49,490 bases of DNA, taken from assembly GCA_002707365.1 (NCBI GenBank), contig PAMQ01000007.1, forward strand, positions 304,833 through 354,322, given 5' to 3'. The translations under genes were made by a program, and so were the position numbers. Shown here piece by piece: positions 1 to 49,490 of the stretch. The notes under the pieces were generated by a model, which had not been told where the DNA came from, ran no database searches, and saw only the letters and a program-made list of their open reading frames with translations. The DNA is from Trueperaceae bacterium (GTDB taxonomy: Bacteria > Deinococcota > Deinococci > Deinococcales > Trueperaceae). Each line of letters opens with the position of its first letter. Position 1 is the first letter of the stretch.

Positions 1-80
1 CCATTGGACTTACTGAAGGACTCAAAGAAACTATAAACTGGTACCTTCAAACCCAAACCCGAACCGACGACCCAGTATAA
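1..80 (+). CDS. NAD-dependent nucleotide-sugar epimerase/dehydratase, C-terminal end only
   Basis: This is the last 26 codons (frame from base 3, TAA at 78-80) of a gene that begins outside the window. The tail reads IGLTEGLKETINWY and then a polar end. That pattern, a helix of the type GL.ET..WY, is the usual C-terminus of SDR-family NDP-sugar epimerases and dehydratases (dTDP-glucose dehydratase, UDP-glucuronate decarboxylase, UDP-glucose epimerase). Its position before a polysaccharide locus agrees. The exact substrate cannot be read from so short a piece. It is followed by a hairpin terminator. Confidence 0.6.
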   Translation, partial: IGLTEGLKETINWYLQTQTRTDDPV

Positions 81-144
81 AAAGACGATTCTGGACCAAT
101 AATGACGCGAAGAGTTGCTTTATGTCCCAAGTAAAGTCAAAAGG

Positions 145-169
145 AAAATCCCGTCACAGACGGGTTTTT
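145..169 (+). terminator. Rho-independent terminator after the epimerase
   Basis: CCCGT (150-154) pairs with ACGGG (160-164) around a 5-nt loop. The stem can extend through AAAA/TTTT and is followed by a run of five T. It separates the epimerase from cysQ, so cysQ needs its own promoter. Confidence 0.7.
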
Positions 170-193
170 ACACTTTCTCTCACTAATCTAGGA

Positions 194-199
194 TATTAT
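194..199 (+). promoter_or_regulatory. -10 box of cysQ, near-leaderless
   Basis: TATTAT lies 10 nt before the cysQ ATG, just after the upstream terminator. A start site about 7 nt downstream would leave a leader of only about 3 nt. No Shine-Dalgarno is visible before the ATG, and no convincing -35 box is seen. Confidence 0.45.
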
Positions 200-209
200 T
201 GCTCCTGCA

Positions 210-1067
210 ATGGAAAATGAACAACCTTTTACGGGCGATAGTGCGCAAAAATTACAGGCTTTCCCCGACCCATATTCTCTGCTAACAGAGGTATCGGAAA
301 TAGCCCGTAGGGCTGGAAAAAAGATCCTTGAAATATATCAGACTAACTTCGATGTGATGACGAAGACTGATAAATCCCCTCTAACCAAAGCTGATCTAGC
401 TTCACAGCGTCTAATCACCAAGGAACTAAGTAAAGTTACTCCTGGCGTCCCTATCCTAGGTGAGGAATCAGCTGAGGTCCCCTATGCCGTTCGACGCAAT
501 TGGCAACACTTTTGGCTTGTTGACCCGCTCGATGGCACAAAAGAGTTCGTGAAGCGAAACGGGGAATTCACAGTAAACATAGCGCTGATAGAATGGGGAA
601 AGCCAGTCCTTGGTGTCGTCCACGCTCCGGATTTAGATCTGACTTTCGAGGCAGCATTAGGTAAAGGCGCTAGTTGTCGTAAAGGAACATCCCCTTCTAA
701 GAAAATCTCTACAATCGACCCCGAACCGGAGAGTGTTACTGTGATGATCAGTCGTTCTCACACCGACGAGGCTACTCACCGCTTTCTCGAATCTCTAAAA
801 AAGAACCGTGAAGTGGTCCTGGTAGCCAAAGGTAGCGCCCTGAAGATCTGCGAAGTCGCAAGCGGCGGCGCCCATCTATATCCCCGGACCGGTCCGACAA
901 TGGAGTGGGATACAGCAGCAGCACAGGCCATTGTTGAGGAAGCGGGTGGCTTAATAGTTAGCTTAGAGAACGGGGACCCCTTGCTCTATAATAAAGAGGA
1001 CTTGTTTAACCCCGAATTCCTCGTAGCCTGTGGCCTTAATGCACCCGGCCTGCCCGTAAATGACTAA
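210..1067 (+). CDS. cysQ: 3'(2'),5'-bisphosphate nucleotidase (PAP phosphatase) CysQ
   Basis: The protein has 285 residues and belongs to the inositol-monophosphatase superfamily. The family hydrolyses 3'-phosphoadenosine 5'-phosphate (PAP) to AMP and phosphate with Mg2+. Metal-binding motifs are visible: GEES at residues 84-87, DPLDGTKEF at 105-113 and WDTAAAQAI near 235. The form DPLDGTKEF is typical of CysQ rather than of inositol monophosphatase. The first 20 residues look like a poorly conserved extension. PAP is the by-product of sulfotransferases, and sat, cysC and a sulfotransferase gene all lie within 6 kb. The likely role is therefore recycling PAP made during glycan sulfation. It is cytosolic. 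An inositol-phosphatase side activity cannot be excluded. Confidence 0.9.
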   Translation: MENEQPFTGDSAQKLQAFPDPYSLLTEVSEIARRAGKKILEIYQTNFDVMTKTDKSPLTKADLASQRLITKELSKVTPGVPILGEESAEVPYAVRRNWQHFWLVDPLDGTKEFVKRNGEFTVNIALIEWGKPVLGVVHAPDLDLTFEAALGKGASCRKGTSPSKKISTIDPEPESVTVMISRSHTDEATHRFLESLKKNREVVLVAKGSALKICEVASGGAHLYPRTGPTMEWDTAAAQAIVEEAGGLIVSLENGDPLLYNKEDLFNPEFLVACGLNAPGLPVND

Positions 1068-1376
1068 ACTTGCTTGTAAACGCAATAGTTATTTTGAAAA
1101 ACTTCAACTAGTGGTCATTATGGACACCGACATCAAGTCTGTTAACAAAAAAGATTATAGATAGTATTAGTCAACAATAGCCTGTGTTAACGACACACAC
1201 TTCCGTCATTGTGATTACCTAATAACTCAACTAAAAGCGCTATAACCTAAATGTAGGGTGTAGTGTAGATGTTTCAAGATAACCCCTTTCCTCTCACACA
1301 CTACTTGACTCTTCTTGTAAACTACTATAATATTTCATCTGGTGTTGAATAGAACTTTCTAATCCTTGGAGTATAA
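1068..1376. other. Intergenic region between cysQ and sat
   Basis: This AT-rich stretch holds no credible ORF. Its only clear content is the sat promoter at 1305-1331 and the ribosome-binding site GGAG at 1368-1371. No strong terminator for cysQ was seen. Confidence 0.6.
1305..1331 (+). promoter_or_regulatory. sigma70-type promoter of sat-cysC
   Basis: TTGACT (1305-1310) and a perfect TATAAT (1326-1331) are separated by 15 nt, slightly short of the usual 17. A start near 1338 would give a leader of about 40 nt. The sat ATG at 1377 has GGAG at 1368-1371, so this transcript has a normal leader. Confidence 0.7.
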
Positions 1377-2540
1377 ATGAGTGATGCAATTATTCCACCG
1401 CACGGTGGGGCCCTCATACAACGAACGCTAACCGGTAACGATCGTAAGAAGGCAATTGAGATTGGCTCGAAAGCAATTTCAGTAGTGCTATCAGAACGCG
1501 GCCTGCATGATCTCGAGTGTCTAGCTACTGGAGTGTATAGCCCCCTTGACGGTTTTGTAACCGAGGAGGCATATTACACTATCCTCGATAAGCTCAGACT
1601 ACCGACCGGTGTAGTTTGGAGCATTCCTATCACTCTACAAATCTCTGAGCAAGAAGCGATAGGCATAGAACCCGAAGCAGAAGTTGCCCTTCGACACCCA
1701 AACGGTACTGTACTTGCACTCATCAGAGTCACGGATGTCTATCGCCCTAACCAGTCTGTCGAAGCCAAAAAAGTCTATGGCACAACCGACGGAAACCACC
1801 CTGGGGTTGCTGCGATGATTTCTGCTGGAACTGTCTACCTAGGTGGACCAGTTCATCTTATTAACAGCTTCTCGAGCAGTCCGTTCCCCAACCAAAGCTT
1901 TACACCCGAGAAAACTCGTACTGAATTTGCTAACAGGGGGTGGAGCACTGTAGTTGCCTTCCAAACACGTAATCCTATTCATCGAGCTCACGAATACTTA
2001 ACCAAAGTTGCACTCGAAAATGTCGACGGGCTTTTTATTAATCCTCTTGTAGGAAGCACGAAATCCGACGACATTCCAGCTGATGTTCGTATGCGCTGTT
2101 ATCAAACACTGCTGAAGAATTACTATCCTGAAAACCGCGTATTTTTAGGGACTTACCCTGCTGCTATGCGTTACGCAGGTCCACGGGAAGCTATTTTGCA
2201 TGCAATATCACGCCAGAATTACGGCTGTACCCATTTTATTGTTGGTAGAGACCATGCTGGAGTAGGTGATTACTACGGGACATATGAGGCTCAACAAATT
2301 TTTGAGCGATTTAGTCGAAAGGAATTGCATATCGAACCACTAAAGTTCGAGCATGCCTTCTTTTGTAAAGTTTGTGGTCAAATGGCTTCCCAAAAAAGCT
2401 GCCCCCATGGTGGAGACAATCATGTTTTTCTTTCTGGTACAAAGGTCCGAGAACTTCTTGCGACTGGTAAGAAACCACCAAGTCAATTTACACGGCCTGA
2501 AATTGCTGAGATCCTAATCGAAACCCAGAGGGCTTCTTAA
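1377..2540 (+). CDS. sat: Sulfate adenylyltransferase (ATP sulfurylase)
   Basis: The protein has 387 residues and is a single-chain ATP sulfurylase that makes adenosine 5'-phosphosulfate (APS) from ATP and sulfate. The nucleotide-binding motif [13 protein letters not shown] is at 196-208 and [12 protein letters not shown] at about 290-301. A zinc site C330-x2-C333-x8-C342 with nearby H344 resembles the zinc-binding module of the Thermus enzyme. There is no fused APS-kinase domain. The stop codon overlaps the cysC start (TAATG), so the two are translationally coupled. Dissimilatory use is unlikely because no aprAB or dsr genes are present. Next to cysC, the product is most likely passed on to PAPS. 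Confidence 0.96.
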
Positions 2541-3154
2541 TGTCTATACCAACAGACAACATTGTTTGGCATAGCCACCGTATAACCCAAAATGACCGAG
2601 CCGGCACTAAACACCAGCGCCCTGCGATCTTATGGCTAACAGGAATGTCCGGTGCTGGAAAGTCCACACTCGCTAATGCTCTCGAGAGCCACTTGCACAA
2701 ATTAGGACACCACACCTATATTCTTGATGGTGATAATGTTCGACACGGCCTCAACAAAGATTTGGGATTCTCCGACGAGGACAGAGTAGAGAACATTCGC
2801 CGTATTGGTGAAGTATCGAAATTGTTCTTGGACTCTGGACTCATTGTAATGACTGCTTTTATTAGTCCATTTCGAGCTGATCGCGATCTTGTTAGAGGAC
2901 TTGTTGGTGACGGCGAATTTATCGAAGTATTCGTTCATGCACCCCTTAACATCCTTGAAAAAAGAGATCCTAAGGGTCTCTATAAGAAAGCAAGATCCGG
3001 AGAGATTTCTAACTTTACCGGTATAGACTCACCTTACGAAAACCCTGAAAACCCCGAAGTGTTCATCGATACTTCTAAACTCTCTATCGAAGACAGCGTG
3101 AAAACCCTTATGGATTATCTAGAATCCGTAGGTGCCTTCACTAAAGCCAAATAA
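2540..3154 (+). CDS. cysC: Adenylylsulfate (APS) kinase
   Basis: The protein has 204 residues and phosphorylates APS to PAPS with ATP. The P-loop GMSGAGKST lies at 35-43, and the APS-binding stretch [10 protein letters not shown] at about 62-71. The family segments [10 protein letters not shown] and [14 protein letters not shown] are present, with Asp-Pro-Lys as in functional kinases. The gene overlaps sat by one base. No cysH (PAPS reductase) follows. The next genes converge on it and include a sulfotransferase, so PAPS is more likely used for sulfation than for assimilation. The first 25 residues are a variable extension usual for bacterial CysC. Confidence 0.96.
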
Positions 3155-3309
3155 TGACAGCAATGTTTGACATCACAACATTTAGCGGATAGATGATACG
3201 GCAAGCCAATTTATAGTTACGAAAACACGAAACTCATAAATAAACAAGGTGCGATAAATTCAATAAACTGCTTTTCCACGAACCTCTTTTGTCTTTCACA
3301 AATTCCTAG

Positions 3310-4893
3310 CTAAGACTCACCATTACGGATAGCTGAATACGATTCCGAACGAATAAGATTAAGCCCAAGTGTCATTGGTGCCAAAACTCCAACGAAGAAA
3401 AAGGTAAAATCTGGAAGGTTAAGTATAATTGGTAACAAACCGTACGTGAGACCCCAAATCCCACCCCAACGGAATCCAATTAGCAAAATTCCTACAGTGA
3501 CCCACAATGCCGCTATCGCACCGAAAATACCGTGCTGAAAAGCCATTTGTAACACAAAATTATGAGCATGCTTTGGAAAGAATGGACGGTGTTTTCCAAT
3601 GAAGTTGTCTTCAAGCATGGAATCAAACGATTGCGAAGTCCCGGTAATAGGATTCTTGAAAGCTGAAGCCAAAGCATAACGCCAAATTTCTGGTCTTGAC
3701 ATTTGACTTGAGGAATCTTCTTTAGATGCTGGTACAAGACTAAGTCGCTCAGAAATTATGGGTACAAGGCTAAGTCGCTCAGAACCACTTGTAGCAACAA
3801 AGTACAATCCAGCGTTAACAAAAATCACTGCACCAATTGCAAGAAACATCCAACGGCGGGACAAACGCAACAACGCCCACATGACTAAAACAAAATTGAT
3901 CATGATCCAAGAAATGCGACTACCTGTCAAACCAATACCAACCATAGTAACCAAAGCCCCAACAACTGAAAATGGTGCGGGTAACAAGAGTGTAGTGGCG
4001 CCGAGCAAGCCAATAGTATGACCGTCAAGATTGGGATGGTTAGTAATAACATGTTGACGTTTTTTGCTCCAGGGTAAAAACCCCTGATTTGCGACTAAAT
4101 CACTTTTCCCCAGCCTGAATACCAATTGCTCTTTAGGTGCCACCGGCTGCCGGGAGTTTACAGAGGAGCCTTCCAATTTCTGCACACTAATCCCAACCGA
4201 TTTAAAATCTTTTACTAACTGCCACCCGCCCATAACTTCCTCTTCAACCGTTAAATAATTAATCCAGATTTCTGAACCAATAAATCCCGATAAACCGATA
4301 CGCAGTTCCCTAGAATTAACACCTTCAGGAACCCGCCATACAAGTTCAAGCTCACTCCATTCATTTGTTGCTTGAACCGGCAGTGAACTATAAGCACCAA
4401 AAGGATTGGCAGCTAACAGGCTTAAAAACCCACCCCTTGTCGAGCCAGTCTTGAGTGAAATTGTGACTCGGAAGTTCCGACCCTTAATAGGGTTACCATC
4501 TCGAAAGGTCTGATAGATAAACTCGCGGTTTCCACTAGGGAAAGAATCGGCCTCGACAACGATCCAACTCTGCTCATAATCACTTGGTTCAATAACACTG
4601 TTAGAAGCGCCCCAAAAACTTTGCCATTGTCGGGCTTGTGACCACGAGTGAATGGCCAGAGTCGTAACTAAAACAGCTAGTATTGCAAATGCAAGATAGG
4701 ACCAGATTTTACGAAAGTAGGAAAAAGCTAGTCCTAGAAATATCGCGAAAAGAGCCTGAAAAAACCACATTACGGCCTGAGATATATCTCCGGACATGAG
4801 AGAGGCGACTACAACCCAGAAAGCAAATCCTCCCCATAACATCGTCCACGGCATGATCGAACGGAACAATTCAGCTAAGTGCTTATAAGTCAA
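3310..4893 (-). CDS. O-antigen ligase/Wzy-type membrane protein with inserted jelly-roll-like ectodomain
   Basis: The protein has 527 residues. About three to four hydrophobic segments fill residues 10-85. A soluble extracytoplasmic part follows (about 100-285), then about five more membrane segments. The segment KHAHNFVLQMAFQHGIFGA is the histidine-bearing loop typical of the Wzy_C/O-antigen ligase family, which joins or polymerises lipid-linked glycans on the outer face of the membrane. Residues about 105-225 are rich in beta strands, with phrases such as WSELELVWRVPEG that resemble CBM4/9-like jelly-roll domains. A similar insertion occurs in the fusion protein at 9965. The start is TTG at 4891-4893, 8 nt after the glycosyltransferase stop. 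Residues near 375-395 carry a tandem 10-residue duplication (SERLSLVP twice). Ligase versus polymerase cannot be decided. Confidence 0.75.
   Translation of the reverse strand: MTYKHLAELFRSIMPWTMLWGGFAFWVVVASLMSGDISQAVMWFFQALFAIFLGLAFSYFRKIWSYLAFAILAVLVTTLAIHSWSQARQWQSFWGASNSVIEPSDYEQSWIVVEADSFPSGNREFIYQTFRDGNPIKGRNFRVTISLKTGSTRGGFLSLLAANPFGAYSSLPVQATNEWSELELVWRVPEGVNSRELRIGLSGFIGSEIWINYLTVEEEVMGGWQLVKDFKSVGISVQKLEGSSVNSRQPVAPKEQLVFRLGKSDLVANQGFLPWSKKRQHVITNHPNLDGHTIGLLGATTLLLPAPFSVVGALVTMVGIGLTGSRISWIMINFVLVMWALLRLSRRWMFLAIGAVIFVNAGLYFVATSGSERLSLVPIISERLSLVPASKEDSSSQMSRPEIWRYALASAFKNPITGTSQSFDSMLEDNFIGKHRPFFPKHAHNFVLQMAFQHGIFGAIAALWVTVGILLIGFRWGGIWGLTYGLLPIILNLPDFTFFFVGVLAPMTLGLNLIRSESYSAIRNGES
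3731..3784 (-). repeat. 30-bp tandem duplication inside the Wzy-type gene
   Basis: A 24-base unit beginning ggtacaagrctaagtcgctc occurs at 3731-3754 and again at 3761-3784 with one mismatch, a period of 30 bp. It stays in frame and duplicates ten residues of the membrane protein (SERLSLVPII, SERLSLVPAS). It looks like recent slippage. Confidence 0.85.
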
Positions 4894-4901
4894 AGTATCA
4901 T

Positions 4902-6044
4902 CTACCGATTATCATCAAAAGATGCTTTGAATTCGTGATAACGCTTGGACACAAAATCAGAAATCTCTTTACGGAAACGTTCTTCGCCAAAGCGGAGAGC
5001 GTTTTGTCTTATGACGTTTGGCAAAAACGCATCACGGTGATCTTCAAAAATCGAGATCGCATCGATCAAACTATCAATCGATTGTTCAGTAAATAAAATG
5101 CCTGTCGGATCCTTTTGTCCAAGATTAACTACTGAATCCAAGATGCCTCCCCTACCGTAAGCAATGACCGGTGTCCCACACGCCTGAGCCTCTACTGGCA
5201 AAATGCCAAAGTCCTCCTCGGCAGCAAAGATGAAAGCAGAAGCTAACCGCATATGATGCTGTAAGGTTTCCGGCGGCTGGTAACCCAAAATAGAAACATT
5301 TGGTCCAGCCAGTGACTCAATTCTCTTCCGCTCAGGACCATCGCCTATAACAATAAGTCTCCGTTCCGGCATCTTCGAAAAAGCTTCAACAATGAGATCT
5401 ACCCTTTTGTAAGGAACAAGTCGAGATGCAGCCAAAAAATAGGGCTTCTTGTCAGGTTGTAGTTGGAAAGCATCAGTATTAACCGGGGGATGAATAACCC
5501 GTGCTTCCCTCCGGTAAACTTTTCGGATCCGCCGAGCAACAAACCTTGAATTTGCCAAAAAGTGATCTACCCCAGGGGCTGTACGGACATCCCATATACG
5601 GAGCCAGTGTAAAAGTAACCGCAATACCCAACTTCTAGGCCCCCGGCTTAGACTATGTTCACGTAAGTATTGCACCTGCTGGTCCCAAGCATAACGAAGA
5701 GGAGAATGTACATAACTAACATGTAGTTGGTCAGGTCCAGTAATTACACCTTTTGCCACAGCGTGCGAACTCGATAAAACAAGATCATAACCTGATAGAT
5801 CTAACTGTTCCACCGCTAGCGGCATAAGATTGAGATACCATCGGAATCCTCGTTTAGCAAAAGGAAGTCGTTGAATAAATGAGGTGTGAACGAACCTACT
5901 TCGAAGGAACTCTCGTTCGTGACCAGGCAAAAAATCTACGATGCTATATAAGTCGGCGTCAGGAAAAACAAGTAACAACTGTTCAAGAACTCGTTCAGAA
6001 CCAGCATAAGTTACCAGCCAATCGTGCACTATAGCGACCTTCAC
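4902..6044 (-). CDS. Glycosyltransferase family 4
   Basis: The protein has 380 residues and shows the GT-B layout of retaining GT4 enzymes. The N-terminal Rossmann half starts MKVAIVHDWL with the acceptor-side loop YAGSERVLEQL. The C-terminal donor-binding half has RLVPYKRVDLIVEAF, VIGDGPERKRIE and the EX7E signature in EEDFGILPVEAQACGTPVI. It would transfer a nucleotide-activated sugar to a lipid-linked intermediate on the cytoplasmic face; donor and acceptor are unknown. Mannose is possible because manC is in the same locus. The start is GTG, overlapping the sulfotransferase stop by 4 bases (GTGA), so the two are translationally coupled. Confidence 0.92.
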   Translation of the reverse strand: MKVAIVHDWLVTYAGSERVLEQLLLVFPDADLYSIVDFLPGHEREFLRSRFVHTSFIQRLPFAKRGFRWYLNLMPLAVEQLDLSGYDLVLSSSHAVAKGVITGPDQLHVSYVHSPLRYAWDQQVQYLREHSLSRGPRSWVLRLLLHWLRIWDVRTAPGVDHFLANSRFVARRIRKVYRREARVIHPPVNTDAFQLQPDKKPYFLAASRLVPYKRVDLIVEAFSKMPERRLIVIGDGPERKRIESLAGPNVSILGYQPPETLQHHMRLASAFIFAAEEDFGILPVEAQACGTPVIAYGRGGILDSVVNLGQKDPTGILFTEQSIDSLIDAISIFEDHRDAFLPNVIRQNALRFGEERFRKEISDFVSKRYHEFKASFDDNR

Positions 6045-6904
6045 GATTTTCGCCCTTCAGAATAACCCCAGATACCTGGTAAATCGATGCCGATCAACTC
6101 TGCCGTTGCAGTAACGTCTGGCCGAAAGATCTCCGTGAGCCTTGCTCGCATAACTTCTGACAGGAGTGGCCTCTCATCAGGCCGAAAGGACCTATATAAC
6201 AACCTTTGGATCCCACGTGATGCCTTGATTTGACCGACCTGCCGAGCAAACCCCCACTTCCTCGCCAAATTAGCCCCCGACTTAATCAAACGGGAAAGAT
6301 GTGACGAGCGTGAAGTTGAAGCAGGGAGCGTTTTACTATGTAGGTATTTTGGAATGATTAACGGCTGAACTCCTAGAAAAGAAAAAACATCTTGGGAAAA
6401 CTGTACCGGGTTATCTTCCAACGAATCAAAAAGACAGATGTGGATTTTGCTTTTACTGAATATTTCCAAATAGGAACGTAAGTGGGACCAATACATTCCA
6501 TGAGCAAGGAAACTCGAGTGTTCTTCCAATGCACTCTCGAAACAAGGACTACAAAGTCCGTGTTTACGAAGATAAAGAAATGCAGAAAAAGCCCGTGCAA
6601 CGGGCTCCCTCAAACAAACCATCAAACGAACGTCTGGAATTAAATTAACCATCCTCTCAGCCGCTTTCAAAGAAAAAAGGTAATCGTGGGAAATCTCACC
6701 AACAACCCTATAACCTTTGGCCCCTTCAAATTGCCGACTGTACCAGTCAACTCCCCTGTGAAAAAAGCGGTCAAAGAAATATAGATCCTTCGCTGGAGTT
6801 ATATAGGTTTCGGGATGCCATTTAAGAACCTGGAAAAGCCATGACGAACCGGCCTTGCTAGGACCTAGATAGATGAAATTGGGTAATGGCGACACTGTCT
6901 TCAC
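6041..6904 (-). CDS. PAPS-dependent sulfotransferase (carbohydrate type)
   Basis: The protein has 287 residues and belongs to the Sulfotransfer family. The 5'-phosphosulfate loop is GPSKAGSSWL (residues 14-23), the bacterial/heparan-type form of the P-loop. The 3'-phosphate-binding motif is CLREPVARAFSAFLYL (97-112), with conserved Arg99 and Ser107. It would move sulfate from PAPS to a hydroxyl, most likely on the polysaccharide made here, because it lies between glycosyltransferase and Wzy genes and overlaps the GT4 gene. PAPS would come from sat-cysC, 3 kb away. Start choice is unsure: GTG at 6902-6904 has no spacing for its AGGTGAG, and GTG three codons later fits a Shine-Dalgarno better. 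There is no signal peptide, so it is cytosolic. Confidence 0.88.
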   Translation of the reverse strand: MKTVSPLPNFIYLGPSKAGSSWLFQVLKWHPETYITPAKDLYFFDRFFHRGVDWYSRQFEGAKGYRVVGEISHDYLFSLKAAERMVNLIPDVRLMVCLREPVARAFSAFLYLRKHGLCSPCFESALEEHSSFLAHGMYWSHLRSYLEIFSKSKIHICLFDSLEDNPVQFSQDVFSFLGVQPLIIPKYLHSKTLPASTSRSSHLSRLIKSGANLARKWGFARQVGQIKASRGIQRLLYRSFRPDERPLLSEVMRARLTEIFRPDVTATAELIGIDLPGIWGYSEGRKS

Positions 6905-6965
6905 CTCACCTGTTTAACCTTATCTGCCCTGAAGCAGTGATACCAGTATTAAGCGCCACATCCTG

Positions 6966-8345
6966 TCACTCCTCAAATAGCATTCGAGCTTTGCGAACTA
7001 ATCCATAAGCAGATCCAACAAAAATCCCAACAGGAATAATCAAACTTGGGGCTCCAAGTCCGTGATCAAAAAGAGCCCCAACAAGAACAAAGACTATCAG
7101 TCCCTGACAAGCGAAAAGATAAGCATGTGTTAAGCCTGGCCCAACCAATCGCTTTCTTGCTATACCAAGGCTACGAAAAATCATTAACCAGACCAAAAGA
7201 AGTAACGTTAAACCCGTGACACCCAACTCGGCTAATAAATGAAGATATGAATTATGGGCAGAGAGATCACTAATTACTCTATCCCCTTTAGTAGCAAAGT
7301 AGACCAACCCACGATGGCCAATGAATCCCGTGTTCATATCATTAAAGCGACCAAATCCAATGCCGAATATTGGACTATCTATAAAGAGGCGACTGGCATA
7401 AGTCCAATAAAGCATGCGAACCATAAGATTGTGATTCTCCCCAACATAAAGACGTTCTCTACCAGGCATCCATTGTCTACGCTGAGCAGTAAGAATCGCC
7501 GATGAAATAACCTCCTCTGTAAATACATCTTTAGTACGTTGAAAAGTCTGAGGTGCAACAATCGGTAACGAAACCAAGGTGATTAAGATAATCAAGGCTC
7601 CCGTAATTAGACTACGAATTCGCCAATTTCTCACCAGATACCACAAGAGCGCAACCGCAAACGCCACAAGAGCTTGACGCGAAGCCGTGCCGAAAACAAC
7701 AAACACAAGTCCTCCAGCAAGAAACACCAGGGCCCATCTACGAGTCTCTAACCCAATGATCAAAAAAAGTGTAGCAAGCACACCGAAAAATAGCCCTGCC
7801 GTATTGTGCATAGCATGAAATCCAACAAAATCATCCGCGGTTCCACCTGAAAGAAATTTTGGGTGATAAAACCACCAAATTACGAACAAACCAATTGCAT
7901 ACCCCCCAATAACCATCGCGCTCTTTAAAGCACTGTGAACGTATCGCATGTTCACAGGCATCAAAGTAAAGAACAAAAGCGGTAGATAGGCAACGAAAAT
8001 CTTTCCATCACCATCGAAAAATCCGAGATTAAGAAGGTCTGCCGGGTGGATCCCACCAACTGTAACACCAATTAAAAGCCAGTAAAACAAATTTAAAAGG
8101 ACAATCAAAGAAACTCGATTAATGTGGCTTCTATAGAGACACAAGGCCAAAATAATGCCTAATACAGTAAGAACTAATCCTATCAGAACCGGTAACTTTA
8201 TTCGTAAAAAGAAAACTCCCCAGAGGAGAAGGAACGAAGTTAAGCTAATTAGGCTTATGCTGGCATTATTTGAGACCCAGGTAAATACGAATCGCATACA
8301 TCCCAGGGCAAGCGCCAACCAGCCAGGAAGGTTATTGGTGTTCAA
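6966..8345 (-). CDS. O-antigen ligase/Wzy-family membrane protein
   Basis: The protein has 459 residues and is hydrophobic throughout, with about eleven to twelve membrane segments. One larger extracytoplasmic loop (about 265-360) carries FGIGFGRFNDMN and ends in SAHNSYLHLLAELGVTGL. That His-containing Wzy_C motif is the signature of O-antigen ligases and related polymerases. Unlike its two paralogues in this locus, it has no jelly-roll insertion. The start is TTG at 8343-8345, overlapping the flippase stop (TTGA). It is probably the locus polymerase or ligase; which of the three does which job cannot be read. Confidence 0.82.
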   Translation of the reverse strand: MNTNNLPGWLALALGCMRFVFTWVSNNASISLISLTSFLLLWGVFFLRIKLPVLIGLVLTVLGIILALCLYRSHINRVSLIVLLNLFYWLLIGVTVGGIHPADLLNLGFFDGDGKIFVAYLPLLFFTLMPVNMRYVHSALKSAMVIGGYAIGLFVIWWFYHPKFLSGGTADDFVGFHAMHNTAGLFFGVLATLFLIIGLETRRWALVFLAGGLVFVVFGTASRQALVAFAVALLWYLVRNWRIRSLITGALIILITLVSLPIVAPQTFQRTKDVFTEEVISSAILTAQRRQWMPGRERLYVGENHNLMVRMLYWTYASRLFIDSPIFGIGFGRFNDMNTGFIGHRGLVYFATKGDRVISDLSAHNSYLHLLAELGVTGLTLLLLVWLMIFRSLGIARKRLVGPGLTHAYLFACQGLIVFVLVGALFDHGLGAPSLIIPVGIFVGSAYGLVRKARMLFEE

Positions 8346-9685
8346 GGTACTGGAACTTCGAGACGTCGAATAGTCCGATTTGCCCTTACCACTGAAATTA
8401 GGTTCTTGAAAGCAAGGGTAATAGAAACAGCTATAGCAATTCCTATCGTTTCCGATCTACCGCCAAGGAAAATACCTAGCGTTAAAGTAAGGACCAGGGT
8501 GATAAAGCTTGCAGATATTTCAAATCTTTCCGCGTTAGTCATCAAGTTGAAGAATTCCCCCAAACCCATACTTGATTTTATCAACTGCCCAACAGCAAGA
8601 ATAACCACGAGAGGGAATGCTTGGGTAAAGTCTGGACCCGATAGACCAAGGAAAAATTTACCTGCTCCAATAAAAACTAGGAAAATAGGTAGATACAAGG
8701 CCACTGCATAAATCCGCGTTTGCAAGAAATGACGCCGAAGTAAGGTCGCTTTCCGACGCGTGAAATCTCGCACGAAAATCGGTGAGTAAACACTTTGTAA
8801 CGCGGTAAAGAGTATTCCGACCTGAGCAACCAACTGGTAGGACACGCCAAAGTAACCCACTTCTTCCGGAGAAGCAAAAAATGACACGAGAATAATTGGT
8901 ACACGAAGGTTTGCCTGATTAGAAAGATCTATCAACCAAAACCGAGCCGCCACGGCATTAGTCCCTAATTCCGAAGAAGCGACAGGATAGTGCTTTGAAG
9001 ATTTTGCCTCACGTCGGGTTAAGCGCAGTCCATAATCGGCCAGCCCTACTGCAATGATGGCTACTGAGAAGAGCGCGATGGAAAAACCAACAATAAGGCC
9101 TCCTGTTGAGACCGGACCTTCGAAAGAAAACAGGTGGGTCACTAACCCCAGCAATAGCAACAGTGGTGCGGCACCGAATTGCAGGAACAAACCCAGGACC
9201 GGCTTACCTTGCCCCTTAAGGACCGAAGTAGCAATTAGTAGCACTGCCATAGGAACTGCTGATGCTGTAATCGCCACGACGAGCCAGCCCAACTCTAAAT
9301 CACGAAAAATAAGTCCAGCAATCGGGTTGCGCCATGCGAAGGCCAAGATAGCAATAATTAATGTCCCAAAAAAGGGAATCCCTAAAGACCGCTTCCAATA
9401 TCGGTAGGCCTCAAAGTGATCGTTTCGCTCCAAAGCAGTGGCTATTGCTCGAAGGGATAATGTTGGGTAACCGAACGCCCCGAAGGTAGCTGTGATCTGC
9501 AACCAGGATAAGTAGAGCAAGAAAATACCAACACCAGACGCCCCAATAGTTCTCCCTAGAACCACCGCAATAAGAAGATATTGGAGGCCACCCGATAAAA
9601 TCCGAGTAGAATAAGTCGATGTAACAGCCGGTATCGTACTGTTCTTAATTCGGTTCAGTAGCGTCTTGATATCTGATACATTCAT
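8342..9685 (-). CDS. Polysaccharide flippase (Wzx/MATE-like, MVF superfamily)
   Basis: The protein has 447 residues with about twelve to fourteen hydrophobic helices and few long loops. The opening region, with YLLIAVVLGRTIGASGVGIFLLYLSW, resembles RfbX/Wzx and PST family exporters that flip undecaprenyl-linked oligosaccharide across the membrane. It is the first gene of the minus-strand block, so the promoter should lie in 9686-9964, back to back with the fusion gene. The start is ATG at 9683-9685 with no clear Shine-Dalgarno. The family assignment is good; the substrate is inferred from context. Confidence 0.82.
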   Translation of the reverse strand: MNVSDIKTLLNRIKNSTIPAVTSTYSTRILSGGLQYLLIAVVLGRTIGASGVGIFLLYLSWLQITATFGAFGYPTLSLRAIATALERNDHFEAYRYWKRSLGIPFFGTLIIAILAFAWRNPIAGLIFRDLELGWLVVAITASAVPMAVLLIATSVLKGQGKPVLGLFLQFGAAPLLLLLGLVTHLFSFEGPVSTGGLIVGFSIALFSVAIIAVGLADYGLRLTRREAKSSKHYPVASSELGTNAVAARFWLIDLSNQANLRVPIILVSFFASPEEVGYFGVSYQLVAQVGILFTALQSVYSPIFVRDFTRRKATLLRRHFLQTRIYAVALYLPIFLVFIGAGKFFLGLSGPDFTQAFPLVVILAVGQLIKSSMGLGEFFNLMTNAERFEISASFITLVLTLTLGIFLGGRSETIGIAIAVSITLAFKNLISVVRANRTIRRLEVPVP

Positions 9686-9964
9686 GTTGGTTTTATCCGT
9701 ACTATTAAAAGTACCAATTAGACACGAAAGTCCTTAAATAATACCTTTTCACTATTGGTATTGGATTTGAATTAGCAGAGCGAGAGCCTGTCAAGAACAC
9801 AAAAATCTGCATTATGCCTTCGAAAGCTAAACATAAACTTTCCAACTTGGGATACACGTGTGGCCGAAAAAAACAGTGGATGTTAAAGACACAAGTATAG
9901 AAATAATATCTTATTGTTGAGATAATACCGCTAGCGCCAACCACCATTTGGGGATGATACCGCG

Positions 9965-12900
9965 ATGATCATAAGGGGAACAGCATTCCTTCTAGGTTTT
10001 GGAATTACCTTTTTTCCTACTATCATCCCACCCCTTGCAGCCCTTTTCTACTTTTTTTCCCGTCGAGAACAACTCAATCGGATTGACGGCCTTTGGGCCA
10101 TAGCGGTACTACTGTCTGCTACAAGCTGGGGATGGCATGGTGGGTTATCGGGTGCTGCTTTCGGAGCATTACAAATATTGGGGGCTTGGCTCGTATATAA
10201 AGCCTTTGCTAATCTACGTTCTACCCAAACCTGGATAATCAATTCAAAAAATATTGGCAACGGACTGCTTACCGGCTTAGCAACGATCGTGGCTCTTGGT
10301 TGGTTGCAAATCGACCAAGTTAACTTTGCAATGAAAACCCTCGCCCAAGCAATAGTTTGGGAAAACACTCCCGCGCTTTATGGACACACAATTTTGGTAC
10401 TGGGTAGCCTCATCGCTATCCTCTCACCAACATACCGGCTCCGACTCTTAAGTTTGACCTTATCCTCCTTGGGAATCCTCACTTCAGGAAGCAGAGAAGC
10501 CGCGTTGGCCTGGATCTTTGTAGCAGTAATTCTCGTATTCCTAGGACCTAAAAGATCCATTTATAAACGCCTGATAGAGATTTTCTTGATCAGTATAGTA
10601 CTAGCCATAACAGCTGGACTTGGCCCGTTACTAGGCTGGGGACGCATCGGATTTTTATTGCATGTAGAACCTGACCCAAACCGAATCAATTTATTCCAGG
10701 GGACAGAAGTGCCCAACGGAGATTGGTGGGACGATTCGCAAGTCATTGTCGCCAGTAGCAAAGTCAATATCGGAAAACATGAACTGACGAGCTATCACGT
10801 AACCAAATCAGGATCGGAATCCTGGCGAAGATTACAACAAATAGTTCCAATAAAGCCCAATGAGCCCTATACACTAAGCGCTTGGGTTCGACCAGAAAAT
10901 GGCAGCTGGCCAAGCTTACAGGGATGGGGAAAATTCAACGATAATGGGTCTCCAGAAACATTTGGCTTGACTATCTCACTCACATCAAACAAAATCCAAG
11001 TCTCAGCGAATCAACTCGGCCAGATCGTTGATGCTCAAATCATCGAACGTTATGAAGAATGGTCTCGACTTGCTGTGACATTTGAGTTCCTTGGGAACGC
11101 AGAGAAGCTTTACTGGTATGTAGGATTAGCCCCAGAAAGTAGACCGAGCAAGGGGGGTTCAGCTACATTCGCCGGATTCCAACTAGAACAAGGAGAATCG
11201 GCTACACCCTATGTTCCCGGCCCAAATACAGAGGGACTTAATTTCCGACTAGCTAGGGTCCCGTACTGGAAAGCGGCCTTAAAGGGGATCTCTCAGCAGC
11301 CTCTGCTTGGGTGGGGAGCAAACTCATTCCCAGACTTCTTTGAGGATCTACTTCCTGAACAAAACTTACTTCATCCAGTCCCTACCCATACCCACAACCT
11401 TCTCCTTCAGGTCATGTTTGAACGTGGCATTCTGGGTTTACTAAGTTTACTTGCCTTGCTTCTAGTCATCTGCTGGAAAGCACTTAAGCGGGGCGATCTG
11501 ATTTTTTTGGCAGTCTTCGGAGCAATATTATTCGCTAACATGTACGATTACACTCTTTTCTACGGAGGAGTTTTATATCCTCTCGTAGCTGTAGCTGGTT
11601 GGCTGGGGACACATATTGCACCCAAAGAGGTCAGGATTGATACAGCTTCGAAACAACTTAGCGTCAGGTTAATACTTGCTTTAGTAGACCTCCTAGTGAT
11701 CATTACCTCAATGCTTGCAATCTGGGTAATCCAGAAGTGGTTGGGGGGCAACCTAGAAGTATTTTCAACAATTCTCGAGAAACCAACAACATCGCTTTAT
11801 CTATTCTTGATATGGCCCCTTATGGCCTGGCGAGAAGGCCTCTACCCGGGATATGGCCTCACCGCTCCTCAGGAGCTAAAGAAACAGATTTCAACTACAA
11901 CTGTAAGCAGTGTAATTTTCTCCTTAGCAGCAGTTTTCCTATTGGGGGTATCGAAATTCCCTGGATCAGTAATGTTGTTGGTTCTTTTGTTGAGCTTCAT
12001 TCTATTACCTATGAGCCGAGCTTTGACCAAACGATTTTTGTTGAAAACTCACCTTTGGGGGGAGCCAGTTCTAATCATAGGTGCAAGCGCACTAGGACAG
12101 CGCATTGGTCAAGCACTCCGCGACTCACCACTTGACGGCCTACACCCAGTTTGCTTTTTTGATGACGACATAGCAAAATCTAGCACCTCTTTATGTGGTT
12201 TACCTATTCAGGGCAAAATTATTGAAGCGGAGGAATTCGCTATTAAACATGGTATTCATCGTGCTGTCATCACCTTAAACAATCCAACTGCGAACTCTCC
12301 TTCTAATATCGCTAAGCTGAAGAGTCCGATATTCGAGAAAGTCCAATTTATACCTGACCTACCTCATCTACCTGTTTCAGGGATCCAGTCTGGATCCCTG
12401 AAAGACCTCCTTACTCTCGAAGTGACAAACACGCTAAACTTTCCAATTAATCAGTTTATTAAGAGGCTACTCGATTTAGTGGGGTCGACCCTTGGAATTC
12501 TACTGTTGAGTCCATTAGCTTGCCTAGTAGGGTTAGTCATATATTTTGAATCACCTGGTCCTATATTTTATCGAAGCAAAAGAATCGGCCGCAATGGAAA
12601 AAAGATCTCTGTTTGGAAATTTCGTACTATGGTCCCTGGAGCCGACCATAGACTTACGACATTGTTACGAGAAAATGAAGATCTCCGAGCAGAGTGGCTA
12701 ACCAATCAGAAGCTGCAAGAAGATCCGCGCATCACCAACGTCGGACATATTTTACGTAAAACCAGCTTCGACGAACTTCCCCAATTATGGAACGTAATAA
12801 TTGGAGAAATGAGCCTCGTGGGTCCTCGGCCAATCGTAAATGATGAAATCCAGAAGTACGGTACTGCTTTCAAGTTTTATAAGATGGTTCGACCAGGTAT

Positions 12901-13057
12901 AACCGGTCACTGGCAAGTCTCAGGGCGGAGCGAAACTAGCTATAACCAACGCGTAGAACTGGATACGTTTTACGTGCGAAATTGGTCTATTTGGCTCGAT
13001 ATACATATTATCGTAAAAACTTTTGAAGTAGTTCTTCGACGTGATGGTGCCTATTAA
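9965..13057 (+). CDS. Fusion: Wzy/O-antigen ligase domain + jelly-roll insertion + WbaP-type sugar-phosphate transferase
   Basis: The protein has 1030 residues in one uninterrupted frame. Residues 1-240 are membrane helices of an O-antigen-ligase-like protein. Residues about 241-421 form a soluble beta-rich segment ([23 protein letters not shown]...ATPYVPG) resembling CBM4/9-type jelly rolls. Residues about 425-550 resume the Wzy_C part with [21 protein letters not shown]. From about 565 a complete WbaP/WcaJ-like priming transferase follows: four to five helices, a Rossmann-like segment [14 protein letters not shown] (about 700), then the catalytic domain from [12 protein letters not shown] (about 833) with [39 protein letters not shown] and SLVGPRPIV. 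The latter family loads a sugar-1-phosphate onto undecaprenyl phosphate. One chain thus links glycan initiation to outer-face ligation or polymerisation. A perfect 29-nt palindrome lies at 12375-12403. Confidence 0.85.
12375..12403. repeat. Perfect 29-nt palindrome inside the fusion gene
   Basis: Two 14-base arms (left arm TTTCAGGGATCCAG, 12375-12388) are exact reverse complements around a single central T at 12389. The palindrome encodes residues about 804-813, between the Rossmann-like segment and the catalytic domain of the transferase half. In RNA it would form a strong hairpin in the middle of a coding sequence. Confidence 0.95.
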
Positions 13058-13946
13058 TTTAGAGTACTTAACCGCTACAACCCGGGAGACGCCGTACGAT
13101 AAACTAACTTCTGTGAAGGTCAAGACCCACCACACTTCTCGCAGCAAGCTTGTCTTAGACTTCATCGATTACCTAAGTAGGCCAATTTACTGGCTCTACG
13201 AACGCCAACTACTTCGTACCGTAAAAAAACAAATAGTTTTGCCAAGCCACATCGGAATCATTATGGACGGTAACCGCCGATTTGCCCGCAACTTCGGGCT
13301 CGACGCGAGAGCCGGTCATAATTACGGAGCCGATAAAGCAAGAGAAGTACTCAACTGGTGTCTTGAACTTGGCATACGTCATGTAACTCTATGGGGGTTC
13401 TCAACCGACAATCGAAACCGGACGCAAAAAGAAGTTGATCATTTACATCTCCTGTTTGCAGAACAGGCTAGATTGATGCTTGAAGATCAGGAACTACACC
13501 AGAAGGGTGTGCGAATTCGTATTATCGGGAACATCAACAATTTCCCTGAAGCCTCTAAGGTAGCGCTAAGAGAAATGGAGCGAGCCACTCAAAACTACCG
13601 TGGCCTAAACCTTAATGTTGCTCTCGGATACGGCGGCCGAGAAGAAATCGTATCTGCCATGAAAAAGCTTCTTGAACAGAAAAATGAGGAAGGTATATCT
13701 CTAGAACAATTAACGCAAAGTCTTGATGCGCACGACATTGGACACCACCTCTACACCGCAGGCATACCTGACCCAGACTTCGTCATTCGGACCAGTGGCG
13801 AGATTCGACTCTCTGGGTTTCTACTTTGGCAAACAGCTTACAGCGAATTTTACTTTTGTGACGCTTTCTGGCCAAACTTTAGAAAAATAGATTTCTTGCG
13901 AGCTCTAAGGCATTTCCAAGCGCGAGAACGCCGGTTCGGACAGTAG
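13044..13946 (+). CDS. uppS: Isoprenyl transferase (undecaprenyl diphosphate synthase family)
   Basis: This cis-prenyltransferase of about 300 residues elongates farnesyl or geranyl diphosphate with isopentenyl diphosphate to the polyprenyl carrier of cell-surface glycans. The catalytic stretch IGIIMDGNRRFAR has Asp near residue 75. WGFSTDNRNR and the C-terminal DFVIRTSGEIRLSGFLLWQTAYSEFYF are family signatures. About 60 residues precede the core, including YLSRPIYWLYERQLLR, as in the Rv1086-type branch rather than E. coli UppS. The start overlaps the end of the fusion gene: GTG 13041, ATG 13044 or GTG 13047 are all possible, and none has a good Shine-Dalgarno. The overlap suggests co-production with the glycan-priming enzyme. 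Chain length of the product is unknown. Confidence 0.9.
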   Translation: MVPINLEYLTATTRETPYDKLTSVKVKTHHTSRSKLVLDFIDYLSRPIYWLYERQLLRTVKKQIVLPSHIGIIMDGNRRFARNFGLDARAGHNYGADKAREVLNWCLELGIRHVTLWGFSTDNRNRTQKEVDHLHLLFAEQARLMLEDQELHQKGVRIRIIGNINNFPEASKVALREMERATQNYRGLNLNVALGYGGREEIVSAMKKLLEQKNEEGISLEQLTQSLDAHDIGHHLYTAGIPDPDFVIRTSGEIRLSGFLLWQTAYSEFYFCDAFWPNFRKIDFLRALRHFQARERRFGQ

Positions 13947-13994
13947 CTTAGTCTTTGACAAAAGCCTCGTACTGAAGTTGTCTCATAGATCGTC

Positions 13995-14000
13995 TACAAT
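13995..14000 (+). promoter_or_regulatory. -10 box of manC (leaderless layout)
   Basis: TACAAT ends 7 nt before the ATG at 14008, the spacing expected if transcription begins at the start codon itself. No Shine-Dalgarno is present. The position also argues for ATG 14008 over the in-frame TTG 13978 or ATG 13999. Confidence 0.45.
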
Positions 14001-14007
14001 GTCCAGC

Positions 14008-15048
14008 ATGCGGAAATTTGTCGCGGTCATTCTAGCTGGCGGAAAAGGCCAACGCTTTTGGCCATTGTCAACCAGTGATAAACCCAAACAGTTTCTCGAT
14101 TTAACCCAGTGCGGACGTACGCTAATTCAGGCCACTTTTGACCGGATCCTCTCCCTAACCGGTGGACCAGAAACGATTCTGGTTGCGACAGCTGGGGAGT
14201 ATGAGGCCCTAGTCCGTGCACAACTTCCTGAATTACCGGAAAATAACCTTCTCATAGAACCTGTTAGCCGAGACTCAGCACCGGCAATCGCCTTAACCTC
14301 ACTCGAACTTCGTCAGCGCTACGGGGATGTTACAACTGGCTTCTTTCCTTCTGACCACAGTATTGGCCAACCTAATAAGTTCAGAAGAACACTCCAAAAT
14401 GCAATTAATTTATCTGAAAAAGAAAATTCTCTCATCACCATTGGTATAAACCCGACACGCCCAGCGACAGGCTATGGATACATCGAAAAGGGATTACCGT
14501 CGGGACCAGGCTTCAGAATAAAAGGGTTTTTTGAAAAACCTGATCTCAACGACGCTAAGACCTACCTCGCTACTAATCGCTACATTTGGAACTCCGGCAT
14601 TTTCGTGTGGCCAGTGGATACAATACTCGAAGAACTTGACAGACATGCCCCAGAATTGATGACTCCCTTGAGACGAGCTTTCAAACAAAAACGTGTAGCT
14701 GAGATATTCCCCAATCTCAAAAAAATCAGTATTGACCACGCAGTTATGGAGCACACCAACAAAGCCTACGTCATTCCTAGTGAATTCGAGTGGGATGATA
14801 TTGGTGACTGGCTAGCCCTGGAACGCCTATTTAAACAAAATGACCCGGAAGACAATACAGTTCTAGGTCGCCATATTGGATTTGAGACGTCTAGAAGCGT
14901 TATCTACTCAGAGAACCCTGATGACGTAATCGTTACCCTTGGCGTCAACGATCTTATCGTGATCAAACGAGGTAATGCTGTGCTGGTAATGAACAAAGAA
15001 CATGAGCAGGATATTAAGGAAATCATAAACGACGCATTGGTTACATAA
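14008..15048 (+). CDS. manC: Mannose-1-phosphate guanylyltransferase
   Basis: This enzyme of 346 residues makes GDP-mannose from GTP and mannose 1-phosphate. The nucleotidyltransferase signature VILAGGKGQRFWPLSTSDKPKQFL begins seven residues after the chosen start. Later family blocks FPSDHSI, GYGYIEKG, FFEKPD, WNSGIFVW and EWDDIGDW are present. There is no C-terminal phosphomannose isomerase domain, so it is the short, monofunctional form. The frame is open back to TTG 13978, but the start at 14008 (MRKFVAVILAGG) matches the family and a leaderless promoter. GDP-mannose would feed the neighbouring glycosyltransferases or be turned into GDP-fucose or rhamnose. Confidence 0.93.
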   Translation: MRKFVAVILAGGKGQRFWPLSTSDKPKQFLDLTQCGRTLIQATFDRILSLTGGPETILVATAGEYEALVRAQLPELPENNLLIEPVSRDSAPAIALTSLELRQRYGDVTTGFFPSDHSIGQPNKFRRTLQNAINLSEKENSLITIGINPTRPATGYGYIEKGLPSGPGFRIKGFFEKPDLNDAKTYLATNRYIWNSGIFVWPVDTILEELDRHAPELMTPLRRAFKQKRVAEIFPNLKKISIDHAVMEHTNKAYVIPSEFEWDDIGDWLALERLFKQNDPEDNTVLGRHIGFETSRSVIYSENPDDVIVTLGVNDLIVIKRGNAVLVMNKEHEQDIKEIINDALVT

Positions 15049-15163
15049 CTACATAAGTCCTACAATAATTATGTAAGAGACACAAGTTGGTACAAAGCCT
15101 TAACTGCCATGGCAATGAAACCCACTAGTTTTGGTAAAATTCGCGGAATAAATTTAAAACCCA

Positions 15164-15193
15164 TTGCAAGACACAAGCTAGCCCTGGTAGACT
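15164..15193 (+). promoter_or_regulatory. Promoter of the pyr operon
   Basis: TTGCAA (15164-15169), an 18-nt spacer and TAGACT (15188-15193) with an extended TGG just before it. Transcription would start near 15200, right at the 5' side of the PyrR-binding hairpin. An alternative extended -10 (TGGTAAAAT) ends at 15140. Confidence 0.55.
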
Positions 15194-15198
15194 CGATT

Positions 15199-15234
15199 GT
15201 TCCTTTAACTCGGTCCAGTGAGGCCGGTAAGGGG
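15199..15234 (+). ncRNA. PyrR-binding RNA hairpin (anti-antiterminator)
   Basis: CGGTCCAGTGAGGCCG at 15211-15226 reproduces the known PyrR binding loop (B. subtilis CAGUCCAGAGAGGCUG), including the bulged U and the CCAGnGAGG loop. The lower stem CCTT/AAGG flanks it (15202-15205 and 15228-15232). In the established model PyrR with UMP stabilises this hairpin so that the downstream terminator forms. Confidence 0.9.
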
Positions 15235-15266
15235 GGGAAATGAGAACCACCACAAGAAAGTCTTAT

Positions 15267-15300
15267 GTCGGGCCGGGTGATCCGGGTCCGGTCTTTTTTT
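15267..15300 (+). terminator. pyr operon attenuator
   Basis: The GC-rich arms GTCGGGCCGG and CCGGGTCCGGT pair around GTGAT with one bulge and are followed by seven T. The attenuator sits between the PyrR hairpin and pyrR, about 60 nt before the ATG. The GGCCGG of the PyrR hairpin could pair with this arm to form the alternative antiterminator. Confidence 0.85.
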
Positions 15301-15331
15301 GTCCTCATTCTAATAAAATGGGCAAAAGTAG

Positions 15332-15900
<569 letters not shown>

Positions 15901-15901
<1 letters not shown>

Positions 15902-16881
15902 TGGAGACAGTGGCCATAGAAATTCCGGAACCAACCGAAATGCTTAACTCGATTACTCCTCGCCACTTACTCGACCTTAATGATTGGTCATTAGCTGACG
16001 TAGAGACTCTTTTCGAAACCTCTGATGTAATGGCACAAGTGATGGGACGCACTATCAAGAAGGTACCAGCTTTGCAGGGCTTCACAATAGGAACATTGTT
16101 TTTTGAAAACTCTACTAGGACGCGGATCTCCTTTGAACGTGCAGCTCGAGCACAGTCAGCCGACGTCGTTAGTTTCGCGTCGGGCAATTCGAGTATGAGC
16201 AAAGGAGAAAGCCTTAAAGACACTTTACGAACAATCGATGCCATGCAAGCAGATCTTTACGTAGTTAGACACCAGGTTGCAGGTGTACCTCACCAACTTA
16301 CTCAATGGACTCAGGCATCGATAGTGAATGCTGGTGATGGACGTAGAGCCCACCCAACTCAGGCTCTTCTAGATGCGTATACCTTCAAAACACGTTACAA
16401 AGATTTTCAAGGGTTTCCCGGTATGAAACTTGCCATTGTGGGTGACATCGCCCACTCGCGGGTTGCCAGAAGTAACATAGCACTGTGGACTAAGCTAGGG
16501 GCAAGAATCGCATTGTGTGGACCTGCCACCTTGGTCCCACCAGAATTTGCTCAGCTCCCAGGAGTGACGCGCCATCATCGGCTCGAAGAAGCGTTAGAAG
16601 AAGCTAGCGCGGTAATGGCGCTCCGCCTCCAACACGAACGCATGACCTCGGGTCTGATGCCGTCAATAACCGAGTACGCAAGTCGCTACCAAATAACAGA
16701 GGACGCACTCAGGCTTGCCCATCCCAACGCATTAGTCTTCCATCCCGGTCCAATTAATCGGGATGTTGAGATCTCAGGTGGACTGGCTGATTCTGAACGA
16801 AGCGTAATCGAAGCCCAAGTCGCGAACGGGGTACCCATTCGCATGGCTGTCCTGTACACACTGCTTGTGGGCAAAAAATGA
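15901..16881 (+). CDS. pyrB: Aspartate carbamoyltransferase, catalytic chain
   Basis: The protein has 326 residues and condenses carbamoyl phosphate with aspartate, the first committed step of UMP synthesis. Carbamoyl-phosphate-binding FENSTRTRISFERAA and the HPTQALLDAYT motif are clear, as is GPATLVPPE in the aspartate domain. About 20 extra N-terminal residues precede HLLDLNDW. GGAGGT inside the end of pyrR serves as ribosome-binding site. No pyrI regulatory chain is present, so it is probably a class B or C enzyme, possibly complexed with PyrC as in Thermus and Aquifex relatives (inference). Confidence 0.96.
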
Positions 16882-18143
16882 GTCGGGTTGTTGTCCGTAA
16901 TGCACGCCTGGGAGAAGGTGATGAACCTCATGACTTATATTTCAAAGATGGTCTCATTGAAGGCCTAGATCTCGGTGGATCAACTGACGAATTCTTTGAA
17001 GCCGAAGGTAACCTTGCACTCCCAGCTTTTATTGATTTACACGCTCATTTACGAGAACCAGGTCAAGTTGTTAAGGAAGACCTGTCGACAGGCTTGGCAG
17101 CTGCTACAGCTGGAGGATATGGCACCGTCATTTCAATGGCAAACACAGAACCCCCTATAGACGAACCCGGGTTAGTGGCAGAACTAATTACCCGTTCAAA
17201 ACGCCTGGGTAAAGCACGACTAAGGCCAGCTGCAAGTTTAAGTAAGGGGATGGCTGGCAACCAACTAACGGACTTTGCAGCTCTAAAGCAGGCAGGGGCA
17301 GTCATGATTACAGATGACGGCATACCTGTAGAAGATAGTCACCTGATGCGGCGAGCATGCGAATATGCTGCCGAATTAGACCTGGTCATTCAGACCCACT
17401 ATGAAGACCCTAGCTTAAGGGGGGACGGTGTCATCAACGAGGGCGAAGTAAGTCAACGCCTTGGTCTCCCTGGTAACCCAATATCAGCTGAAGTAATAAT
17501 GATTGCTCGTGACTGCGAAATTGCTCATTTCACTGGGGGACACGTCCACATTGCCCATGTAAGTAGCCGACGCGGAATGGAAGTCATTAGGGCTTATAAA
17601 GCAGAGGGGACTAAAGTAACAGCTGAAGTAACACCTCATCATCTAACGCTCACCGACAAAATTTCTGAGAACTTCAACCCAATTCACAAAGTCGCCCCTC
17701 CCCTTAGACGAGAAGAGGATGTGAAATACCTCCAGAATATATTGAACTCCGGAGAAGTCGACTGTATTGGTACGGATCATGCTCCACACACCCTGGCTGA
17801 GAAACAGCGTGATTTTTTAGAGGCACCCTTTGGCATTGCCAACATAGAAGTGGCTTTTCCCCTTCTATACACTAGATTAGTTACAACCGGCATTCTCAAA
17901 TTAACGCAACTCGTACATCTCTTAACTACAGGCCCAGCCAAGGTGATGGGCTGGCCAAAACCTAATCTCCAACCTGGCTCACCAGCTGACGTCACCTTGG
18001 TAGATCTCGACAACAAACGAGCGGTGAAGCCTGAAGCCTTTAAAAGTCGAGCAAAATTTAGTCCATGGGATGGGGATAACTTAATGGGGTGGCCATTTAT
18101 GACCTTTGTGAGGGGTCAACAGGCTTATTCCCGCGACACCTAA
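16878..18143 (+). CDS. pyrC: Dihydroorotase (class I)
   Basis: The protein has 421 residues and is a zinc amidohydrolase closing carbamoyl-aspartate to dihydroorotate. Metal ligands are visible in DLHAHLREPG (about 52-61), HYEDPS (about 175), IAHVSS (about 230) and GTDHAPHT (about 300). Size and motifs match the multifunctional-type class I enzymes. It overlaps pyrB by 4 bases (ATGA). The operon ends here; no pyrD, pyrF or pyrE follows in the window. Confidence 0.96.
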   Translation: MSRVVVRNARLGEGDEPHDLYFKDGLIEGLDLGGSTDEFFEAEGNLALPAFIDLHAHLREPGQVVKEDLSTGLAAATAGGYGTVISMANTEPPIDEPGLVAELITRSKRLGKARLRPAASLSKGMAGNQLTDFAALKQAGAVMITDDGIPVEDSHLMRRACEYAAELDLVIQTHYEDPSLRGDGVINEGEVSQRLGLPGNPISAEVIMIARDCEIAHFTGGHVHIAHVSSRRGMEVIRAYKAEGTKVTAEVTPHHLTLTDKISENFNPIHKVAPPLRREEDVKYLQNILNSGEVDCIGTDHAPHTLAEKQRDFLEAPFGIANIEVAFPLLYTRLVTTGILKLTQLVHLLTTGPAKVMGWPKPNLQPGSPADVTLVDLDNKRAVKPEAFKSRAKFSPWDGDNLMGWPFMTFVRGQQAYSRDT

Positions 18144-18291
18144 AGGCCCTAAACCAAACTTTTACCGAACGAGATGAGTCTTTCGTTACGGATACACCGT
18201 GTAGTAATAAATCCAGACAGCTGACCTATACCTCGCCATGGACCCCACTACTCGGCCAATCATCATATTATGGTGAATATCGGGAGGAATC

Positions 18292-18348
18292 ATGCCTAAC
18301 AACACAACATCCGAGGAACACTATGCTACATACAAGGACCCGCGATGA
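18292..18348 (+). CDS. 18-codon leader ORF before the oxidoreductase
   Basis: ATG at 18292 follows a strong Shine-Dalgarno (GGGAGGA, 18282-18288). The ORF encodes MPNNTTSEEHYATYKDPR, and its TGA overlaps the ATG of the next gene (ATGA at 18345-18348). The oxidoreductase itself has a poorer ribosome-binding site (AAGGAC), so its translation is probably coupled to this ORF. No run of one amino acid suggests classical attenuation. It may be a coupling device or a remnant N-terminus. Confidence 0.45.
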   Translation: MPNNTTSEEHYATYKDPR

Positions 18349-19460
18349 TTGATTCCAGTCGAGTCGGGCTTGTAGGAGCTGGTGTCATAAGCACTACCTA
18401 TCTTGAGGCACAAGAGACTTTCCCGGAACTTAACTTCTGTGCAATAGCCGATATCGACACTGACAGGTCCGAGGAAAAGGCTAAAGAATTCGGGATCGAG
18501 TCGCTTACTGTGGATGCGCTCCTGACTAATCCCGATATTGATTTGATCCTCAATCTGACTATTCCAGCGGCACACAGCGAGGTCAGTCTTGCAGCGCTGA
18601 AAGAAGGCAAGGGTGTTTATAGTGAGAAACCGTTATCAATCAATGCCAATGACGGACGGCAACTCTTGGAACATTCTCTCTCCCTGAACCTACCGCTAGG
18701 ATGTGCGCCTGACACCTTCTTAGGAGCCGGTCTTCAAACATGTAGGTCAGTAATAGACCAGGGACGCATAGGCCAACCGCTCGGTGCAACCGCCTTCATG
18801 ATGAGCCCCGGCCCAGAGAGCTGGCATGCCACTCCTCATTTCTTTTACCAACCAGGTGCTGGTCCATTATTCGACATGGGACCGTACTACCTCACTGCCC
18901 TTGTACACTTGCTAGGCCCTGTAGAACACGTGAGCGCTATAACCGGGACCGGTTTCGAGGAACGAATTGCAGGTACTGGGGAAGTGGTCCCTGTAAACAC
19001 CCCTACACATGTTTCAGTTAACCTCAAACACGTAAGTGGAGCTATTAGTACCCTGATAACGAGCTTTGATGTACAAGCGTCCATCCTTCCCCGTATAGAA
19101 ATTTATGGTACCGACGCGACCTTGGCTGTGCCGGATCCGAACACGTTTGGGGGCCCTGTAAGAATTCACCATGGCCGGAAAACAGCAAATCCTAATGCTA
19201 CAGCTCCAACAGATACAATTGAAGACCTTGTTCTCACTCACTATTACAAGGACCAGTCTCGTGGACTTGGTCTGGCTGAGATGATTCGTGCGCATGCAGC
19301 TGGTAAAACCCCACGAGCCAGCGGTGAACTCTCCTTTCATGTTCTAGAGATTATGGAGCTCTCACTAGAATCGGCTAAAGCCGGTACCGTTATGAGAACC
19401 ACAACGACCCCTTCTAGGCCGGAAGCCCTTCTGCCTGGACCTTTAGCAGAATCGTTTTAA
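18345..19460 (+). CDS. Gfo/Idh/MocA family NAD(P)-dependent oxidoreductase
   Basis: The protein has 371 residues. The N-terminal Rossmann fold opens VGLVGAGVIS, followed by ADIDTDRSEEKAKEFG. The family signature SEKPLSIN lies near 90, and a C-terminal alpha/beta domain contains FDMGPYYLTALVHLLGPV with the catalytic-type DxGxY..H pattern. These enzymes oxidise sugars, sugar acids or inositols. It is followed 2 bases later by a sugar-isomerase-like TIM-barrel gene, a pairing common in carbohydrate or inositol catabolism. The substrate cannot be inferred. Its start overlaps an 18-codon leader ORF. Confidence 0.9.
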   Translation: MIDSSRVGLVGAGVISTTYLEAQETFPELNFCAIADIDTDRSEEKAKEFGIESLTVDALLTNPDIDLILNLTIPAAHSEVSLAALKEGKGVYSEKPLSINANDGRQLLEHSLSLNLPLGCAPDTFLGAGLQTCRSVIDQGRIGQPLGATAFMMSPGPESWHATPHFFYQPGAGPLFDMGPYYLTALVHLLGPVEHVSAITGTGFEERIAGTGEVVPVNTPTHVSVNLKHVSGAISTLITSFDVQASILPRIEIYGTDATLAVPDPNTFGGPVRIHHGRKTANPNATAPTDTIEDLVLTHYYKDQSRGLGLAEMIRAHAAGKTPRASGELSFHVLEIMELSLESAKAGTVMRTTTTPSRPEALLPGPLAESF

Positions 19461-19462
19461 TT

Positions 19463-20230
19463 GTGCTCAAAACCGCTCTTCAGCTTTATACCGTCCGTAA
19501 CCTACCTAATGGCCCAGAAACACATTTTGCTTGTGCAGCCGAAGCAGGTTACACGGGAGTAGAACTGCTCGGTGACCATGGCCTGGAAAGCGAAGCGATG
19601 AGTGAGCTTCTAGAAAAATATGGCCTCGAACCTACATCAAGCCACGTGGCTCTTGACGAACTTGAAAGTAATACCGATAGGGTGGTTGGGTTTCACAGGG
19701 AGATAGGAACGAAGTTATTGGTGGTCCCATTCTTACCGGTTGAACTAAGGGGTAATGACACTGCGAGCTGGCAAATGATTGGGAGGCGCCTAGGTTTGCT
19801 TGGAAAAACCTGCAGAGAAGCAGGCCTAAATCTCGGTTATCACAACCACGATTTTGAGATGGTTAGCGTAGGAGGAGCAACAGGACTGGATATCATCCTT
19901 AGTGCAGCTGCAAGCGAAGATTTATTTCTGGAACTTGATATTGCGTGGGCTGTCCGTGGTAACAGGGACCCCCTGGAATTGCTTGACCGTTACCGGGGCC
20001 GCTGCCCACGCGTACATGTTAAGGACTTAAACCCGGACCGGCCTGAAGAACAGGGCTGGGCTGATGTTGGTGATGGAATCCTTGACTGGGACATTCTACT
20101 GCCAGCTACAGTAGAGGCAGGAACTGAATGGTTAGTCGTTGAGCATGACAGTCCTTTAGACCCGGTCCGAACAGCTAACCGTAGCCAAGCTTTCCTTGTA
20201 TCTAAGGGTTTTGGTCAGAACCTTATTTAA
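19463..20230 (+). CDS. Sugar phosphate isomerase/epimerase (xylose isomerase-like TIM barrel)
   Basis: The protein has 255 residues of the AP endonuclease family 2 / IolE-IolI type. Metal-binding positions appear in order: LGYHNHDFE (about 125), ELDIAWAVRG (about 152), PRVHVKDLNP (about 182) and WLVVEHDSP (about 228). It starts with GTG and MLKTALQLYTVRN, a typical opening of this family. With the oxidoreductase 2 bases upstream it forms a two-gene operon for modifying or degrading a sugar or cyclitol. It ends 1 base before the convergent Sco gene. Confidence 0.9.
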   Translation: MLKTALQLYTVRNLPNGPETHFACAAEAGYTGVELLGDHGLESEAMSELLEKYGLEPTSSHVALDELESNTDRVVGFHREIGTKLLVVPFLPVELRGNDTASWQMIGRRLGLLGKTCREAGLNLGYHNHDFEMVSVGGATGLDIILSAAASEDLFLELDIAWAVRGNRDPLELLDRYRGRCPRVHVKDLNPDRPEEQGWADVGDGILDWDILLPATVEAGTEWLVVEHDSPLDPVRTANRSQAFLVSKGFGQNLI

Positions 20231-20231
20231 A

Positions 20232-20828
20232 TTAGAAGTCTCTGCGTAACAACAGCTTAGGCAGATCCTCAACCAATCGCGTAACGTGTTCCTGGTTGTA
20301 GAAGTATCGTAATCGCCTCCTGGAATCCAGTATCGCGATTGCGTCAGTATGGTTAAATTGGTCGCTTACGGTCTTCTGATACCCAATAAAGAAAGTTCTA
20401 GCTGCTCGAGCTATCTCGGTATTGGAACCTCCCAATCCAATAAATTCAGGATGGAAACTAGAGACGTATCTTTGGATAACCTCAGGCGTGTCGTGAGCCG
20501 GGTCAATAGTAATCATGACCACCTGTATATCCTCAGTCTTACCGAAGTCGTCGTAGGCCTTAACCAACTTCGCGAGGGTTAATGGGCATATGTCTGGACA
20601 CTGGGTGTAACCAAAAAATACTAACAACAACGAAGCCTCGAAGTCTGCCAGAGTTACTGTGCCTCGATCAACGTGCCGGAGTAAGAGTGTATTCAGATCA
20701 GGGGGGTTCTGCACCTCGGTACCGTACAGTTCGTTTCCCCTTCCAAGCATGTGTCCTAGGCTCAAAGCCACCACCCCAGCAGCTATCAGTCCAATGGCGC
20801 CTAGCATGTATATCCAGGTACTCTTCAC
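20232..20828 (-). CDS. SCO1/SenC-family copper chaperone / thiol protein
   Basis: The protein has 198 residues. One N-terminal membrane anchor (residues about 5-28) is followed by a thioredoxin-fold domain outside the membrane. The copper-binding CxxxC lies in YTQCPDICPLT (Cys77 and Cys81), and the third ligand is His160 in FNHTDAI. Sco proteins deliver copper to the CuA site of cytochrome c oxidase. No oxidase genes are in the window. It starts with GTG, six bases after a perfect TATAAT, so the message is probably leaderless. Confidence 0.93.
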   Translation of the reverse strand: MKSTWIYMLGAIGLIAAGVVALSLGHMLGRGNELYGTEVQNPPDLNTLLLRHVDRGTVTLADFEASLLLVFFGYTQCPDICPLTLAKLVKAYDDFGKTEDIQVVMITIDPAHDTPEVIQRYVSSFHPEFIGLGGSNTEIARAARTFFIGYQKTVSDQFNHTDAIAILDSRRRLRYFYNQEHVTRLVEDLPKLLLRRDF

Positions 20829-20834
20829 AGGGAA

Positions 20835-20840
20835 ATTATA
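20835..20840 (-). promoter_or_regulatory. -10 box of the Sco gene (leaderless)
   Basis: On the minus strand TATAAT is followed by exactly 6 nt and then the GTG start. There is no Shine-Dalgarno, so transcription probably begins at the start codon. Confidence 0.7.
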
Positions 20841-20983
20841 GGTTGATTTTGAGAAATAGTCGGTTCTCCTTTAAATCGAATAGAACAATTGAACCGCCAC
20901 TCTAAGCCAATTTATGTTTGGTGCAACCGAGGCAGTATCATAGAAGACTAGAATTAATTTTAACTATCACATAAACTGTAATT

Positions 20984-21151
20984 ACCACGGAAAGGAGGTG
21001 GTCCTAATTCATAAATGTCAACAGACCAGTGGAGGTACCCGCCGAGGGTAACTACAGCACGCCTCTCGATTGAGTTAGAGCCTAAGGTTCCCTCAATATA
21101 GGCGGGTAACCACAACCCCCCCCTCGACTGATTAAGGGGGGGTTCTTTTTT
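20984..21151 (+). ncRNA. Candidate orphan structured RNA on the plus strand
   Basis: Two minus-strand genes flank this element, yet it ends in a plus-strand terminator. It begins with ACCAC/GTGGT (20984-20988, 20998-21002) holding a purine loop GGAAAGGAG. A perfect 8-bp stem TACCCGCC/GGCGGGTA (21036-21043, 21101-21108) encloses GAGGG/CCCTC (21044-21048, 21090-21094) and a smaller CTCT/AGAG stem. A weak -10 (TGTAAT) ends at 20982. An internal ORF of 28 codons (21015-21101) exists, but its SD-like GGAGG is about 16 nt away, too far for normal initiation. No coding gene follows on this strand for 1.9 kb. I do not recognise the family; it is not tRNA, SRP RNA or tmRNA by its motifs. Confidence 0.5.
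21114..21151 (+). terminator. Strong terminator of the orphan RNA
   Basis: AACCCCCCC pairs with GGGGGGGTT around TCGACTGATTAA and is followed by C and six T. The U-tract is on the plus strand only, which shows that something is transcribed in that direction. Confidence 0.85.
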
Positions 21152-21226
21152 GATTTTAATGATTACATCACCTTACCCATTGCACTAAGCAGTTACTGAT
21201 TCTGATTCGCTTTTTTCAAATCGTAA

Positions 21227-22030
21227 TCACTTTGAGTAACTAGTACTAATAAATAGTCCTGCCTGATTCGCTAATGTTGCTAGTCGATCTCCGTCTTGCG
21301 TTACTCTTAGGTAGTCACGAGCGTTCTGTGGAAGATCCAGAATGTATCGTTCTAATCTGTCGGTGACGGTACTGTCTGTTTGCGAACGTTCTACCCAATC
21401 TCGGTAACCCTTCTCTCGAAAAAACCGCTCGATATGTGTAACTTCTAAACAGGCTTCCGCAAACCAGTTCACCCAACGCCTTACGGTATAGGCCTTTACG
21501 TGACTGGGGTCGCGCTTCTTTTCAATATAGTTCAAAATGCGATTAAGTTCGGAATCCTCAGGACTCACAATATCTACAACAACGAGTATGCCTCCGGGGG
21601 CTAACACCCTAGCAGCCTCACTTACAAAGGCCTTGGGATCAGCAAAGTGGTGGGGGGCGATACGACACGTAATTACGTCAAAGCTATCTTGTTTGAAAGG
21701 GAGGTTCTCAGCGGCTGCCAACTGGAAATCAATTTTAGCGGTTACTTCTTTAGAGATGAAAGAACTTGCGGCGTCCAGCATCTCTGGGGTGATGTCAGAA
21801 GCAACAACATTGGCTCCTGCCCTAGAAAAAGCCAGGGCAGTATGTCCTCCCCCGGTGGCAACATCTAATACCCGTTTTTTGTGCAGGCCGCCTTCGAATT
21901 GTTCGGAAGCTAGACGCACCATAGCCTCTAGATCATCACTTTTAGCATGATGTACGCTCGTTACATAATCAGTTGCTGTTTTACCAAATTGTACCTGGGA
22001 CTTCTCCCTAATCGAGTCAGAAGAATCCAT
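21227..22030 (-). CDS. Class I SAM-dependent methyltransferase (UbiE/Methyltransf_11 type)
   Basis: The protein has 267 residues. Motif I VLDVATGGGHTALAFSRAGA is at about 55-74, the acidic residue after beta-2 in VVASDITPEMLDAA, then DVITCRIAPHHFADP and VLAPGGILVVVDIV as motifs II and III. The last 70 residues vary and should bind the substrate, which is not known. The start follows AAGGGGAATA, 58 bases after bioY, so the two are probably co-transcribed. A biotin-linked role such as BioC is possible from the neighbour, but nothing in the sequence proves it. Confidence 0.85.
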   Translation of the reverse strand: MDSSDSIREKSQVQFGKTATDYVTSVHHAKSDDLEAMVRLASEQFEGGLHKKRVLDVATGGGHTALAFSRAGANVVASDITPEMLDAASSFISKEVTAKIDFQLAAAENLPFKQDSFDVITCRIAPHHFADPKAFVSEAARVLAPGGILVVVDIVSPEDSELNRILNYIEKKRDPSHVKAYTVRRWVNWFAEACLEVTHIERFFREKGYRDWVERSQTDSTVTDRLERYILDLPQNARDYLRVTQDGDRLATLANQAGLFISTSYSK

Positions 22031-22088
22031 TATTCCCCTTAACTACCGTGCTTATCGGGACGTGATGGGACCATCCTGTCCAATCGGT

Positions 22089-22682
22089 TTAAGACTTCCT
22101 GGGCTGCCCAACTAAACGCCAAACGTCCGGAAAAAGGCCAGCAGCAGCAATTAGTTTGATGAGATCACCAGCAATGAACGGGGTTAAACCCCAAGCCAGG
22201 GTTGTGGGCCAGCTACCATCTGGTGCAAATCGATTAAGCCATAAAAGACCCGGTACGTATATCAGTAGGTTTCCGATAAACATAGCTAAAGCGGTTAAGA
22301 AGAAGAAGCGATGCCAACCACGCTGCATGAGGTATCCAATGACCGCAGCTGCAATGGGGAAACCAATGAGATAGCCGCCTGTAGCTCCGGCGAAAGTAGC
22401 CCAGCCCGCTGCGCCGCCTGAGAACACCCCAAGGCCAAGACCACCAACGATAAGGTAGGCAGTAGCCGTAAGGGTGCCTAGGGAAAAGCCATAACTAGCC
22501 CCAATGAGCAGGATTCCAAGAGTTTGACCAGTTATAGGCACAGGCCCAATATCGAAACGGACCTGGGCTAAGAGGGCTAGAAAAACTACTCCTGCAATCA
22601 CTTGTACCGTGGTACGTATGAGCCCGTTCTGGATCGGCACGAGACGGTGAACCAGCGGTGTAGATAGAGATTTAATCGCCAT
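22089..22682 (-). CDS. bioY: BioY family biotin transporter (ECF S-component)
   Basis: The protein has 197 residues and about six membrane helices. The BioY hallmark VRFDIGPVPITGQTLGILLIGASYG is near 45-70, with GLGLGVFSGGAAGWATFAGATGGYLIGFPIAA after it. BioY captures biotin either alone or with the shared EcfAAT module, which is not in the window. The frame is open upstream to TTG 22694, but GGAGGT lies just before ATG 22682, which fixes the start there. A -10-like TATACT (22715-22720, minus strand) precedes it. Confidence 0.93.
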   Translation of the reverse strand: MAIKSLSTPLVHRLVPIQNGLIRTTVQVIAGVVFLALLAQVRFDIGPVPITGQTLGILLIGASYGFSLGTLTATAYLIVGGLGLGVFSGGAAGWATFAGATGGYLIGFPIAAAVIGYLMQRGWHRFFFLTALAMFIGNLLIYVPGLLWLNRFAPDGSWPTTLAWGLTPFIAGDLIKLIAAAGLFPDVWRLVGQPRKS

Positions 22683-23035
22683 TCTTACCTCCAAAAGGCA
22701 ATGATATTGAGGGCAGTATACCTACACAGATTACCCAACACCCGGCGAGACTAACCAATCCCTCGGCGAACTAAGTCATCCAAACCATGGATTCTAACGA
22801 TTAACGGCAGTAAAACTAAGATCAGGTGCAACAGGATTGGTAAAGGAACGCCTTGCTACAAGCGCGTAAAACCAAAGAAAGACGTTTTCCCTGACCTCGG
22901 AAATGAAATTTAGGGGTCCAGACAGGACATCCCTGGATCCGAACCATCTGCGGATGACCAAGAAACGCGGTAGAATGTCGGCTGTTCGGCATATCTCGAT
23001 TGATATTCTGAAACCAAGCCCGAAGGAGTCCACAT
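22683..23035. other. Intergenic region between divergent bioY and transketolase-like genes
   Basis: No credible ORF. It holds the bioY Shine-Dalgarno and -10 (22715-22720, minus), and a plus-strand -10-like TAGAAT at 22971-22976 without a clear -35. AAGGAG lies 8 bases before the ATG at 23036. No operator or riboswitch was recognised. Confidence 0.4.
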
Positions 23036-24937
23036 ATGGCTTTCCCTATCGATACTAGCGCCTACCGCCCCCTGACACTATCAACTGGCAATTCGAGTTT
23101 GAATGAGGAAGAAAAGTTGCAGTGGGAAACAAATATCGGGTTAGTGCGCGACGTAATAGTGTTCTTTACTGCGGTAGCCGGGGCCCGCGGGCTATCTGGT
23201 CATACTGGGGGCGCCTACGATATCGTACCTGAGGCGCTATTGGCTGACGGCTTCATTCGAGGTGGTGGTGTTTACCCGATCCTGTTCGACGAAGCAGGTC
23301 ACCGAGTTGCTCTTCAGTATGCAATGGCTGCCTTCCAAGGAACACTTCCATTCTCAGAACTATTACACTATCGTGAAGAGGGTCATGGGCTACACGGCCA
23401 CCCTGAAATCGAGCGTGACCTCGGTGTGTTATTCGCTTCGGGTAGGCTCGGCCACATGTGGCCCCATGTCAATGGTGTTGCAATTGCCAACCCGGATGCT
23501 TCTGTACTCATGTTCGGTAGTGATGGATCACAAATGGAGGGAAACGACGCTGAGGCAGCCCGAATGGCTGTAGCTCAAGGCCTCAAAGTAAAACTAATGA
23601 TCGATGACAATAACGTCACGATTGCGGGCCACCCAAAAGAGTATTTACCTGGCTTTGACGTAACCTCCACTTTAGAAGGTCACGGCCTGACGGTTGATAG
23701 TGGACCAGGCGAGGACCTCGACTCTCTCTACAAGCGCTTCTGTAGAGCTCTGGTAACTGAAGGCCCAGTAGCTCTAGTGAATGTTAGACCGATGGCGCCC
23801 GGACTTCCTGAAATCGAGGGTAGTACTGCTGGGCACGATGTGATTGGTACCTCAGCTGCGATCGAGCACCTTGAGGTTCGTGGTCATACCGAAGCAGTAG
23901 AGTATCTTAAGTCAGTACCGAAACACGATCCCCCCTCGCGAATCTATCGTGGGAGTAGCGAAGAAGTGGGATCTAATCGTAAAACCTTCGGCGTAGTCTT
24001 GTCTGATTTACTTGATGACCTTTCCTTAGACGAACGTTTGGCTAAAATACGGGTTATTGACAGCGATTTGGAAGGCTCAACGGGACTTAATACTATTCAT
24101 CAGAGGCATCCAGAGGTTTATATCAGCAGTGGCATTATGGAACGGACTAACTTTTCTGCGGCGGCTGGCTTTGGCTCTGAAAAAGGTCAAGTAGGTGTGT
24201 TCTCCACGTTCTCGGCTTTCCTGGAAATGATAGTTTCCGAGATCACCATGGCTCGCCTTAATGAGGCGAACGTCCTAAGCCATTTTTCGCACGCAGGTAT
24301 CGATCTTATCGCTGACAATACTTGTCACTTTGGGGTTAATCTTTTCTTCGCTGATAACGGATTTTCAGACCAGTCACCCACGCCACTCTATTTCCCTGCC
24401 GATCCTCACCAACTCCGAGCAATAGTGAAGAAGGTGTTGTGGGACGAAGGGCTCCGCTTCATATTCAGTACACGTTCTGAGGTTCCCTATATTGAGGAAG
24501 AAAATGGTAGTCATCTATTCGACGAAAAGGGTGGCTACACTTTTCAACCCGGCGTAGATGAAGTAGTTCGTGAAGGTAGTGCTGGCTGGGTAGTTAGTTT
24601 TGGGGAAATGCTTTACCGCTCTTTGGATGCTGTCGAGACCTTACGTGCAGAGGGCATTGATGTTGGCCTGATTAATAAACCAACACTAAATTCGATTGAT
24701 GAGCCGACCTTGGCTAAGTTAGGCTCGTCTCCTTTTGTCCTCGTCGTTGAAGGCCTAAGTGTCCGCACGGGACTCGGGATCCGCTTCGGAACCTGGCTTT
24801 TGGAGCGGGGGTATAGTCCGCGCTACGCTCACATGGGAGTGAATTCTACAGGCCACGGTGGTACCTGGGACCAAATCCCGAGTCAAGGCCTTGCACCAGA
24901 AAGTATCGCTGCCCGAGTAAAGGAATTAGTCGGTTAA
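23036..24937 (+). CDS. Transketolase-like thiamine-diphosphate enzyme
   Basis: The protein has 633 residues and the three-part transketolase layout. The ThDP-binding domain has GHTGGAYDIVPE (about 55-66), GLHGHPEIE, and the cofactor motif FGSDGSQMEGNDAEAARMA...IDDNN (about 163-200). The Pyr domain (about 315-480) has DSDLEGSTGLNTIHQRHPEVYISSGIMERTN with the catalytic-type Glu. The C-terminal domain (about 500-630) has NKPTLNSID and a conserved-looking GHGGTW end. Spacing and motifs differ from classical tktA and from DXP synthase, so it is best called a paralogue of unknown substrate. AAGGAGTCCACAT before the ATG sets the start. It stands alone as a single-gene unit. Confidence 0.8.
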   Translation: MAFPIDTSAYRPLTLSTGNSSLNEEEKLQWETNIGLVRDVIVFFTAVAGARGLSGHTGGAYDIVPEALLADGFIRGGGVYPILFDEAGHRVALQYAMAAFQGTLPFSELLHYREEGHGLHGHPEIERDLGVLFASGRLGHMWPHVNGVAIANPDASVLMFGSDGSQMEGNDAEAARMAVAQGLKVKLMIDDNNVTIAGHPKEYLPGFDVTSTLEGHGLTVDSGPGEDLDSLYKRFCRALVTEGPVALVNVRPMAPGLPEIEGSTAGHDVIGTSAAIEHLEVRGHTEAVEYLKSVPKHDPPSRIYRGSSEEVGSNRKTFGVVLSDLLDDLSLDERLAKIRVIDSDLEGSTGLNTIHQRHPEVYISSGIMERTNFSAAAGFGSEKGQVGVFSTFSAFLEMIVSEITMARLNEANVLSHFSHAGIDLIADNTCHFGVNLFFADNGFSDQSPTPLYFPADPHQLRAIVKKVLWDEGLRFIFSTRSEVPYIEEENGSHLFDEKGGYTFQPGVDEVVREGSAGWVVSFGEMLYRSLDAVETLRAEGIDVGLINKPTLNSIDEPTLAKLGSSPFVLVVEGLSVRTGLGIRFGTWLLERGYSPRYAHMGVNSTGHGGTWDQIPSQGLAPESIAARVKELVG

Positions 24938-25060
24938 AAATCTACGGATTTGAAGCGTCACCTGTGCCAAATTTTATTTTGGTGTTGTTCAACGTCTTGT
25001 TCAAACGACTACTTCCATGAGATCGGCTCTGACAATCTACCCATATAGATGGAGATTAAA

Positions 25061-26791
25061 GTGTTCTGGAAACTCCTTAGCCTAATCACGTTACTTTCGC
25101 CACTTTGTTTAGGGACTGCACAAAAACTGAGTCATCTACTTTCATCGGATTCATTTTTTGTGCTCGGTGCTGAAAATCTTCAAGACCACAACTCAAAACT
25201 TAAAGTCTTCATTGACGAGTTTCAAAGTCAGGACGTCCTTTCAGCATTAAAAGTTCTATTTCCTGACGCGACCAAAGCCTTACCTATTAATCCCAATAAC
25301 CTCATCCCGCAGGACTATTCTGATCTGACGTTACTAGACCTGATAGGCCAAGAAACATGGATCGGCTTGTCTGCTAGCTCATTTAATCCACTTCCAGCAA
25401 TAACCTTCTTAAGTCGGACTAGTCCAACCGGCACAGAAATATTAAAACAACAAATAGCGGAAGCATCTTCTACCCAAGGCACTACGAGGCTAATTGAGGG
25501 TAATTTTGTTTTTTACAAGACCAAGGTGGAAACAAATTCCTTCCCTGATACGGTTGTTTATGCCCAGGTAGATGACATAATTTTGATAGGCACAAATCCG
25601 GAAAATATACGTGGGGCACTCCGAAGGTTAGCTGGCAACGAAGAGCCGTCCCTTATGACCACTGATAGTTACAAAAACACCTTAGGTCGTTTAGGAAATG
25701 GTCATTTTTATGGATATATTAATCTACCAGCTGTGGCTAAGCTAGGAACACGGTTTGGTTCAGGTTTCGGAATGGATCACCTAGTAAAACGTATCACAGG
25801 AGTAATTAACACGAGCGGCGTATTTGCCAGCGTCCTTAGAATTACCCCCGACGGCCTACATACTGTCGGAGCACAAGCCCTGAACCCTACCGCTGGTGAC
25901 ACTGAACTTTTGCGTTTACTATCTGATCCAACGCCGGTTCCTCGTGAAGCAATACCCTATATACCTGAAACTGCTATTGGGGTGTCTCTCAGGCACGTTA
26001 ATCTTACGGGCTGGTGGAATTGGCTACACAATCTAGCTGCTAACACCCCAGATATTGGTGTCGATCTGGACGCTATGCTGTTTATGCTACTAGGTTTAGA
26101 CTTGAGGACAGACCTTCTAGAATGGGCTGGGCCTCAAATAGCAACCGTTACCTTACCTACTGAAGAAGTCATTGAACCGGAAGCAACTGATCTGGACCTA
26201 TTAGGGGAAACCGTCTATTTAGTTGAAACTTCCAGCCAAAAAGCAGCCCAAATAGGCCTAAAGAGCACTTTCGTTTCCCTGGCAAATGCGGTCGCAACTT
26301 TCGCTGATCCTTCTGGCGGGGATGGTAATCCCATTACAACTAATCGCGAAGTGGGTAACATCCAAGTCACCAGCATGACAGCGTTTCCTGGTGCAACAAT
26401 TAGTTTCGCAATCGCAGGAGATTTCGCGGTGATTTCTACTAATCCTAATAATTTGGACGCTGTGATAGAAGCTTTTGCAAAACACAACTCCTCTATTCGA
26501 CCCGAATTTGTAAACCTGATAGCAGAAGTCCCAAACAACGTCCAAAGCATCAATGTAATCGATACGGGTGCAATGTTAGAACTTATCTCTGGTGAAGTAC
26601 CTAATCAATTAAAACTACTGTCAGGATTGGGCGGTGCCGATAACTTGGATTTTGATGCTGTAACGATAGCCACGAAAACAATCGGGGATTATCTGGATTT
26701 TCTAAGCAATCACATTGGAACCAACGTTACATTTAGTCAGGTCAAAGAAAATATCATTCTTACTTTTGGCAAGAACGAGATTAGTTGGTAG
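25061..26791 (+). CDS. Secreted protein of unknown function (DUF3352-like)
   Basis: The protein has about 576 residues, starting at GTG 25061. GGAG at 25051-25054 is ideally spaced for that codon, while the ATG at 25049 has no ribosome-binding site. The product then begins with a clean signal peptide (FWKLLSLITLLSPLCLG, cleavage near TAQ). The rest is soluble with no membrane helices and no catalytic motif that I recognise. Repeated blocks of the type DVVYAQVDDIILIGTNPENIRGALRRL and ISFAIAGDFAVISTNPNNLDAVIEAF suggest an internal duplication of the fold. This pattern recalls DUF3352-type proteins; the name is tentative. It ends 46 bases before the convergent coaE. Confidence 0.6.
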   Translation: MFWKLLSLITLLSPLCLGTAQKLSHLLSSDSFFVLGAENLQDHNSKLKVFIDEFQSQDVLSALKVLFPDATKALPINPNNLIPQDYSDLTLLDLIGQETWIGLSASSFNPLPAITFLSRTSPTGTEILKQQIAEASSTQGTTRLIEGNFVFYKTKVETNSFPDTVVYAQVDDIILIGTNPENIRGALRRLAGNEEPSLMTTDSYKNTLGRLGNGHFYGYINLPAVAKLGTRFGSGFGMDHLVKRITGVINTSGVFASVLRITPDGLHTVGAQALNPTAGDTELLRLLSDPTPVPREAIPYIPETAIGVSLRHVNLTGWWNWLHNLAANTPDIGVDLDAMLFMLLGLDLRTDLLEWAGPQIATVTLPTEEVIEPEATDLDLLGETVYLVETSSQKAAQIGLKSTFVSLANAVATFADPSGGDGNPITTNREVGNIQVTSMTAFPGATISFAIAGDFAVISTNPNNLDAVIEAFAKHNSSIRPEFVNLIAEVPNNVQSINVIDTGAMLELISGEVPNQLKLLSGLGGADNLDFDAVTIATKTIGDYLDFLSNHIGTNVTFSQVKENIILTFGKNEISW

Positions 26792-26837
26792 TCCCTTGGA
26801 CTAACTTAATAGTCCTACGACTCCTGACTACTTAGGT

Positions 26838-27449
26838 TTACTTATCGCGAGCTAAAGTTATAAGTTCCTGCCACAACCAGTTAACCTTGGTAACCAGATC
26901 TTCGTAACTACCGCAATTTTTAACTACGTAATCAGCTCTTTTAACCTTTTCCTGCAGAGGCATTTGAGTCGCATCACGAATCTGCACCTCAGCTCTTTCT
27001 AATCTCCCGCTAGCTTGTACACGAGTGGCTCGCAATCCAAGGGGAGCAGCAACAACAATCACCGCGTCGAATTCAACCTCTACTCCAGTTTCAAAAAGTA
27101 GTGGAATGTCGTGGATTATCAGTTCCGGTGGTTCTGGACCCTCAAGCAGTTCATTAATCATCAACGTCCGCACCCTCCGAACCCAAGGGTGAATGATAGA
27201 ATTAAGGAGTTTCCGTGCTGGTTCGTTTTGAAATATTTTCTCTGCTGTACGCCTGCGATTTAGTTTACCTAAAGCCACTAGGCCAGGACCGAGCTGCTGC
27301 TCTATCTGGATCAAAACAGACGAATCTTGGGTAGCTAATCGTGCTAGCTTATCAGCCTGGATCACCGCAGCACCGTGCGTTTCTAAGAGATCTGCAACAG
27401 TGGTTTTACCCGACCCGATGTTACCAGTAAGGCCAATTTGAAGGCTCAC
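26838..27449 (-). CDS. coaE: Dephospho-CoA kinase
   Basis: The protein has 203 residues and phosphorylates dephospho-CoA in the last step of CoA synthesis. The P-loop LTGNIGSGKTT is at 7-17, followed by IQADKLAR (DxxxR-type) and the lid-region signature IHDIPLLFETGVEVEFD. The length is normal. It starts with GTG. A TAAAGT box ends 6 nt upstream, so the message is probably leaderless. A short perfect inverted repeat abuts this box. Confidence 0.95.
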   Translation of the reverse strand: MSLQIGLTGNIGSGKTTVADLLETHGAAVIQADKLARLATQDSSVLIQIEQQLGPGLVALGKLNRRRTAEKIFQNEPARKLLNSIIHPWVRRVRTLMINELLEGPEPPELIIHDIPLLFETGVEVEFDAVIVVAAPLGLRATRVQASGRLERAEVQIRDATQMPLQEKVKRADYVVKNCGSYEDLVTKVNWLWQELITLARDK

Positions 27450-27455
27450 TGTTTC

Positions 27456-27475
27456 ACTTTAGGCTAAAATAGCCT
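27456..27475 (-). promoter_or_regulatory. Leaderless coaE promoter with abutting inverted repeat
   Basis: On the minus strand TAAAGT (27461-27456) lies 6 nt before the GTG start. AGGCTA-n3-TAGCCT (27461-27475), a perfect 6-bp inverted repeat, touches the upstream edge of the box. A second repeat, AAGGGG/CCCCTT, lies at 27477-27498. These could be operator or transcript-end structures. Confidence 0.45.
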
Positions 27476-27732
27476 CAAGGGGTAGCAATTCGCCCCTTCT
27501 CAGCAGGCATAATCAGCGTGTCAGTAAGATATTCATAAAATTAAGCAAGCTTCCTCGCAACAGAATGGCCAGATAAAAAAATGATGGCGAGTCACATAAA
27601 CCCTTTCGCATCCTGGTCACCCCCTACAACATGATTTAGGTCAATATGACGGTTTCTCAGAGATTTCAAAAAACCTAGTGGAAAAACAAAAAGATATGCA
27701 GTTAATAAAACTCTATGCTTGCAAGGTCTGGG

Positions 27733-28908
27733 TTAAGCAGTGAAGGTTTTAATTTTTTCTACAGCACGAATGAGTGTTTTCGGTTCACGTACAAGGGCAA
27801 ATCTCACGAATCCTTCTCCCTGCTCTCCGAATCCTCTACCCGGAGCAAGGCACACCCCGGTCTCTTCAGCAAGCTGTACTGTAAATGAGAACGAGTCGTC
27901 ATATCCATCAGGAATTCGTGACCAAACATACATTGTTGCTCTTGGAAGGGGCAAATCCCACCCTAGATGATTCAAGTGTGTTACCAAAGCGTCACGCCTA
28001 TCTTGGAAAATCGATGCATCGTGCCTCAATTTCTTTCGAGGCTGTTTGAGAGCCACAACAGCTGCTCTCTGAATTCCCAAGTACTGATTAAAATCGATTG
28101 AACCCTTAACCCGCGCTAGAGCCGATATGACGTCAACGTTGCCTATTGCCCAACCGATGCGAAAACCGCCCATGTGGAAACTCTTACTGCACGAGAATAG
28201 TTCGACACCGACCTCTAATCCTCCTGGCAGAGCTAAAATCGAGGGTGCCTCATAGTCGCCGTACACCATATCGATGTACGGAAAATCATGGATCAACAAA
28301 ATCTCGTTATCACAGCAAAAGGCTATAGCTTCACGCAAGAATCCCTCTTCCGCAACAGCAGCGGTAGGATTATTTGGGTAATTAAGCACCATGGCTCGTG
28401 ACCGAATCGCTATATCAGAGGGTATGGCAGATAGGTCAGGCAAAAATCTATTATGGGCCTCGAGAGGAAGCAGAGAGACTCGTAGACCCGCCACCGCGGC
28501 GGCTCCGAAATACGATGGGTAACCTGGATCAGGAAGCAAAATGGTATCACCAGGATCTGTAGTAGCTAGTAACAAGTTCGCAAGGCCTTCCTGGGACCCA
28601 ATAAGAGTCAAAACGTTGTATTCTGGATCAACCTGGAATCCGTAACGACCCGCATACCAAGCGCTAGCAGCTTCCCTCAACTCACTAGTGCCGGCATGGA
28701 GACAGTAACCATTGGCTGAAGGATCAGTCGTAGCTACCCTAAGAGCTTCCAAAGCACCTAAGGGCGGAATCAGATCTGACGAACCAATCGACAGGTCGAT
28801 TACTTCATTCCCGCGACGTTGCGCCTCTTTTTTAGCACGCTCCATCGTCTCGAACATATTAACTGGCATTGCTTCAACTCGACGGGAAGCCCAACGGTTA
28901 CGAGTCAT
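27733..28908 (-). CDS. PLP-dependent aminotransferase class I/II (DapL/DapC-like)
   Basis: The protein has 391 residues of fold type I. PLP-contacting residues are visible: Asn178 in LNYPNNPTAA, Asp208 and Tyr211 in HDFPYIDM, the Schiff-base lysine K242 in SCSKSFHMGGFRIGW, and Arg250. Openings such as IDLSIGSSDLIPP and GYCLHAGTSELREA resemble LL-diaminopimelate or N-succinyl-diaminopimelate aminotransferases and related branches. Substrate specificity cannot be settled by reading. It is a single gene. The ATG is preceded by TAGACT and 7 nt, another leaderless-type start. Confidence 0.87.
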   Translation of the reverse strand: MTRNRWASRRVEAMPVNMFETMERAKKEAQRRGNEVIDLSIGSSDLIPPLGALEALRVATTDPSANGYCLHAGTSELREAASAWYAGRYGFQVDPEYNVLTLIGSQEGLANLLLATTDPGDTILLPDPGYPSYFGAAAVAGLRVSLLPLEAHNRFLPDLSAIPSDIAIRSRAMVLNYPNNPTAAVAEEGFLREAIAFCCDNEILLIHDFPYIDMVYGDYEAPSILALPGGLEVGVELFSCSKSFHMGGFRIGWAIGNVDVISALARVKGSIDFNQYLGIQRAAVVALKQPRKKLRHDASIFQDRRDALVTHLNHLGWDLPLPRATMYVWSRIPDGYDDSFSFTVQLAEETGVCLAPGRGFGEQGEGFVRFALVREPKTLIRAVEKIKTFTA

Positions 28909-29216
28909 GTTGTTGAGTCTACCTCACTCCTCAAACGACGAGTTACACTACCCTCAGACTATTTTATGATGCTGACTAGATTCAAACACTTACGGTATAT
29001 TTAAGCCCAAAAATTTTGTCCGAACAGAACAAGAATTGTTAACGATAAGGTGTTTGCTAGGCCATTTTTAAAGCCATTATCGTAACTTATTCTTTCACGA
29101 TTCCATTAAGACTGGAGTTTATTTAGGCATGCCGATTACGGAAATATCTAATAAAAACCCTCTGCACAATTCCAAAGAGACATAGATCTTCAGACGACTA
29201 AAATGCTATGCCGACT
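28909..29216. other. Intergenic region
   Basis: No credible ORF. On the minus strand TAGACT (28916-28921) is the likely -10 of the aminotransferase. A possible long hairpin joins CGATAA (29043-29048) and TTATCG (29077-29082), with GGC/GCC nested inside; it has no T-run. Nothing else was recognised. Confidence 0.4.
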
Positions 29217-29651
29217 TTAGCCTGTTTCCGCCCGACCCAACAATGCCAATACTGGCCCATCGTCGGTACGACGGCCCTCACACCCCACTATATCTTTGCA
29301 AGCTGAAAGGTACCGGAAGCGCCTGCCACCTGAGCCAGGAACTTCAGAGCGTAAGAATTGCAGAAAATCCCTCCCACCAGTTCGATGACAAAGATCACAG
29401 CACAGCTTATTATTGGGATTTCCAGAGGAAAGAACGGGCGCCAAGCTATGGGCCTCATGACCATTAGCATCAAAAATAACAAGCCTGCCATCCTGGTCAC
29501 CAACGATTCGGTAGCTATTGGTTGCGCCTAAGGATTTGGGGACCAACTCTGCGGGAGTAGCTGGAAAGAACTCCAACACTATTTCCCTCGCTGTGTAAGT
29601 CTGGTTGTCATCTCTACTCACTTGACGACGGATTATATCAGGATAAGACAA
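29217..29651 (-). CDS. Small zinc-finger protein with FBP/FusB-like C-terminal treble clef
   Basis: The protein has 144 residues. The C-terminal third carries C85-x2-C88 in CCDLCHRTGGRDFLQF and C118-x5-C124 in LSACKDIVGCEGR. This Cys pattern and the words CDLCHR are those of the FBP C-terminal treble-clef family, related to the zinc domain of FusB/FusC, which bind EF-G on the ribosome. The N-terminal 80 residues are not recognised. The gene follows ribH by 23 bases on the same strand, so it is probably co-transcribed. The start is TTG at 29649-29651 without a good Shine-Dalgarno. Role in translation is inference only. Confidence 0.6.
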   Translation of the reverse strand: MSYPDIIRRQVSRDDNQTYTAREIVLEFFPATPAELVPKSLGATNSYRIVGDQDGRLVIFDANGHEAHSLAPVLSSGNPNNKLCCDLCHRTGGRDFLQFLRSEVPGSGGRRFRYLSACKDIVGCEGRRTDDGPVLALLGRAETG

Positions 29652-29674
29652 GCATAATACTTGTTTATTTTTCT

Positions 29675-30142
29675 TTAACTCCGAATCTTATCGAGCAAGG
29701 TAGCCATCTCTAACGCACTCATAGCTGCCTCAGCACCCTTGTTCCCAGCTTTTGTTCCAGCCCGTTCAACCGCCTGTTCAATCGTATCGGTAGTAATTAC
29801 CCCAAAAATCACCGGGACGCCAGTATCAATACTGGCTCGGGAAACCCCACTAGACACAATCCCACAAACGTGTTCGTAATGATCAGTAGCGCCACGAATA
29901 ACCGCTCCTAACGTGATTATCGCCTGATAACGATCGCTCTGCGCTAAAGAACGGGCCACAAGAGGAATCTCTACCGCGCCAGGTACCCAGGCTATGTCTA
30001 TATCGTCGGTGGCTACGCCGTGAAGACGCAAGGTATCTTGTGCCCCCTTTAGAAGCCGCCGAGTTATGAAATCATTGAAGCGGCTCACTATTAGGGCCAG
30101 ACGTAACCCCTTACCCTGATAGTTTCCTTCGAAAGTTGTCAT
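29675..30142 (-). CDS. ribH: 6,7-dimethyl-8-ribityllumazine synthase
   Basis: The protein has 155 residues, the normal length for the lumazine synthase shell-forming subunit of riboflavin synthesis. The substrate-binding blocks are clear: [12 protein letters not shown] near 20, [12 protein letters not shown] near 50, [18 protein letters not shown] near 76-93 (with the catalytic-type His), and [16 protein letters not shown] near 110. No other rib genes are in the window. The ATG lies 6 nt after an extended -10 box, so the message is likely leaderless. Confidence 0.96.
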
Positions 30143-30148
30143 AGAACC

Positions 30149-30157
30149 GTTATATCA
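30149..30157 (-). promoter_or_regulatory. Extended -10 box of ribH (leaderless)
   Basis: On the minus strand TGA-TATAAC is followed by 6 nt and the ribH ATG. No Shine-Dalgarno is present in those 6 nt. Confidence 0.55.
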
Positions 30158-30309
30158 GGCCAGAACCCACTATGCACCCCTAGTGATTGCAAACTCCTGG
30201 CCGCCTCAAACCGATAAATATGAGGGAACTGCTAAATAACTAAAACAAAAACACACGTCCCTCTCACAGTTACTGGTAATGATAGGCTTGCTCGTACAGA
30301 GCTTATGGC

Positions 30310-30329
30310 CGTTGACCTTAGGGTCAACG
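30310..30329. promoter_or_regulatory. 8-bp inverted repeat upstream of the TPR gene
   Basis: CGTTGACC (30310-30317) and GGTCAACG (30322-30329) are exact reverse complements around TTAG, 25 bases before the TTG start. It could be a regulator-binding site or a leader hairpin just upstream of the Shine-Dalgarno GGAGG (30345-30349). Confidence 0.5.
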
Positions 30330-30354
30330 ATCCACCGCGCCGCCGGAGGATACT

Positions 30355-31467
30355 TTGAACACTGCAATTCGATATCTAACGCTCACCTTAATAGCAATAT
30401 TTTGGATTCCGTTTGTCTGTGCCCAAGAGACCACTACCAATTTAGAGACATTGGTGAGCGATGGTAATCTTTACTTACAACAGGGCGACTGTCAGGTAGC
30501 ACAGTATTTCTTTCAAGAAGCCTTAAAGTTAGATCAGAGCCTGCCTGAAGGGTTAATCGGTCGGGGCCGATCACTTGCTTGTCAGGGTAATTACCAATTG
30601 GCAGCTGAAGATTTTAGGCAGGCCATAGAGGGAAATCCAGATATCGTTTCTGCCTATGTCCAGTTGTCACTGGTATATGTTAACCAATTTGTAGCTGACT
30701 CAATAAGATTCCCAAATCGTCTCAGAGACGCCCTAACCGTAATCGAGAAAGCTGAGGGTTTTGCACCGAAGAGCGCTCAAGTTCTCAACACTAAAGGCGT
30801 GGTGCTATATCAGCTAGGTAACCTCGCCATTGCCCACAGCACCTTGTTGGAGGCAGCTGAAAGAGCTACTAACCCAAACTCCGGACTAAAAAAGTCGGAG
30901 CAATCTCGAGTGCTCGTTAACTTGGCACGCACATATCGTGATAAGAATAATCTTGACTTAGCCGTATCCACTCTACGGCGGGCTATTGTTTTCGACCCCA
31001 CTAACGCTACAGCTCGTAACACACTAGGTAACGTCTATTATCGAATCCAACCACGTAATTGTCGTGAGGCGCAATACGAACTTGCTCAGGCAGTTGCCCT
31101 TGCACCCAACTCCCTTTCAGCAATCTCCCAACTAGGGATTGTCACTTTTGAATGTGGAAGTATCAATACCTCTGTACACCACTTAGAAGCAGCTGTAGCT
31201 ATGGACAGTTCAGTCTTAACACCACCACTCTATACGTATCTCGCCCGGGCTTATTTGGCGCAAGGAAACTTTGCGGAAGCTATTAAACGCGCCCAACAGG
31301 GTGCCTTACTTCCGCCCGCCAGTGCTGAAGCTTATTATTACCTCGGAATAATTTACAGTTCTCGTGGCGAAAGTGATGACAGCGCTGCAGCTAAAAGGGC
31401 TTTCGAAAAAGCCCTAGAGATCGATCCCGAGTATAGGGAAGCCCAAGACGCTTTGGGGACCCTTTAA
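30355..31467 (+). CDS. Secreted or periplasmic tetratricopeptide-repeat protein
   Basis: The protein has 370 residues. The TTG start at 30355 is fixed by GGAGG five bases upstream. A signal peptide (residues about 5-23, ending PFVCAQ) precedes about eight TPR-like helix pairs, for example NLYLQQGDCQVAQYFFQEAL, VLYQLGNLAIAHSTLLEAA, LARTYRDKNNLDLAVSTLRRA and YLARAYLAQGNFAEAIKRAQ. Such proteins act as scaffolds outside the cytoplasm; the partner is unknown. A Cys at residue 22 in the signal region is not a clear lipobox. It precedes the ribosomal block but has a separate 350-base gap, so it is not part of that operon. Confidence 0.82.
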   Translation: MNTAIRYLTLTLIAIFWIPFVCAQETTTNLETLVSDGNLYLQQGDCQVAQYFFQEALKLDQSLPEGLIGRGRSLACQGNYQLAAEDFRQAIEGNPDIVSAYVQLSLVYVNQFVADSIRFPNRLRDALTVIEKAEGFAPKSAQVLNTKGVVLYQLGNLAIAHSTLLEAAERATNPNSGLKKSEQSRVLVNLARTYRDKNNLDLAVSTLRRAIVFDPTNATARNTLGNVYYRIQPRNCREAQYELAQAVALAPNSLSAISQLGIVTFECGSINTSVHHLEAAVAMDSSVLTPPLYTYLARAYLAQGNFAEAIKRAQQGALLPPASAEAYYYLGIIYSSRGESDDSAAAKRAFEKALEIDPEYREAQDALGTL

Positions 31468-31820
31468 AAATACGTTAAGCAGCCAGGGATCCAAATCGAC
31501 AATGAGGACGCTGATTTGTTAGAACAGCATATTTAATTGCCTAATCAGGAAAAATTTGATCTTTCCAGCACAATTTTATCTCTTGGGAAGCAACTAGCTT
31601 AAGGCGAATATATCCCGGGCTTCCCACAAACGGCTTCCGTCTGCTATTATCCTGGTGCTTGGAGAAGTATGGCAGCGGGATGTCCATGCTTTTAAACCAA
31701 CACCGGGGCTAGGATTGAAGAACTTAATCGGCAAGTCTTTACGACAACCGTTAATGCTTTCGTTCAACTCCTGTCCGATACCCCACTAGATTCCCAACGT
31801 CCCGCCTTGGAGGAAGTTTT
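31468..31820. other. Leader region of rpsB
   Basis: No credible ORF. An extended -10 (TGC-TATTAT) at 31642-31650 would start a leader of about 160 nt before rpsB. Long leaders here often carry autoregulation by S2, but I could not draw a specific S2-binding structure. GGAGG (31809-31813) precedes the ATG. Confidence 0.4.
31642..31650 (+). promoter_or_regulatory. Extended -10 promoter of rpsB
   Basis: TGC followed by TATTAT is a good extended -10. The -35 region about 17 nt upstream is weak (TCCCAC). Confidence 0.45.
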
Positions 31821-32792
31821 ATGTCATACCTTGGAATGAAACAACTGTTGGAGGCCGGCGTCCACTTCGGTCACGAAACAAAGCGCTGGAATCCGAAGAT
31901 GAAACGTTATATTTTCGCTGAGCGTAACGGTATTTTCATTATCGATCTACAAAAAACACTGGTTGAGAGCGAAAAAGCCCTTGACTACCTCCGGGATACT
32001 GCTGGTAGGGGCGGAACCATACTTTTTGTCGGCACAAAGAAGCAAGCACAGGAGATCCTCCTTGCTGAAGCCCGGCGCTGCGGAATGCCATATGTTAATG
32101 AACGCTGGTTGGGAGGATTACTAACTAATTTCAAAACTATCGGAACTCGCGTTGACCGCTTAAAAGATCTTGAGGCTATGTTCGAAGACGAGTCAGCACT
32201 CAAATATAGTAAAAAGGAACAAATCGAACTAGGCAAAGAGTTACGCCGCTTACGCAGATATCTTGGTGGCATACGGGATATGAATCGCCTACCTGACGTG
32301 CTGTTTGTGGTTGACCCGACTAAGGAAAAGATAGCGGTAAGAGAAGCAAACAAACTGGGGATTCCTGTCGTTGCACTTGCTGACACCGACTCAGACCCAG
32401 ATGTGCTGGACCACATTATTCCTGGTAACGATGATGCAATTAGATCGATCCAGCTAGTAACTGCAAGACTGGCTGACCTCATTGTCGAAATACGTGGCGG
32501 AGTTGACGTTCCTGTGGAACTCCCATCAGACCAACTGAACACTGAGGACCGCCCAACTTTACCCACCCCTCTTTCTTCTCCCGAATTAACTATCCAAGCA
32601 GCTGCCCAACTGGCACAAGAAGAGAGCACAACAGATACAACTACACCTGATGTTTCGAGCGAAGAGCAATCTGAGCTAGGAATAGCGTCAGAAGTAACTC
32701 CTGACGCTGAAAAGGATGACGAAGTTGACTCGACCTTAAGCGTAGAACAAACCGATGACACTGTCGAGGAAGAATCTGCTAAAGAGGCCTGA
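31821..32792 (+). CDS. rpsB: 30S ribosomal protein S2 with long acidic C-terminal tail
   Basis: The protein has 323 residues. Residues 1 to about 231 are a standard S2 ([72 protein letters not shown] in fragments). The last 90 or so residues are a low-complexity, Thr/Ser/Glu/Asp-rich tail with almost no basic residues; S2 is usually 230-260 residues. The tail should be disordered and point away from the 30S body. First gene of the rpsB-tsf-pyrH-frr-cdsA set, with a good GGAGG. Confidence 0.97.
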
Positions 32793-32824
32793 ATCGCGAC
32801 CTCATTATTAAGAAAGGAAGAACA

Positions 32825-34128
<1,304 letters not shown>

Positions 34129-34230
34129 CAAACGAATGCCTTTCAAAGACCAAAGGACGTTTGAAGGGGTACACTAAGAAACCAACGTACTAACCCACCG
34201 TTAGTTAATCAACCAACGGGGAGGATAGAA

Positions 34231-34785
34231 ATGGAAAGCGTTCTAACCGAAACTAACGAACGAATGCAAAAGTCTCTTGACGCATTTGATTCTAACATCG
34301 CCACGATCCGTACCGGCCGAGCAAATCCCGATGTCCTCAGTCGAATAGGGGTTAGCTATTATGGAACTAACACCCCCCTCAACCAACTGGCCACCGTGTC
34401 CAGCCCCGACCCCCGAACTTTGCTGATCACACCATTTGACAAGAGTGTCATTCAGGACATCGAAAAAGCTGTACAGGAGAGTGATCTGGGATTCAACCCA
34501 AGTAATCAAGGTGAGGCAATCTACATTACCGTCCCTGCCCTTAACGATGATCGCAGACGTGAATTAGTTAGAACGGCAAAAAATATGGCTGAAGAGGCGA
34601 AGGTTGCCATCCGTAACATACGACGGGACTCAAACGTTGAACTAAAGGAACTACATGCAGAGAATCTCCTCACTGAAGATGACGTACGTCTAGGCGAAAC
34701 TGAAATCCAGAAACTAACCAACCAGTTCACGAGTGACATTGACGAACACCTGAACCGAAAAGAAAACGACATCATGGAGGTCTGA
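34231..34785 (+). CDS. frr: Ribosome recycling factor
   Basis: The protein has 184 residues, normal for RRF, which splits post-termination ribosomes together with EF-G. Domain I helices and domain II strands can be read in TIRTGRANPDVLSRI, YYGTNTPLNQLATVSSPDPRTLLITPFDKS and NIRRDSNVELKEL. GGGGAGG is well placed before the ATG. Confidence 0.97.
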   Translation: MESVLTETNERMQKSLDAFDSNIATIRTGRANPDVLSRIGVSYYGTNTPLNQLATVSSPDPRTLLITPFDKSVIQDIEKAVQESDLGFNPSNQGEAIYITVPALNDDRRRELVRTAKNMAEEAKVAIRNIRRDSNVELKELHAENLLTEDDVRLGETEIQKLTNQFTSDIDEHLNRKENDIMEV

Positions 34786-34830
34786 TCCTCCACCACCTCA
34801 TCTGTTTATAGGGGAGAAACAGCCGTATAG

Positions 34831-35727
34831 ATGCGAGTTCCCGCAGCTACTCCACCTGACCGAATATCACCCAATGCCTTTGGGCGAGACCGGATACTAT
34901 TCGGATTAGCTGCGTTCTTAATTGCCCTCCTAGCGATTTGGGTTGGATTCCCTCTACTTGCACCTATTTACCTATTGCTTTCCTGTGTAGGGCTATACGA
35001 GTACAGCCGTTTACTCAAACTCCGTGGTATCTCAATACAACTTCGTAGCCTTTGGTTAGTTACTGCCCTAACAGTTCCAGCGTCACTCCCAGCACAAATT
35101 TTAGGCGGTCATTCACCAATCGAAGGCCTAAGTTGGCGCATTTTGCTCCTAATCTTATTCGTCATTTACGTCATTATTCTCAAGCTCATCAATCCAAAAA
35201 AATATTCCCTTAGTAATGTCGTCGCGACTGTTCTTGGTTATGTATACATTCCCTGGTTATTTTCCTTCGTCATCACCCTCCGCTACTATCCGGACAATAT
35301 TTTGGGCTTATGGTCACTAGCGATTCCAATACTGGCCGTAATTGGCGCTGATACAGGAGGCCTCTTTTTCGGTGCCCTCTTTGGGCGGCGAAAGTTAATC
35401 CCAAGAATCAGCCCGAAAAAGACCATAGAAGGCGCCCTTGGAGGACTTGTACTAGCTACTATCGGAGTAGTTTGTATTCTTGCCCTATTACATAAGGTGA
35501 GTGGCCCTGATATCGGGTGGGGTGATGGCATAGCACTAGGACTCTTAGCTGCAACTGGTGCCCAAATAGGTGATCTTATAGAATCCCTGTTTAAGCGGTG
35601 GGTAGGAGTAAAAGATGCCGGTGTTCTACTTCCTGGCCATGGTGGAGTTCTTGATCGGATCGATAGCGTCATAGTAGCAATGCCTACCGCTTACTTATTC
35701 TTGGCTCTATTCATCGTCGTTAAGTAA
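34831..35727 (+). CDS. cdsA: Phosphatidate cytidylyltransferase
   Basis: The protein has 298 residues and about eight membrane helices. It makes CDP-diacylglycerol for phospholipid synthesis. The CDS signature lies near the C-terminus: LFKRWVGVKDAGVLLPGHGGVLDRIDS, including KD, PGHGG and DR.D. The order rpsB-tsf-pyrH-frr-cdsA is widely conserved; uppS, often found between frr and cdsA, is instead in the polysaccharide locus here. The Shine-Dalgarno before the ATG is distant (GGGGAG about 14 nt away). Confidence 0.95.
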   Translation: MRVPAATPPDRISPNAFGRDRILFGLAAFLIALLAIWVGFPLLAPIYLLLSCVGLYEYSRLLKLRGISIQLRSLWLVTALTVPASLPAQILGGHSPIEGLSWRILLLILFVIYVIILKLINPKKYSLSNVVATVLGYVYIPWLFSFVITLRYYPDNILGLWSLAIPILAVIGADTGGLFFGALFGRRKLIPRISPKKTIEGALGGLVLATIGVVCILALLHKVSGPDIGWGDGIALGLLAATGAQIGDLIESLFKRWVGVKDAGVLLPGHGGVLDRIDSVIVAMPTAYLFLALFIVVK

Positions 35728-35961
35728 GCACTGCACTAAACCTGCCACACCTTAGCGAACAGGATTTCCCGGTATATTTCAGCGACGAAGCGCTGAGTGA
35801 TCCAAAAACGAGCTGTTATTTCTGGCAATTTCTGTAAATGGTAACCAAAGTTTTAGACCGCAACATACGTTGCAAGAGCAACGATTTATGTAGGAACCAC
35901 ACTATCTTGGTAGTCCTTCGGGTAAACTCTATCCAGTACCCCGGGTCCTTGAGGAGATATC

Positions 35962-37758
35962 TTGTCCATCCCCATTACTGTACGTAATACTCAACCCAAC
36001 CGGGAGTTTAGAGTCGACGGTGAGTACACCTATGACCGATCAAGTCCTGTGCGATGGGTTATCTCGCACCTATTACGTTATAAGTCTTTTTTGTTGGGCT
36101 TCCTCGTCAGTGTGGTTTTGCTCAATATCTTTAACAGCGCCATCCCACGTCTTGCGGGGGTAGCCTTTGACCAAGTGATCGGAAACGACCTAAACGTACG
36201 CAGATTACTCTCAATCTCTCTATTCATTCTAGGCATAGTCCTGTTACGTGGGATAGTTGACCTAGCGGGCGCCTTTGCAACACAATTCCTTGCCCAGCGG
36301 CTGGAAAGAGACGCTCGCGAAGAACTCTACACTAGCCTGCTTGGAAAAAGCCAAACTTTCCATAACAGGCAACGTGTTGGTGACATAATGGCACGCGCTG
36401 CAAACGATGTACGCCAACTGAATCCCATGATCAATCCAGGCATAGGTCTAATCGCCGAGTCGATGATTGGGATCGTCACACCATTAATCTTTATTGGATT
36501 TCTCAACCTCGAACTACTTATCGCACCAATTATCTTCTTTGTCACATTTATCTTTGCATTGCGTTCCTACATTAGACAGCTAGGTCCTGTTTCAGGAGCT
36601 ATGAGATATCAATTCGGGATGATGAACGCTGGACTTAACGAAACTATTGTGGGCATTGAAGTTGTAAAAGCTACCGCCCAAGAAGCTCTTGAGAGACAGA
36701 AGTTTAACCGGAATGCAAGTCTCTATAAAGATCACTTTGTCAAGCAGGGACAGGTACAAGCGCGTTATCTTCCCATCCTATTATTCTGGATTGCATTCTC
36801 GCTGGGTTTCGCCCACGGCCTGTGGCTACTTTATCAGGGAAGCTTATCTGTCGGAGAACTTGTTGCTTACATGGGCCTCATGGGCGTATTGCGCTTTCCG
36901 ATCTTCATCTCAATTTTCACTTTTTCCTTAGTCCAGCTTGGTGTTGCTGGAGCAAAGCGCATCCTAACGCTAATCGATGAGGAAACTGAACTAGACGAGA
37001 ACTCTGGTGGCCATACAGGTCCTATTCGTGGTGAGGTGGAGTTCAATAATGTAAATTTCGGGTTTGGCGACAAAGGTGGTGGCGAAATATTAAGCAATTT
37101 GTCGTTCCGAATCGAGCCCGGTGAGACTGTAGCTATTGTCGGTCAAACTGGATCAGGAAAGAGCACATTAACGCGACTTGTTAACCGTATTTATGATGTC
37201 AGCGACGGTAGCCTCCAGATTGATAAACGCGACGTCCGCGATTGGAACCTGGAATCTTTACGCTCACAAATATCGGTAATCGAGCAGGATATATTCCTAT
37301 TCTCCAGGTCTATCGCCGAAAACATTGGTTTCGGGCTCGGCCAGGAGGTTACTATCGAGCAAATCAAGCAAGCTGCTCGATCGGCGCAGGCACACGAGTT
37401 CATCTCGAACTTTCAGGATGGTTATGACACGATTATTGGGGAGCGTGGAGCTACTCTCTCAGGTGGCCAACGTCAACGCCTAGCTATCGCCCGTGCATTA
37501 CTTACCAACCCACGCATTCTTGTCTTAGACGACTCTACTAGCGCAATAGACAGTGCAACGGAGGACGAGATACAAATAGCAATCAATCGTGTCTTACAAG
37601 GTCGCACGACCTTCATTATCACTCATCGACTATCCCAAATCCGTAAAGCCGATACTATCTTGGTAATGCATCAAGGAAAAATCGTGGCACAAGGTAATCA
37701 TGGGCAACTCCTTAGTACTTCCGACATCTATCAACGCATTTTTGCGAGTCGGGAATAG
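35962..37758 (+). CDS. ABC exporter subunit, catalytically degenerate half
   Basis: The protein has 598 residues: a six-helix type I exporter domain (about 35-330) then an ATPase domain. Walker A is GQTGSGKST (about 394), the signature a canonical LSGGQRQR (about 499). Walker B is ILVLDDSTSAID, with Asp where the catalytic Glu normally stands. In heterodimeric exporters such as TM287/288 and TmrAB this is the subunit holding the degenerate site. Its start is TTG at 35962, fixed by GAGGAG five bases before it. The partner gene follows 12 bases later. Likely substrates are lipids or drugs; unknown. Confidence 0.92.
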   Translation: MSIPITVRNTQPNREFRVDGEYTYDRSSPVRWVISHLLRYKSFLLGFLVSVVLLNIFNSAIPRLAGVAFDQVIGNDLNVRRLLSISLFILGIVLLRGIVDLAGAFATQFLAQRLERDAREELYTSLLGKSQTFHNRQRVGDIMARAANDVRQLNPMINPGIGLIAESMIGIVTPLIFIGFLNLELLIAPIIFFVTFIFALRSYIRQLGPVSGAMRYQFGMMNAGLNETIVGIEVVKATAQEALERQKFNRNASLYKDHFVKQGQVQARYLPILLFWIAFSLGFAHGLWLLYQGSLSVGELVAYMGLMGVLRFPIFISIFTFSLVQLGVAGAKRILTLIDEETELDENSGGHTGPIRGEVEFNNVNFGFGDKGGGEILSNLSFRIEPGETVAIVGQTGSGKSTLTRLVNRIYDVSDGSLQIDKRDVRDWNLESLRSQISVIEQDIFLFSRSIAENIGFGLGQEVTIEQIKQAARSAQAHEFISNFQDGYDTIIGERGATLSGGQRQRLAIARALLTNPRILVLDDSTSAIDSATEDEIQIAINRVLQGRTTFIITHRLSQIRKADTILVMHQGKIVAQGNHGQLLSTSDIYQRIFASRE

Positions 37759-37770
37759 GGGGAGCAAGTA

Positions 37771-39597
37771 ATGGGTTTCATCATGAAGGGCGTCGATGCG
37801 GAAAAGTACGACCGTACCTACAGCGATGGGCAACTGGTAAGACGGATACTGAGCTACTTTAGACCCTTTTGGGGGATCATGATTTTCGTGGCCCTTATGG
37901 TTGTACTGGACGCTGGAATGAGTGCTTCTCTTCCTGTTCTGATTGGTCGCGGAATTGATAGTCTCATTGACTCATCGCTGGGAGGGAGGCCGGATCTTAG
38001 TAAAGTAATTTTGATAGTGGGAGCCTTCCTGGTTGCGGGCGTACTGGCCTGGACTTTTAACTTTTTCCGCCAGTGGTTCACCGCCCGTACTGTTGGCTCT
38101 GTCGTCTTGAACCTCCGCGAGGATGCTTTCGACGCAGTAATGACCCGAGACCTTTCTTTCTACGATGAGTTTCCGACAGGCAGTATCGTCAGTCGTGTGA
38201 CTTCAGACACTCAAGAATTCGCTAATGTGGTGACGCTCACGCTTAACCTCATTAGCCAACTATTGTTGGTTCTTATTGTGGCAATAATTTTGTTTACCAT
38301 CAACGTTCGCCTTGCCCTCCTTGCATTAGCCATAACGCCATTGATAGTTGCAGCTGCTTTGGCTTTCCGACACATTGCGAGGCACACCTCTCAGCAGGCA
38401 AGACGGGTCTTAGCTGAGGTGAACACCAAGGTGCAAGAGTCGGTAGCTGGTATTTCCGTTGCTAAAACCTTCCGCCAAGAGAACACCATCTTTGAAGAGT
38501 TCCGTGAGGTTAACAAACGCTCTTACGACCTTAACTTGCGACAGGGCCTCGTATTCAGTTCGATCTTCCCTATTCTTGGAGCAATAGCTGGGGTGGGGGG
38601 CGCAGTAGTTATCTATGCCGGCGGGCTGAATGTGAGTACCGGATCAGTATCTCCTGGGGAGTGGTTTCTTTTTGTAGAGAGCATTAACCTGTTCTGGTTC
38701 CCACTAACTAGTATTGCTTCGTTCTGGAGTCAGTTCCAGCTCGGACTATCTGCTAGCGAGCGCGTCTTTGCTTTAATCGATGCTGAACCTTTAGTCTCCC
38801 AGACAGACAATCGGCGTCTCGATCATGTAGCGGGGCACATAAAGTTTGAAGATGTTGTTTTTCGATATAACGAGCAAGAACAAGTTTTTGATGGTTTTGA
38901 CTTGACCATTGATGAGAATGAGACCCTTGCTTTAGTAGGTCACACTGGAGCGGGGAAATCAAGCATTGGGAAACTTATCGCTCGATATTATGAGTTTCAG
39001 GGGGGTCGAATTCTAATTGACAATCAAGATATCAGATCCTTTGACCTCGGGTCCTACCGTCGTAATCTTGGCCTCGTTCAACAATCACCATTTCTGTTTG
39101 CAGGCACCGTGGGCGATAACATCCGTTACGGTAACCCTGAAGCCTCGGACGAGGAGGTAACAGCAGTAGCTAATAGTATTGGTGGTGGTGATTGGATCGA
39201 TGCTCTCCAGAACGGCCTAGATACCCCGGTGGGTGAAGAAGGAAAAGGTATTTCAATGGGTCAAAGACAACTGGTTTCCCTTGCCAGAGTACTGCTAAAA
39301 GATCCTTCTATCGTGATTCTTGACGAGGCCACAGCGAGCGTCGATCCCTTCACTGAAGCCCAAATCCAGGAGGGTCTTGATATCGTGCTGCGGACTCGCA
39401 CAGCTATTGTGATTGCTCACCGTCTTTCAACTATTCAGGCCGCCGACCGGATTATCGTATTAAGACAGGGAGAGATCATCGAAATCGGCAACCATGACCA
39501 GTTGCTTGCCCGTAATGGTCACTACGCGGAACTTTACAATACGTACTATCGGCATCAAGCCCGAGACTACAATCCGCAGATCAAACCAACCCAGTAA
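37771..39597 (+). CDS. ABC exporter subunit, catalytic half
   Basis: The protein has 608 residues with a membrane domain (about 30-330) and an ATPase domain. Walker A GHTGAGKSS (about 390). Walker B ILDEATASVD has the catalytic Glu, while the signature is altered to ISMGQRQL instead of LSGGQ. Paired with the upstream subunit, one composite site has Glu plus LSGGQ and the other Asp plus SMGQ, the asymmetric arrangement of heterodimeric exporters. GGGGGAG precedes the ATG. The two genes form one transcription unit, ending opposite the convergent acyltransferase gene. Confidence 0.92.
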   Translation: MGFIMKGVDAEKYDRTYSDGQLVRRILSYFRPFWGIMIFVALMVVLDAGMSASLPVLIGRGIDSLIDSSLGGRPDLSKVILIVGAFLVAGVLAWTFNFFRQWFTARTVGSVVLNLREDAFDAVMTRDLSFYDEFPTGSIVSRVTSDTQEFANVVTLTLNLISQLLLVLIVAIILFTINVRLALLALAITPLIVAAALAFRHIARHTSQQARRVLAEVNTKVQESVAGISVAKTFRQENTIFEEFREVNKRSYDLNLRQGLVFSSIFPILGAIAGVGGAVVIYAGGLNVSTGSVSPGEWFLFVESINLFWFPLTSIASFWSQFQLGLSASERVFALIDAEPLVSQTDNRRLDHVAGHIKFEDVVFRYNEQEQVFDGFDLTIDENETLALVGHTGAGKSSIGKLIARYYEFQGGRILIDNQDIRSFDLGSYRRNLGLVQQSPFLFAGTVGDNIRYGNPEASDEEVTAVANSIGGGDWIDALQNGLDTPVGEEGKGISMGQRQLVSLARVLLKDPSIVILDEATASVDPFTEAQIQEGLDIVLRTRTAIVIAHRLSTIQAADRIIVLRQGEIIEIGNHDQLLARNGHYAELYNTYYRHQARDYNPQIKPTQ

Positions 39598-39789
39598 TTA
39601 TTGGATACGCAACAAGGACTTTCGATAACCTAGACAAGAAACCTCCAACTGAGAACCATGGTTGACCTTTCAAACACAACCCCTTGTTGTATTTGCTTTG
39701 GCTATCGTCACAACCTAACTAATGCTGGATCGCATAACCAAAAGTTCTAAAGAAACTAGTTTGGTACTTAACTTGTTTGCTAGGAGTTG

Positions 39790-40917
39790 CTATAGGTTAC
39801 TTGGTCGCTTAGGATTCATTCCAAATAGAGGACGGAGGAACCCGACCCTACGCAGGAGTTCAAACGAAGCAAAACACCCACCAAAGGTCAAAATTATAAC
39901 CACTAGAAACCCAAGCGCCACCGGAATTTCAGTCTGAAGAACACAAAAGGCTGCCAAGTAGAGGAAAACCATATGGACTATGTAGAACGGATACGCAGCT
40001 TGACTTAGGTAAGCTAGTGCAGGGCTAGATCGATTCAGGTAACGATATCCAAAAGCAAGCACAGCTAGAATCCACATCATCGATTCAACTGCCCTCAGTA
40101 TGTCAGGCATCCCGTCAAAATGGAAAACTAACCAACGAATTAAGAATAACGTTACACCAACACTTAGGCTCGTGTACCTATGCCCTTCAAGGTTTCGCCA
40201 GAACACCTTTCCTAATGCCATCAATAAAAACCCCAAAAAGAAGGCTAAAAAACCCAACAGCAAGCCATGAAAGGCTTCTAATCCGAGTATCCTGTTACCA
40301 AAATATGGTGGCAAATAATAAGCAAAATTCTCTGGCTTGATTAATAAGACCTCCAGCACAAACGGCAAAACAAACACATAAACCCCGCCCGGTAAAGACA
40401 AGAGGAGGCGCAATGATACGAAAAGAACATTGTTTGGATGCCGCTTCAAAAAAAAGAATATTGGGGTTAACAACAAGACATATAAAAAAATGTTGCCGAG
40501 GAACCACAAGTGGCCAGGGTTGGGAATATATTGAAAACCTTCACCATAGAATTTTAAGAAAATTAGTACGTGGAGGGGAATAATCGTGAAAAAACCAAAA
40601 ATAAGTGGTAGTAGGATTCGTCTAGATCGTTCCACCCATAATTGCCACCAACTTCTACGCCTAATTGCAAAAAAAACACCCATACCAGAAACCATGAATA
40701 GGAGGGGAATCCTCCAAACATTAAGCAACTCCGTAAATGGCCAGATAGCTTCTAAAGGCTCTTTGCTAACTGGGAACCCAATAAAGGCAGCCCAAGGTTG
40801 AAAAACAATCACAATGTGGTAAACCAAAAGAAGGCCTATGGCGATGACCCTAAGCCAGTCAATATCGTAACGGCGGCCTTCCCCTAACCCATCAAAAGAC
40901 TCTTCAACGCTCACCAT
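39790..40917 (-). CDS. Acyltransferase family 3 membrane protein
   Basis: The protein has 375 residues with about ten membrane helices. The N-terminal RRYDIDWLRVIAIGLLLVYHIVIVF holds the RxxxxD...H pattern, followed by VWRIPLLFMVSGMGVFFA and RSRRILLPLIFG, all typical of the AT3/OafA-NodX family. Members transfer acetyl or other acyl groups to surface glycans, lipids or osmolytes. It is a single gene converging on the ABC exporter. The ATG lies 6 nt after TAAAGT, so the message is probably leaderless. Substrate unknown. Confidence 0.87.
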   Translation of the reverse strand: MVSVEESFDGLGEGRRYDIDWLRVIAIGLLLVYHIVIVFQPWAAFIGFPVSKEPLEAIWPFTELLNVWRIPLLFMVSGMGVFFAIRRRSWWQLWVERSRRILLPLIFGFFTIIPLHVLIFLKFYGEGFQYIPNPGHLWFLGNIFLYVLLLTPIFFFLKRHPNNVLFVSLRLLLSLPGGVYVFVLPFVLEVLLIKPENFAYYLPPYFGNRILGLEAFHGLLLGFLAFFLGFLLMALGKVFWRNLEGHRYTSLSVGVTLFLIRWLVFHFDGMPDILRAVESMMWILAVLAFGYRYLNRSSPALAYLSQAAYPFYIVHMVFLYLAAFCVLQTEIPVALGFLVVIILTFGGCFASFELLRRVGFLRPLFGMNPKRPSNL

Positions 40918-40923
40918 AAACCA

Positions 40924-40929
40924 ACTTTA
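40924..40929 (-). promoter_or_regulatory. -10 box of the acyltransferase gene (leaderless)
   Basis: On the minus strand TAAAGT is followed by 6 nt and the ATG, with no Shine-Dalgarno. Confidence 0.55.
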
Positions 40930-40951
40930 ACCTCTAAAGTCGTCCTTTAAT

Positions 40952-40982
40952 TTGACTGCACTCGGTCGCAACCCGGTAGCAT
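40952..40982 (+). promoter_or_regulatory. Possible promoter of the enolase-superfamily gene
   Basis: TTGACT (40952-40957) and TAGCAT (40977-40982) are 19 nt apart, rather long. A start near 40990 would leave a very short leader holding GGTGGAGG. Confidence 0.3.
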
Positions 40983-41000
40983 AGGGGTGGAGGCTAAATC

Positions 41001-42164
41001 GTGAAGATTTCTAACGTCACACCGCTCGTGCTCGGGACCCCCTGGCGCGACATCCTATTTGTCAAAGTCGAAACTGACGAGGGACTTGTCGGTGTCGGTG
41101 AGACGAGACCACTCAACCGGACCGATACACTTCTCGGTTATCTCCAGGAAACCGTATACCGTTACGTACTAGGCACGGATCCTTTCGATGTGGAGCGCCT
41201 AGTACAGCGAACTCTTCGGGAGGATTATGGCCGCGCGGGGGAGATCGCTATGACGGGCGCGGCACTGATTGAAGTAGCCTGCTGGGACATCATCGGCAAA
41301 GCAACAGACCAACCAGTTTACCGACTACTTGGCGGGGCCGTCCGAGATAAAATCAAAGCTTATGCCAACGGTTGGTATCAAGTTGAGAGGACTCCGGAAG
41401 AGTTCCACAAGGCAGCGAAGGTTGTGGTTGAGAAGGGTTATCGCGGCCTTAAGTTTGACCCCTTCGGTGCTGGATTCTACGAACTTGACGCTCCTGAGAA
41501 GCGCAAAGTGGTAGCTATGGTCGAGGCTGTACGCGATGGAGTTGGCCCCGACGTCGAAATTCTTATCGAGATGCACGGTCGTTTTAACCCTGTTACCGCG
41601 GTTGCGATTGCCCGAGAGTTAGCACCTTTCAAACCAGCTTGGATTGAGGAACCAGTCCCACCAGAGAACATGGCAGCACTGCGTGATGTTCGTGAAGCAG
41701 TACTACCTCTCGGCATTCCAATTGCCACGGGGGAACGGATTCACACTCCCTACGAGTACCGAGACCTATTCTCGCAACAGGCTGCCGACATTATCCAACC
41801 AGACATCAGTCACTTTGGAGGCTTGTTAGCCACCAAAAAACTCGCTGCTACCGCTGAGACTAACTACCTTCTTATCGCCCCACATAATGTGGGAGGTCCT
41901 GTCTCTACTGCTGCAGCTCTCCATCTCGCTGCATCAACGACAAACTTCAAGATCCAGGAACACTTCAACGACTTCGCTGACAGTCACGTTAAACAGGCTG
42001 CTCCCGGCGTACCTGAAGTGATAGATGGCTATTTTTCATTACCAGATGGTCCGGGTCTTGGTGTCGAATTAAATGAGGATTTCATCGCCGAACACCCACG
42101 CCAAGGGAAGCATTTCAACCTCTTCGCAGACGATTGGCAGCTGCGAGACAAACGCAAAGACTAA
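41001..42164 (+). CDS. Mandelate racemase/muconate lactonizing family sugar-acid dehydratase
   Basis: The protein has 387 residues of the enolase superfamily. Lys151-x-Asp153 in LKFDPFG, metal-site Glu190 with His192 in IEMHGRF, Glu216 in WIEEPVP, Glu245 in TGERIHTP, and His295 in APHNVGGP are visible. The acid/base pair His192 and His295 matches the D-galactonate dehydratase branch (D-x-H and H), here with Glu in the first metal position. It should dehydrate an aldonate or uronate; the exact acid is not known. The start is GTG, with GGTGGAGG upstream. The next gene is a Gfo/Idh oxidoreductase, consistent with sugar-acid catabolism. Confidence 0.88.
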   Translation: MKISNVTPLVLGTPWRDILFVKVETDEGLVGVGETRPLNRTDTLLGYLQETVYRYVLGTDPFDVERLVQRTLREDYGRAGEIAMTGAALIEVACWDIIGKATDQPVYRLLGGAVRDKIKAYANGWYQVERTPEEFHKAAKVVVEKGYRGLKFDPFGAGFYELDAPEKRKVVAMVEAVRDGVGPDVEILIEMHGRFNPVTAVAIARELAPFKPAWIEEPVPPENMAALRDVREAVLPLGIPIATGERIHTPYEYRDLFSQQAADIIQPDISHFGGLLATKKLAATAETNYLLIAPHNVGGPVSTAAALHLAASTTNFKIQEHFNDFADSHVKQAAPGVPEVIDGYFSLPDGPGLGVELNEDFIAEHPRQGKHFNLFADDWQLRDKRKD

Positions 42165-42182
42165 ACGATGCTGAATATTACT

Positions 42183-42212
42183 GAGGGTGGTGGCATTTAG
42201 ACTCCCACCCTC
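42183..42212 (+). terminator. Weak hairpin after the dehydratase gene
   Basis: GAGGGTGG (42183-42190) pairs perfectly with CCACCCTC (42205-42212) over a 14-nt loop. No U-tract follows, so termination would be inefficient or factor-assisted. Confidence 0.4.
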
Positions 42213-42285
42213 CTAGCGTCTATTAAGGGATGAACTTCGTCTAGAATTCAGCTGCTTCATGTAAGATCAAGGTGGGAGGCTCATC

Positions 42286-43446
42286 ATGGGTGATCTGCGC
42301 ATTGGTGTTCTCGGTTGCGGTGGTCGAGGTGCTATCGCTCGCCACGCCCACCAGCCTGGGCAGGGCTCTCGGGTAGTCGCCTGTTTTGATATTGACAAAG
42401 GATTGCTGGCGCAACAAAAGAACGATTACGGTTCTGACGTGTTGATCACCAGGGATGTCAGTGAGTTGTTTCGCTTGGGACTGGATGCCGTATTCATATG
42501 TACGCCTGACTACCTACACGAGGAACATGCCGTGTCTGCCCTAGAGAGCGGCCTTACGGTTTACCTAGAAAAACCTATGGCCATCACGATAGCGGGCTGT
42601 GATCGTATCCTGACGACTGCAGTACGAACTGGAAGCAGGCTCTTCGTTGGCCACAACATGCGGCATATGACCTCCATTCACACTATGAAAACCCTCATCG
42701 AAGAAGGTGCTATTGGCGAAGTAAAGACGGCTTGGTGCCGACATTTTGTCGGTAAGGGTGGTGATTTTTATTTTAAGGATTGGCACGCTGACCGCCGTCA
42801 CACAACTAGCCTACTATTGCAGAAAGCTTGCCACGACATCGACGTACTGCACTGGTTATGTGGCGGCTACAGCCAGCGCGTTAATGCTATGGGTGCAATC
42901 ACTCTCTATGACCAAATCACTGATAAAACGTTGTCCCCGATTCCGTGGCGCCAGGGTTTATCAGTAGACAATTGGCCACCGTTGAATCAGACCGGCATGA
43001 ACCCCATCATCACTGTTGAGGACCTAAGCATGATGCAAATGCGTCTTGACAATGGCGTTTATGCCTGTTACCAGCAGTGCAATTACACCCCTGATTACTG
43101 GCGCAATTACACCATCATAGGTACTGAGGGTCGCTTGGAGAATTTTGGTGACAGTCAACCTGGCGCAATCGTAAAGCTTTGGAATAGGCGTGTAGACCGG
43201 TACAGTCCGGAGGCCGACGAGACATTCGACGTTAGTACCCCCACAGATGATCACGGTGGTGCCGACCAACGAATCGTTCGTGAGTTCTTGCATTATGCTC
43301 GGGAGGGCGGTACGCCGCGGACCTCGCCATTAGCAGCTCGGCACAGCGTTGCAGCAGGATACTGTGCCACTGAGTCCCTCCGTAATGACGGAATCCCAAT
43401 CGATGTACCTCAGGTCAATTGTGCTATAGCTAACTACTTTAACTAG
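42286..43446 (+). CDS. Gfo/Idh/MocA family oxidoreductase
   Basis: The protein has 386 residues. The Rossmann start is IGVLGCGGRGAIARHA, the family signature YLEKPMAIT lies near 95, and the C-terminal domain contains LLLQKACHDIDVLHWLCGG. It should be an NAD(P)-dependent sugar or sugar-acid dehydrogenase. A second copy of this family lies at 45962, and a third at 18345; the three are distant in sequence. GGGAGG precedes the ATG. It lies 121 bases after the dehydratase gene on the same strand, perhaps in one unit. Confidence 0.9.
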   Translation: MGDLRIGVLGCGGRGAIARHAHQPGQGSRVVACFDIDKGLLAQQKNDYGSDVLITRDVSELFRLGLDAVFICTPDYLHEEHAVSALESGLTVYLEKPMAITIAGCDRILTTAVRTGSRLFVGHNMRHMTSIHTMKTLIEEGAIGEVKTAWCRHFVGKGGDFYFKDWHADRRHTTSLLLQKACHDIDVLHWLCGGYSQRVNAMGAITLYDQITDKTLSPIPWRQGLSVDNWPPLNQTGMNPIITVEDLSMMQMRLDNGVYACYQQCNYTPDYWRNYTIIGTEGRLENFGDSQPGAIVKLWNRRVDRYSPEADETFDVSTPTDDHGGADQRIVREFLHYAREGGTPRTSPLAARHSVAAGYCATESLRNDGIPIDVPQVNCAIANYFN

Positions 43447-43477
43447 AGAATTACTTTTAATTGTTCAGCCTGGCTGG

Positions 43478-45691
43478 TCATTCTACGCGTACCAAAAGTG
43501 TCCCTGTCTTCCAGGTGATGTTCTGGCTCAACAGGTAGCGATTAAATGCATCTTGCACTTCCTTGATTTGTTCAGGATCAAGTATTCGAGCAAGATGATC
43601 AACGAACGAGGGTCGTCCTGCCTCTCGAGTCGTAAACCAACGATCTATTGTTCGTTCAGTGATCCGCCACACCACTTCGTGCGATAGGGTCCTGATCCTA
43701 ATCTTCGTAAGTCCAACTTCGTTGGCTGCATCTGATATAGCGACCCCGTCGGGGGCATCACGATATATGTTTTCCTCAGCCTCCACCAACTGCCGTAACA
43801 AATTCTCTGAAAGAGCCCCATCGGGGAGGAGACTGTAAAGCCTCTGGGTAGTGCCAGGGTCTGGCTCGATAACAACTATCGCTCCCGAGTCTGCAAGTAG
43901 TGGGGCGATCAATTTGAACGGTTTAGCAGATGGGTCGCGCTGGAAGATCCCTCGAACAAAGACCCGATCAAACTTGGGTGCTGGGTCCTTTCCTGCTTGC
44001 TCTTGAACAACTTGTTTGAGGTCTTTTAGTGCCCCTGAAAGGACGATCGGGCGGTATAGATGATCTAGTTTCTCTGCCGTCTCGAGTAGAAACTCAGCCT
44101 CTTTTGTAGTATCGGTAACTGCCCAAACTTGGCCTTCTGGCGCCCGTCTTAGTCCTTCCCAGGTTAAGAGGCCGCTAGCAGAAGCCAGGTCAAGAATAAG
44201 GTGATGGCGCAGTACTTGACTAAGATCAAAAACTGCCTCCCGGATGGATGATAACCTCGCTCCCGCACCGGAGTTCACCCGAGCTACCCATTGATCACGG
44301 TCCTTATCAGGTGGGCTCATAGTTAAAATCTCTCCCGGACCAAGGAAGTCATTCTCTAGGAGCGCAGCGAGTTGAGATTCGCGCCTTCTAAGGACGTCAT
44401 CACGGACTTCCTTTTCGTTGCCTAAGTTATTAGGGTGGTAGAATACCCGGCCCTGTAAGGCACCAGGTAAGTACTGTTGAGCGACCCAGTGGTCGCGATA
44501 GGCGTGAGGGTAAAGGTAACCCCTTCCATGGCCGAAACCCTCGCTATCCCGATTAGCGTCCTTCAGGTGAGCCGGTACCTCTGCTTCGCGCTCCCGGCCT
44601 ACAGCCTCGAGAGCATCGAAGAACCCAAGTGTACTGTTGCTTTTTGGCGCCGTAGCTAGGTGGAGTACCGCTTGTGATAGGGCAAAGCGCCCCTCAGGCA
44701 ATCCCACGTAGTCAAAAGCCTGTGCCGCCGCAACGACTACCTCTAGAGCACTCGGATCCGCTAGGCCAATATCTTCACTTGCAAAGATAATCATTCGCCT
44801 GAGAATGAACCGTGGATCTTCTCCTGCATAGACCATTCGCGCTAACCAGTAAAGAGCAGCGTCCGGGTCGCTGCCGCGAAGGCTTTTTATGAAGGCGCTT
44901 ATGGTGTCAAAATGTACGTCCCCATCGCGATCGTAAAGGACGGCCCGGCGCTGAATACTTTCCTCAGCTACCTCACGATCAATGCGGACTTTCCCTGAAG
45001 TCATTTGGGTAGTCTCGACAGCCAGTTCTATAGCATTGAGGAGAGCCCTAGCATCCCCATTGGCGACGTTAACCAAATGATCAAGAGCATCCGGTAAGAG
45101 TTGAACTTGGCGATCACCGTAACCTCGTTCTGTATCTGTCAGGGCAGTAGCAACTACTTGGCGAAGCTCATCTTCCGTATGGGGTTTAAGTTGAAAGAGC
45201 CGACTACGACTCACAAGGGCTTTGTTAACCTCAAAGTATGGGTTTTCAGTAGTTGCACCTATCAGAATCACCGTACCGCTCTCTACCCAAGGTAGTAAAG
45301 CGTCCTGTTGTGCCTTGTTAAAACGATGAACTTCGTCTATGAAAAGAATGGTACGGCGTCCTTCAAAATCGAGACGCTGCTTTGCCTCTCCTACAGCAGC
45401 TCTTATGTCTTTTATGCCGGAAAGGACAGCATTGAGGCTTGTGAAGGCTGCCTCTGTGGTATTAGCTATCACTCGTGCAAGAGTGGTCTTCCCGGTGCCA
45501 GGCGGACCATAGAAGATTAGGCTAGAGAGGCGATCGGCCTGTATTGCGCGACGTAACAGCCGGCCATGACCAAGGATGTGGGCTTGACCAATAAATTCAT
45601 CAAGCGTCCGCGGCCTCATTCGTGCGGCAAGCGGCTCGGCATCAGCGGGACGGAAAAGAGGATCAGAGGAATTAGTCGTGGAATCAGCCAC
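43478..45691 (-). CDS. rarA: RarA/MgsA-type AAA+ ATPase fused to a C-terminal methyltransferase-like domain
   Basis: The protein has 737 residues. Residues 1 to about 450 are a complete Rar[19 protein letters not shown], Walker [11 protein letters not shown] (61-70), Walker [11 protein letters not shown] with DEVH at 119-122, sensor [10 protein letters not shown] and the C-terminal tetramer part ([28 protein letters not shown]). RarA acts at stalled forks and on SSB. A further 280 residues follow, with [16 protein letters not shown] and [17 protein letters not shown] resembling a Rossmann/methyltransferase fold but without a clear SAM motif. RarA with an extra domain of unknown function is known from Cyanobacteria and some others. 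It starts with GTG, 6 nt after TAGTAT. Confidence 0.92.
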
Positions 45692-45697
45692 TGGAGA

Positions 45698-45703
45698 ATA
45701 CTA
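45698..45703 (-). promoter_or_regulatory. -10 box of the rarA fusion gene (leaderless)
   Basis: On the minus strand TAGTAT is followed by 6 nt and the GTG start; no Shine-Dalgarno. Confidence 0.6.
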
Positions 45704-45906
45704 TTGTATGACGACTAGGCCTTAGTGCGGAATTATCCCTAACAATCGCATGTCTATTCCGAAACAAATACTTCATAAGGTAGTTTAATTATCGGAGTAG
45801 TAGTAGTTGACTAGTCCCACCGTCTCTGCTGTTAGGGGAACGATGGTAGTGTAGTGGACTCTGGAGCACCCTGAGTCCTAATCAACGGGACTGTATCTCT
45901 GAATAG

Positions 45907-45922
45907 GCTTTCAGTTGAAAGC
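45907..45922. promoter_or_regulatory. Inverted repeat, possible operator of the oxidoreductase at 45962
   Basis: GCTTTCA (45907-45913) and TGAAAGC (45916-45922) are perfect arms around GT. TTGAAA within it (45915-45920) could be a -35 box, so a bound regulator would block transcription. The size and symmetry recall LacI-family operators, but no regulator gene is in the window. Confidence 0.4.
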
Positions 45923-45961
45923 TAGACTGCACTAAAGTATTTGTGAGAGGGAGAGTTAGAT

Positions 45962-47056
45962 ATGGCTTATAAGGTTATTCAAGTTGGGACGGGCGGACGT
46001 GGTCGAAGTTGGTGTGCTAGCATTCTACCACCGAACATAAAAGATGAACTCGTTGAAGTGGTCGCTGCAGTTGATATAGATCCCGAGGTGCTAATACACG
46101 CTCAGGAGGGTTTGGGTGTGCCAGCTGATCGGTGCTATACCGACATGAAAAAAGCGTTTGAAGAAAACGAGGCGGACTTCTGTACAGTGGTAGTGCCACC
46201 AGCGTTCCACGAGGATGTTGTGGATATGGCGCTGAGGCATGGGATGCATATTCTTTCCGAAAAACCCATAGCTGATACTTTACTTTCAGCATGCCGAATT
46301 GCGGAAAAGGTAGCTCAAGCTGGGGTGAAGATGGGCGTTACTATGAGTCACCGCTTCGATCAGGACAAAACTACACTCCGGGAAGAATTACGGTCGGGCG
46401 ACCATGGAGTAATCGATTATGTCGTAGGTCGGCACACGAATGACATGCGAGAATTTAATGATTGGGGAGCAGTATTTAGACACCAAATGGTCGATCCTCT
46501 CATGATTGAGGGGGCGGTCCACCATCTCGACATAATTGCTGACCTGATTGGTTCCAAATGCGAGACAATATTCGCAACGACCTGGAATCCCCAATGGGGT
46601 ACTTACGGTGGTGACTCCCAAGGACTCGTAACGATGTCATTTGAAAGCGGGGCTAAAGCCACTTACGAAGGGGCGTACACCAACGCCGTCGGATTTAACG
46701 GTTGGAGTAAGGAGTACGTAAGGGTCGAATGTGAAAACACAACACTCATCATGGACCACAGAGAAGTACGTCGTTTTAGACACCAGCCTGAAGAAAGGGT
46801 GTTTAGTGCACGCGAAAACGAAGGGGAGGTAGTACCTCTCCTCGAACAACGTAAATGGACCGATGCCTGGCTGGTAGAAAAATTCGTTCATTGGTTAGAT
46901 GGTGGCGAACCTATGGAGACTAACCTTGAAGACAACCTGCAATCTGTAGCATTAATTTTCTCGGCAATCGAAAGTAGCCGGACTGGGCAACCCGTAAATG
47001 TACAAGAGTTCTTACAAAAGACGAGGGTGGAGGCCCGGCATTCTCTAGCCTCTTAA
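45962..47056 (+). CDS. Gfo/Idh/MocA family oxidoreductase
   Basis: The protein has 364 residues. IQVGTGGRGRSWCASI begins the NAD(P)-binding fold, LSEKPIADT gives the family signature near 95, and the second domain has DPLMIEGAVHHLDIIADLIG with the catalytic-type histidines. GGGAGAG is well placed before the ATG. It converges on a GH2 glycosidase gene, with a bidirectional hairpin between them. A role in oxidising a sugar released by the glycosidase is plausible but not shown. Confidence 0.9.
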   Translation: MAYKVIQVGTGGRGRSWCASILPPNIKDELVEVVAAVDIDPEVLIHAQEGLGVPADRCYTDMKKAFEENEADFCTVVVPPAFHEDVVDMALRHGMHILSEKPIADTLLSACRIAEKVAQAGVKMGVTMSHRFDQDKTTLREELRSGDHGVIDYVVGRHTNDMREFNDWGAVFRHQMVDPLMIEGAVHHLDIIADLIGSKCETIFATTWNPQWGTYGGDSQGLVTMSFESGAKATYEGAYTNAVGFNGWSKEYVRVECENTTLIMDHREVRRFRHQPEERVFSARENEGEVVPLLEQRKWTDAWLVEKFVHWLDGGEPMETNLEDNLQSVALIFSAIESSRTGQPVNVQEFLQKTRVEARHSLAS

Positions 47057-47078
47057 ATCAAAATAACTTGTTGGTTAT

Positions 47079-47106
47079 GGGAAAAAGATGTGGTCACATT
47101 TTTCCC
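47079..47106. terminator. Bidirectional terminator between convergent genes
   Basis: GGGAAAAA (47079-47086) pairs with TTTTTCCC (47099-47106), with TGTG/CACA continuing the stem inside. A/T-rich flanks on both strands would let it stop both the oxidoreductase and the glycosidase transcripts. Confidence 0.65.
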
Positions 47107-47136
47107 GAGAACACTGTATCTCATTTTTATGGATGG

Positions 47137-47164
47137 AATCGACTAGAGATTCACCTAGTCGATT
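47137..47164. repeat. 10-bp inverted repeat across the GH2 stop codon
   Basis: AATCGACTAG and CTAGTCGATT are perfect arms around an 8-nt loop. The right arm contains the TAG stop of the glycosidase gene. No U-tract follows on either strand. Confidence 0.7.
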
Positions 47165-48993
47165 TCTTCTTCGTTAGCTGCAGTCCGCTGTTGAGCTTTA
47201 CGAATGCGCTCCATGTCGAACTTCGTGCCACGGTTAAACTTATAAATACCGTTCTGCTCCTGATACACATCGGTGAGTTGCGTGTAACAGTAGCCAAACA
47301 TATCCTTGTTGCCCAAAAGCACAGCACAAAGACGCTCGAAGCGATCGTAAAACTCCGCGATGTTCTTGGGTCTTTCACCATAACCCCAAGATTCCTCATC
47401 TTCAGCGAGATCTGCATTCCACCAGATGCCACCAAATTCACTCACGAAATAAGGCTGGCCCTTATAAGGCAAAGACCAGTTCTTGTTATTTAAAGCCAGG
47501 AGTCCACCGGGCCATTGTTCGGAATTGTTCACGTACGGTTCGTCTCTAACTAGGCCCGCATGCCTCTTAGCAAACGTCTCGGGGTTCTGGTCATAATCGT
47601 GACTATCATAAACGTCGGCCTCGGGAACCCTATGGGAGTAACCAGATGCGTCAAGAACGGGTCTTGTGACGTCCATTGCCTTGGTCGCTAAGTACATGGC
47701 CCGAGTGACATCGTCAAGAGTAGTGATCTTGTCTGTAAGGGATTGCCAAGTTTCGTTTAGAGGACACCAGCCAATTATGCTCGGGTGAGAGTAATCGCGT
47801 TCGAGAACCTCAAGCCACTGTGTAACGTAATCAGACCCAGGTAGCTGCATCCCATTACCTGACTGCGCACCACTAGTAGGATCAGTGGCGAGACAACCCC
47901 AATCACCGAACTCACCCCAGAGAAGATATCCCATTTTGTCAGCGTGATAGAGGAAGCGTTCTTCGAACACTTTTTGATGAAGCCTGGCGCCATTGAATCC
48001 TGCTGCTAGACTCAACTCAATATCAGTCTGGAGAGCCTCATCATTGGGGGCAGTCATAATGCCATCAGGGTAGTAACCTTGATCTAAAACAAGGCGCTGG
48101 AATACAACTTCACCATTAAGTTTTATGGCTTTACGGTCTATAGCTACACTGCGTAAACCTGCGTAGCTCGTAGCTTGGTCAATAACACAACCATCTTGGT
48201 CACGAAGTTGGATGACAAGGTCGTACAGGTGAGGATCTTGGTTAGACCATGGTCGGCGACGTTCTTCTGGAACCAAAAGATCTAGTCTCGGGGTAAGATC
48301 CAGGTCTGCTCGGCACTCACCAGTGACCACTTCTCCCAACGCATCGCTCACGGTAACCCGTAACTTTAAATTCGGCCGATTGTTTGTGATGGGCTGCTCG
48401 AGCCGGATCATACTATTAGCAAGGTCTGGTGTTAGACGGGGACGCCGTAAAGCAACTTCAGGGACAGGTTCGAGCCATACCGATTGCCAAATTCCTGTGG
48501 TACGCACATACATGACACCGCTAGGAGCGTAACTGACGGCTTGTTTACCTCGCGGCTGTAAACGAGTGTGTTCATCGCGCGCCCGGACTACTAGAGTGAC
48601 GGTTTCTCCGGGCTCAGCAACGCCACTAAGATCACAGGTGAAGGGAGAAAATCCACCCCTGTGTCGTCCTACCTCAATTTTGTCCACCCAAACAGTCGCG
48701 TCGTAATCAATTGCTTGAAAGTGGAGCAAAACTTTGCGCCCCGTCCAAGCTTTAGGAATAACTACTTTGCGTCTGTACCACACGGCACTATGAAAATCGT
48801 GGTTACCAACACCAGATAATTCAGACTCTGGACAGAAAGGAACCGTGATTGATCCGGTTAATGCTCGATCTAGGATCCCACGTTCAAGACCACTATCTCC
48901 TTGATCAAACTCAAATTGCCATTCACCGTTTAAGCACAACCAATCGGGCCGCACAAATTGTGGACGTGGGTATTCGCTTCTTGGGATCTCCAT
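47155..48993 (-). CDS. Glycoside hydrolase family 2 (beta-galactosidase/beta-glucuronidase-like)
   Basis: The protein has 612 residues in GH2 order: sugar-binding jelly roll (about 1-175, LNGEWQFEFDQGD, HFQAIDYDATVWVD), immunoglobulin-like domain (about 180-285), and a TIM barrel with the acid/base Asn413-Glu414 in WCPLNETWQS and the nucleophile Glu519 in FVSEFGGIWWN. No signal peptide, so it should act in the cytoplasm on imported oligosaccharides. Specificity among beta-galactosides, glucuronides and mannosides is open. GGGAG precedes the ATG. It starts back to back with the COG0523 GTPase region. Confidence 0.93.
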   Translation of the reverse strand: MEIPRSEYPRPQFVRPDWLCLNGEWQFEFDQGDSGLERGILDRALTGSITVPFCPESELSGVGNHDFHSAVWYRRKVVIPKAWTGRKVLLHFQAIDYDATVWVDKIEVGRHRGGFSPFTCDLSGVAEPGETVTLVVRARDEHTRLQPRGKQAVSYAPSGVMYVRTTGIWQSVWLEPVPEVALRRPRLTPDLANSMIRLEQPITNNRPNLKLRVTVSDALGEVVTGECRADLDLTPRLDLLVPEERRRPWSNQDPHLYDLVIQLRDQDGCVIDQATSYAGLRSVAIDRKAIKLNGEVVFQRLVLDQGYYPDGIMTAPNDEALQTDIELSLAAGFNGARLHQKVFEERFLYHADKMGYLLWGEFGDWGCLATDPTSGAQSGNGMQLPGSDYVTQWLEVLERDYSHPSIIGWCPLNETWQSLTDKITTLDDVTRAMYLATKAMDVTRPVLDASGYSHRVPEADVYDSHDYDQNPETFAKRHAGLVRDEPYVNNSEQWPGGLLALNNKNWSLPYKGQPYFVSEFGGIWWNADLAEDEESWGYGERPKNIAEFYDRFERLCAVLLGNKDMFGYCYTQLTDVYQEQNGIYKFNRGTKFDMERIRKAQQRTAANEEEID

Positions 48994-49196
48994 TAATTCT
49001 CCCTTGTTTGGTCGTTCTTTGTGTCACGCAATTTAAACGCTTCAGACACACATTATATCTAGTATTACTAAACAGGAATACCCAGGAATGGTCTCCCTTA
49101 GACCGTCATTTAGATTTTCAGTACAGAGCTCAGGCCCTTAGTGGTTTCTTCAGAGCCATTGCAATAGCTAGGGGACTCATTTTTATGCTGACTCGT

Positions 49197-49226
49197 ATTG
49201 AGAATGCATTCTCAATATGATAATCT
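49197..49226 (+). promoter_or_regulatory. Palindromic operator over the leaderless COG0523 promoter (Zur/Fur-like)
   Basis: A perfect 20-nt palindrome, ATTGAGAATG-CATTCTCAAT, occupies 49197-49216. The core TGAGAAT..ATTCTCA resembles the TGAnAAT-type half-sites of Fur-family regulators. It covers the -35 TTGAGA (49198-49203). A 17-nt spacer leads to extended -10 TGA-TAATCT (49218-49226). The ATG follows 6 nt later at 49233 without a Shine-Dalgarno, so a leaderless, repressible message is expected. Confidence 0.7.
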
Positions 49227-49232
49227 GATCGT

Positions 49233-49490
49233 ATGAAAGAACGACTTCCAGTAACTGTCCTCTCTGGATTTTTAGGAGCGGGAAAAACTACATTGTTAAA
49301 TCATGTTCTCGCTAATCGTGAAGGGCGAAGAGTGGCAGTGATTGTTAACGATATGAGCGAAATTAATATTGATGCATCGCTTGTATCAACTACGGCAACC
49401 CTTGATCGAACTGAAGAGCGTCTTGTCGAAATGTCAAACGGGTGTATTTGCTGTACTTTGCGAGAAGACCTATTGATTGAGGTGGCCCGC
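49233..49490 (+). CDS. COG0523/CobW-family G3E GTPase (zinc chaperone type), N-terminal part
   Basis: The first 86 codons are present; the gene runs off the window. The Walker A loop is [17 protein letters not shown], followed by [16 protein letters not shown]. The metal-binding CxCC motif stands in [16 protein letters not shown]. This is the ZigA/ZagA/YeiR-like branch of G3E GTPases, metallochaperones that deliver zinc to proteins under zinc starvation and are commonly repressed by Zur. The palindromic operator over its promoter supports that. A cobalamin role (CobW proper) is less likely but not excluded by the N-terminus alone. Confidence 0.9.

Follow-up and report, generated by a model that had tools for sequence, protein, structure and literature searches.

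A single gene in a Trueperaceae genome (G000) encodes a chain of 1030 residues, in which a Wzy/O-antigen ligase-type membrane half, interrupted by a β sandwich, is followed by a WbaP-type phosphoglycosyl transferase (PGT). The gene starts with ATG and occupies 9965..13057 on the forward strand of the window, the whole stretch of 49,490 nucleotides that was analysed. We consider it somewhat probable (about 0.55) that the product is a bifunctional enzyme: it would initiate a lipid-linked glycan on the inside of the membrane and handle the same reducing-end sugar-PP-lipid on the outside.

The Pfam domains follow one another in the order Wzy_C (in two stretches), CoA_binding_3, and Bac_transf. The transferase half begins with a four-helix membrane bundle (residues 569-697; 11669..12055), continues with the CoA_binding_3 domain, the "DUF" domain of WbaP (residues 698-826; 12056..12442), and ends with the monotopic PGT catalytic domain (residues 827-1030; 12443..13054), all on the forward strand. 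The Pfam matches themselves cover residues 631-772 for CoA_binding_3 and residues 833-1024 for Bac_transf, the latter with an E-value of 1.8e-64. The WbaP model TIGR03022 of NCBIfam matches residues 571-1030 with 450.4 bits against a cut-off of 403 bits, over the full length of the model (positions 1-456), and all 15 full-length members of the family match it. In a profile of these 15 relatives, residues 560-1027 align to the complete solved WbaP chains 8t53 and 9s7s with an E-value of about 1e-114. The Asp-Glu dyad, which is catalytic in this family, corresponds to D936-E937 (12770-12775, forward strand) and is invariant in 15 of 15 members. Judged from its sequence, the region of residues 569-1030 is a complete WbaP-type large PGT. 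It is the only PF02397 enzyme in the whole genome; two PF00953-type enzymes are encoded elsewhere.

The N-terminal half consists of membrane helices with the first Wzy_C stretch (residues 1-235; 9965..10669) and, after the insertion, the second Wzy_C stretch (residues 429-548; 11249..11608). The Pfam Wzy_C model matches best at residues 430-495, with 52.2 bits against a cut-off of 31.7 bits, and it matches all 15 full-length members at E ≤ 0.01. With the family profile, residues 431-540 align to the oligosaccharyltransferase 9rmk and to the O-antigen ligase 7tpg. When residues are paired by counting along the printed alignment with 7tpg, R177 (10493-10495), R431 (11255-11257), and H477 (11393-11395) fall on Arg191, Arg265, and His313 of WaaL. 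In the O-antigen ligase, the two arginines bind the diphosphate and the histidine activates the acceptor (PMC10920833). H475, H477, E178, and H141 are invariant in the 15 members and R431 is kept in 14 of them; R177 is found in only 9, being replaced by Leu, Gly, or His in the other 6. The second Wzy_C stretch, with a mean pairwise identity of 45.8%, is the best conserved part of the chain after the PGT catalytic domain. The window protein carries the catalytic residues of both halves.

The two halves are joined by a linker of about 20 residues (549-568; 11609..11668), which is predicted to be cytoplasmic. The charge pattern of the loops fits a location of the insertion and H477 outside the membrane and of the linker inside. 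The predicted position of the linker agrees with the N-terminus of WbaP, which is cytoplasmic. In the structure model of the whole chain, the Wzy half has about 11 membrane helices, as compared with 12 in O-antigen ligase, where the histidine lies in the large periplasmic loop; this model (mean pLDDT 83, pTM 0.63) leaves the mutual placement of the two halves unsettled. The possibility that the PGT is translated on its own, from a start within the gene, was rejected: residues 540-600 of the window gene include no start codon in frame that is accompanied by a Shine-Dalgarno-like stretch, and no such start near the junction is conserved. The single frame of 1030 residues proposed in the preliminary description is confirmed, as are its assignments of a Wzy/ligase-type domain and a WbaP-type priming transferase.

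The insertion (residues 236-428; 10670..11248, forward strand) had been described as a jelly roll, and this holds. Modelled alone, it forms a confident 11-strand β sandwich (pLDDT 91.3), the predicted fold of which is like that of CBM4/16/22/27; solved structural neighbours of the model are phage tail fibres and CBM22/27/16/4. NF048003, the NCBIfam model for a head spike fibre domain of phages and gene transfer agents (GTA), matches residues 238-418 with 49.5 bits against a cut-off of 36 bits, and reaches E ≤ 0.001 in only 8 of the 15 full-length members. CBM_4_9 (21.9 against 25.9 bits) and Laminin_G_3 (22.1 against 27.6 bits) stay below their Pfam cut-offs. The head spike fibre of RcGTA is known to bind cells better when capsular polysaccharide is present (PMC10218006). 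The insertion resembles this domain in its match to NF048003, but it sits in a membrane enzyme and its sugar binding is putative. No match to it was found by tblastn against phage records, in which a phage origin was looked for. The insertion is present in 14 of the 15 members and is cleanly missing from that of G011 (827 residues). Therefore, it is a separable domain that is dispensable for the fusion. Predicted to lie on the outer face, it probably binds the glycan product or the acceptor.

NF048003 also matches residues 134-227 of a free-standing Wzy_C protein of 535 residues from another family (L056, 6507-8111), where the domain occupies a different loop. Therefore, β-sandwich domains of this type occur repeatedly in Wzy_C proteins of the phylum Deinococcota. 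In the window itself, residues about 110-245 of a separate Wzy_C protein of 527 residues resemble, by eye, another β sandwich; the putative sandwich is in the loop before the Wzy_C region, a position that differs from that in the fusion. G017 has, near its fusion, a free-standing Wzy-plus-β-sandwich half of 531 residues as well (L044:13220-14812).

The end of the fusion gene is overlapped by uppS, for undecaprenyl-diphosphate synthase (13041..13946, forward strand), the only such gene found in the genome, and this is followed on the same strand by a mannose-1-phosphate guanylyltransferase-like gene (13978..15048). Near the fusion, uppS is found also in G002, G003, G011, G012, and G021, and the guanylyltransferase-like gene in G002, G009, G011, and G012; in all of these genomes one or both genes lie downstream of the fusion. 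Upstream, the opposite strand carries genes for a Wzx-type flippase (8342..9685; Polysacc_synt, just below the Pfam cut-off), two separate Wzy_C proteins, a GT4 glycosyltransferase, and a sulfotransferase. The Wzy_C protein of 459 residues (6966..8345, reverse strand) is a candidate polymerase, the gene of which overlaps the flippase gene; the other is the 527-residue protein mentioned above (3310..4893, reverse strand). Genes for ATP sulfurylase and APS kinase (1377-3154) are in the same cluster as that for the sulfotransferase (6041-6904), and these sulfate genes suggest a sulfated surface glycan. Directly before the window (L038:15800-19999) are genes of dTDP-sugar type, namely for an RmlD-like protein, two epimerase/dehydratases, and a nucleotidyltransferase, which probably belong to the same glycan cluster.

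A lipid A operon is located elsewhere in the same genome (L091, G000:C19:14000-33900, positions 4861-11716). It contains genes for LpxD-like, LpxC, GFO/IDH/MocA oxidoreductase, FabZ, LpxA, LpxB-like, and ABC transporter proteins. LpxC was found in 35 of the 39 Trueperaceae genomes and in genus g25 of the family f4; it was not found in the Thermus and Deinobacterium control genomes. The presence of LPS as the driver of the fusion was rejected, for LpxC is also found in families in which the genes are unfused. Within Trueperaceae, 17 of the 39 genomes are without the fusion and most of these have LpxC; therefore, LPS does not require the fusion.

The bifunctional reading might work as follows, both activities and the topology being those expected from the families. 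On the cytoplasmic side, the PGT half would initiate the glycan, which would next be handled by other glycosyltransferases and the Wzx flippase. On the outer side, the N-terminal Wzy_C half would then take this same reducing-end sugar-PP-undecaprenyl as its donor and transfer the glycan to an acceptor, so that undecaprenyl diphosphate would be freed near the site where the next chain starts. Since both halves would meet the same reducing-end sugar, there may be reason for them to stay together, and the fusion might channel the undecaprenyl carrier, a coupling that the preliminary description itself presented as inference. Coupling has precedents in the concerted action of WecP and Wzy in Aeromonas (PMC4498686), in a loop of WbaP whose deletion alters the chain length of O-antigen, according to work cited in PMC10030265, and in the bimodular ligase WadA. 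As to the transfer itself, a lipid A-core ligase-type reaction is slightly favoured over polymerization or transfer to protein, because of the histidine at H477 and the lipid A operon; the presence of this operon makes a WaaL-type acceptor plausible. The identity of the acceptor, the binding of sugar, and an advantage of coupling are to be understood as putative. Directly observed are the domain content, the intact active-site residues, the conservation of the fusion, and the single-copy initiator; the proximity of the sole PF02397 gene to the sole uppS gene of the genome, which adjoin, supports the bifunctional reading. The replacement of the R177 equivalent in 6 of the 15 members, and weak matches to TfpM, a model for O-linking oligosaccharyltransferases, in 10 of the 15, speak against it.

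A less probable reading makes the outer-face half a Wzy, a repeat-unit polymerase that would join units at the sugar first placed by the PGT half; the fusion would then keep a matching initiator and polymerase together. Such matching of initiator and polymerase is known from Aeromonas (PMC4498686). The fused Wzy is linked to the initiator and not to core genes, and most other Trueperaceae members have Wzz-type regulators, which act with Wzy. However, at the acceptor-activating position the fusion has a His, like O-antigen ligases, whereas the polymerase families of the clan mostly carry Asp/Glu in its place (PMC10920833). Each of the three Wzy_C proteins encoded in the genome has a His in or near the H477 position; therefore, this residue does not discriminate between ligase and polymerase within this genome. 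The presence in the window of a separate Wzy_C gene, overlapping that of Wzx, argues against a polymerase role of the fusion, as does the result that no Wzz (PF02706) match was detected in the whole genome. The idea that the fusion stands in for the missing Wzz was rejected, as most relatives match Wzz.

It is unlikely that the outer-face half is an oligosaccharyltransferase attaching the glycan to envelope proteins such as S-layer proteins or pilins. By E-value, the nearest solved relative is indeed the oligosaccharyltransferase 9rmk, and the weak TfpM matches point in the same direction. The ligase 7tpg, however, matches the same region almost equally, and neither an acceptor protein nor a sequon was identified.

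Still less probable seems a chain in which the PGT half alone is catalytic, the Wzy-plus-β-sandwich half serving as a membrane anchor or as a glycan-binding sensor that controls initiation. The loss of R177 in some members and the two further Wzy_C proteins of the genome would fit such a role, and activation by a partner protein is known for EpsZ, an enzyme of WbaP type (PMC12802240). Against this, H475, H477, E178, and H141 remain invariant, and R431 nearly so, over members of 33-50% identity, and conservation of the C-terminal Wzy_C stretch is second only to that of the PGT catalytic domain.

Whether the two halves form one chain was examined in 111 genomes of the phylum Deinococcota, including 39 of Trueperaceae. 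A single frame crosses the junction in 20 of the 39 Trueperaceae genomes, belonging to 14 genera (G000, G001, G002, G003, G004, G009, G011, G012, G013, G014, G017, G019, G021, G026, G027, G028, G029, G031, G035, and G036). Internal stops are absent, and some frames are truncated at contig ends. A strong match is absent in 17 of the 39 genomes; G016 and G030, with a scaffold gap and a contig end, respectively, are uncountable either way. In the other families of the order, the transferase is free-standing in 39 genomes, mostly with 480-550 residues. Several of them (for example, L056, L057, and L058) have a separate Wzy_C gene behind that of the transferase, so that the gene order, with the transferase first, is the reverse of that within the fusion. 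The preliminary description had called for a survey of this domain order, and had named beforehand, as findings against it, close relatives with genes split near residue 560 and an assembly join. The close relatives are fused with an unbroken frame, and split genes occur only in the other families of the order.

The sole apparent split inside Trueperaceae is that of G016, the PGT of which begins directly after a gap of 100 N in the scaffold. The tree of the transferase half places 19 fused sequences together with that of G016 in a single group (99/96), which is separate from the free-standing transferases of other families. The AU test rejects a strict fused-only clade because G016, the only row breaking that clade, falls inside it; this is the sequence that starts after the gap. 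The distances of the two halves are correlated (r 0.80), as expected if the halves were inherited together. One fused group and correlated halves mean that the fusion most likely arose once, within Trueperaceae. A joining of two genes by an assembly or sequencing artefact has a negligible probability: the junction is crossed by an unbroken frame in 20 genomes that represent 14 genera and share about 33-49% identity, which excludes chance or mis-assembly, the GC content is uniform over both halves, and the only odd case is G016 with its gap ahead of the PGT. Outside this survey, a contig search with the single window protein gave one relative of the fusion, an uncultured Trueperaceae record, and among 1037 matches in plasmid records none spans 80% of the fusion.

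Several known systems resemble parts of this protein. WbaP (TIGR03022; PDB 8t53) shares the four helices, the CoA_binding_3 domain, and the Asp-Glu catalytic domain with residues 560-1027, but the fusion adds a complete Wzy_C membrane enzyme at the N-terminus. WaaL (PDB 7tpg; CAZy GT121) and other Wzy_C proteins have in common with it the two Wzy_C stretches, the two arginines, and the histidine; unlike WaaL, the fusion has a β sandwich of about 190 residues between the stretches and a priming transferase, and its ligase role is putative. WadA of Brucella and Mesorhizobium is a bimodular O-antigen ligase with a GT25 core glycosyltransferase (PMC10920833). An O-antigen ligase-type domain is joined to a second glycan enzyme in both proteins; the partner in the fusion is, however, a chain-starting PGT and not GT25, no domain of which is among its Pfam matches. 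Bi-PGTs, in which a functional domain is fused to a monotopic PGT (PMC10942596), are also similar, since the present chain combines an additional functional domain with a monotopic PGT. It differs from them in that its PGT is a complete large PGT and its partner works on the opposite face of the membrane. No PGT-Wzy or PGT-ligase fusion was found in the literature searches, outside the scope of which lay the main Bi-PGT survey. Thus, PGT fusions and a bimodular ligase are already known, and the pairing of a large PGT with Wzy_C, surveyed here in Deinococcota, is apparently new, as it was not found described.

An open question, studied for the most part with complexes that are weak or transient, is how the start of lipid-linked glycans is matched to their completion and how cells share the scarce undecaprenyl carrier. 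With a natural and conserved fusion that is present in a single copy, such coupling becomes directly testable by mutating or separating the halves; structural studies of a Wzy_C enzyme beside its priming transferase would also gain a stable protein. The chain might even be a single device for a processive carrier-lipid cycle, with the start inside and the release outside performed by the same polypeptide, which we regard as doubtful. If this is the case, initiation would be matched to completion, the carrier would stay local, and the β sandwich would sense the product.
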